From Cytophagaceae bacterium (lineage in GTDB: Bacteria; Bacteroidota; Bacteroidia; Cytophagales; Flexibacteraceae), in the NCBI GenBank assembly GCA_027487695.1, contig JAIYDB010000084.1, positions 1 through 42,425 on the forward strand: DNA of 42,425 bases, written 5' to 3'. Below are positions 1 to 42,425 of the stretch, one piece after another. Below the pieces are notes generated by a model. The model was not told the DNA's origin and did not search any database. It saw only the letters and a program-made list of their open reading frames with translations. The position numbers were made by a program, and so were the translations under genes. How positions within the stretch are numbered: the first letter of the stretch is position 1; every line of letters begins with the position of its first letter.

Positions 1-105
1 ATAAAATTCTACCTCATTTCAGGCAACGAAAATGAAAGACTAACTGCAGCTTTGCAGGTACTAGCACAAGAAGGAATTACAGAAAACACTGCAAAAGAAC
101 GCTAA
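1..105 (+). CDS. C-terminal tail of an unrecognised gene (5' end outside window)
   Basis: The first reading frame is open from base 1 to a TAA at 103-105 and gives 34 residues ending in NTAKER. The stretch is rich in Glu, Ala and Leu, as in a soluble protein's final helix. There is no start codon in the window, so this is only the 3' end of a gene that begins upstream. I do not recognise the family. The next gene starts 93 bases downstream. The call rests only on the open frame and its plausible composition. Confidence 0.45.
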   Translation: MKFYLISGNENERLTAALQVLAQEGITENTAKER

Positions 106-198
106 TTATTTAGATATTTGCGGGCTGATTTAAGTGGATTTTATCCCTTGAGTGGTACTCCTAATCGCTTTCATTAATTTGCTGTTCAACAACCCAAT

Positions 199-1587
199 AT
201 GTTAGAATACATTGACCTCATAGAGCAAACCTTTGATTTCCCTACGGAAGAATTTAAAGTTGTTGAAAATGAACTTCATTTTCACGATGTGCCTTTGATG
301 GATATTATCAGAGAGTATGGCACTCCGCTGAAAATATCGTACCTGCCAAAAATATCGCAGCATATTCAGAAAGCTAAGCATTGGTTCGGCAAAGCCATGC
401 AAAAGTATAACTACCAAGGTACTTATACTTACTGCTATTGTACCAAAAGTAGCCACTTCCGTTTCGTAATGGACGAGGCTTTTAAGAACGATATTCACCT
501 TGAAACCAGTTCTGCCTATGATATTCCTATCGCTAGAGAATTGTACAACAAGGGTAAAATAACCAAAGATACCATTATCCTATGCAACGGTTATAAGCGT
601 CCCTTGTACCGCCAATACATTGCAGAATTAATTAACGATGGTTTCCATAACTGCGTGCCAATTATGGATAACCTGAACGAAATTGACTATTACGAGCAAA
701 ACGTAAGAGTAAACTGCAAGTTGGGTATTAGAGTAGCTGCCGATGAAGAACCAAACTTTGAGTTCTACACCTCACGCTTGGGTATTCGTTATAGCGAAGT
801 AATGGATTTATACAAAAAGCGTATTGAAGGCAGGGCTAAGTTCCACCTTAAAACATTGCACTTCTTCATTAATACAGGTATGCGCGATACCGCCTATTAT
901 TGGAACGAGCTTACAAAATTCGTAGAACTATACTGCGAAATGAAGAAGATATGTCCTGAGTTGGATAGCATTGATATTGGTGGAGGTTTACCTATTAAAA
1001 CCTCAATGACTTTCGATTTTGACTATGAGTATATCATTGACCAAGTAATTGAAAACATCCAATATACTTGCCAAGAACAAGGCGTACCTACCCCAAACAT
1101 TTTTACTGAATTCGGTAGCTTTACAGTTGGTGAAAGTGGTGCAATTATATATAGCATACTTGACCAAAAGCAGCAAAACGATAAGGAATTATGGTATATG
1201 ATTGATGGCTCGTTCATCACGATGATGCCAGATTCTTGGGGATTAAATCAAAAGTATATCCTTCTAGCGGTAAACAACTGGAATAATCGCTATCAAAGTG
1301 TAAACCTTGGCGGGCTTACTTGTGATAGTATGGATTACTATAACAGTGAGGCCCATAGCTCTGTGGTTTTCCTACCTAAAGTAGATAGAGAAGAAAAGCA
1401 ATACATTGCCTTCTTCCATACAGGTGCTTACCAAGAATCGCTTGGTGGTTACGGAGGAATCCAGCACTGCCTAATCCCTGCACCAAAGCACGTACTAGTT
1501 ACTCGCGACGAAAAAGGCAACTTACATACCGAACTATTTGCTCCAGAGCAAGATAGTGAATCGATGTTGAAAATATTAGGTTACTAA
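199..1587 (+). CDS. speA: Arginine decarboxylase (short Bacteroidota type, PLP fold III)
   Basis: A 462-residue PLP-dependent decarboxylase of the alanine-racemase-fold (group IV) class, expected to convert arginine to agmatine for polyamine synthesis in the cytoplasm. The PLP-binding lysine is K83 in YCYCTKSSHF. The phosphate-binding glycine loop GGGLP lies near residues 258-262, and the C-terminal domain has GGLTCDSMDYY with the likely catalytic C375. Classical SpeA is about 630-660 residues. This shorter form lacks the long insertions and matches the type I recall from flavobacteria. The ATG at 199 is preceded at 113-120 by GATATTTG, one base off the TAnnTTTG promoter box. No agmatinase gene lies next door in the window. 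Diaminopimelate or carboxynorspermidine decarboxylase are related alternatives, but the sequence fits the arginine group better. Confidence 0.82.
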   Translation: MLEYIDLIEQTFDFPTEEFKVVENELHFHDVPLMDIIREYGTPLKISYLPKISQHIQKAKHWFGKAMQKYNYQGTYTYCYCTKSSHFRFVMDEAFKNDIHLETSSAYDIPIARELYNKGKITKDTIILCNGYKRPLYRQYIAELINDGFHNCVPIMDNLNEIDYYEQNVRVNCKLGIRVAADEEPNFEFYTSRLGIRYSEVMDLYKKRIEGRAKFHLKTLHFFINTGMRDTAYYWNELTKFVELYCEMKKICPELDSIDIGGGLPIKTSMTFDFDYEYIIDQVIENIQYTCQEQGVPTPNIFTEFGSFTVGESGAIIYSILDQKQQNDKELWYMIDGSFITMMPDSWGLNQKYILLAVNNWNNRYQSVNLGGLTCDSMDYYNSEAHSSVVFLPKVDREEKQYIAFFHTGAYQESLGGYGGIQHCLIPAPKHVLVTRDEKGNLHTELFAPEQDSESMLKILGY

Positions 1588-1596
1588 TTCATCTCC

Positions 1597-1604
1597 TATT
1601 TTTG
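1597..1604 (+). promoter_or_regulatory. Bacteroidota -7 promoter box (TATTTTTG)
   Basis: TATTTTTG matches the TAnnTTTG -7 consensus of the Bacteroidota housekeeping sigma factor exactly and ends 12 bases before the ATG at 1617. This leaves only a very short leader. It suggests that the phosphatase and the genes behind it are transcribed separately from speA. The -33 element is not clear. Confidence 0.5.
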
Positions 1605-1616
1605 TAGTAAAAGGCT

Positions 1617-2366
1617 ATGTTTTCATTTTTCAAAAAGAAGAAACAAAACGAGGACGAAGATTTCGACCATGCTTTGCCTATCACTGCCGATATGCACAAC
1701 CACCTTCTCCCTAATTTGGACGATGGTGCTAAAACCGTAGAAGAAAGCCTTGAAATGATTCAAGGCTTTGTTGCTATGGGCATCAAAAAAATAGTGATGA
1801 CCCCTCACATCATGCATAATTTCTACAACAACGGACCAGATACCATTCTGCCAGCGTTAGAACTTATGCGTAGTAAAGTAAAAGAATTGGGCATACCTGT
1901 TCATTTGGAAGCGGCGGCAGAGTATTACTTTGATGAAGTTTTTTTTCATAAAGTAAAGAACCGAGAGCCTTTGCTTTCCTTTGGAAACAACCAGTACATT
2001 TTATTTGAAACCGCCTTTCCAACAGAACCTATCAATCTGAAAGAAGGAATATCTGCCATTCAAAGTTTGGGATTATTCCCGGTTTTCGCCCATCCTGAAA
2101 GATACCAGTATATCCAAAACGACTTTAACAAAGCAAAGTCCATTTTTAGTACTGGTGCCTTATTCCAAATAAATGCCTTGAGCCTAGTGGGGCACTACGG
2201 CAAAGCACCGCAAACCATAGCTGAAAAGCTCATCGATTTAGATATGGTTCATTTTATAGGCTCTGATTGCCACAAACCAAAGCAATTAGAAGACCTAGTA
2301 AAAGCCCGTAAAACCAAAGCTTATCAGAAAGCATTGGACAGCAACTTATATAACCAGTATGTTTAA
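1617..2366 (+). CDS. PHP-domain tyrosine-protein phosphatase, CpsB/CapC/YwqE family
   Basis: A 249-residue protein whose family are manganese-dependent phosphotyrosine phosphatases. They act on the tyrosine kinases that control capsule and exopolysaccharide export. Visible PHP metal-binding motifs are H27-x-H29 in ADMHNHLLPNLDDGAK, MTPHIMHNFYNN, the VFAHPERYQYI histidine and GSDCHKP (D217, H219). A lysine-rich stretch (FKKKKQ) follows a short hydrophobic N terminus. Its stop codon overlaps the ATG of the acyltransferase gene downstream (TAATG), a sign of translational coupling. No tyrosine kinase (Wzc/BY-kinase) is present in the window, so its substrate is not local. Family assignment is strong, the substrate is inference. 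Confidence 0.85.
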   Translation: MFSFFKKKKQNEDEDFDHALPITADMHNHLLPNLDDGAKTVEESLEMIQGFVAMGIKKIVMTPHIMHNFYNNGPDTILPALELMRSKVKELGIPVHLEAAAEYYFDEVFFHKVKNREPLLSFGNNQYILFETAFPTEPINLKEGISAIQSLGLFPVFAHPERYQYIQNDFNKAKSIFSTGALFQINALSLVGHYGKAPQTIAEKLIDLDMVHFIGSDCHKPKQLEDLVKARKTKAYQKALDSNLYNQYV

Positions 2367-3436
2367 TGGGAAAACTCCAAAAGTGGCTTACTGATTTTTT
2401 AGAAATTAAACGAAGCGATAGCGAAATTCTTTCTATTCAATACTTAAGAGGCATTGCCGCTTGTATGGTGATGTTTTTTCATTTTAATCTAACAAATCAA
2501 GCTGAATTTGTAGGAGTACAAAATACAATACATGAAATAGGAAAAAGAGGATATATTGGGGTTGAGATTTTTTTCTGTATATCTGGATTTGTTTTACTGT
2601 TTGCATTGATAAAAGCAAAGTATGAAGTAAAAGACTTTGGTAATTTCTTTCTTAGGCGCGTAGTAAGGATAGAACCACCTTATATTATAGCGGTGCTATT
2701 AATTGTAGCTTTAAATTTATTAAGGAACTCAACTCAAACTTCTAACAACGTTGATCTATCAATTACCAATATATTAATGCACTTTGGCTACATTAATATG
2801 TTCACAGGAAAATGGTTAAGCCCAGTATTTTGGACGTTAGGTATAGAGTTTACTTTCTATATTTTTATTGGCTTATCATTTTCTATGGTAGTAAAAAACT
2901 CCCTAACTAGGGCGATTGTGTTTGGCTTGTTTTTCATTTCAACCTTTTTTACCGATTGGCATTTCTTACCCTTCTATTCTGGATATTTCGTATTGGGTAT
3001 GGTTGCGTGTTTATTTTATCTAAAAATGGTAAGTAGGCCTGAATTTTTCCTTTATACAATTTTATCGGCCATTTTTATATTGTTATCCTTTGATAATGTG
3101 ATTGTTAATGGTTTTTCAGCAATAAAACTACACGATGATGCAGTTATAAAATTGCTTGTTTCCGCTATTGCTGTGGTACTTTTCTTCCAAAAGCTGAAGT
3201 TTAACTTCTTCTTTTACCTATTAGGATTGGTTTCTTATTCTATTTATTTATTGCACACCATAATAGGTACTAGATTCATAATAAGGGCATTAGATTTACC
3301 ATACCTCTCATTAAAATACATAGTTTTTTATGTACTAGCTTGCATAGTATCAATAGTTGCTAGTATCCTTTATTACAAGTATGTAGAACTTCCAAGCCTT
3401 AGATGGGCTAAAAAACTTGCAAAAAGTAAAGCCTAA
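2366..3436 (+). CDS. Acyltransferase 3 family membrane protein (OafA/YrhL type), copy 1
   Basis: A 356-residue integral membrane protein with about ten hydrophobic helices. Members of this family move acetyl or other acyl groups onto surface sugars, O-antigen or peptidoglycan. It opens with the family signature EILSIQYLRGIAACMVMFFH, which carries the essential RG-x-A...H pattern. It also has LRRVVRIEPPY (the R-x-x-R-I-x-P-x-Y/W motif) and HFGYINMFTGKWLSPVFWTL. Its start overlaps the stop of the phosphatase gene, and its stop is three bases before the next ATG, so the three genes should be co-translated. It has exactly the same length as the next gene and is clearly its paralogue. The acyl acceptor is unknown. 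Confidence 0.85.
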   Translation: MGKLQKWLTDFLEIKRSDSEILSIQYLRGIAACMVMFFHFNLTNQAEFVGVQNTIHEIGKRGYIGVEIFFCISGFVLLFALIKAKYEVKDFGNFFLRRVVRIEPPYIIAVLLIVALNLLRNSTQTSNNVDLSITNILMHFGYINMFTGKWLSPVFWTLGIEFTFYIFIGLSFSMVVKNSLTRAIVFGLFFISTFFTDWHFLPFYSGYFVLGMVACLFYLKMVSRPEFFLYTILSAIFILLSFDNVIVNGFSAIKLHDDAVIKLLVSAIAVVLFFQKLKFNFFFYLLGLVSYSIYLLHTIIGTRFIIRALDLPYLSLKYIVFYVLACIVSIVASILYYKYVELPSLRWAKKLAKSKA

Positions 3437-3439
3437 CCT

Positions 3440-4510
3440 ATGCCAAACAACCAAGAAGCCTCAAACTCCAATTTTTTACTTCGCTTTTTAGGACTAAAGC
3501 CCAATAGTTCAGAAATTCTTTCCATTCAGTATTTGAGGGGGATAGCTTCGCTTTCAGTAATGCTGTTTCACTTCACATTTGCCCCTGAAAAAATGAATGA
3601 GCTAAATGGGATAGGTTACTTTATCTACCTCATTTTCAGTAGAATGTATTTGGGAGTAAATATATTTTTCTGCATTTCTGGGTTTGTGTTGTTATACTCC
3701 CTTATCAAGTCTAACTACACCTTATCAGGATTTGGCAACTTCCTTTTGAGAAGAATTACGAGGATAGAACCGCCTTATATGCTATCAGTGCTTATGGTAG
3801 TTGCCTTAGCTGCAATTCTTGGCTATTTGGGTAAACCTGTGGATAAGGATATTTCTATTCAGAATATATTCATGCACTTTGGTTACCTTAATACTTTTAC
3901 AGGTGGCTGGTTATTAGACATTTACTGGACCTTAGCGGTGGAGTTTGTCTTTTATCTTTCCATAGGTTTAGCATTTCCTTTGGTGGTGGGTAAGGCAATC
4001 TTTAGGTATATGCTCTTTGGCTTATTCTTAGCTTCAAGTCCTTTTATGCCACACCATTCACTACCGTTTTTTGCACCTTTCTTCGTGATAGGGATGGAAG
4101 CTTGCCTTCTTTATACAAAGAAGATTGAGCGGTCTGAGTTTCTAGTGTTTACAGGTATTTCCTTATTTCTTATGATGTGGGTATTTGAAAAAGGAGCATT
4201 TTCCTTTTCAATCGAAGGAGTTATTAAGGCATTTCTTACCCTAGCAACAGTATTTTACTTTTTCCAGAAACCAAAGTTTTCAACTTGGTGGTATGTTTTA
4301 GGTACTATCTCCTACTCTCTTTATTTGTTGCATACTATCATTGGTTCTGCATTAGTGAAAGTTGCTAAAGACGATGCCTTTACCTCTCCAAAGCGCATTG
4401 CAGTGGTTTTGGTAGCCGCTTTTGTTTCTATTGTGGCGAGCTTACTTTACTTCAAGTTTGTTGAAAAACCGAGTATAAGTCTTTCTAAAAAGTTGACTGG
4501 GAAATCGTAA
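3440..4510 (+). CDS. Acyltransferase 3 family membrane protein, copy 2 (tandem paralogue)
   Basis: A 356-residue paralogue of the preceding gene, with the same motifs at the same positions: SEILSIQYLRGIASLSVMLF with the catalytic-type histidine, LRRITRIEPPY, and HFGYLNTFTGGWLLDIYWTL. The two proteins align end to end without large gaps but have diverged across the membrane helices. This points to an old tandem duplication with possible division of substrate. Expected role is acyl transfer to a cell-surface glycan at the inner membrane. It begins three bases after copy 1 and ends 26 bases before the MFS gene. Confidence 0.85.
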   Translation: MPNNQEASNSNFLLRFLGLKPNSSEILSIQYLRGIASLSVMLFHFTFAPEKMNELNGIGYFIYLIFSRMYLGVNIFFCISGFVLLYSLIKSNYTLSGFGNFLLRRITRIEPPYMLSVLMVVALAAILGYLGKPVDKDISIQNIFMHFGYLNTFTGGWLLDIYWTLAVEFVFYLSIGLAFPLVVGKAIFRYMLFGLFLASSPFMPHHSLPFFAPFFVIGMEACLLYTKKIERSEFLVFTGISLFLMMWVFEKGAFSFSIEGVIKAFLTLATVFYFFQKPKFSTWWYVLGTISYSLYLLHTIIGSALVKVAKDDAFTSPKRIAVVLVAAFVSIVASLLYFKFVEKPSISLSKKLTGKS

Positions 4511-4536
4511 ATTCGCACTCCCAAAACCACTACCCA

Positions 4537-5763
4537 ATGAAAAAATCGGCTCTGATATTTATCTTCATCACTTTGGTGATTGATTGTATTGGTATTGGCA
4601 TCATTATCCCTGTTATGGCAGGGTTAGTTAAGGAAATTACTAATCTCGGTACTAGCGAAGCCAGTGCTTACGGGGGTTATTTGGGGGTTACTTATGCTTT
4701 AATGCAGTTTATTTTTTCACCTATTATGGGTAACCTAAGCGACCAATACGGTCGCCGACCAGTTCTCTTGCTTTCTTTACTTGGCTTAGGGATAGATTAT
4801 ATTTTCCTTGCCTTTGCACCTTCCCTAATGTGGTTATTTGTAGGCAGGTTAATTGCAGGGATTTCAGGGGCTAGTTTCACAACCGGTATGGCCTATATAG
4901 CCGATATAAGCACACCAGAAAAAAGAGCTGCTAACTTTGGTTTGGTAGGTGCCGCCTTTGGTTTGGGCTTTATTTTAGGTCCTATAATTGGAGGTTTTAC
5001 TGCCGAAATTTTCGATAATTTAAGAGCGCCATTTTTGGTAGCGGCTGGGCTTTCCTTAATTAATTTATTGTTTGGGATATTCTTTTTACCAGAATCGCTA
5101 TTAGCATCTAATAGAAGGAAGTTTAGCTGGGCAAGGGCAAACCCAATTGGTGCCTTTAAGCAAGTAACAAGATACCCTGGGATAGCTATTTACTTGTTAG
5201 CCTTAGGGTTATTATTCTTGGCTGGTAATACGATGCAAAGCACTTGGGGCTTTTTCACTATTGAAAGCTTTAATTGGAATGCAAAGCAAATAGCGGTTTC
5301 ATTGACTATTGTAGGGATAATGGCAGCTGTAGTACAAGGTGGTTTGGTAAAGTATGCGATAGCCTATTTCGGTCAGTTGAATAGTGTAATTGTGGGGGTA
5401 AGTATCCAAATACTTGGGTTTTTGCTCTTCAGTTTTGCGACACAGGAATGGATGATGTATGCCTTTACAGTAGTTTATTGCTTAGGTGGTATTTGCGGTC
5501 CTGCCCTTCAGGGACTCATAAGCACAGGCGTACCAGCTAATGAACAAGGGGAAATTCAAGGAACTGTTACTGCGGTGATGAGCTTAACTTCTATCATAAG
5601 TCCGCTGATGATGACTCAGATTTTCTCCTACTTCACAGCCAGCAAAACCAGTGGACACTATTTCCCAGGTGCTGCTTTTATGACTGCTGCAGGCGTGGAT
5701 ATAATTATTATCCTGATTTTGATTTATACTGCCCGTAAGAGAAAATTAGCTGCAACTGGCTAA
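4537..5763 (+). CDS. MFS transporter, TCR/Tet (drug-proton antiporter-like) family
   Basis: A 408-residue transporter with twelve predicted membrane helices. It has the MFS motif A loop GNLSDQYGRRPVLL between helices 2 and 3. Helix 1 contains DCIGIGIIIPV and helix 5 has the glycine/proline-rich motif C-like GFILGPIIGGF, both typical of the TetA-like antiporter branch. Family members export small molecules in exchange for protons. Calling it a tetracycline-resistance gene would go beyond the sequence. It lies 26 bases behind the second acyltransferase on the same strand and may be the last gene of the transcript starting near 1604. The region after its stop holds a strong hairpin shared with the convergent pyc. 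Confidence 0.8.
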   Translation: MKKSALIFIFITLVIDCIGIGIIIPVMAGLVKEITNLGTSEASAYGGYLGVTYALMQFIFSPIMGNLSDQYGRRPVLLLSLLGLGIDYIFLAFAPSLMWLFVGRLIAGISGASFTTGMAYIADISTPEKRAANFGLVGAAFGLGFILGPIIGGFTAEIFDNLRAPFLVAAGLSLINLLFGIFFLPESLLASNRRKFSWARANPIGAFKQVTRYPGIAIYLLALGLLFLAGNTMQSTWGFFTIESFNWNAKQIAVSLTIVGIMAAVVQGGLVKYAIAYFGQLNSVIVGVSIQILGFLLFSFATQEWMMYAFTVVYCLGGICGPALQGLISTGVPANEQGEIQGTVTAVMSLTSIISPLMMTQIFSYFTASKTSGHYFPGAAFMTAAGVDIIIILILIYTARKRKLAATG

Positions 5764-5867
5764 TCCAACTTCACACTTTGCACCGATTTACCATAAGGCA
5801 TTTCGTGTTTTAGGTAGTATAAGGTGCCATTGAAAACACCGCAATTGGTAATATTGAAATTGGCGAT
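5760..5867 (-). pseudogene. Possible C-terminal gene remnant, 35 codons
   Basis: On the minus strand an open stretch runs from just after an in-frame TAA at 5868-5870 to a TAG at 5760-5762. It encodes 35 residues that include NCGVFNGTLYYLKHEMPYGK and end in VKLD. The composition looks like a real protein C terminus, but there is no start codon near the beginning. A palindrome cluster lies directly upstream at 5874-5933. It overlaps the MFS stop codon by a few bases. I read it as the tail of a gene lost by deletion or insertion, but chance openness in a stretch this short cannot be excluded. I do not recognise the family. Confidence 0.3.
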
Positions 5868-5890
5868 TTAAGGTTTCATATATGAAAATT

Positions 5891-5933
5891 CCCATCCAAC
5901 AGCGCCCCGCTTCGCGGGGCGCTGTTGGATGGG
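5891..5933 (-). terminator. Long GC-rich hairpin between convergent genes; likely pyc terminator
   Basis: A perfect 19-bp inverted repeat (left arm 5891-5909, right arm 5915-5933) closes over a 5-base loop. One more C-G pair can form inside the loop. Read on the minus strand, downstream of pyc, the hairpin is followed by AATTTTC, a weak T-tract. It therefore suits pyc termination and may also stop readthrough from the MFS gene. The core GCCCCGC...GCGGGGC is the same as in the two terminators at 26924-26959 and 30107-30142. A 14-bp perfect palindrome (TTTCATATATGAAA, 5874-5887) lies three bases away. Confidence 0.65.
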
Positions 5934-5955
5934 AAAAACTTAAACTCATCAATTG

Positions 5956-8900
5956 TTATTCAATCACTATCACCAGATCGTCTTGTTCTACCAAGGTGCC
6001 TGCTTTTAGTACGATATCCTTCACCTTGCCTGCCTTATGGGCAGCAATGGTAGTTTCCATTTTCATGGCTTCCACGGTAAATAATGGGGCGTTTATCTTT
6101 ACTGTATCGCCAACTTTTACATTTAAGGTAGCTAGTTTACCTTGTAATGGAGAACCTATCTCGCCTTCGGCACTGGCTTTTCGGTGTGCTATCTTGGTAA
6201 CTTTTACGTTTCTATCACGTACTTTTACCTTGCGCATTTGTCCGTTTAGTTCAAAGCCTACCGTACGCATACCGTCTTCATCTACTTCGGTGCTGGTGTT
6301 TACCTTTTTAATAATTACGGTTTTACCAGCTGCAATTACTACTTCTATTTCATCGCCATCGTTCATTCCATAGAAAAACTCACGCGATGTAACATTCCAA
6401 ACTTCTCCAAAGCTTAGGAAGAATTCATAATATTCTTCAAATACCTTAGGGTACATTTTATAGCTTAGGAAATCGGTAAAAGTGGCCTTGCGTGGGAAAC
6501 GGGCAGCAAACTCTACAAATTCTTTGTCCATTTCAATGGGCTTAAGCCTATCGTTTGGCAGACCAGTATAAGGCTTTTCGTCTTTCAGAACAATTTTGGA
6601 AAGTTCAGGATTAAAACCACCTGGGGTCTGACCTAAATCTCCTCGCAACATCCCCTTAACCGATTCTGGGAACGATAGGGTTTGCCCCTTTTCGAAAATA
6701 TCTGCCTCGGTAAGATTATTGCTGGTCATAAATAGGGCTAAATCGCCTACTATTTTTGAGCTTGGAGTTACTTTTACAATATCACCTAATAGTCTATTGG
6801 CAACGATATAGTTCTTCTTGATGGTTTCAAACTTATCTAATAGCCCAAGCGATTTCGCTTGAGGACGCAAGTTACTATACTGACCACCAGGTATTTGGTG
6901 TTCGTACACTTCGGCAGTGCTAGCTTTAAGACCGCTTTCAAATGGAGAATAAATCTCACGCAGTTCTTCCCAATAGTTACTAAGGGCATTTAATCCACTT
7001 AGGTTATAATCGCCCACCTTCGGGTTGCCATTTAAGGAGGCTACCAAGGAATTAAAATTAGGCTGCGAGGTAAGTCCGCTCAATCCACCTAATGCCACAT
7101 CCACAACATCTACCCCAGCCTCAATAGCCTTCAAATAGGTAGTATTCTGAATTCCAGCTGTATCGTGGGTATGCAAGTGAATTGGAATGGTAATGTGCTT
7201 TTTCAATTCCCCAATGAGCATTTCTGCAGCATAAGGTTTCAGCAAACCAGCCATATCTTTAATGGCAAGCATATGCGCACCAGCATCTTCTAACTGCTTG
7301 GCAAGGGTTACATAATATGAAAGAGTGTACTTGCGCTCATTCGGATTTTGTAAGTCGTTCGTGTAACAAATAGCTGCTTGGGCTATACTTTTGGTACGTT
7401 CCCTAACCGCCTTTATACTAGGCTTTAATTGTTCTACCCAGTTTAAGGAATCGAAAATACGGAATACATCTATCCCATTTTCAGCCGATTTTTCAATAAA
7501 AGCCTCAATCAAATTATTAGGATACGAGGTATAACCTACCGCATTGCTACCTCTGAAAAGCATTTGCAGCAATACATTAGGCACTGCTGCTCTTATTTTT
7601 TGCAAACGTTGCCAAGGGTCTTCGTGCAAAAAACGTAAGGCAACATCAAAGGTGGCACCACCCCAAACTTCCATACTGAAAAGGTTAGGAGCGAAGTGCG
7701 CCATTGCCCTAGCTGGCTCCAACATATCGTGCGTACGAACCCTAGTTGCCAATAACGATTGGTGCGCATCACGCAAAGTAGTATCGGTAAAAAGGACTTG
7801 GTTATTGGCCTTAATCCAATTCATTAAACCGTTGGTACCGTGCTGTTCTAAAATTTGCTTAGTACCAATTGGTGGTTCAACCAATGCAACGAAAGGCATT
7901 TTTGGCGTTATAAAAGTAGGTGCTGGAATTACCTGTGGCACATCAGGATTTCCGTTAACCGATACATCGCCTAGGAAGCGGAGTAAGCGGGTAGCTCTAT
8001 CTTGTTTGGCAGGAATTTTTAGAAGGTCAGGGTTTTCGTCAATGAATCGAACGGTACATTTACCTGCTAGGAAATCGGGGTGACCAATTACATTCTCTAG
8101 GAAACCGATATTGGTCTTCACTCCCCTCACCCTGAACTCACGTAAAGCACGCATTAATCGTAAAGTGGTACCGTATAGCGTTCTGCCACTGGCACTTACC
8201 TTTACTAACATACTATCAAAGAAAGGACTAATTTTTACCCCTGGGTAAGAACTTCCCTCATCTAATCTGATACCGAAACCAGCGGCGTTTCTGTAGGCGA
8301 TGATAGTACCAAAATCTGGCTTGAAACCATTTTCAGGGTCTTCCGTGGTGATACGACATTGAATAGCCCAACCTAATACCTTAACCGATTCCTGATTAGG
8401 AATATTCACGAATGGGTCAGATAGTGGGTAACCTTGTGCTACTAATATTTGGGTACGTACAATATCTACCTGAGTAATTTCCTCGGTAATGGTATGTTCT
8501 ACCTGAATACGAGGATTTACTTCAATGAAGTAGATATTTTCCTCAGCATCAACTAGAAATTCTACTGTTCCTGCATTGTTATAATTAACCTCTTTAGCGA
8601 TTCGTAAAGCGTATTCATACAACTTTGCCTTAGCCTCATCTGATAACGATGGTGCAGGTGCTACTTCAATTACCTTTTGAAAACGACGTTGTACTGAACA
8701 ATCACGCTCATATAAGTGGACTATATTGCCATAGTTATCCGCCAAAATCTGCACTTCAATGTGCTTCGGATTTTGGATATATTTTTCAATGAATACCGTA
8801 TCATCGCCAAAAGCCTTTGCTGCCTCGTTCTTTGCTTCGCCAAAGGCTTTCACCAATTGGTCTTCACTTAAAACGGCACGCATCCCTCTTCCACCACCAC

Positions 8901-9405
8901 CTGCTGCAGCTTTAATGAGGACAGGAAATCCTATTCTTTTAGCTTCTGAAAGCGCATCTTCAGCAGTAATTAAATCAATCTGACTATCCTCAATAACAGG
9001 AACTTGTGCCCTACGAGCTACAATTTTAGCACGCACTTTATCACCTAGAGCCTCCATTACTTCCGGACGTGGCCCAACGAAAATGATACCCTCTTGGTCG
9101 CATCGTCTGGCTAATTCCACATTTTCAGATAGGAAACCATAACCAGGGTGAATAGCATCTATACCCTCACGTTTACATAAGGAGATAATGCCTTCAATAT
9201 CCAAATAAGGCTTTAACGGCTCATCGGTCGCTCCAATTTGGTAGGCCTCATCTGCTTTGTATCGATGTAACGAGTAACGGTCTTCGTGGGTGTACATACC
9301 CACTGTGGTTAGTTTAAGTTCAGCACCTGCCCGCATAATGCGTATGGCAATTTCACCACGGTTGGCAACCAGTAGTTTCTCCAGCTTTTTGCGTTGGAAA
9401 GTCAT
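5956..9405 (-). CDS. pyc: Pyruvate carboxylase
   Basis: A 1149-residue single-chain biotin enzyme that carboxylates pyruvate to oxaloacetate with ATP and bicarbonate to refill the TCA cycle. Domains in order: biotin carboxylase with ATP-grasp fold (about 8-455, glycine loop GGGGRGMR); carboxyltransferase of the HMGL-like fold (about 525-800, opening FTDTTLRDAHQSLLATRV, with the carboxylated lysine K716 in AIKDMAG); the conserved carboxylase domain (about 820-1025); and the biotinyl domain with biotin-accepting K1115 in VEAMKMET. Length is normal for the family (about 1150-1180). Starting at the ATG at 9405 places LLVANRGEIAIRI near the N terminus, as expected. It is divergent from the methyltransferase gene (211-base gap, no exact TAnnTTTG box seen) and convergent with the MFS gene. 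Confidence 0.97.
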   Translation of the reverse strand: MTFQRKKLEKLLVANRGEIAIRIMRAGAELKLTTVGMYTHEDRYSLHRYKADEAYQIGATDEPLKPYLDIEGIISLCKREGIDAIHPGYGFLSENVELARRCDQEGIIFVGPRPEVMEALGDKVRAKIVARRAQVPVIEDSQIDLITAEDALSEAKRIGFPVLIKAAAGGGGRGMRAVLSEDQLVKAFGEAKNEAAKAFGDDTVFIEKYIQNPKHIEVQILADNYGNIVHLYERDCSVQRRFQKVIEVAPAPSLSDEAKAKLYEYALRIAKEVNYNNAGTVEFLVDAEENIYFIEVNPRIQVEHTITEEITQVDIVRTQILVAQGYPLSDPFVNIPNQESVKVLGWAIQCRITTEDPENGFKPDFGTIIAYRNAAGFGIRLDEGSSYPGVKISPFFDSMLVKVSASGRTLYGTTLRLMRALREFRVRGVKTNIGFLENVIGHPDFLAGKCTVRFIDENPDLLKIPAKQDRATRLLRFLGDVSVNGNPDVPQVIPAPTFITPKMPFVALVEPPIGTKQILEQHGTNGLMNWIKANNQVLFTDTTLRDAHQSLLATRVRTHDMLEPARAMAHFAPNLFSMEVWGGATFDVALRFLHEDPWQRLQKIRAAVPNVLLQMLFRGSNAVGYTSYPNNLIEAFIEKSAENGIDVFRIFDSLNWVEQLKPSIKAVRERTKSIAQAAICYTNDLQNPNERKYTLSYYVTLAKQLEDAGAHMLAIKDMAGLLKPYAAEMLIGELKKHITIPIHLHTHDTAGIQNTTYLKAIEAGVDVVDVALGGLSGLTSQPNFNSLVASLNGNPKVGDYNLSGLNALSNYWEELREIYSPFESGLKASTAEVYEHQIPGGQYSNLRPQAKSLGLLDKFETIKKNYIVANRLLGDIVKVTPSSKIVGDLALFMTSNNLTEADIFEKGQTLSFPESVKGMLRGDLGQTPGGFNPELSKIVLKDEKPYTGLPNDRLKPIEMDKEFVEFAARFPRKATFTDFLSYKMYPKVFEEYYEFFLSFGEVWNVTSREFFYGMNDGDEIEVVIAAGKTVIIKKVNTSTEVDEDGMRTVGFELNGQMRKVKVRDRNVKVTKIAHRKASAEGEIGSPLQGKLATLNVKVGDTVKINAPLFTVEAMKMETTIAAHKAGKVKDIVLKAGTLVEQDDLVIVIE

Positions 9406-9616
9406 AAGAATAGGTAGTAAATAGGCGTAAAAAGAAGACTATTTAGGTTGGTGTATTCTTAAGTTGTTGCAAACAGAAACCTCTGAAGGTGCCTGAAAAA
9501 TGAGGTTGGTGGTTGTTGTTGAATGCGCAAACCAACACTTAAAAAGAGTTAGGTAATGCAACTTAATCATTAATGCACTTGGATAGCTATTAAGTAATCG
9601 TGAATTTTAGGGCATT

Positions 9617-10138
9617 ATGAATAAAGTGAGTAATGACGCACTTGGAAGACATACGATTGAAACCTTCCAAAACGCTGAAAAGAAGCCATTTGTGGTAGTT
9701 TTAGATAATGTTCGCAGTGCTCAAAACGTAGGTTCAGTATTTAGAACGGCCGATAGCTTCGCTGCTGAAAAGCTATTTTTGTGCGGTATCACTGCCCAAC
9801 CTCCACAACGAGAAATCAGCAAAACAGCTTTGGGGGCAGAACTAAGTATGGCTTGGGAATACTATCCCGAAACCCTTGACTTGGTTAAAAAACTAAAGGA
9901 GGAGGGTTATATTATAGCCGTTATTGAGCAGGTAGAAAGCAGTATCGATTTAACTCAATTTACACCTGAAAAAGGCAAAAAATACGCGCTAATTTTTGGT
10001 AACGAAGTAGAAGGCGTACAAGCAGAAGTAGTCGCTGCAGCCGATTTAGCTATCGAAATATCACAGTTCGGAACCAAGCACAGTTTGAATATTGCGGTAA
10101 CGGCAGGGATAGTTTGCTGGAAGGTGGGGAGTTGGTAA
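9617..10138 (+). CDS. RNA methyltransferase, TrmH/SpoU (SPOUT) family
   Basis: A 173-residue SPOUT-class methyltransferase expected to 2'-O-methylate a ribose in tRNA or rRNA using S-adenosylmethionine. All three SpoU motifs are visible: motif 1 LDNVRSAQNVGSVFRTAD (about 29-46), motif 2 FGNEVEGV (about 127-134), and motif 3 GTKHSLNIAVTAGI (about 152-165), which form the trefoil-knot cofactor site. It is short and has no separate N-terminal RNA-binding domain, like TrmL- and TrmH-type single-domain enzymes. The target nucleotide cannot be read from the sequence. It is a single gene, divergent from pyc and convergent with the TonB receptor gene, with an inverted repeat in the shared 3' region. 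Confidence 0.88.
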   Translation: MNKVSNDALGRHTIETFQNAEKKPFVVVLDNVRSAQNVGSVFRTADSFAAEKLFLCGITAQPPQREISKTALGAELSMAWEYYPETLDLVKKLKEEGYIIAVIEQVESSIDLTQFTPEKGKKYALIFGNEVEGVQAEVVAAADLAIEISQFGTKHSLNIAVTAGIVCWKVGSW

Positions 10139-10157
10139 AAAGGGAAGCCAAAAACCA

Positions 10158-10198
10158 CAAACAAAGTCATATTTAACCCCAAATTATAACTTTGTTTG
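10158..10198 (-). terminator. Inverted repeat between convergent genes, probable terminator
   Basis: CAAACAAAGT (10158-10167) and ACTTTGTTTG (10189-10198) form a perfect 10-bp stem with a 21-base loop, sitting between the stops of the methyltransferase gene (+) and the TonB receptor gene (-). Read on the minus strand the stem is followed by TGGTTTTTGG, a T-tract. It therefore fits termination of the receptor transcript. The long A+T-rich loop makes it a weaker terminator than the GC-rich ones elsewhere in the window. Confidence 0.45.
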
Positions 10199-10201
10199 CC
10201 T

Positions 10202-12622
10202 TTACTCAAAACTAGCCACTAGCTTCACATTTAGGAAACGGGCACTTAAAGTATTCGGTATGGCGTACTGATTGCTGTTTAAATCGGCTATCCATTGGTA
10301 GCTGATGGTATTGCTTACACCTAGCACATTGAGCACTTCTACCCCTAACCAAATTTGGTCAAAGGTGCGATCGAACCAAGTTTCTTGGTCGTTTAGCTTA
10401 ATTACTTTATTCACGCCAATATCTAACCTGCGGTAAGGTGGTGCCGTGAAGGCAGAACGAGCATTTCTATTATTAGGTGGAGAAAATGGCAATCCAGTGC
10501 CTACAATCATATTCAGATATGCCCTTACACTTGGGTTGCCAGGTAAGTTATCTTGGAAGAAGGTACTGAAAGTTAAACGTTGGTCGGTCGGGCGACGATA
10601 ATAACCTCTGGTATCGTCCAATAAATCTTCTTTAGTACTTAATACCCCTAGTGAGAACCAACTTTCAGCTCCTTTAATAAACTCGCCACTAAATCGGAAC
10701 TCCGTTCCCCAAGCCCACGCTTTGGCTAAGTTGTTAGCAAAATAACGGATACGTACGTTTTCAATATCGTAGGCAATCACGTTTTCAATTTGCTTGTAAT
10801 AGCATTCGCAGGTGAGCTTAAAGCTTCTATCCCATATTTTTATGGCTATATCGGCGCCGGAAATAAGGTGGATGCTGCGTTGTGCTCTAATATTTCTATT
10901 CAAGTTGCCTTGTCTATCACGCATTTCCCTGTAAAAGGCTTGCTGCTGGTACACGCCTGCTGCTAACCTATAAGTAGTTCTGCGTAAACTATCAGCCCTG
11001 TAAGCAAACTGTATTCTTGGGCTTACTAAGAACTGCTTATTTAAACTCCAATAATTAAACCTCGCTCCGTAAGTAATGGTATGGCGTTGCGTTGGGGTGT
11101 AAACGTGTTGCACATATCCCTGAAACCTTTCGGAACTAAGCCTATTGCTACTTTCTAATAGCGGACCTTCAGTTACATAATCGGCACTATCAGTAAAGTT
11201 GTATTCGTATAGTCTATCAGTAAGGCTTTCAGTGCTTACGGTTACGCCAAATTCTACTCGATTATTGGCATCAATATCCCAATAGTTGCGGTTGAGCATA
11301 CTGTAAATTTGGGCCTTTAAACTATTTCTGCCATAGTTATAAAAGGTTCCAATAGCGCGCAAGGCAATACATTCATTGAAATTATTTCTGGAAGGGTCGC
11401 TTTGAACATCGCAGAGACGGTCACCACCTTCAACATCAATATATTCTCGTTCTTGGGTATAAACCTGACTAAAGGTAAAATCTGACCGAAGCTTATTATT
11501 AAAGGTATGGCTTAGTTTCAATCCATTTTGCCAAGTATCGTAATACATGGTTTCTTCACCTATATACCCAACCTCAAAACGCAATTTGCTATTGAGTGTA
11601 CCAAATTCTGTTTCCTGACTTTCAGGTCGGAGTAAATACCTATTTCTGGCATAACTGGCTAAGAAGCCAATGGTAGTTTTGCTATCTCGTTTCTTTTGAG
11701 CCTCAGTAGTTAGATCATAGGTAACATAGGTTTGCGCATCGAAAAAACGAGGGAAATACTGCCCCTTCACATCTAAACCAAGAAACAAGTATTGAGCGGT
11801 TTTCTGCCTTACCCCAGCTACAAATGAAAGCTTACCGTTTTTACTTACCCCTTCAACTGAAAAGGCTTGGTAAAGTAAACTTGCGGTTGCATTGCCTGCC
11901 CATTTAGTAGGTGTTTTATATTCAATATTCAACACCGATGAAAGCTTATCGCCATAACGTGGCTGAAAACCACCGCTACTAAACTCTACATTTTTAACTA
12001 AATCGGTATTTACAAAGCTTAACCCTTCCTGCTGTCCCGATCCTACCAACTGAGGACGGTAAATTTCTATATCGTTTACATAAACTAAGTTCTCATCGAA
12101 ACTCCCACCACGTACAGAATAGGCACTACTTAGTTCATTATTGCTTACCACCCCAGGCAAGGTTTTAAAGATTGCGTTAAAGTCGCCAAAAGGACTTGGC
12201 AGAACTTTAGCATCTTTAGGATTCAAGGTAATGGTACTTATTTTATCTCTGTTTCTATCTTCCTTAATTACAGCTCCATCAAATTCCTTAGATTCAGAAA
12301 CTAAGTAAGGAGATAGTTCTTTTACTTCTCTCGGTTTTAGCTGAATAGGAAATCGTTGAATGGCGTAGCCTAAAGCCCTAAATTCAAGAATAAGCGCAGT
12401 ATCCGAAGGCAATTTTATTTGAAACTCCCCTACACTACTCGCTTGCACAATAGTATTAGTCCTTATTTCTTGGATAGAAACATAGGGTACTACCTCACCT
12501 TCGGTATTATAGATTTTGCCTTTAACAATACCTTTTGCCTTTTGTGCGGTACACACAGAAGGGACTGCCATACCTAAAACGATAAGGCAAAAACAAACAA
12601 AAAGGTATCGGTTAAACTGCAC
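10202..12622 (-). CDS. TonB-dependent outer-membrane receptor with carboxypeptidase-like N-terminal domain
   Basis: An 806-residue outer-membrane protein. Residues 1-27 are a signal peptide ending at CTAQ. About 31-110 form a carboxypeptidase regulatory-like beta domain (GIVKGKIYNTEGEVVPYVSI). About 130-230 form the plug (YSVRGGSFDENLVYVNDIEI and SSGGFQPRYGDKLSSVLNI). The rest is the 22-strand barrel, ending in a terminal aromatic segment (VKLVASFE). It is expected to import a scarce ligand with TonB energy. It is smaller than SusC proteins (about 1000) and has no SusD partner next to it, so it is not a classical polysaccharide-utilisation pair. The start is GTG at 12622, three bases after the rpe stop, so it is probably co-transcribed with rpe. 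The ligand cannot be inferred. Confidence 0.88.
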   Translation of the reverse strand: MQFNRYLFVCFCLIVLGMAVPSVCTAQKAKGIVKGKIYNTEGEVVPYVSIQEIRTNTIVQASSVGEFQIKLPSDTALILEFRALGYAIQRFPIQLKPREVKELSPYLVSESKEFDGAVIKEDRNRDKISTITLNPKDAKVLPSPFGDFNAIFKTLPGVVSNNELSSAYSVRGGSFDENLVYVNDIEIYRPQLVGSGQQEGLSFVNTDLVKNVEFSSGGFQPRYGDKLSSVLNIEYKTPTKWAGNATASLLYQAFSVEGVSKNGKLSFVAGVRQKTAQYLFLGLDVKGQYFPRFFDAQTYVTYDLTTEAQKKRDSKTTIGFLASYARNRYLLRPESQETEFGTLNSKLRFEVGYIGEETMYYDTWQNGLKLSHTFNNKLRSDFTFSQVYTQEREYIDVEGGDRLCDVQSDPSRNNFNECIALRAIGTFYNYGRNSLKAQIYSMLNRNYWDIDANNRVEFGVTVSTESLTDRLYEYNFTDSADYVTEGPLLESSNRLSSERFQGYVQHVYTPTQRHTITYGARFNYWSLNKQFLVSPRIQFAYRADSLRRTTYRLAAGVYQQQAFYREMRDRQGNLNRNIRAQRSIHLISGADIAIKIWDRSFKLTCECYYKQIENVIAYDIENVRIRYFANNLAKAWAWGTEFRFSGEFIKGAESWFSLGVLSTKEDLLDDTRGYYRRPTDQRLTFSTFFQDNLPGNPSVRAYLNMIVGTGLPFSPPNNRNARSAFTAPPYRRLDIGVNKVIKLNDQETWFDRTFDQIWLGVEVLNVLGVSNTISYQWIADLNSNQYAIPNTLSARFLNVKLVASFE

Positions 12623-12625
12623 TGA

Positions 12626-13282
12626 TTACTGTAACGATTTTAGTTGCTCAATGGTATGCACAGGGTTTTCTGAAGAGAAAACAAAGTTTCCTGCTACCAA
12701 TACATCGGCACCTGCTTCTAATAATTCAGCTGCGTTATCCATATTAACACCGCCATCTACTTCAATTAGCGGATTATAAGGCGTTTCATGAATCATAAGG
12801 CGCAACTGACGTAGCTTTTTATAGGTTTGCTGGATTAGCTTTTGTCCGCCAAAACCTGGGTTTACACTCATTACAATAATCAGGTCCACAACATCAAGCA
12901 CATTTTCAATGGCTGAAATCGGGGTATGAGGATTGATAGCTACCCCTGCTTTACAACCTAACTCCCTTATTCTTTGTAAGCTACGGTGTAAATGAGTACA
13001 AGCTTCTGCATGAACAGTTAAGTAAGTGGCACCAGCCTTGGCAAAATCTTCAAGGTAACGGTCAGGATCCACTATCATTAAGTGCACATCCAAAGGCTTT
13101 TGGCTATGCTTATGCATCATGGCCACTGTACCGGGACCAAAGGTGATATTTGGCACAAACAAACCATCCATTACATCAACATGAAGCCAATCGGCCTCGC
13201 TGTTGTTCAGCATTTCAATAGTTTGCTGAAAGTTTCCAAAATCAGATGCCAATAAAGACGGCGCTATCAGGTGCTTAGACAT
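12626..13282 (-). CDS. rpe: Ribulose-phosphate 3-epimerase
   Basis: A 218-residue TIM-barrel enzyme interconverting ribulose 5-phosphate and xylulose 5-phosphate in the pentose phosphate pathway. The metal and catalytic residues are visible: H34 and D36 in DWLHVDVMDGLFVPNITFGP, H67 in LDVHLMI, and D176 in IEVDGGVN. The loop MSVNPGFGGQ is intact. Length is typical (about 215-225). The ATG at 13282 lies directly behind an exact TAnnTTTG box on the minus strand (13294-13287), so the transcript may be leaderless. The TonB receptor gene follows after three bases, an unusual partner that may simply share the transcript. Confidence 0.96.
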   Translation of the reverse strand: MSKHLIAPSLLASDFGNFQQTIEMLNNSEADWLHVDVMDGLFVPNITFGPGTVAMMHKHSQKPLDVHLMIVDPDRYLEDFAKAGATYLTVHAEACTHLHRSLQRIRELGCKAGVAINPHTPISAIENVLDVVDLIIVMSVNPGFGGQKLIQQTYKKLRQLRLMIHETPYNPLIEVDGGVNMDNAAELLEAGADVLVAGNFVFSSENPVHTIEQLKSLQ

Positions 13283-13286
13283 AGTG

Positions 13287-13294
13287 CAAAACTA
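13287..13294 (-). promoter_or_regulatory. Bacteroidota -7 box abutting the rpe start codon
   Basis: On the minus strand TAGTTTTG occupies 13294 to 13287, an exact TAnnTTTG match that ends only four bases before the rpe ATG. With the box centred near -7, transcription would begin at or within a base or two of the start codon and give a leaderless or nearly leaderless mRNA. Confidence 0.5.
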
Positions 13295-13318
13295 ATCTTT
13301 TTCAACCACCTAATGCCA

Positions 13319-14551
13319 TTAAATAAAGAACAAATAGGCTAACCAAATACCTGCTATTACCCCTACCAGATCTACAATCAAACCTACGCCTGCACTATAA
13401 CGGGTTCTTTTTACTTGAACACTGCCATAGTAAACCGCTAATACATAGAAGGTTGTTTCTGTACTGCCTTGTATAATACAAGCAGTTCTACCAGCAAAAC
13501 TATCGGCCCCTAAATTTTGCATTGTTTCAAGCATAAGACCTCTTGCACCACTACCGCTAAAGGGCTTTAATAAACCAGTGGGTAAGGCAGGGATAAATTG
13601 GATATCGCCACCTACAACCTCCACTACATAAGTAATCCCTTGTAGAATATAATCTAATGCTCCCGATGCTCTAAATACACCAATAGCTACTAGCATGGCA
13701 ATCAAATAAGGAATTATGCGCACTGCAGTGGTAAATCCTTCTTTGGCTCCATCTATAAAGGCATCGTAAACGCTTATTTTTGAGAGCATTGCCTTAATCA
13801 TAAACACTAGTAAAAATCCAAAAATCACTATTGAACCTGCCACTCTGGTTATGCTTTCAACAACTGATTGTTCCATTTGACTAAATGCCGTTGCCAACCA
13901 AACCAACAAACCAATAAATACAGAAAGCGTACCAATAACAGGAAAGCTTAACAGATTTAGTCTTTGCTTTAAACCAACGAGTATCATAGCTGTAAAGGCA
14001 GAAATAAAAGTTCCTAAAATAGAAGGTATCAATATATCTGCTGGGTTTGCGGCACCTGCTTGTAACCTATAAGCCATTATACTCACAGGTAACAAAGTAA
14101 GTCCTGCTGTATTTATAGCTGTGAACATGATCATTGCATTGGAAGCTATATCATGATTCGGGTTAATTTCCTGTAACTCCTTCATAGCCTTTAAACCAAT
14201 AGGCGTAGCTGCATTATCTAACCCTAACATATTGGCGGAAAAATTCATCAGTATAGTACCAAAGGCAGGATGGTCTTGCGGCACTTCAGGAAATAACTTA
14301 CTAAAAAAAGGAGCCGTTATTCTGGTTAGGAAGTTAATCATACCGCCCGCTTCGCCAATTTTCATAATGCCGAGCCAAAAGGTCATTAACCCTGCTGTAT
14401 TTAAACTTAACTCAAAACCGGTTTTGCTCATATCGAACAAGGCCGTTTGCATTGCTGGCAAAATGGTACTATCGCCTAAAAACACCCATTTTATAAGTGC
14501 CACAGCAATCGCAATAAAAAACAGAGCTAACCAAAGATAATTTAAAAGCAT
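13319..14551 (-). CDS. SpmA-SpmB fusion, nucleoside-recognition (Gate) domain membrane protein
   Basis: A 410-residue polytopic membrane protein. The N-terminal half (to about 200) matches spore maturation protein A (LSLNTAGLMTFWLGIMKIGE, NFSANMLGLDNAATPIGLKA). The C-terminal half matches SpmB (IPYLIAMLVAIGVFRASGAL, SGSGARGLMLETM, IIQGSTETTFYVLAVYYGSV). In Bacillus these are two proteins affecting spore-core dehydration. Fused copies in non-sporulating Bacteroidota have no established role, and transport of a small solute is a guess from the Gate domain. I chose the ATG at 14551, which gives the usual SpmA opening MLLNYLWLALFF. A TTG at 14578 would add nine residues. The gene lies 36 bases upstream of rpe on the same strand and is divergent from the OmpA-like gene. 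Confidence 0.85.
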   Translation of the reverse strand: MLLNYLWLALFFIAIAVALIKWVFLGDSTILPAMQTALFDMSKTGFELSLNTAGLMTFWLGIMKIGEAGGMINFLTRITAPFFSKLFPEVPQDHPAFGTILMNFSANMLGLDNAATPIGLKAMKELQEINPNHDIASNAMIMFTAINTAGLTLLPVSIMAYRLQAGAANPADILIPSILGTFISAFTAMILVGLKQRLNLLSFPVIGTLSVFIGLLVWLATAFSQMEQSVVESITRVAGSIVIFGFLLVFMIKAMLSKISVYDAFIDGAKEGFTTAVRIIPYLIAMLVAIGVFRASGALDYILQGITYVVEVVGGDIQFIPALPTGLLKPFSGSGARGLMLETMQNLGADSFAGRTACIIQGSTETTFYVLAVYYGSVQVKRTRYSAGVGLIVDLVGVIAGIWLAYLFFI

Positions 14552-14680
14552 TTCAAATTGACCATTTAAGAATGCCAAATTAGCTTTAAACTATATTTAT
14601 TAGGCATAGTATCTAAAAATCTTATTTACCTACTGTATATTGAAAGCTCAATTACACCTTTGCTTAACTTAAGCCTTACT

Positions 14681-16501
14681 ATGCGCTTATTTATATATCA
14701 ATGCATTCTATTGGTTACACTGCTCTCAAATGCGGTTGCCATTGCAAAAACCAACACTTTTAGTGGTTTAGGTGCTGCCATTAATACCCCAGAAAAGGAA
14801 ATATATCCAGTAGTAAATGGCAATACCGATCTTATTCTCTTTAGTAGGATATACAATAGAAATGGGGAAGTTTATACTGACCTACTTCTTTCAAGGAAAA
14901 ATATACAGTGGCAAGCCCCAATTGTAATTCCCATCCCTGCTACCATCAAAGGATTTAAAGGCTGCACTTACCTCAGTGAGAATGGTACCACCTTACTTTT
15001 CTTTACGGAAAACGCAGGAGTTCGGGAACTTTACCAAGCAACACTTTCTAATAACACGCTTACCAATATAGAAAAGTTCGATTCCAGAATTAATAGTAAG
15101 CTAGGCGAAGGAGCTTGGCTTTCTGCTAATGGCAATGTGCTATATTTTTCTGCTGCTAAAGATTTTAGCAAAGGAGGTACCGATATCTACAAGATTGAAA
15201 AAGCTAAAAATGGTAAATGGCGAAATGCAACTGAACTATCTGAACGTATCAATACTCAAGCAGATGAACAACACCCAATATTAATAAGTGATAAGCTTCT
15301 CTTCTTTACAAGAACTGAAAACAGCCAATCAGGCATTTATTTAAGCCATACTTTCGATGAATATAGAACAAAAGCAAAACCGGTATTATTTCCTGAAGCA
15401 AACGGACTTAAACTACTCATAATCAAACCGAATAACACATTAAGAAACGCTATTATTTGCGCCGAGGATGCCTTAGGAAATACTGATATATATGAGTCAA
15501 CCTTAACCGACGAACAACTTTCTACTAGCAATGCCCTAATTACAGGACACGTGCTCTTAGGTGAAAAAATGAAGGCAATCAACGCCAATGTTTCTGCTTG
15601 TGGTAATACAAAGGTATTTAAAAGTGCTAAAGAGAAAGGTGCATTTGTAATTAACGCAACGCCAGGACAAACAGAAAGATATGTAGTAGAAGCAGAAGGC
15701 TATGAAAAGGTTTCCTTTACCTTAAACATCCCTTATAATGTAGATTTTCAGGAGTATTACGTACAGGTACTAGTAGATAAAATTAACCTATATGGATCAG
15801 ACATTGGGCAAAGTGGCACAGTTAAAATTCTAGACCTTAATAAGGCAAATATGGAGAATGTATCGGTTGCTACGGCAAGCTCTAAGCTTTTTGAAACAGA
15901 TGCAGAGCGATACGAAAACCTTGAAGATGCTATCTATCAACTAGATAGTAACAAAAGAAAGTCTGCAGCCAATAATCTATTCTTTGAAAGTCCTTTAATG
16001 GTAAGTAATGAAGCTAAATCTGGCGTATTGAATCAGTTTAGCAATTGCTATTACGACTTAAAGAACTTAAACAACACTGTTTGCGGTGGTAAAGAGGTAC
16101 AGTTCAATGAATTAACCGAACCAGGTTTACCAAATTCAGGATTGCTTTCAGAAACCAGGTTGCTAAAGCCTGCATTTAAATTATCCTTTGCTCCAAATAG
16201 TTCTGAAATCAATCCAGCCCAACAAACCATTATTACCGATTTAGCAAAGCAATGTTTAGCAAAACCTGAAAATCGTTTAGTAATTTTAGTATTTAGCAAG
16301 CCAGATGCTAAAATTACTAAAGAACTACTTAGTAAAAGAGTTCAAGAATTACTAAATCTACTGAAAATCAACCAGTTACAATTTAGTAAAGTATGCTTTG
16401 CTAATACTAAAGATATTAGCTTTACTAAAATTACTAAAAATACCTCTACTAAAGATCAGGCAGATACCTTTGAAATAAGACTAGTTACCTTTAGGGAGTA
16501 A
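14681..16501 (+). CDS. Secreted PD40 beta-propeller protein with degenerate OmpA-like C-terminal domain
   Basis: A 606-residue exported protein. I chose the ATG at 14681, because it begins a clean signal peptide (MRLFIYQCILLVTLLSNAVA); a TTG at 14660 would add seven residues and overlaps the promoter-like CACCTTTG. Residues about 25-290 contain WD40-like PD40 propeller motifs (for example YFSAAKDFSKGGTDIYKI and LFFTRTENSQSGIYLSHTF). Then comes a carboxypeptidase-regulatory-like beta domain (about 290-370). The last 110 residues resemble OmpA (LSFAPNSSEINPAQQTIITD). The peptidoglycan-binding consensus is poorly kept: only a loose LLSKRVQ remains. PorE of the T9SS has PD40, regulatory and OmpA domains after TPRs, but no TPR part is seen here. 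Location is probably periplasm or outer membrane. The tail is rich in Thr-Lys and Ser-Lys pairs. Confidence 0.65.
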   Translation: MRLFIYQCILLVTLLSNAVAIAKTNTFSGLGAAINTPEKEIYPVVNGNTDLILFSRIYNRNGEVYTDLLLSRKNIQWQAPIVIPIPATIKGFKGCTYLSENGTTLLFFTENAGVRELYQATLSNNTLTNIEKFDSRINSKLGEGAWLSANGNVLYFSAAKDFSKGGTDIYKIEKAKNGKWRNATELSERINTQADEQHPILISDKLLFFTRTENSQSGIYLSHTFDEYRTKAKPVLFPEANGLKLLIIKPNNTLRNAIICAEDALGNTDIYESTLTDEQLSTSNALITGHVLLGEKMKAINANVSACGNTKVFKSAKEKGAFVINATPGQTERYVVEAEGYEKVSFTLNIPYNVDFQEYYVQVLVDKINLYGSDIGQSGTVKILDLNKANMENVSVATASSKLFETDAERYENLEDAIYQLDSNKRKSAANNLFFESPLMVSNEAKSGVLNQFSNCYYDLKNLNNTVCGGKEVQFNELTEPGLPNSGLLSETRLLKPAFKLSFAPNSSEINPAQQTIITDLAKQCLAKPENRLVILVFSKPDAKITKELLSKRVQELLNLLKINQLQFSKVCFANTKDISFTKITKNTSTKDQADTFEIRLVTFRE

Positions 16502-16627
16502 ATGGGTATTGGTTATTAGTTCCTGGTAAAAATTTATGGGTAATTGCTGCAGGATAGGCCTTAAAAGTGGCTTATGTCCTCTTCCATTGGGTATTCTAGT
16601 CTTCCCTGATAGATTTATAATCCTTGG

Positions 16628-16738
16628 AATGCCTTTACAGCAGCCGTAGAGCGTCTACAAGGCATTTGTAATTGCCTTGCTAAATGGTTAAGAAACTTCG
16701 TTTGTAGTGCCTACAAAGCTTGTATTTGCGCTAATACA
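16628..16738. other. Cluster of three hairpins, candidate structured RNA or regulatory DNA
   Basis: Three inverted repeats lie close together. AATGCCTT (16628-16635) pairs with AAGGCATT (16659-16666) around an inner GTAGA-gcg-TCTAC stem (16646-16658). TTTGTAG (16701-16707) pairs with CTACAAA (16711-16717) across a TGC loop. TGTATT (16721-16726) pairs with AATACA (16733-16738) across a six-base loop. Such density of short perfect stems suggests a folded transcript, but no known RNA family is recognised, and the strand cannot be decided because inverted repeats read alike on both strands. Confidence 0.25.
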
Positions 16739-16984
16739 CGAAATAACCTTTCTCTAGTCCCTGTAGAGTGGTTTAGATTAGATTTTTTACTGTATAAACC
16801 TTGTATATCACTCTTTATTGGCCAAGTAATTCTGGTTCTTCCTTTAACCTTCATCAGGCATTTAACGAATCGGTAACTGTTCTTGTAACCTCCTGATTTA
16901 CAAAATGTAAGTTTTACTTAATAATTACACTAAATAAAATTTATTTGTTAACTCATTGAAAATAAACAATTTATACATACTATG

Positions 16985-17026
16985 GCTAACTAAATACAGG
17001 GTTTAGTACTTTAGTTAGCACTTTTT
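16985..17026 (+). terminator. Hairpin plus T-tract, terminator-like, in gene-free region
   Basis: GCTAACTAAA (16985-16994) and TTTAGTTAGC (17010-17019) form a perfect 10-bp stem. TAC/GTA can extend it by three pairs past a single bulged C. The right arm is followed on the plus strand by ACTTTTTC (T-tract 17022-17026). It stands 480 bases after the OmpA-like gene, far for a normal terminator of that gene, so it may end a separate small transcript. Confidence 0.45.
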
Positions 17027-17431
17027 CATTGCTTTTTAGGAATAAATACCAATACATTAGCGTTAGTAAAGTACAACCAAGAGCCAATGATCTAGCTAAA
17101 TCGCTGAAATTTTCAGCTAAAATTGCTCGCTGAACGTGGATTAAAATTACTTCAATTGGGTTCCTGAAATCAGGTATTTCACTTCAAGTAAATCCATTTT
17201 TTTATTAAGTACCTTACTATGAGCAAATAAGCCATTGCTAAATAAAGTTAAGGTTTTTTAAAGTGTACTTAAATAACTGTATGTAAGTTACTTAATATTT
17301 AACTATCAATCCTGACGAAAATCTTGACACTAAGAAGACCTTTACTTGAAGTTCAATGAAATACTAAATAGGTAATGTTTTCATTTTTAATTAGTTGGAG
17401 ATTAAATTTTACCTAAAATATTTACTTTAAG

Positions 17432-17492
17432 CTGAACTTAATTATGTCCAAATTCTAATATTAAATTGGACATATAGCCGAAACATGTTCAG
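17432..17492. repeat. Nested inverted repeats upstream of echA
   Basis: CTGAAC (17432-17437) and GTTCAG (17487-17492) flank an inner pair, ATGTCCAA (17444-17451) and TTGGACAT (17466-17473). The arms are 6 and 8 bp, the inner loop is 14 bases, and the spacers are 6 and 13 bases. The inner 8-bp dyad could be an operator or part of a folded leader. It lies about 150 bases upstream of the echA start. Confidence 0.35.
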
Positions 17493-17625
17493 TTTTCCTC
17501 ATTCTTAGTTTATCTAGTTAGCAGCAGGTCCTAACTTTCAGCTTTGATTTTTTGACTTAGTATTCCGCTAAAATTTTCGGCACTTCCCTACTCTTTTGTA
17601 CTTTGCAGGCAAACACCAAACTTGT

Positions 17626-18402
17626 ATGCCTGAACTAATCATAGTAACTCCTGAAAAGCAACCTGGCGTTGCAACCATTCAGCTAAACCGTCCTAAAGAA
17701 CTAAACGCACTAAACCTGCAATTGATGGGTGAGTTGCGCGATGCATTAGTAGAATTAGATGCTAATACTAATGTGCGTTGTATTGTAATTCACGGCAACC
17801 AACGTGCCTTTGCGGCAGGTGCTGATATCAAACAGATGGCTGATAAAACCGCTATCGACATGCTGATGATTGATCAGTTTAGCACTTGGGATAGAATTAG
17901 AAAAACCCGCAAGCCAATTATTGCAGCAGTTTCTGGATTTGCTTTAGGTGGTGGTTGCGAGTTAGCAATGACCTGCGATATGATTATTGCTAGTGAAAGC
18001 GCACAGTTTGGTCAGCCTGAAATTAAGATTGGGGTTATGCCTGGGGCAGGCGGTACCCAACGTTTAACTCGTGCCATAGGCAAGGCTAAAGCGATGGAAA
18101 TGGTACTCACTGGTAAGTTTATTTCTGCAGTTGAGGCAGAGCGTTACGGCCTTGTAAACCGTGTTGTTGCCGATGAAATTTATCTGGACGAGGCTATGAA
18201 ATTGGCAGCCACTATTGCCACAATGAGTCCTGTAGCGGTAATGCTGGCTAAGGAATCGGTTAATAGAACTTATGAAACTTTCCTTGATGAAGGTCTGCAT
18301 TTTGAAAGAAAGAACTTCTATTTAACCTTTGCTTCTGAAGACCAAAAAGAAGGCATGGCTGCCTTTGTTGAAAAAAGAGCTCCTGTGTTTACAGGAAAAT
18401 AA
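17626..18402 (+). CDS. Enoyl-CoA hydratase/isomerase (crotonase family)
   Basis: A 258-residue crotonase-fold enzyme that hydrates 2-enoyl-CoA to 3-hydroxyacyl-CoA in fatty-acid or amino-acid degradation. The oxyanion-hole and acyl-CoA motif is AAGADIKQM. Both catalytic glutamates of true hydratases are present: E112 in ALGGGCELAMTCD and E132 in GQPEIKIG, 20 apart as in mammalian crotonase. I start at the ATG at 17626 (MPELIIVTPEKQPG), which matches the family length; a TTG at 17596 would add ten residues and lies inside a promoter-like TTTTGTACTTTG. tyrS follows after 25 bases. The only other beta-oxidation-type enzyme in the window is the thiolase at 33240-34415. Confidence 0.92.
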   Translation: MPELIIVTPEKQPGVATIQLNRPKELNALNLQLMGELRDALVELDANTNVRCIVIHGNQRAFAAGADIKQMADKTAIDMLMIDQFSTWDRIRKTRKPIIAAVSGFALGGGCELAMTCDMIIASESAQFGQPEIKIGVMPGAGGTQRLTRAIGKAKAMEMVLTGKFISAVEAERYGLVNRVVADEIYLDEAMKLAATIATMSPVAVMLAKESVNRTYETFLDEGLHFERKNFYLTFASEDQKEGMAAFVEKRAPVFTGK

Positions 18403-18427
18403 ATACTAACACTATTACCTATATATA

Positions 18428-19711
18428 ATGAGTACCTTCATAGAAGAATTACGCTGGCGTGGAATGCTAAACGATGCTATGCCAGGCAGCGAAGAGAAGC
18501 TAAATACGAGCATGCAAAGTGCTTATATTGGCTTTGATCCTACTGCAAAATCGTTGCACATTGGTAACCTTGCCACCATTATGTTGCTTGTTTATTGGCA
18601 ACGCGATGGTCATAAGCCGTATGCCCTAGTAGGAGGAGCAACTGGTATGGTGGGCGACCCAACTGGCAAAGCAGCCGAGCGTAAATTATTAGATGAAGAA
18701 ACCCTTGCCCAAAATGTAGCGGGCATTAGAAAGCAACTAGCCCATTTCTTAGATTTTGATGGCGGTGCTAATAGTGCTGAATTAGTAAACAACTTAGATT
18801 GGTTCAAAGGTTGGGGCTACCTAGATTTCTTAAGGGAGGTAGGCAAACACTTTTCAATCAATTATATGATTGCTAAGGATAGCGTAAAAAACCGTCTAGA
18901 AACGGGTATGAGCTATACCGAATTCAGCTACCAGCTTTTGCAGGCTTATGATTTTTACCACCTTTGGAAGAACAACGGCATCAATTTTCAGATGGGTGCC
19001 AGCGACCAATGGGGTAATATCACGGGTGGCACGGAGCTTATACGCCGTATGGCAAGTGGCGAAGCCTACGCCATTACCGGTAATCTTTTATTGAAAGCTG
19101 ATGGTACCAAGTTTGGCAAGAGTGAAAGTGGTAATGTTTGGTTAGACCCAGAGTTAACCTCGCCGTATAAGTTTTATCAGTTCCTTTTGAATTGTGCCGA
19201 TGAAGAAGCCTTTAAAATGGTGCGTATTTTCTGTGTACGCCCACACGAGGAAATAGAAGAATTAGAGGCAAAGCATATTGCAGAACCGCACCTACGCATT
19301 TTACAAAAAGCAGTTGCAGAAGATTTAACCTTGCGCGTTCACGGTGCTGAGGAATTGAAGCGTGCCCAACAAGCTACAGATATTCTATTCGGAAAAGACA
19401 GTACCGAGGCAATTAAGGCTTTAGACGAAAAACTATTGCTTCAAGCTTTTGAAGGGGTGCCTGCTAAAACTTTACTAATGTCTGATTTGGACCAGGATTT
19501 AGTAACCTTATTAGGAGCAACTACCGAAGGCATTGTTTTCCCAAGTAAAGGTGAAGCACGCAAAGGAATTCAGGCAGGTAGTATCACCATCAATGGAGAA
19601 AAAGCTACTTCTATTGAAGCTAAAGCAGCCGATTTTGGATTGTTGCAAGAAAAGTACCTATTGATTAGAAAAGGAAAGAAAAACTATATCCTCCTTACTT
19701 TCGAGAATTAG
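18428..19711 (+). CDS. tyrS: Tyrosyl-tRNA synthetase
   Basis: A 427-residue class Ic aminoacyl-tRNA synthetase that charges tRNA-Tyr. The HIGH-type motif is LHIGN (H44-N47) and the KMSKS-type loop is KFGKS (K228-S232). MGASDQWGNITGGTELIRR is the typical tyrosine-site region. A C-terminal S4-like RNA-binding domain (about 360-427: GEARKGIQAGSITINGEKAT) completes it. Length matches the bacterial TyrRS standard of about 420-430. It is 25 bases behind echA and ends tail-to-tail with the nuclease gene, their 3' ends overlapping by 17 bases. Confidence 0.97.
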   Translation: MSTFIEELRWRGMLNDAMPGSEEKLNTSMQSAYIGFDPTAKSLHIGNLATIMLLVYWQRDGHKPYALVGGATGMVGDPTGKAAERKLLDEETLAQNVAGIRKQLAHFLDFDGGANSAELVNNLDWFKGWGYLDFLREVGKHFSINYMIAKDSVKNRLETGMSYTEFSYQLLQAYDFYHLWKNNGINFQMGASDQWGNITGGTELIRRMASGEAYAITGNLLLKADGTKFGKSESGNVWLDPELTSPYKFYQFLLNCADEEAFKMVRIFCVRPHEEIEELEAKHIAEPHLRILQKAVAEDLTLRVHGAEELKRAQQATDILFGKDSTEAIKALDEKLLLQAFEGVPAKTLLMSDLDQDLVTLLGATTEGIVFPSKGEARKGIQAGSITINGEKATSIEAKAADFGLLQEKYLLIRKGKKNYILLTFEN

Positions 19712-20741
19712 TGAACCAATAACCCAATTCCGATTCAGATTCTAACTGTTCCTCCAATTCATCTGGAATGGCTGGGAAAAAGTCTAAGCCGGTTTGGCGT
19801 TCCACCTCATCAATAGTTAAGAAATAAGGCTCCAAATTTTTACCGCTGGCTTGCTGGTCTAAGATAAAGGCCGCTGCATGCCAGCGGTTCTTTTTGTAAG
19901 TAAGGGCTACTTTATAATAGCTGTTGGGAACCCACACTTGGTTTATGCCTATGGTATTGTTCGGTTTTTCTTTCAATAGAGGACCTGTAACTATATACAA
20001 ACTACCATCTCGCTTTGCCCATCCTCTGAAACGACTTTCTAGGCGTTCCCAAATACCCGCATTGAAGCTATGCTTTTGAGGCGATACATTGCTCATTAAA
20101 AAGCTTGCTTGCATAGCCTTTGCATTCCATTTCACATCAGCAGCCGGGACTAAATGCCCACGATCGTAACCACTACCCTTATAATCTCTTAAAGAAGCAC
20201 TGCCAGTGCTCACTTCAACATCTTCATCAAAATCGAAATTATCACGGTCTAGCGTGCCTTTTAACTCATCTGATGTTAGGTGGTAAGCAACCCACCAAGC
20301 TTGTTCTGCCGCTTCGTTATAAGCTAGTGTAAAGCCTGTTTTGGTAATAATTTCAGCAGTAGTAGGCGTTTCAGGATAAAACCAATCGGAGGTTGTTGCC
20401 CATTCCGGTAGGTTTCCACTGTAGCTCTTGCTTACAGTTTCTCTTTGAGAATTGCTAACTTCCTTTAACTCATTAAATTCTTGTTTGAGCGTATTACTCC
20501 CCTGCTCTACTTGTTCAGCTATGGTGATGGATGTAGATTGGACTGTGCCTTTTCCTTTATTGTAATACCAAGCAATAGCGACAAAAACGACCACCACTAT
20601 CACCCACGTGAACTTCCCTAAAAAGCTCCTACCACCTCGAGACTTAGAAGCCGAAGGCCTATGATTAGCTGAGCCGCCTCGGCTTTTATTAAAGGCGGAT
20701 GCATCGGCATTATAGCGGTTTTGAAAAGAATCTTTGGCCAT
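19695..20741 (-). CDS. Membrane-anchored DNA/RNA non-specific endonuclease (NUC1/His-Me finger)
   Basis: A 348-residue nuclease of the beta-beta-alpha-metal superfamily. The active-site motif DRGH lies at about 193-196 (SGYDRGHLVPAADVKWN), followed by NVSPQKHSFN, which supplies the metal-binding asparagine. Residues 1-43 are a polar basic N terminus and about 44-62 form a single membrane helix (FTWVIVVVVFVAIAWYY). The catalytic domain would therefore sit outside the cytoplasm, probably in the periplasm. A coiled or linker part (about 65-110) joins the two. A nutrient or extracellular nucleic-acid degrading role is likely. No immunity protein (NuiA type) is seen. It is the last gene of the minus-strand run starting at ffh, 25 bases after the preceding stop. 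Confidence 0.88.
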   Translation of the reverse strand: MAKDSFQNRYNADASAFNKSRGGSANHRPSASKSRGGRSFLGKFTWVIVVVVFVAIAWYYNKGKGTVQSTSITIAEQVEQGSNTLKQEFNELKEVSNSQRETVSKSYSGNLPEWATTSDWFYPETPTTAEIITKTGFTLAYNEAAEQAWWVAYHLTSDELKGTLDRDNFDFDEDVEVSTGSASLRDYKGSGYDRGHLVPAADVKWNAKAMQASFLMSNVSPQKHSFNAGIWERLESRFRGWAKRDGSLYIVTGPLLKEKPNNTIGINQVWVPNSYYKVALTYKKNRWHAAAFILDQQASGKNLEPYFLTIDEVERQTGLDFFPAIPDELEEQLESESELGYWFTNSRK

Positions 20742-20766
20742 TTGGAAGACTTAACAATGGGTAATT

Positions 20767-22032
20767 TTAGGTTTTCTGTTTCTTTTTCTTGGCAGCTGGA
20801 AACAGGATATTATTCAAAATAAGTCTGTAACCTGGGCTATTTGGGTGTAAGTTAAGATCGGTTGGTTCTTCGCCAACCCTATGCTCATAATCTTCTGGAT
20901 CGTGACCGCCATAAAAGGTAAAAAAGCCCTTGCCTTGCGTACCGTGAATATAACGTGCTTCTTGAATGCTACGGGTTTCACCCATTATAATGACATCAGA
21001 CTTTACTAATCGTTGCTTAAACGCAGTAGTTTGCCCCATAAACCCTCGAATAATGGTTTCATGGTTTTGGGTAAGCATAGATGGAATAGGATCGTACTTG
21101 GCAGAAAACTGAAACAGATTAAAAAAATCGGTTTTTTCATCTAGACCCTTACGTTCATTTTGTTGGTTATCTATATCTGAGAACTCATAGATATAAGGGT
21201 CCATAACCAACTTAAAATTCTTGAAAGCAAAGGTGGAACTATAGTTTAGTTTGCGTTGAGCGTTAGGGTCTGCTGGATCGCCGTCAAACATATCCTGACA
21301 AATATCTAAACCTTCAGCAGCCAATGCTATATCATAACTATCAGTTGCTGAACACATTGCAAATAAGAAACCGCCGCTATTTACATAATCTCTTATCTTT
21401 TTAGCAACCCCCAACTTCATTTGACTCACTTTACTGTAGCCAAATTTTCTTGCAATGGTTTGGTATTCAAGAACTTGGTCTTTATACCAAGGTGCATTTC
21501 TATAACTTGCCCAGAATTTACCATACTGCCCAGTGAAATCTTCATGGTGCAAGTGTAACCAATCGTATTTAGGAAGCACATCAGATAGTAATTCCTCGTC
21601 AAAAACAACATCGTAAGGTATTTCTGCATAGGTCATAACCATAGTAACAGCATCGTCCCAAGGTTGCTTTGTTTTGGGCGAGTAAACAGCAACTTTTGGC
21701 GCCTTTTCCAGCTTCATTACGTCCATATTTGCTTCAGGATTAGCAATTTCTGCTAAAATTGCACCTGCTTGGGCATCTGAAATAACTTGAAAGCTTACTC
21801 CCCTAACCGATAGCTCATTTTCTACCGTAGGGTTGTATTTTAACATAAAAGAACCACCCCTATAATTGAGTAGCCAATCTAGTTCTATATCCTGCTTAAG
21901 CGTAAAATAGGCAATCCCATAGGCCTTTAAATGGTTTTTCTGGGCTTCATCCATAGGGATAAGCAGGTAGTTTGCCATAGCCATTGAAAGGCTAACAAAC
22001 CATACCATTACAAAAACGATGAGTTTCTTCAT
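20767..22032 (-). CDS. Secreted protein of the family usually labelled 'asparagine synthetase B' in Bacteroidota; function unknown
   Basis: A 421-residue protein with a signal peptide (1-20, MKKLIVFVMVWFVSLSMAMA). I recognise the family from Bacteroidota genomes, where it is named asparagine synthetase B. It has neither the N-terminal catalytic cysteine of a class II amidotransferase nor the SGGxDSS ATP-pyrophosphatase motif. What is visible is a conserved WLHLHHEDFTGQYGKF block, GGFLFAMCSATDSYDIAL with a cysteine near residue 226 that could be a class I amidotransferase-like nucleophile elbow, and a C-terminal FFTFYGGHDPEDYEHRV. An amidotransferase-like or ThuA-like flavodoxin-type fold is a guess. 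Being exported argues against asparagine synthesis. It lies between the glycosyltransferase (34 bases upstream) and nuclease (25 bases downstream) genes. Confidence 0.75.
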   Translation of the reverse strand: MKKLIVFVMVWFVSLSMAMANYLLIPMDEAQKNHLKAYGIAYFTLKQDIELDWLLNYRGGSFMLKYNPTVENELSVRGVSFQVISDAQAGAILAEIANPEANMDVMKLEKAPKVAVYSPKTKQPWDDAVTMVMTYAEIPYDVVFDEELLSDVLPKYDWLHLHHEDFTGQYGKFWASYRNAPWYKDQVLEYQTIARKFGYSKVSQMKLGVAKKIRDYVNSGGFLFAMCSATDSYDIALAAEGLDICQDMFDGDPADPNAQRKLNYSSTFAFKNFKLVMDPYIYEFSDIDNQQNERKGLDEKTDFFNLFQFSAKYDPIPSMLTQNHETIIRGFMGQTTAFKQRLVKSDVIIMGETRSIQEARYIHGTQGKGFFTFYGGHDPEDYEHRVGEEPTDLNLHPNSPGYRLILNNILFPAAKKKKQKT

Positions 22033-22066
22033 TACTAATATTTGAATGCTTTTAGGAGTAAACGTA

Positions 22067-24019
22067 TTATCGCTTTCCTAATTGCCGAAAGGCTTTAAGT
22101 AGTAATTCAATATCTGCAGTTACGTTGTAGTCTGAAGCATACAACCGATTAATTCTTTCTATTGTTGGCAAATTGGCATTGGTAAATCTATCGTCAGGAT
22201 ATAATGCTCCTGCCTTCGAATGCTTATGCTTAATTTTCGCAATAGGATTTAAAGATACCCAAGTTTTGCTGCCAAACAACACTTGCAAGGCTAATACAGG
22301 AAGTTTTAGAGGCTTTGCTGTTGCCCACATAAGCATTGGTGAAAGTGGCAAAACGAGCAATGCAATCAGAAAATCCGCCAATCGCTTGATGCGTCTATAT
22401 TCTGGTCGGAACATTTGGTATTCACGAGGGGCTGAATAAACATCGCCATTGCTGCTTTTAGATTGAGAGCCAATAACATAGTTACTACCTGGCACTACTG
22501 TTCTTATCCTTATCTGGTACCTGCTGGCAATTCTAATGCAATCAATTGCTTGTTTATTGGTATATCCATCTGCACAAACCACCAGTTCAGAAAGCTGATA
22601 GTGCCTCAAAAAATCAGGCAACTGGGCAATGGAACCCAAACATTCAGCTTCTTGTTGAGCTTCGCCTTCTTCTGAAATAAAACCTATATAACTGGCGTGT
22701 AGTTCATTAGCAGCAATTAACTGCTTTACTCGTTTTACTTCTGAGCTATTGCCTGCAATGGCATACCTGAAACCTGGTTTTGCTCCTAAATTCAGGTTTT
22801 TATGTTTGATAAAATGCAATAACAGTCGCCAAGAAAACATACTGCCTATCGCCCAAATACTACCTAATAAAATAAGTGCTTTAGAAAAGCGATAATCGTC
22901 CAGAAAGTTGGTGATGCCTGCTATTATAAAGGTCCCGATTACAATGCCTTGGACCAAGGAAACTGGCTTTACTGGTTTATCATAACCACCTGCATAATAA
23001 ACCGATACCAACCAAGTTGCGATATAACTTGGCACTACCAACTGCATAAAATCAGGCGGATAGTAATCAGGAACACCTTTATGGTTGTTTTCCCAATACA
23101 CTTTTAGGATATACATACCCCCGAAAATGAGGCTGCCATCTAACAATGCTGGAAATATGTTCTTTGCTATCCTAGAGCCTACCGCAAGGGCTGCCCTTAA
23201 ATAAATAGCAAACTGAATAACCGATTGTAATAATCCAGCATAAGACGATGAAAAATGCTTTTGGGCAAAAATTACCATAGCTTGGTAAAATACCCGCACA
23301 TAATTCAATGAACCTCTTTTGGTGCTTTCGCCTTTGTAATGGATTATAGTGGTGCCTGCATAATACTGATTACCGTAGCCTGCCTTCAAAATGCGGTAAC
23401 TCAAATCAATATCTTCGCCATACATAAAGAAGGTTTCATCTAACAAACCTGCTTTATCTAGTGCTTCTTTACGCATAAGCATAAATGCACCTGAAAGTAT
23501 TTCTATGGCATTGGTTTCATTAGAAGGCAGGTGACCTAAATAATACCTTGCAAATAACTTCGATTTCGGGAAGAAAGCGGTGAAGCCAAATATCTTAAAA
23601 AAGGCTACTATTGGGGTTGGCAAACCTCGTTTGCTTTCTGGCAGGTAATTCCCTCCCCCATCAATCATTTTCACACCTAGACCTCCAGTTTGTGGATGGG
23701 CATCCATAAAGGCAAGGCATTGGGTAAAGGTATCTTCTGCTACTAAAGTATCAGGATTTAGTAAGAGAATATACATACCACTAGCTTGTCTAATGGCCTG
23801 ATTATTAGCCTTACTAAATCCTGTGTTTTCGGTATTGGCAATTAAAATTGCTTCAGGAAACCGTTCACGCACCATTTCAGCAGAACCATCGGTAGAGTTA
23901 TTATCTACCACAAAAACTTCTGCATCTATACTTTCAATGGCTTTAAAGGTAGCGTAAAGTGTCTGCTCTAAGAATGGCAGAACATTATAGCTAACAATAA
24001 CTATTGAAAGTGCTTTCAA
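22067..24019 (-). CDS. Glycosyltransferase family 2 fused to a degenerate sugar-phosphotransferase-like membrane module
   Basis: A 650-residue protein. Residues 1-250 are a GT-A glycosyltransferase 2 domain (SIVIVSYN, VVDNNSTDGS, LLNPDT as the DxD-type site, GEDIDLSYRI). About 255-420 contains four to five membrane helices. About 430-535 looks like the Rossmann (CoA-binding-like) domain that precedes the catalytic part of WcaJ/WbaP-type polyprenyl-phosphate sugar transferases. A further helix (KRLADFLIALLVLPLSPML) matches the start of that catalytic part, but the downstream catalytic residues are absent. It probably acts on a surface polysaccharide or glycolipid at the inner membrane. The start is TTG at 24019, since no ATG exists between it and the upstream stop, and it gives the standard GT2 opening. 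It lies 33 bases behind ffh. Confidence 0.75.
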   Translation of the reverse strand: MKALSIVIVSYNVLPFLEQTLYATFKAIESIDAEVFVVDNNSTDGSAEMVRERFPEAILIANTENTGFSKANNQAIRQASGMYILLLNPDTLVAEDTFTQCLAFMDAHPQTGGLGVKMIDGGGNYLPESKRGLPTPIVAFFKIFGFTAFFPKSKLFARYYLGHLPSNETNAIEILSGAFMLMRKEALDKAGLLDETFFMYGEDIDLSYRILKAGYGNQYYAGTTIIHYKGESTKRGSLNYVRVFYQAMVIFAQKHFSSSYAGLLQSVIQFAIYLRAALAVGSRIAKNIFPALLDGSLIFGGMYILKVYWENNHKGVPDYYPPDFMQLVVPSYIATWLVSVYYAGGYDKPVKPVSLVQGIVIGTFIIAGITNFLDDYRFSKALILLGSIWAIGSMFSWRLLLHFIKHKNLNLGAKPGFRYAIAGNSSEVKRVKQLIAANELHASYIGFISEEGEAQQEAECLGSIAQLPDFLRHYQLSELVVCADGYTNKQAIDCIRIASRYQIRIRTVVPGSNYVIGSQSKSSNGDVYSAPREYQMFRPEYRRIKRLADFLIALLVLPLSPMLMWATAKPLKLPVLALQVLFGSKTWVSLNPIAKIKHKHSKAGALYPDDRFTNANLPTIERINRLYASDYNVTADIELLLKAFRQLGKR

Positions 24020-24052
24020 ACGGGCTTTAAGGTAAAAGGTTGATCCTTATGC

Positions 24053-25375
24053 CTATCGGCGGGCTTTTGGTAAACTTGGCATTTTGCCTTGCATACCACT
24101 CATTTGCTTCATAACCTTACGCATATCTTCAAACTGCTTCATCAGGTTGTTTACCTGAACAAGGGTAGTACCACTACCCGCTGCAATACGCTTTCTGCGG
24201 CTTGGGTTAATCAAATCTGGGTTGCCACGTTCGTGTGGGGTCATTGACTTGATAATGGCTTCAATAGGCTTGAAGGCGTTATCATCAATCTCAACATCCT
24301 TTAGCATTTTACCAGCGCCTGGAATCATGCCGACTAAGTCTTTCAGATTTCCCATCTTCTTTACCTGCTCTAGCTGGCTTAAGAAGTCGTTAAAATCGAA
24401 CTTATTCTGACGTATTTTCTTGGTAAGTCGCTTGCTCTCCTCTTCATCAAAAGCCTGTTGGGCTCTTTCTACAAGGGAAATAACATCGCCCATGCCTAGA
24501 ATACGTTGTGCCATCCTATCAGGATAGAACAAGTCTAGGGCCTCTGGCTTTTCACCCGTACCAATATATTTAATAGGCTTATTTACTTCCGAACGGATAG
24601 ATAGTGCTGCACCACCACGGGTATCGCCATCTAACTTCGTAAGTACTACGCCATCAAAATCTAATCTATCGTTGAAGGCTTTTGCTGTATTCACAGCATC
24701 TTGCCCAGTCATTGAATCTACTACGAACAAGGTTTCTGATGGCTTTACTGCCGCTTTAATGCGGGCAATCTCGTCCATCATTTGCTCGTCAACCGCCAAA
24801 CGACCAGCAGTATCGACAATAACAACTTTCTTATTCTTTTCCTTAGCGTACTTTAAACCGTTTTGAGCAATTTCAACGGCATTTTTATTATCTGGTTCAG
24901 CATAAACTTCTACGCCTACTTGCTCACCTAAAACCTTTAATTGGTCGATAGCGGCAGGACGGTAAATATCGGCTGCAATTAAAAGCGTATTTCTGCCTTG
25001 CTTTTTCATAAGCAAAGCCAACTTAGAACAGAAAGTAGTTTTACCACTACCCTGTAAACCAGCAACCAATATAATGGCAGGATCGCCAACTAACTTCACT
25101 TGTTGTACTGTGCCACCCATTAATTCGGTGAGCTCATCGTACACAATCTTGGTTAATAACTCGCCTGGTTTTACGGCAATAAGTACATCTTTACCTTTTG
25201 CTTCGTTCAGGATTTTTTCTGTTACCTGCTTGGCAATCTTGTAGTTAACGTCAGCATCTACCAAGGCACGGCGAATTTCCTTTACCGTTTGGGCTACGTT
25301 GATTTCGGTAATTTTACCCTGACCTTTAAGGGTTTTAAAGGCCTTCTCTAACTTATTACTTAACGATTCAAACAT
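24053..25375 (-). CDS. ffh: Signal recognition particle protein Ffh (SRP54)
   Basis: A 440-residue SRP GTPase that with 4.5S RNA targets nascent membrane and secreted proteins to FtsY. Domains: N bundle (1-85), G domain with P-loop GLQGSGKTT (106-114), DTAGRL and TKLDGDTRGG, and a methionine-rich M domain (about 300-440: GMGDVISLVERAQ, and SRRKRIAAGSGT contacting RNA). Length is normal. It heads the minus-strand run that continues with the glycosyltransferase, the exported protein and the nuclease. TATATTTA, one base off TAnnTTTG, lies upstream at 25407-25400 on the minus strand. Confidence 0.97.
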   Translation of the reverse strand: MFESLSNKLEKAFKTLKGQGKITEINVAQTVKEIRRALVDADVNYKIAKQVTEKILNEAKGKDVLIAVKPGELLTKIVYDELTELMGGTVQQVKLVGDPAIILVAGLQGSGKTTFCSKLALLMKKQGRNTLLIAADIYRPAAIDQLKVLGEQVGVEVYAEPDNKNAVEIAQNGLKYAKEKNKKVVIVDTAGRLAVDEQMMDEIARIKAAVKPSETLFVVDSMTGQDAVNTAKAFNDRLDFDGVVLTKLDGDTRGGAALSIRSEVNKPIKYIGTGEKPEALDLFYPDRMAQRILGMGDVISLVERAQQAFDEEESKRLTKKIRQNKFDFNDFLSQLEQVKKMGNLKDLVGMIPGAGKMLKDVEIDDNAFKPIEAIIKSMTPHERGNPDLINPSRRKRIAAGSGTTLVQVNNLMKQFEDMRKVMKQMSGMQGKMPSLPKARR

Positions 25376-25490
25376 TCAATTTTGGCTATCAAAACAGTGT
25401 AAATATACGGACTTAAAAGGTTTTTATACCTTTCTGCTTAAACCTTTGTAGTTTTAAGGGTATTAAAACCTTTAAAACTTTTACCATAAA

Positions 25491-26420
25491 ATGAACTTAA
25501 GCTTAGAATTGATTATTTTTCTAGTGATCTTATCCACTGTGATAACCACTTCCGTAACTATTGTTCAGCAAGGCAGTGTATCGGTAATTACCCGTTTTGG
25601 CAAGTATGTGCGCTGCATGCAAGCAGGTCTGAATTTTAAGATACCGTTTATTGACAAGGTGTATCGAAAAATTTCGGTTCAGAACCGCTCGGTTGAATTG
25701 CAGTTCCAAGCCATTACTATGGACCAAGCCAATGTAGACTTTAAGGCGATGCTACTTTATGCAGTAATGGACCAAGGCGAAGAAACTATTAAAAAAGTAG
25801 CCTTCAAATTTGTGGACCAAGCCAGCTTTATGCAAGCCCTAGTGCGTACTATTGAAGGTAGCATTAGAGCATTTGTTGCTACTAAAAAGCAAGCAGAAAT
25901 TTTGGCACTACGTCAGGAAATTATCCTACACGTAAAAGAGCAATTAGATAACCAGTTAGACGATTGGGGCTATCACCTACTCGATTTGCAGATGAACGAT
26001 ATTACTTTCGATTCAGTGATTATGCAATCTATGGCCAAGGTAGTGGCAAGTAATAACCTTAAAGCCGCTGCTGAAAACGAAGGTCAGGCCTTATTCATTA
26101 CCAAAACTAAAGCTGCAGAAGCAGAAGGTACCGCTATTAAAATATCAGCTGAGGCCGAACGCCAAGCCGCCCAATTACGTGGACAAGGTATTGCCCTGTT
26201 CCGTGAGGAGGTAGCCAAGGGTATGGCCATTGCTGCTAAAGAAATGGAAACTGCTAATCTGGAACCATCGTTCATACTTTTCAGTATGTGGACCGAGGCT
26301 TTAAAGCACTTTGCAGAAACTGGAAAAGGCAATACCATTTTCTTAGATGGCACTACCGATAACTTCCAACGTACTGTTAGAGAGTTGCAGGCTACTACCC
26401 AAGCCAATATGAAAGGCTAA
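25491..26420 (+). CDS. SPFH/Band 7 (stomatin-like) membrane protein
   Basis: A 309-residue protein of the stomatin/prohibitin superfamily. One membrane helix (about 5-25) is followed by an SPFH domain (about 27-200, with VQQGSVSVITRFGKYVRCMQ) and an alanine/glutamate-rich coiled coil (about 200-260, KAAAENEGQALFITKTKAAE) that drives oligomerisation. Such proteins scaffold membrane microdomains and often modulate membrane proteases. No NfeD partner gene is adjacent. It starts 115 bases from the divergent ffh, with AACCTTTG (one base off the -7 consensus) in the gap. It ends three bases before the end of the convergent DUF2256 gene. Confidence 0.85.
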   Translation: MNLSLELIIFLVILSTVITTSVTIVQQGSVSVITRFGKYVRCMQAGLNFKIPFIDKVYRKISVQNRSVELQFQAITMDQANVDFKAMLLYAVMDQGEETIKKVAFKFVDQASFMQALVRTIEGSIRAFVATKKQAEILALRQEIILHVKEQLDNQLDDWGYHLLDLQMNDITFDSVIMQSMAKVVASNNLKAAAENEGQALFITKTKAAEAEGTAIKISAEAERQAAQLRGQGIALFREEVAKGMAIAAKEMETANLEPSFILFSMWTEALKHFAETGKGNTIFLDGTTDNFQRTVRELQATTQANMKG

Positions 26421-26423
26421 AAC

Positions 26424-26561
26424 TTAACGCTTAGCTCGGCATTTATCTGAGCAATATTTAACCTCTTCCCAAACCTTTTCCCACTTCTTGCGCCATGTAA
26501 ATGGTCTGCCGCAAGTGAGACAAGTTTTCTGGGGGAGGTTTTCTTTTTTAACACCCTTCAT
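26424..26561 (-). CDS. DUF2256 small zinc-ribbon-like protein (45 residues)
   Basis: Reading the minus strand from the ATG at 26561 gives 45 residues with the family signature: [20 protein letters not shown], then [15 protein letters not shown]. Four cysteines (C14, C17, C37, C41) in a CxxC...CxxxC arrangement suggest one zinc site. The protein is basic and may bind nucleic acid. The function is unknown. The match to DUF2256 runs the whole length, so despite its size I am confident it is real. It is divergent (42-base gap) from the DUF2805 gene, and I recall these two families neighbouring each other and cryptochrome/photolyase genes in other genomes; no photolyase gene is in this window. Confidence 0.85.
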
Positions 26562-26603
26562 AAAAATGTAAACCAAAACTACCTACCCATAGTTTTACCA
26601 TTT

Positions 26604-26879
26604 GTGAAGATTAAAGAACTTACCGATACCGAAATTGACCGTATTGTAGAAATGGCTTGGGAAGATAGAACTCCCTTCGATGCCATTTTGGCCCAGTTCG
26701 GCGTAAGCGAAGCTGAGGTAATCACCATTATGCGTAGGGAAATGAAGCCCAGCAGCTTTAGAATGTGGCGCGCCCGCGTTCAGAATAGAGCCACTAAACA
26801 TAGTGCCCTCCGCACCCCAGAAATTGATAGGTTTAAGTGTACGAGGCAAAGGAGTATAAGTATGAATAAGTATAGGTAG
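26604..26879 (+). CDS. DUF2805 / TIGR03643 family protein
   Basis: A 91-residue protein starting at GTG 26604 (MKIKELTDTEIDRIVEMAWE). The signature is clear: DRIVEMAWEDRTPFDAILAQ, then FGVSEAEVITIMRREMKPSS and FRMWRARVQNRATKH. The first part reads like a helix-turn-helix (AQFGVSEAEVITIMRRE), which would fit DNA binding, but that is inference. A second short conserved part (DRFKCTRQRS) ends the protein. Length is within what I recall for the family. Its partner DUF2256 gene lies divergently upstream. A GC-rich hairpin at 26932-26956 lies 52 bases after the stop, but its T-tract is on the other strand. Confidence 0.85.
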   Translation: MKIKELTDTEIDRIVEMAWEDRTPFDAILAQFGVSEAEVITIMRREMKPSSFRMWRARVQNRATKHSALRTPEIDRFKCTRQRSISMNKYR

Positions 26880-26923
26880 TACTTAATCCATCAAGCCTTT
26901 CGATTGTAAATCCATATACAGAA

Positions 26924-26959
26924 CCACAAAAAAAGCCCCGCTTTTGGCGGGGCTTTGTG
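26924..26959 (-). terminator. Intrinsic terminator of the delta-60 repeat gene (copy 1 of an identical 36-bp sequence)
   Basis: AAAGCCCCGC (26932-26941) and GCGGGGCTTT (26947-26956) form a 10-bp stem around TTTTG. On the minus strand the stem continues into a tract of seven T (26934-26928), a textbook rho-independent terminator directly behind the stop of the repeat gene. The 36 bases at 26924-26959 are identical to 30107-30142. Confidence 0.85.
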
Positions 26960-26977
26960 CGTATTAAAGTTAACTAA

Positions 26978-29950
26978 TTACTTTATTACTAGGCGTTGGC
27001 TGCTTACACCCTTAGCACTTTGTACTTGAACCATATAAACGCCTTTTGCAAGGTGGTTTAGGTTCATTTCCATTTGTGCTTGTGCTTTAGCTGTGTATAC
27101 TACCTGACCTACTGCATTTACTACAGATACGTTCTCAGCATCGGCAGTAGTAGTTAGGGTTACATTGCCAGTTGTAGGGTTTGGGAATAAAATTACACTA
27201 TGAGAACCTAAAGATGTTTTTGCTTTTAATACTGTAAAAACTGCTGATACAGGTCCTCTGCATCCATCAGGAGAGATGGCTTGGGCAGTATAATTTCCAT
27301 CCCCAATTATAGGAATAAACCTATCAGAGGTTGGCAATATGGTTCCATTATAAGTCCATTCATAACCTACTGAGTCAATTGAGCCTGAAAGGATATTGGT
27401 ACCTACAGGCTGTATAATTGGTGTTGCAGGAATAGAACCGTTTCGAACTTTAATAACTTGCGAAATAGCTACTGTACAGCCATTTTGAGTTGTTCGAACA
27501 GTATAATTCCCAGGCTCTGAAACAATAATTGACCTGCTAGTATCGCCGGTATTCCAAAGATTACCTTGCGCAATACTCGATGTTAAGGTAGTAGTACTAC
27601 TACATAAAAATTTGGATCCTGTTACATTTATCAAAGAAGGAGCAAGACAATCATCGCCATGTATTCGTGCAATTCCAGAAACTGATAAATTGTTATAATT
27701 TGTGAATGCTCCTGCAATAATAATACGTCCATCAGGCTGCAAAGCCATAGATCTAATAACATCATTAGCACCTAATCCAGGATTAAAAGAATGGTCTAAA
27801 GTACCATCGGAATTTAGCCTAGCAATATTATTTCGAGGAACTCCATTTACAGTGTCAAATGAGCCACAAATAAGTATTTTTTCACTAGGTAGCACCAACA
27901 TAGATAAAACATTTCTATTGGGGCCAGTACCTAAATTAAAGGTTGTATCTAAACTAGCATCTGAATTTAATCTTGCTAACCGAACCTTTCGTAAACGATT
28001 ATAGGTAGTAAAATCGCCTGCGATCAGAACTTTACCATTTGCCAAATGAATAACCTTGTTAATCCATGTATTTGCACCAAAATTAGGATTGAAACTTCCA
28101 TCAACAGATCCATTCCTGTTAAGTCTAACTATTCTATTTCGTCTGAAATTACTGTAAGAAGTAAAACTTCCTGAGGCTAAAATCTTGCCATCAGGTTGTA
28201 TATCTATTGAAGCTACTGAATTATCACCAAACCGATTAGGAGCAAAACTTCTATCAGTTAATCCATTGGAAAGCAGCTTTCCTACGCCACGATAAGTGAA
28301 AGCTGATTGATGAAAAATTTCTCCACCAACAACTACGTTGAAAATACTATCGAAAGCTAGCGAAGTTACTCCACGAACGTAATCATTTGAAAAAGAAAAA
28401 CTTGAATCTAATGTACCATTCGTATTTAATTGGATTATGTTATTGCAAGCTGTGCCATTATACCTTGAAAAAAAACCACCTACAATAATTTTATCATCAG
28501 GTCTAACTAAAAAACTGTTAACGTTAGAAAAATTACTTGATCCAGAAATTGGTCCAGATTGAAAACCTGTATCTAAACTTCCATCAGAATTTAGACGTGT
28601 AAAACAACTTTTTGGAACATTATTGTAATTTTTAAATATACCTCCAATTAGGATTTTACCATTTTGTTGAGCAAAAGCACTATAGATTGGATCATCTGAA
28701 CCAACTAAATAATTTAATGAATTATTATAGCGCCCTTCAGAATCAAGCGTTACTATATTAAGCCTCCTTATACCATTAACTGAAGTAAACCTCCCCACCA
28801 AGGTAACATTTCCATTACTATGAACTTCAAATTGGTAAGGAAACTCATTGGAATTATTAAAGGTAAGACCTTGTCCGAAAGTTCTATCAAGTATTCCATT
28901 AGAATTGATTCTTGCAATTGAATTAATTACAAACCCTCCGTAACCTCTAAAGATACCGCAAGCTAAAATTTTTCCATTTGATAAAATTTTTAATGAAAAA
29001 ACATCAGAGTTAATAGGACTAAAGCCTGCCCCAACTTGAAAGGTTGAATCATAAATACCCCAAGAAGTTAACCGGGCAATGTTAGATGAAGATCTGCCAT
29101 TGTAAGATGTAAATCTGCCAGCAATAATAATTTTACCGTCTGGCTGTAATGCTACGGCTGAAACACTGTTATTGGCACCCACACTTTGGAAGAAAGTAGC
29201 ATCTACACTTCCATTAGGCAAAAGTCTGGCTATGTTGTTGTATTGATATCCATTTGATATACTAAACCTTCCTCCAATAATTATTTTACCATCTGGTTGT
29301 ATAGCCATTGTGGTTACCCAACTATTAACCAACGCTGGCGCATTAAATGTTGTATCTAGGCTTCCGTTACTATTTAAACGAGCAAGGCTTCTTTTTTGAA
29401 CACCATTAACTCTGGAAAAACCACCACATATAAGTATGCTTCCGTTTGGCAAACACTTAATTTGAGATATGCTAATAATGCTATTTATTGTAGTTTGAAT
29501 AAAAGTAGTATCTACCAAACCATTTGAATTAAGTCTAATAAGTCTTGATCTTATAACTTCAGATTCGTTAAATCGAAAAAAACCTGAAACTAAAATTTTA
29601 CCGTCATTTTGTATTTCAATAGCACCAATTTCTCCTGAAAAGGCAACCCTTTCAAAAGGACATTTAAAAGTAGTATCTATTGTACCATCGCTAAAAATTC
29701 TTGCTATAGAAATGCTTTCTATTCCGTTATAGGTAGTGAAATTCCCACCAATAATCAATTTCCCATCAGCTTGCTTTGCAACTGTCCGGATCTCATTATT
29801 AGCACCATTTCCAATGTTAAATGGGAAGTTTTCACCCATTCCGTAGTTAAAGCTGCGGTCAAGATCTCCAGCTCGTTGGCTCCAACCTGTCTGGGGTAGC
29901 ACAATTAGGCACAAAAGTGCAACAAAACAGATGTAAATGTTCATTTTCAT
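26978..29950 (-). CDS. Secreted delta-60 repeat protein with T9SS type A sorting domain
   Basis: A 990-residue exported protein. I start at the ATG at 29950 (MKMNIYICFVALLCLIVLPQ), a good signal peptide ending near WSQ; the ATG at 30016 adds 22 residues without signal-peptide character. Then come 14 repeats of about 51-55 residues of the delta-60 type, each with a D-x-T/S-F start, a centre like QPDGKIIIGGRF and an end like NNIARLNSNG. These are probably beta-propeller blades, and 14 would fit two seven-bladed rings. Ig-like segments follow (about 780-910). The last 75 residues form the T9SS sorting domain (LFPNPTTGNVTLTT, VVNAVGQVV, LAKGVYMVQVQ, QRLVIK), so it is a surface or extracellular protein. 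Repeats 8 and 10 are degenerate. Ligand unknown. Confidence 0.88.
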   Translation of the reverse strand: MKMNIYICFVALLCLIVLPQTGWSQRAGDLDRSFNYGMGENFPFNIGNGANNEIRTVAKQADGKLIIGGNFTTYNGIESISIARIFSDGTIDTTFKCPFERVAFSGEIGAIEIQNDGKILVSGFFRFNESEVIRSRLIRLNSNGLVDTTFIQTTINSIISISQIKCLPNGSILICGGFSRVNGVQKRSLARLNSNGSLDTTFNAPALVNSWVTTMAIQPDGKIIIGGRFSISNGYQYNNIARLLPNGSVDATFFQSVGANNSVSAVALQPDGKIIIAGRFTSYNGRSSSNIARLTSWGIYDSTFQVGAGFSPINSDVFSLKILSNGKILACGIFRGYGGFVINSIARINSNGILDRTFGQGLTFNNSNEFPYQFEVHSNGNVTLVGRFTSVNGIRRLNIVTLDSEGRYNNSLNYLVGSDDPIYSAFAQQNGKILIGGIFKNYNNVPKSCFTRLNSDGSLDTGFQSGPISGSSNFSNVNSFLVRPDDKIIVGGFFSRYNGTACNNIIQLNTNGTLDSSFSFSNDYVRGVTSLAFDSIFNVVVGGEIFHQSAFTYRGVGKLLSNGLTDRSFAPNRFGDNSVASIDIQPDGKILASGSFTSYSNFRRNRIVRLNRNGSVDGSFNPNFGANTWINKVIHLANGKVLIAGDFTTYNRLRKVRLARLNSDASLDTTFNLGTGPNRNVLSMLVLPSEKILICGSFDTVNGVPRNNIARLNSDGTLDHSFNPGLGANDVIRSMALQPDGRIIIAGAFTNYNNLSVSGIARIHGDDCLAPSLINVTGSKFLCSSTTTLTSSIAQGNLWNTGDTSRSIIVSEPGNYTVRTTQNGCTVAISQVIKVRNGSIPATPIIQPVGTNILSGSIDSVGYEWTYNGTILPTSDRFIPIIGDGNYTAQAISPDGCRGPVSAVFTVLKAKTSLGSHSVILFPNPTTGNVTLTTTADAENVSVVNAVGQVVYTAKAQAQMEMNLNHLAKGVYMVQVQSAKGVSSQRLVIK

Positions 29951-30106
29951 ATCGAAGGAGTTATGGTAACTGTAAATATATTTGTTTAAACCATAATTAG
30001 CAAAATTTTGTTTCATGTTTTATTGATTTATTCAAATATTACAAACCAAAAACCACAATATACAAACTATTAAAGTTTAAATAGTTAGGAATAAGACAGT
30101 AATCAC

Positions 30107-30142
30107 CCACAAAAAAAGCCCCGCTTTTGGCGGGGCTTTGTG
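30107..30142 (-). terminator. Intrinsic terminator of the M16 peptidase gene (copy 2 of the identical 36-bp sequence)
   Basis: Same 10-bp GC-rich stem and TTTTG loop as the copy at 26924-26959. On the minus strand it ends in seven T and lies 18 bases behind the stop of the peptidase gene at 30160. It also lies upstream of the delta-60 gene, so that gene should have its own promoter in the 91 bases up to the ATG at 30016 or the further 66 bases to the preferred start at 29950. Confidence 0.85.
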
Positions 30143-30159
30143 TATTCATATTCCTCAGA

Positions 30160-33100
30160 TTATCTCCAAGGTGCTGGCGATTCCTTAGTTTTTGGCTTAT
30201 CGGCCACTGGTTCGCCTTTGGTATCTAGTTCTACAATTTCGTAGCCTAGGCGTTGTAAAGGCTTCTTAATTTTTGCCTTATCGCCTACTACTAAAATAAC
30301 CATGTTTTCAACTGGCAAGTACTTACCTGCAAGTGCCTTTACTTGCTCTTTAGTTAGAGCGTTCAAGATGGCTTGTTGTTGCTCAACATAGTTTGAAGGA
30401 AGGTTATACTTCTGAATCTGATTCAAGAAACCAGCCTTTTGCTCTAATGTTTCGTATTCCAAGGCTTCACTTTGACCTATAGATTTCTTAGTGAATTCTA
30501 ATTCCTCATCGGTAATACCTTCTGCACGATACTTGTTAATTTCCTTAATCATTTCGAAAAGGCTACTATCAGTTGCAGTACCTTTTACACCAGCCTGGCT
30601 TACAAACGGACCAGCAACATCTGAACCGCGGAATCCTGAGCGTGAACCATAAGTCCAACCCTTATCTTCACGTAAGTTAAGGTTAATACGGCTGTTGAAA
30701 GCAGAACCTAAAGCAAAGTTCATCAAGTTAGCCTTGTAGTATTCGCCAGTTACATCGTAAGGAAGCGCTATATAACCCATTCTGATTTCAGATTGAGGCG
30801 CTTTTTCTTTGTCAACTAAGAATATCTTAGTTTTTCCAGGTGCTGGAGTAGCAGGCAATGTTGGCATTACAACAGGCTTAGCTTCCCAGTTCTTTAAGAA
30901 ATCTAACTTAGATGTAAAGTCTTTTTCTTTTACGTTACCTACAATTACAATTTCAGCAGTAGCTGCAGAGAAGTAATCTTTGTAGAATTTCTTTACATCG
31001 TCCAAAGTAATAGACTTCACACTTTCTACTGTTCCACTTGCTGGTGTAGCGAAAATATGGTCTTTACCGTACAATAACTTAGAGAATACTTCACCAGCAA
31101 TTGCAGTTGGTTGGGTGGTATTGTTTTCAATACCTTCAATGGTTTGCTGCTTAATACGCTCGAAATCGTCTGGTGCAAAGCGTGGGTGGAACATACGTTC
31201 TTCCAATAGAGCAAGTGCGCCATCTACATTATTGGTAAGGGCATCCATATAGATGCTCATACTTTGGTTGCTGCTAGATACGCTTATGTTCGCACCATAT
31301 ACAATCTCTTGACTTTCAAATTCTTCTGTAGAGAACTTTTCAGTACTTTCATTCATAAGCGCAGCGAAGATGCTTGCAATACCTGCTTTGCCCTTCATAT
31401 TTTGCTCAAGCATATGACCACCTTTTAGGGTGATAAGCATACCTACAGTTGGTAATTCAGTGTTTTCAGCACCAATTACTTTAATGCCATTCTTCCACTT
31501 CTGATTCCAGAACTGAGGAACTTTAACTACTGGGTTAGCACCAGATGCTGGTCTCTTGCTTCTATCGAAGTTATCTTTAGGCTCAGTATATGTTAAACCA
31601 GCGTACTCATCTACGGTTGGCTTCACATACTTAGTACTATCAATTTTATAGTTATCAGGAGCTGCAATAAGCTTCTTCTCGCCCTTTGGTACCCAAGATA
31701 GGATAACGGCACCTTTACCTTTGATATAGGTATTATACACGCGCATTACATCGGCCTTGGTAACTGACTTTCTGCGGTCAATTTCTTCCTGAATAAGGTT
31801 AGGGTTGCCATAGAAAGTTTCATAAGCAGCTAGTTGAGATACTTTACCACTTACTTCTGCCAATGAACGGATGCTGCTGCTTTCGTAACCTGCAATAAAA
31901 CGCTCAAGGTCTTCATCGGTAACGCCACGCTTTTCAAACTCTACGAATGTTTCACGTACAATTTTCTCCATATCGGCCAAAGTTTTGCCTGGCAATGGAA
32001 GTACCTGAATATCAAATTCGCCAGCTAACTCTCTGCAAGGATGGCTTGCACCTGATTGTAAGGCTAAACGCTTCTTATCTAAATTCTTGTATAGTAAAGA
32101 GTTAGAACCGCCACCAATGATTTCTGAAAGGCAATCTAAAGCCGCTTCATCCTTGTGCTTACCTGGTACTGTTGGGTAAACCATGTACAATAGTGGGAAA
32201 CGGATTTGGTCTTCACCAGAAATGTAACGGTCCTTATCTAAAGAAAGCATTACAGGAGAAAGTGGACCCACCTTTTTCTGGCCTGGAGGAATTGGTAAGA
32301 AATACTTTTCAGCTAATCTTACAACATCCATTGTGTTAACATCGCCACCAACAGTAAGGGTTGCGTTGTCTGGACCATACCAACGCATAAAGAAGTTCTT
32401 TAACTCATTTACGCTTACACGGTTCAAATCTTCAATATAACCAATAGGTGACCATGCATATGGATGACCATGCGGATACAAGTTCTTTGAAGCTACTTCG
32501 CTTACTAAACCATAAGGACGGTTATCGTAGTTCTGACCACGTTCGTTCTTTACAGTAGCACGTTGAACTTCAAATTTCTTTTGCGTTACGGCAGGTAAAA
32601 GGTAACCCATACGGTCGGCCTCTAACCAAAGTGCAGTTTCAAGCTGATTGCTTGGTACAGTTTCGAAATAGTTGGTTCTATCTGTATTGGTAGTTCCGTT
32701 CAAATCACCACCAGACTCAGAAACTATTTTAAAGTGTTCTTCATCGGCTACGTTCTTAGAACCTTGGAACATCATGTGCTCAAAAAAGTGAGCAAAACCG
32801 CTGATACCAAGATGCTCTCTAGATGAACCTACGTGGTAAGTAACATCTACGTGAACTAAAGGATCGCTTTTATCTTCGTGAACAATAAGGGTAAGCCCAT
32901 TCTTCAACTTAAATTTAGCGTAAGGGATAACCAATTTACCATCGGCAGTTGGGCTAACCACTTCCACCAACTTAGTACCTGCAGGAGTTTCTGCCGGATA
33001 AGAAGGCTTAGCTGGAGCTACAGGGGCTGCTGGTGCAGCAGGAGTAGCAGGTTTAGCCGCTTGTTTAGCGGGGGCTGCTGGCTTAACAGGTGCTTTTTTG

Positions 33101-33177
33101 CCGGTTTGTGCACTCAAAGGGAGTGATGCGGCTGAAAGCATTGCAACTGCTAAGGCAAGTTTAGAAGCTTTATTCAT
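30160..33177 (-). CDS. M16 family zinc metallopeptidase, two-lobed (pitrilysin-like)
   Basis: A 1005-residue exported peptidase. Signal peptide 1-23, then a Pro/Ala/Lys-rich linker (about 27-65). The N-terminal M16 lobe carries the inverted zinc motif HxxEH (H130, E133, H134 in FAHFFEHMMFQGSKN) and the downstream glutamate region ALWLEADRMG. The C-terminal half (about 560-1000) is a second M16 lobe without HxxEH, as expected for the inactive half that closes the chamber. Many bacteria encode the halves as two genes, while this is a single chain as in pitrilysin. It probably degrades peptides in the periplasm. The thiolase gene lies 62 bases upstream. TACATTTA, one base off the -7 box, lies in that gap on the minus strand. 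Confidence 0.92.
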   Translation of the reverse strand: MNKASKLALAVAMLSAASLPLSAQTGKKAPVKPAAPAKQAAKPATPAAPAAPVAPAKPSYPAETPAGTKLVEVVSPTADGKLVIPYAKFKLKNGLTLIVHEDKSDPLVHVDVTYHVGSSREHLGISGFAHFFEHMMFQGSKNVADEEHFKIVSESGGDLNGTTNTDRTNYFETVPSNQLETALWLEADRMGYLLPAVTQKKFEVQRATVKNERGQNYDNRPYGLVSEVASKNLYPHGHPYAWSPIGYIEDLNRVSVNELKNFFMRWYGPDNATLTVGGDVNTMDVVRLAEKYFLPIPPGQKKVGPLSPVMLSLDKDRYISGEDQIRFPLLYMVYPTVPGKHKDEAALDCLSEIIGGGSNSLLYKNLDKKRLALQSGASHPCRELAGEFDIQVLPLPGKTLADMEKIVRETFVEFEKRGVTDEDLERFIAGYESSSIRSLAEVSGKVSQLAAYETFYGNPNLIQEEIDRRKSVTKADVMRVYNTYIKGKGAVILSWVPKGEKKLIAAPDNYKIDSTKYVKPTVDEYAGLTYTEPKDNFDRSKRPASGANPVVKVPQFWNQKWKNGIKVIGAENTELPTVGMLITLKGGHMLEQNMKGKAGIASIFAALMNESTEKFSTEEFESQEIVYGANISVSSSNQSMSIYMDALTNNVDGALALLEERMFHPRFAPDDFERIKQQTIEGIENNTTQPTAIAGEVFSKLLYGKDHIFATPASGTVESVKSITLDDVKKFYKDYFSAATAEIVIVGNVKEKDFTSKLDFLKNWEAKPVVMPTLPATPAPGKTKIFLVDKEKAPQSEIRMGYIALPYDVTGEYYKANLMNFALGSAFNSRINLNLREDKGWTYGSRSGFRGSDVAGPFVSQAGVKGTATDSSLFEMIKEINKYRAEGITDEELEFTKKSIGQSEALEYETLEQKAGFLNQIQKYNLPSNYVEQQQAILNALTKEQVKALAGKYLPVENMVILVVGDKAKIKKPLQRLGYEIVELDTKGEPVADKPKTKESPAPWR

Positions 33178-33239
33178 TGAAGGTAATAAAAGAATTATTG
33201 GTGTTTTGTTTAATTAGGGTTGTAAATGTACTATTTTAT

Positions 33240-34415
33240 TTAATGCAGATATTCAAAAATACCTGCAACGCCTTGTCCGCCGCCTACGCAAGCGGTAACC
33301 ATCCCATAGCGGGCGCCTCTAAGGGAAAGTTCATTTAGTAATTGAACTGAAAGCTTTGCCCCCGAACAACCAAGTGGATGTCCTAAAGCAATTGCGCCTC
33401 CGTTTACATTTACTATTTCAGGATTTAACCCGAGTGTATTTATTACAGCCAAGCTTTGGGCAGCGAAGGCTTCATTTAGTTCTATTAAATCTAGGTCTTG
33501 AACCTGAATACCTGCCTTTTTACAAGCCATAGGAATGGCTTCTACAGGACCAATACCCATTAAGCGTGGCTCAACGCCAGTAACCGCATAGCTGCAAAAA
33601 CGAGCTATTGGGGTTAGGTTATATTGTTTTAATACTTTCTCACTCACTACCATTAAAAAGGATGCGCCGTCTGAAGTTTGGCTGCTATTTCCTGCTGTAA
33701 CACTTCCGTTTTTAGCGAATACAGGCTTTAGCTTGCTTAAGGCTTCTAAATTAGTATCTGCTCTTGGACCTTCGTCAGTATCAATTATAGTGGTGCTAGT
33801 AACTTGTTTTCCAGCCTCGTTTATAAAAGTATTAGTAACAGAAACAGGCACTATTTGGCTTTTGAACTTGCCTTCCTTTTGGGCGGTTAACGCTTTTAAG
33901 TGGCTGTTATACGAAAATTGATCTTGTAGTTCTCGGCTTATACCATAAGTGCTACTTACGGCTTCAGCCGTAAGTCCCATAGAAGTATAATAATCAGGAT
34001 GTTCTGTAGAAAAACCGTAATCAAGAGCTGTTTTGTAGCCCATTGTTGGCACTAACGACATTGATTCTGCACCACCAGCAATAATGATATCGTTCATACC
34101 ACTATGTATTCGGGCAGCAGCAATGGCAATTGCTTCCAAACCACTACCACAATACCTATTGATTACCAAACCAGGAACCGATATTGGCAATGCCATTAAG
34201 CTTAGCATTCTGCCCATTTGCATGCCTTGTTCTGCTTCAGGTACTGCGTTACCTACAATTAAGTCCTCAATTTGAGATGGATCAATCGCAGGAACATTCG
34301 CTAATAAATGCTTAATTACACACGCACCCAAGTAATCTGGTCGGGTGCTTTTAAAGCCTCCCCTACCCGATTTGGTTACTGCAGTTCTATACCCTGCAAC
34401 TACATATGCATCCAT
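33240..34415 (-). CDS. Acetyl-CoA acyltransferase (thiolase)
   Basis: A 391-residue thiolase of the usual length. All catalytic residues are visible: the acylated C89 in [12 protein letters not shown]346 in GHPLGCSGA, and C376 in [19 protein letters not shown] is also intact. It either cleaves 3-ketoacyl-CoA in beta-oxidation or condenses acetyl-CoA; the sequence alone does not settle this. Many Bacteroidota pair it with a 3-hydroxyacyl-CoA dehydrogenase fusion, which is not next to it here. TACCTTTA (34447-34440 on the minus strand) upstream is one base off the -7 consensus, so it may be transcribed on its own despite lying 69 bases behind murF-alr. Confidence 0.93.
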
Positions 34416-34484
34416 TTAAAATACCAATTATTTGCTTGGTAAAGGTACTGTTTATTTAATAATTCCCTTTTCCTTTCATCAGCT

Positions 34485-36929
34485 TTAATCGCTGAAAAAC
34501 ACGCGTTTTACCCTTTCGTTAACCGAGGTAAGTATTTCGTATGGTATAGTACCCAGTTTTTGGGCAATTTCTTCAATGGTTATTACATCATTAAAAACGA
34601 TTACATCGTCGCCAACTTTGGCATTTAAACCTGTAACATCAACCATAGTCATATCCATACAAACCGAGCCTATAATCTTGCATCTGGTATCCTGAACTAT
34701 TACTTCACCAATACCATTACTTAGCCTTCTATCAAAACCATCTGAATAGCCAATAGCAAGAGTAGCAATAGTTAAGTCGGTTTCAGCAACCCCTCGTCTG
34801 CCGTAACTTACAGTAGTGCCTTTGGGTATTTGCCTTATTTGTGAAATGGTTGTTTTTAAGGAAGCTACAGTTTTTAGCTGATCTTGGTGCTGATTATTGG
34901 GCTCAATCCCATATAAACCAATACCCAACCTAACCATATCAAAATGGGCATTTGGAAAACGTACAATACCAGAACTATTCAAAATATGCTTAGGAACATT
35001 GTAGCCTAAAGCGTTTTCAATACTTTGGGTTCTAGCGGTAAAAGAAGCTATTTGATTGTTAGAGAATTGGTTATGCTCCTCTGAATCGGCTCCTGCCAAA
35101 TGGGAGAAAACCGATAGCACCTTACCTCTAAGGGCAGTTACTTCTTTTAAAAGCCATGCATCGTCAGTATCAGAAAAGCCTAGGCGACTCATACCCGTAT
35201 CTAATTCAATATGGATATTACCGATTACACCGTTGTTTTTGCAATAAATAACATAAGCCTCCCAAATTTCCTTGGAGTAGATTACTGGCTCCAATTGGAA
35301 TTGAAATAGCTTATCCATTCCATCGGAAGCCGTATTCATTACCATTATAGGCAAGGTTATACCTGCTTTCCTTAGCTGGACTCCTTCATCGGCATAGGCT
35401 ACAGCAAGGTAATCTACCTTATGAAATTGTAAAAGCTTTGCCACCTCAATTGCCCCAGCACCATACGCAAAGGCTTTTACCATTGCCATTACTTTGGTAC
35501 TTGGCTGAATAAGTGTTCGGTAAAAATTGAGGTTATGAACTATGGCATTAAGGTTTATTTCTAACCTGGTGCCGTGTATTTTTTCACTGAAATGGGCAAC
35601 GATACGCTCAAACTGAAACTTTCGTGCTCCTTTAATAAGTACCGTTCTTCCTTCTACTATGCTTTCAGATGCTTGTTCTATAAACTGTTCCGTACTTGAA
35701 TAGACAAGAACCTCAGGAATGGTAAAAAAAGCCTTTGATGTTTCCGCTTCAGGACCAATTAGGTGCAAAATATCTATTTCCTTTTGCTTAAGCAGTTCAT
35801 TTACTTGTTTAGATACCAAATCTGGACTAAGACCAGTTTCAAGGAAATCTGATAGTATCACTACTTTTCTGGTACCTACTCTATGCTTTTGAGCCATAAA
35901 ATCTAGCGCCAATTGTAAAGAGCCTAAGTCAAGGGAATAGCTATCATCAATAATTAAGCTACCACTAACGCCTAGCTTTAATTCCAAGCGCATAGGTGAA
36001 CTTTGCAGCTGGCTTAACTTTTCTTGAATAAGTACATCTGACCACTCTAATAACTTTAAGGCTGCAGCCACGTGTATAGCATTCTCAACAGAAGCATCGT
36101 CAATAAAAGGAAGAATTAAGTTTAAAGTTCCGGCATCTGTAGATACCAGCACTTTACAACTAAAACTATCAACTATTTGCTTGTTAAGTATAAGCCAACT
36201 AAAAAGCCTTGGCTTCCATTGAGGGTTCAATAAAAAAAACTCTCTGATTATGGCATTGCCTGCATTATAAATAAGCTTGTTTACATCCTGAAAAAGCAAA
36301 AGCTTTTCTTTTAACTTTTCATTCTTGGATGCAAATCCTTCATCGTGAGCTGGTCCGAAAGTAGTGAAAATGCCATAAGTAGGCTTAATCACATTTTCCA
36401 AATTTTGCATTTCACCTGCCTTGCTTATACCCGCTTCAATAATAGCAAGGTTCTGCCTTTCAGACATTTGCCAAATACTTAGCGGTACGCCTATTTGGGA
36501 GTTATAACTTCCAGGGCTTTTTACCACCATAAACTCAGGAGAGGCAGCCTGAGCAAGCCATTCTTTCACAATGGTTTTACCATTACTACCTGTGAGGGCA
36601 ATTACTGGATAGCTAAATTTTTGGCGGTGATGTGCCGCTATTTGCTGAAGGGCTAATACCGAATTTTTTACCTGCCAAAAATTCGTTTTTGTAAACTGTT
36701 CTGGTATAGTTTCCAAAACAAAGTTTTGAAATCCCTTTTCCTTTAACTCTTCTAAATACTGGTGTCCGTTATTTCTAGGACCTACTATTGCAAAGAAAAT
36801 AGCGTTTTGAATTGAACTTAGTTTGCGGCTATCGGTATTTAGGAAACGAATTTCCACATCAGGAAAAAGTAATTGTTCCTGAATAAGATTATCGCCTAGA
36901 ATATCAGCCAATTCTCTTGCTAAAACCAT
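34485..36929 (-). CDS. Bifunctional MurF (UDP-MurNAc-tripeptide--D-Ala-D-Ala ligase) / alanine racemase
   Basis: An 814-residue fusion characteristic of Bacteroidota. The N-terminal half (1-450) is a Mur ligase, with LNTDSRKLSS in its substrate domain and the ATP loop ALTGSNGKT near residues 111-117; it adds D-Ala-D-Ala to UDP-MurNAc-tripeptide. The C-terminal half (about 455-814) is a PLP alanine racemase (GTRLEINLNAIVHNLNFYRT, PLP lysine near 483 in MAMVKAFAYG, and CMDMTMVDVT near the second catalytic site) supplying D-alanine. I prefer the ATG at 36929 (MVLARELADILGD), 11 bases after the asnB stop; a TTG at 36965 would overlap asnB and add 12 residues of no family resemblance. Together with asnB it forms a likely operon. 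Confidence 0.93.
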   Translation of the reverse strand: MVLARELADILGDNLIQEQLLFPDVEIRFLNTDSRKLSSIQNAIFFAIVGPRNNGHQYLEELKEKGFQNFVLETIPEQFTKTNFWQVKNSVLALQQIAAHHRQKFSYPVIALTGSNGKTIVKEWLAQAASPEFMVVKSPGSYNSQIGVPLSIWQMSERQNLAIIEAGISKAGEMQNLENVIKPTYGIFTTFGPAHDEGFASKNEKLKEKLLLFQDVNKLIYNAGNAIIREFFLLNPQWKPRLFSWLILNKQIVDSFSCKVLVSTDAGTLNLILPFIDDASVENAIHVAAALKLLEWSDVLIQEKLSQLQSSPMRLELKLGVSGSLIIDDSYSLDLGSLQLALDFMAQKHRVGTRKVVILSDFLETGLSPDLVSKQVNELLKQKEIDILHLIGPEAETSKAFFTIPEVLVYSSTEQFIEQASESIVEGRTVLIKGARKFQFERIVAHFSEKIHGTRLEINLNAIVHNLNFYRTLIQPSTKVMAMVKAFAYGAGAIEVAKLLQFHKVDYLAVAYADEGVQLRKAGITLPIMVMNTASDGMDKLFQFQLEPVIYSKEIWEAYVIYCKNNGVIGNIHIELDTGMSRLGFSDTDDAWLLKEVTALRGKVLSVFSHLAGADSEEHNQFSNNQIASFTARTQSIENALGYNVPKHILNSSGIVRFPNAHFDMVRLGIGLYGIEPNNQHQDQLKTVASLKTTISQIRQIPKGTTVSYGRRGVAETDLTIATLAIGYSDGFDRRLSNGIGEVIVQDTRCKIIGSVCMDMTMVDVTGLNAKVGDDVIVFNDVITIEEIAQKLGTIPYEILTSVNERVKRVFFSD

Positions 36930-36940
36930 AAAATCAAAAG

Positions 36941-38917
36941 CTAAATCTTGTACAACTGACGCCAAATGGCCAAGTTAATAATACGCCATAATTTCGGATT
37001 GGCATTTGCTGTTAAGCTACTCCAATCTTTATCAAGTGCCTTATAGTCAACTATATCTTTAATTTGCGGACCTATATAATCGTGCAACGATTTGGCGTTT
37101 TCTTTAATCCACTCTTGCTGTGGCGCAACAAATCCCATCTTATCTTTTCTGTACAAGATTTTTTCTGGTAAAGTTTCGCCCATTGCAGCACGTAGTAATA
37201 GTTTACCACGGGCATACCTTATTTTATAGATACCGCCTTGCTTGAATAAATATTCAACCAATTCTTTATGATCGGCAAATGGTGCTCTAGATTCCAAACC
37301 GAAATACATACTATTTCTATCAGTATTTCTGAGCATTGTTTTTAGCGTAGTACCCGTAAAATCTGAATGCAAGTGGGCATTTAAGATTTTAGGTTGTGGT
37401 AACTCTGCCATTTTCTTAGCATATCGGTCCCAGAATTCATCTCTTAAATACCTATATTCTCTGACATCGGTTTGCCGTACTGCTGCACCACTAACTTTGC
37501 TAGAAAGCACAGAATACTGAAACTTAGCATAAGCCTTTAACAAAGCCGTTCTGCTTCCGAAGCTGCTATTAGCCCCTAAGAAATTATAAAACCAGTTTCC
37601 GAAACCGCCAGAATTGGCAAGGTCACGCATAAAGGTTACAAAGTATGCACTATAACCGCCAAAAATTTCATCAGCACCTTGTCCATCTAAAGTAACTTTT
37701 ATGCCTTCCTTCTTCATAGCCTCCATTAAGGCGAAGTGGCTATATGTATTTACGCCAAGGAAAGGAATATCTTGAGTGCGCACCAAGTTTTCCAAGTTAT
37801 CCATAAAGCCTTTACTGGTAGGCGTTATTTGGTGCCAATCGGCTCCAACTTGGTCAACAACGTGCTTTGCCCAATGGGCTTCATCAGTTTTTGAACCTGG
37901 GAAAGTAATAGTAAATACCTTTTGCCTATTTCCTATTTGAGGATAGGCTTCTTCTTTCATTAGTTGGTCAATAATAGTTACGATAGAACTACTATCTAAT
38001 CCACCTGAAAGACTTGCTGCCACAGGCACTTCAGAAACCAAATGCGATTTTACACTTTCATTCAGTAGCTTTCTTACTTTACGAGAGTGCGTTTTTAAAC
38101 GGTCTTCTTCGTAGGTTCCTAAATCTGGCTTATAGGCCAAGAAGTAATAACTATAAACCTTAGTAAATCCTGTTTTAAAATTAAAGGTGAGGTTGCTGGC
38201 AGGCGGCAACTCCATTATTTTATCAAATAAACCGTTAGGGTCGCGCTCCAAGGTACTATTCACCAAGTAATCAAATGCTGCCCTACGGTTTAACCTGCGC
38301 TCATAAAATGGCAATTGCACAAGTGCTTTTTGTTCACTTGCAAATGCCAATATATCTGGTTGGTTTAAATAGTAAAATGGCTTTAGTCCTACCCTATCTC
38401 TTGAAGCAAACATAGATTGTGCTTCAGTATCGTAAATGGCAAATGCCCACATCCCTTCTAAAACATCTACCATAATATCGCCCATTTCTTGGTATAATGC
38501 AAGCAATACTTCGGTATCTGATTCGGTTAAAAACTTGTATCCTTTTTTAACAAGACCAGCGCGTAATTCTTTGTAATTATATATTTCGCCATTGTAAACA
38601 ATCCAGTACCTGCCGTTATGGTAGCTCATTGGTTGGTAACCACCTTCGCCTGCAGCAATAATACTTAACCTGCGGTGGGCAAAGCCAACCATGCCATTTT
38701 TTGCCTCAGAAATGGATTTTAACTGTAATCTATTCCTTGTAGCTGAAGTGGTATCAGGACCAGCATATTGTTGGTAGCTGCCTTCAGGTTGAAAAATAAT
38801 AAACCCTTCATCGTCTGGACCTCTATGGCTAATTGCTTTAGCCATAGTAGGCAATAATTGAGGCAATTGGTAATTTTCCTCAGGGTTTTTTATCAATAAT
38901 CCGGCTATGCCACACAT
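36941..38917 (-). CDS. asnB: Asparagine synthetase, glutamine-hydrolysing
   Basis: A 658-residue enzyme making asparagine from aspartate, ATP and glutamine. After removal of Met1 the catalytic Cys2 starts the class II amidotransferase domain (MCGIAGLL, SHRGPDDEG, YNGEIYNYKELR). The synthetase domain has the ATP-pyrophosphatase loop SLSGGLDSSS near residue 305 and DGQGADEIFGGY. It is longer than E. coli AsnB (554), as is common for this branch, some members of which amidate cell-wall or peptide substrates instead of free aspartate. Its position directly upstream of murF-alr makes a link to envelope synthesis conceivable, but asparagine synthesis is the default call. It is 35 bases downstream of the WG-repeat gene's stop. 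Confidence 0.93.
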   Translation of the reverse strand: MCGIAGLLIKNPEENYQLPQLLPTMAKAISHRGPDDEGFIIFQPEGSYQQYAGPDTTSATRNRLQLKSISEAKNGMVGFAHRRLSIIAAGEGGYQPMSYHNGRYWIVYNGEIYNYKELRAGLVKKGYKFLTESDTEVLLALYQEMGDIMVDVLEGMWAFAIYDTEAQSMFASRDRVGLKPFYYLNQPDILAFASEQKALVQLPFYERRLNRRAAFDYLVNSTLERDPNGLFDKIMELPPASNLTFNFKTGFTKVYSYYFLAYKPDLGTYEEDRLKTHSRKVRKLLNESVKSHLVSEVPVAASLSGGLDSSSIVTIIDQLMKEEAYPQIGNRQKVFTITFPGSKTDEAHWAKHVVDQVGADWHQITPTSKGFMDNLENLVRTQDIPFLGVNTYSHFALMEAMKKEGIKVTLDGQGADEIFGGYSAYFVTFMRDLANSGGFGNWFYNFLGANSSFGSRTALLKAYAKFQYSVLSSKVSGAAVRQTDVREYRYLRDEFWDRYAKKMAELPQPKILNAHLHSDFTGTTLKTMLRNTDRNSMYFGLESRAPFADHKELVEYLFKQGGIYKIRYARGKLLLRAAMGETLPEKILYRKDKMGFVAPQQEWIKENAKSLHDYIGPQIKDIVDYKALDKDWSSLTANANPKLWRIINLAIWRQLYKI

Positions 38918-38952
38918 ATCAAACTCAGTTGTTGAATTACGAAAATTAGTAA

Positions 38953-40200
38953 TTAGTTGTAAAGGAAATAAAAACTATGCATTCTATCGGTTTCTATCCG
39001 CTGATAATTGGCAGGGACAACCAATTTTCCTTGGCTATTATACAACCCGTAACCACCTACAACTCTAAAAATGATTGCCCCGTTAGGCAATCCTTTAACG
39101 TATGCATATACCTGATTTAGAAGTACTTTACCTTTTAAATTGCGGTATCCCCAGCCGTTTTCGTTTAAGCAGGCATAGCCATATATATCAGGTATTATTT
39201 CCAAATATTCAAGATTACTTATTTCTTCGCCTGAACTTTTGAAAAAGCCCCATTTGCCATCTTGCCTAGCCAAAACTAATGAATCACAAGAGGTAAGGAT
39301 AGAATCGTAAAGTGGCTGCATCAAGAAGTTATCGGCAACCGAAACCAAAGCCCATTTCCCGTTGATGGAAACAGGTGTAACACCATTTGCTACCCTTCCA
39401 GTTTGGGAATACCTGCAAGGTACTCTAATAATTCCTTCTCTATTGGCGAAGCCAAATTTGTTCTTTTTCCTTACACGAAAATAACCATCTGTAGGGCCTT
39501 GTATCAGGTTGAAAAAAGTAGAAGGACCAAATAATTGTTTGCCCAAAGTATCTACAATCGCCACAGTTACGCAATGGTCAACCATAAAATAGCCATCATT
39601 TAATTGGACTCCACACCTTGCTGGCGTGGAGATAAAACAGCCTTGTTCACTCCATGCGCCAATGCCAGAAGAACTAATTTGTTGGATAAATCCTTCCCTA
39701 AAAACTAGAGAATCAGCGGTTTCAAAGAGGAGGTTATTGTTAGCATCTACCAGTTTCCAAAATCCTAAGCTTTGAACTATCCATAGCCCGTGGCTACCTG
39801 CTGGTTTTACATAATTATATCCCTTTAATTTATTAGGAATAACAATAGGTTTCGGTAAATCGGAAAGCCTGTCAAGTTCTTCTACCAGTTTACCGTAACG
39901 GTTCAAGTAATAGTTTTTCTTGTTGGTAGTTAATCGCCATTCTTGGTAAGGAAACTGTTCCAAACTCACCACCTTAAGGGTATCAGTACCTATGGCTACT
40001 TCCCAAACATCGTGCTTATAAAAGGCAAGAATATTTTTTTGAAGGGCAATTACGCTATCTGCTTGCTGTTCTATAACAGTTTCAAAATTACTGTTTAACA
40101 CCTTAATAGTGAACCTACTAGGTATCTCTATTACCTGACTAAAAGCAGAGTAACTGCTTGCCAAAAGCAATACAAGAAAACAGAAATACCTATTTATCAA
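38953..40200 (-). CDS. Exported WG-repeat protein
   Basis: A 415-residue exported protein with five or six WG repeats, for example GKWGFFKSSGEEI, NGWGYRNLKGKVLLNQVYAY, and GYGLYNSQGKLVVPANYQRI. Each repeat follows the W/Y-G-x-x-N-x-x-G-K-x-V-x-P pattern. Function is unknown; such proteins are common in Bacteroidota envelopes. There is no ATG available: an in-frame stop lies just upstream and the first methionine codon comes far inside. I prefer the TTG at 40200, which gives a compact signal peptide (INRYFCFLVLLLASSYSAFS); a TTG at 40221 would add seven residues with an acidic charge. It is divergent from the radical SAM gene, with only 56 bases between the starts. Confidence 0.75.
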   Translation of the reverse strand: MINRYFCFLVLLLASSYSAFSQVIEIPSRFTIKVLNSNFETVIEQQADSVIALQKNILAFYKHDVWEVAIGTDTLKVVSLEQFPYQEWRLTTNKKNYYLNRYGKLVEELDRLSDLPKPIVIPNKLKGYNYVKPAGSHGLWIVQSLGFWKLVDANNNLLFETADSLVFREGFIQQISSSGIGAWSEQGCFISTPARCGVQLNDGYFMVDHCVTVAIVDTLGKQLFGPSTFFNLIQGPTDGYFRVRKKNKFGFANREGIIRVPCRYSQTGRVANGVTPVSINGKWALVSVADNFLMQPLYDSILTSCDSLVLARQDGKWGFFKSSGEEISNLEYLEIIPDIYGYACLNENGWGYRNLKGKVLLNQVYAYVKGLPNGAIIFRVVGGYGLYNSQGKLVVPANYQRIETDRMHSFYFLYN

Positions 40201-40256
40201 TTCAAGTGGTGTAAATTGCAATATTAACTACAATAGTCTATCAATCGTTATATTCA

Positions 40257-41285
40257 ATGAATAGGCATAGGGCCGATAGCCTTAATTTGCTGAAAAAACT
40301 TACTTTAAAACGGGTAGCGAACCTGGTTATTTTGTGGGTATCGTACCATTTGAGTCAGCTATTTAAGAAGCCTATTCATTGGGGAAGTCCAGCCAGTATA
40401 TCTATTGAACCTACTACGAGTTGTAACCTGCGTTGCCCAGAATGTCCGAGTGGTTTGCGTTCCTTTACTCGTCCTATTGGAATGTTGGAACCCAAGTTCT
40501 TTCAAAAGGTAATTGACGAACTTGCCCCTACCCTTACTTGGCTTACTTTTTATTTTCAGGGGGAACCTTATTTGAATAGGAACTTCCTCAAAATGGTAGC
40601 TTATGCCCATAATAAAGGCATTTATACCAATACAAGTACCAATGCCCACTACCTCGATTCTGAAACAGCAAAGGCAACTGTAGAAAGCGGTTTGGATAGA
40701 TTAATTATTTCTATTGACGGTACCACCCAAGAAACCTACCAAAGTTACCGTATAGGTGGTAAGCTGGAAAAGGTTATTGCTGGCACCAAAGAAGTTATCC
40801 GTTGGAAGAAAGAGCTAAATAGCGCTACACCTCACGTGATATTCCAATTCTTGGTAGTAAAACCAAACGAACACCAAATTGATGAAGTATATGCCTTAGC
40901 AGAAGAATTGGGCGTGGACGAGGTAGGACTTAAAACTGCTCAAATCTATGATTATGAGCACGGTAACGAGCTTATCCCTACTATTGAAAAGTATTCTCGT
41001 TACAAAAAGAAGGCTGATGGCACCTATGCCATCAAAAACAAGTTGCTAAATCAGTGCTGGAAAATGTGGCAAAGCTGTGTAATTACTTGGGATGGCAAGG
41101 TAGTTCCTTGTTGTTTCGATAAAGATGCCACCCACACTTTGGGAAACCTACAAACCCAGACCTTTGCACAGGTTTGGAACAATGCCGATTATCAGCATTT
41201 TAGAGGTTCTATTTTGAAGGGACGTGATCAAATTGATATCTGTCAAAACTGTACAGAAGGTACCAAAGTTTGGGCAGAAGCATAG
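40257..41285 (+). CDS. Radical SAM protein with SPASM domain
   Basis: A 342-residue iron-sulfur enzyme. The radical SAM cluster motif C56-x3-C60-x2-C63 (TTSCNLRCPECPSG) binds the 4Fe-4S cluster and S-adenosylmethionine. The C-terminal SPASM region has further cysteines (CWKMWQSCVITWDGKVVPCC, then CQNCTEG) for auxiliary clusters. The N terminus has a hydrophobic stretch (VANLVILWVSYHLSQLF) that may lie on the membrane. SPASM enzymes modify peptides or act as dehydrogenases and glycan or lipid-modifying enzymes. No precursor-peptide gene was found beside it, so a peptide-maturation role is not supported. It is divergent from the WG-repeat gene. Confidence 0.85.
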   Translation: MNRHRADSLNLLKKLTLKRVANLVILWVSYHLSQLFKKPIHWGSPASISIEPTTSCNLRCPECPSGLRSFTRPIGMLEPKFFQKVIDELAPTLTWLTFYFQGEPYLNRNFLKMVAYAHNKGIYTNTSTNAHYLDSETAKATVESGLDRLIISIDGTTQETYQSYRIGGKLEKVIAGTKEVIRWKKELNSATPHVIFQFLVVKPNEHQIDEVYALAEELGVDEVGLKTAQIYDYEHGNELIPTIEKYSRYKKKADGTYAIKNKLLNQCWKMWQSCVITWDGKVVPCCFDKDATHTLGNLQTQTFAQVWNNADYQHFRGSILKGRDQIDICQNCTEGTKVWAEA

Positions 41286-41324
41286 TTTACAACCTATCAG
41301 AGGTTATGGTGCCTTTTTATTTAG

Positions 41325-41332
41325 TAGTTTTG
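41325..41332 (+). promoter_or_regulatory. Bacteroidota -7 promoter box upstream of scoA (TAGTTTTG)
   Basis: An exact TAnnTTTG match ending 28 bases before the GTG start of the CoA-transferase gene, in the gap after the radical SAM gene. It implies a separate transcript for scoA with a leader of roughly 20 bases. The -33 element is not obvious. Confidence 0.45.
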
Positions 41333-41360
41333 CCCTACACCAAAAAACAAAGTTTTAGTC

Positions 41361-42059
41361 GTGATAAATAAAGTAGTTGCTGGTCCTGATGTGGCCATTG
41401 CTGATATATTTGATGGAGCAACCTTAATGTTAGGTGGCTTCGGCCTATCTGGTATTCCTGAAAACCTGATTGAAGCCTTGCTTAAAAAGGGTACCAAAGA
41501 TCTTACCTGCATAAGTAACAATGCAGGGGTAGATGATTTTGGTATTGGTTTGCTATTGAAAACCAGACAGGTAAAGAAAATGATTAGCAGCTACGTAGGC
41601 GAAAACGCTGAGTTTGAACGTCAATTACTTTCTGGTGAGTTAGAAGTAGATTTAATTCCACAAGGTACTCTTGCAGAAAGAGTTCGTGCTGGTGGTGCAG
41701 GTATTCCTGCTTTCTTTACGCCAGCAGGTTACGGAACTGAAATAGCCGAAGGCAAAGAAGCCCGTGAATTTGATGGGAAAATGTACCTATTAGAATCGTG
41801 GTTGCGTGCCGATTTCTCTTTCGTTAAAGCTTGGAAAGGCGATACTTCTGGCAACCTCATTTTCAAAGGCACTGCCCGCAACTTTAACCCGATGATGGCT
41901 GCTGCTGGTAAAATTACCATTGCGGAAGTGGAAGAACTAGTAGAAGTAGGCGAACTAGATCCTAACCAAATCCATACACCTGGCATTTACGTGCAACGTA
42001 TTTTCCAAGGAAAAGACTACGAGAAGCGTATTGAGCAACGTACTGTTCGTAAAGCTTAA
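41361..42059 (+). CDS. scoA: 3-oxoacid (succinyl-CoA:acetoacetate) CoA-transferase subunit A
   Basis: A 232-residue alpha subunit of a family I CoA-transferase, which moves CoA from succinyl-CoA to acetoacetate in ketone-body use. Typical features are the glycine loop [27 protein letters not shown], and [18 protein letters not shown]. Length matches the usual 230-235. The catalytic glutamate is in subunit B, which normally follows at once. Here the next gene is hisS, so scoB is not adjacent. Start is the GTG at 41361, 76 bases after the radical SAM gene stop and 28 after the promoter box. Confidence 0.92.
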
Positions 42060-42094
42060 TTTGAATTAACTACCTGATATTTAGCGTATAATAA

Positions 42095-42425
42095 ATGAGT
42101 TCTGATAAACCTTCTTTGCCGAAAGGCACCCGCGACTTTGGTCCTGAAATAATGGTGCGTAGAAACCTAATTTTCGACCAAATACGTTCCACATTTACCA
42201 AGTTCGGGTTTCAACCACTGGAAACGCCCAGTATGGAAAACCTTTCGGTACTGACTGGAAAGTATGGTGATGAAGGAGATCAACTCATTTTCAAGATATT
42301 AAATAGCGGCAACTTTTTGGACAAAGTAGCCGAGGCGGATATTGCCTTGGGTTACAAACCAATGACCCGCAAGATTAGCGAGAAGGCATTACGGTACGAC
42401 CTTACCGTTCCCTTTGCTCGTTATG
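42095..42425 (+). CDS. hisS: Histidyl-tRNA synthetase, N-terminal part (3' end outside window)
   Basis: An open frame from the ATG at 42095 runs off the end of the window and gives 110 residues. It opens [17 protein letters not shown], the class II HisRS N terminus. [20 protein letters not shown] and [13 protein letters not shown] contain the motif 2 region that contacts ATP. The gene charges tRNA-His. It follows scoA after 35 bases on the same strand. Confidence 0.95.

Follow-up and report, generated by a model that had tools for sequence, protein, structure and literature searches.

The gene-free gap and its setting

The window, by which we mean the whole 42,425-nucleotide stretch of Cytophagaceae DNA analysed here, contains a long gap without genes between an upstream gene and a pair encoding enoyl-CoA hydratase (ech) and tyrosyl-tRNA synthetase (tyrS), and this gap carries a predicted intrinsic terminator and, closer to ech, a predicted operator of the kind found at SoFic-type fic genes (Table 1). 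A preliminary description of the sequence had singled out the gap as exceeding 1 kb where most gaps are short. None of 208 inter-ORF gaps, whose median length is 67.5 bp, is longer, and it alone (1 of 208) reaches 1,000 bp, as counted with a simple ORF caller over 282,826 bases comprising the window and 20 further stretches of the same assembly.

Table 1. Features of the gap and its flanking genes (window coordinates)
Feature	Position	Strand	Remarks
Upstream gene	14660-16501	+	613 codons, without a Pfam match; nearest homologues 26-31% identical
Gene-free gap	16502-17625		1,124 bp, 25-39% G+C
Inverted repeats ("three hairpins")	16628-16738		folding within chance
Intrinsic terminator (predicted)	16985-17026	+	10-bp perfect stem (and 3 bp more beyond a bulged C), 8-nt loop, ACTTTTT tail
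Orphan SoFic-type operator (predicted)	17445-17491		TGTCCA-N16-TGGACA-N13-TGTTCA
Half-site TGTCCA, inverted	17445-17450	-	
Half-site TGGACA, direct	17467-17472	+	
Half-site TGTTCA, inverted	17486-17491	-	makes canonical N13 dyad 17467-17491
Enoyl-CoA hydratase gene (ech)	17626-18402	+	ATG at 17626; start 134 bp beyond the operator
Tyrosyl-tRNA synthetase gene (tyrS)	18428-19711	+	25 bp 3' of ech

The preliminary description had also seen no plausible reading frame in the gap, and had named an overlooked conserved frame among the findings that would count against it; we looked for one by stop-free runs and by Pfam and found none. The longest stop-free run, 87 codons, is within the range of chance, being equalled in 11% of shuffled sequences. 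Seven fragments of the gap yielded one Pfam match, which we treat as chance (E 0.056; 13.5 bits, the cut-off being 25), and none at the curated cut-off, and the six full frames, translated with X at stops, yielded zero matches at E 1. A missed coding gene is ruled out by these results. Known RNAs and tRNAs are ruled out in the same manner: Rfam 15 gave no match reaching the gathering threshold anywhere in the window, a relaxed threshold gave only two matches (E 0.5 and 0.9), both at chance level, and ARAGORN found no tRNA. The gap is real and it is non-coding.

Relatives of the gap were sought in 59 genomes, its own included, and outside its own genome only two short matches came to light. The ech-tyrS pair is also present in two family members (genomes G004 and G007), where another gene begins about 220 bp 5' of ech, so that these two genomes lack a conserved counterpart of the gap. 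Among 80 ech loci drawn from a contig scan, the most similar ech genes of named genomes belong to Pontibacter (80-83% identical), a similarity that would place the organism probably near Cytophagales, and the DNA of the retrieved ech loci holds no match to the gap. Neither search thus yielded a sequence alignable with the gap in which compensatory changes could show.

Folding potential

The gap had been described as packed with hairpins, a claim that we do not uphold. Scanned in 44 segments on two strands with 60 shuffles each, the gap as a whole displays no excess of structure over its AT-rich background. The three consecutive hairpins at its upstream end are present as inverted repeats, but their folding is not unusual (z -1.0 to -1.5 against shuffles when each is folded singly; -1.28 on the plus strand and -1.02 on the minus strand for the block 16620-16745). 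We reject a structured RNA at this place because neither the block nor the single hairpins are more stable than shuffled sequence.

Two other segments of the scan stand out: 17100-17219 (z -3.9, plus strand), which we treat as one result among many tests, and 17370-17489 (z -3.3, minus strand), which covers the operator palindrome. A perfect 7-bp palindrome, GCTGAAATTTTCAGC, lies in the gap at 17102-17116. Elsewhere in the window, the strongest fold among 177 background segments (1681-1800, z -7.0) is terminator-like on both strands and sits inside the ORF 1617-2366, the start of which may be wrong, and a further strong fold (14401-14520, z -4.4) lies near the 5' end of the minus-strand ORF 13319-14578.

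A predicted terminator, probably of the upstream gene

The 10-bp stem followed by five T that had been noted in the middle of the gap is confirmed. Its arms (16985-16994 and 17010-17019) pair perfectly and are followed by ACTTTTT, and the stem-loop 16985-17019 folds with -13.3 kcal/mol (z -3.7 against shuffles), which together make the stable stem-loop and T-run of an intrinsic terminator. It resembles other intrinsic (rho-independent) terminators in its perfect stem, short loop and T-run, and differs from them in beginning 484 bp after the upstream stop codon and in being A+T-rich, with G-C in 3 of 10 pairs. A terminator scan with a loop limit of 8 did not list this stem; a looser definition asked for a perfect stem of at least 8, a loop of at most 16 and five T. 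By this definition the 134 sampled gaps contain 61 stem-plus-T signals, whereas shuffling leaves 2.8 ± 1.7, and intrinsic terminators are thus clearly in use in this genome; shuffles of the gap alone contain one such signal in about 10% of cases.

Transcription of the upstream 613-codon gene most likely stops at this predicted terminator, whose placement calls for no more than a long 3' end on that transcript. The preliminary description had preferred to see in it the end of a separate transcript; the terminator is plausible in view of the signals in the sampled gaps, but the separate RNA is unsupported, rather than refuted. In favour of a non-coding RNA encoded in the gap and ending at 17026 is the distance of 525 nt between the last stop codon and the end of the T-run. 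Against this we set the lack of any Rfam match above the gathering threshold, the unremarkable fold of 16620-16745, the number of promoter-like sites in the gap (14 found, 13.2 expected) and the near-absence of homologues in the genomes searched. Bacteroidota promoters follow the consensus TTG-N17-21-TAnnTTTG, and the gap contains none of this type. We call such an RNA unsupported because there is no Rfam match, no excess of promoters, no Bacteroidota-type promoter and no conserved relative, and we judge its existence improbable.

An operator-like element and its counterpart beside a SoFic gene

Nested inverted repeats at 17432-17492, also part of the earlier account, are present (inner arm z -3.4), and their appearance is that of an operator acting as DNA, not of a structured RNA. 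When the gap was compared by blastn with its own genome, the sole strong second match was an array beside fic and mutS on contig C2, to which positions 17443-17493 are 80% identical over 51 bp (E 1.2e-4) and 90% identical over 31 bp. In the 2.89-Mb genome, the window and the C2 array are the sole places with TGTCCAA-N-TTGRACA pairs; a looser pair pattern allowing 1 mismatch gave 18 matches against 13 for its control and is uninformative genome-wide.

The C2 array consists of 4.5 tandem copies of 70 bp and separates mutS from a divergently transcribed fic gene. The product of this fic gene has Pfam Fic_N, Fic and SoFic-like_C domains, matches the PADLOC SoFic model (PDLC03963, E 1.4e-97) and matches solved SoFic chains in the PDB (3EQX, 3ZCN and 9TCH; further SoFic entries are 9TB0, 9TC4 and 9TCL), and so is a SoFic anti-phage protein by both profile and solved relatives. 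The array (locus L002, 1380-1745) fills the divergent fic/mutS intergenic region and may affect mutS too.

A half-site grammar shared by close SoFic homologues

A class-wide search found a SoFic homologue at E 1e-90 or better in 31 of 345 genomes, and 30 of the loci were used further. Eighteen homologues with an identity of 55% or more (that of the window's genome included) carry 3-17 TGRACA/TGTYCA words in the 350 bp upstream of the start codon, a mean of 6.6 half-sites against 0.44 per 350 bp elsewhere in the same loci; this mean is inflated by the 17 half-sites of the C2 array and is 5.9 without them. Upstream of the 12 more distant SoFic genes the corresponding numbers are 0.67 and 0.33. 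We defined the operator class from the 17 upstream regions of other genomes, in which the spacing of half-sites (up to 40 bp) is strict: direct-to-inverted spacers are 13 in 28 of 28 cases, and inverted-to-direct spacers are 15 (15 cases), 16 (12) or 5 (2).

The residues SRTT, which we take to mark the start of the recognition helix in SoFic, are present in 18 of 18 close homologues and 0 of the 12 distant ones, whose upstream repeats, read by eye, are built from other words. It is mainly from this agreement between recognition helix and half-site word that we infer SoFic itself to be the predicted binder of the array. The window's own genome encodes a second SoFic gene (locus L255, contig C114) with an SRLT helix, and upstream of it stands a repeat word, CTATAAGTA / ACTTATAG, that differs from the C2 type.

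Stricter dyads number 16 in 18 genomes, with 13 beside fic and 2 for the reversed control; those away from fic are in the window, in G283 (inside an open frame) and in G087. Pair matches in G025, G002 and G023 (4 sites) lie within open frames, and we discounted them as accidental. Across the 345 genomes, the full pattern of three half-sites matched 39 times (23 with spacer 15 and 16 with spacer 16), the reversed control pattern 0 times at either spacer, and for 32 of the 39 matches a gene for a close SoFic homologue (broken in one case, G059) is found no more than 1.5 kb away.

The window element has three TGRACA/TGTYCA words alternating in orientation, spacers of 13 and 16 that both belong to the class, all 18 defined half-site letters intact, and a cognate SoFic with the SRTT helix encoded in the same genome on contig C2. 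There is no fic gene in or near the gap; the element is therefore an orphan site resembling an operator, and not a fic promoter. From these features we predict, with good though not full confidence, that it is a SoFic operator. That the element serves a different regulator, or resembles the pattern by accident, is a much less credible explanation: in its favour is G146, whose pattern match (1 of 39) sits among G+C-rich open frames and probably arose by chance, whereas the reversed pattern is missing from all 345 genomes and the window copy shares 51 bp of similarity with the C2 array.

Orphan sites in other genomes

Apart from the window, pattern matches without fic in the locus occur in G109, G180, G356, G119 and G146 (6 of 39 with the window), and 1 of 39, in G333, lies near a different Fic gene. 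The SoFic model detects in G109 and G333 a SoFic whose C-terminus is of another type, in G119 and G146 weaker Fic matches only, and in G180 and G356 nothing; G109 is 72% and G356 57% complete, so in these two the cognate SoFic may simply be missing from the assembly. Orphan sites elsewhere thus occur mostly where a cognate SoFic was not found.

Several of these loci have features of their own. The complete genome G119, which has no SRTT-type SoFic, carries five half-sites with spacers of 5, 13, 16 and 12 ahead of an mfd-like gene (locus L247, 1490-1565). The SoFic gene of G059 (locus L257) is split into two frames, and the operator upstream of it is intact. In G333 (locus L239, about 1380-1620) the operator, upstream of the different Fic gene, sits between what appear by eye to be two near-identical integrase-like gene tails.

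Possible origins: scar of a lost fic gene, or operator kept in use

We hypothesize that an anti-phage AMPylator, a Fic protein of the SoFic type, would bind 17445-17491 through its C-terminal winged helix, and that at fic genes each TGRACA-N13-TGTYCA dyad would be occupied by a Fic dimer, which would thereby repress its own promoter. In our leading interpretation, a fic gene would once have stood at the gap and been lost through the turnover of defence genes, leaving its operator behind. The gap itself would be ordinary non-coding spacer with two independent signals, the predicted terminator of the upstream gene and the putative orphan operator. We regard the chances for and against this interpretation as about even. 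It is favoured by the intergenic orphans without an SRTT-type SoFic (G109, G180, G356 and G119), by the broken fic with an intact operator in G059, by the position of the G333 operator between integrase-like tails (by eye), and by the size of the gap, which is about that of a gene.

Other observations speak against it. The 18 of 18 intact half-site letters fit poorly with long neutral decay, fic is absent from 84 of the 84 ech loci examined, and the incomplete genomes G109 and G356 may owe their apparent lack of a cognate SoFic to missing sequence. A decayed fic within the gap was sought and rejected: tblastn with one protein scored no higher than with shuffled proteins, a profile of 18 SoFic proteins scored below zero, and tblastn with those 18 found nothing. 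The suggestion in the preliminary description that the gap holds the remains of a lost gene is thus half sustained, in that a fic-type operator is present but a fic coding remnant is not.

The SoFic encoded on contig C2 can probably still bind the window operator, and in a rival interpretation it would do so in trans and control ech-tyrS, 134 bp downstream. This would account for the survival of all 18 letters and both canonical spacings where no fic remnant survives, it draws on a cognate SoFic encoded in the same genome, and it has a parallel in the complete genome G119, whose orphan site of five half-sites precedes an mfd-like gene. It is weakened by the lack of a recognisable promoter next to the site, by the ech loci of G004 and G007, which include ech-tyrS and in which blastn detects nothing similar, and by G119, G180 and G356, in which the SoFic model finds no cognate, so that sites can persist without one. 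We consider a kept operator possible, if less than likely; the scar of a lost fic gene is the more likely of the two, though not by much.

Implications for SoFic proteins

Regulation of this type has a precedent in CccR, a Fic protein with a winged helix-turn-helix from Yersinia pseudotuberculosis, which represses its own expression (PMC9755527) and binds palindromes in its own promoter (PMC10628234), according to the portions of these papers available to us. The shared theme is a Fic protein with a C-terminal winged helix and palindromes in its own promoter (PMC9755527, PMC10628234); here the protein is SoFic, the half-sites form arrays with fixed spacers of 13 and 15/16, the window copy is remote from fic, and binding is predicted. 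In the accessible part of PMC10628234, DNA binding by SoFic is given as undemonstrated as of 2023. The corresponding parts of two further papers describe toxicity and inhibition and no operator (PMC12249575, PMC3667792); the former also treats an antitoxin, and the latter does not mention DNA binding. Among titles and abstract openings retrieved for SoFic, Fic, promoter and operator, a set consisting of openly available papers other than preprints, none describes the half-site array.

SoFic is a widespread anti-phage toxin with a winged helix for which the text available to us reports no DNA target, and the half-site grammar, together with its match to the recognition helix, predicts for many species what that target is, in a form open to direct testing. 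We speculate, with considerable doubt, that SoFic, besides being an autorepressed defence enzyme, might act as a trans-acting regulator beyond its own gene, tying ech-tyrS, and mutS via the shared array, to the state of the AMPylator. Its DNA specificity would reside in one recognition helix, and from one SoFic lineage to another helix and half-site word would change together. More generally, the orphan sites would either mark defence genes that have been lost or point to a wider SoFic regulon.
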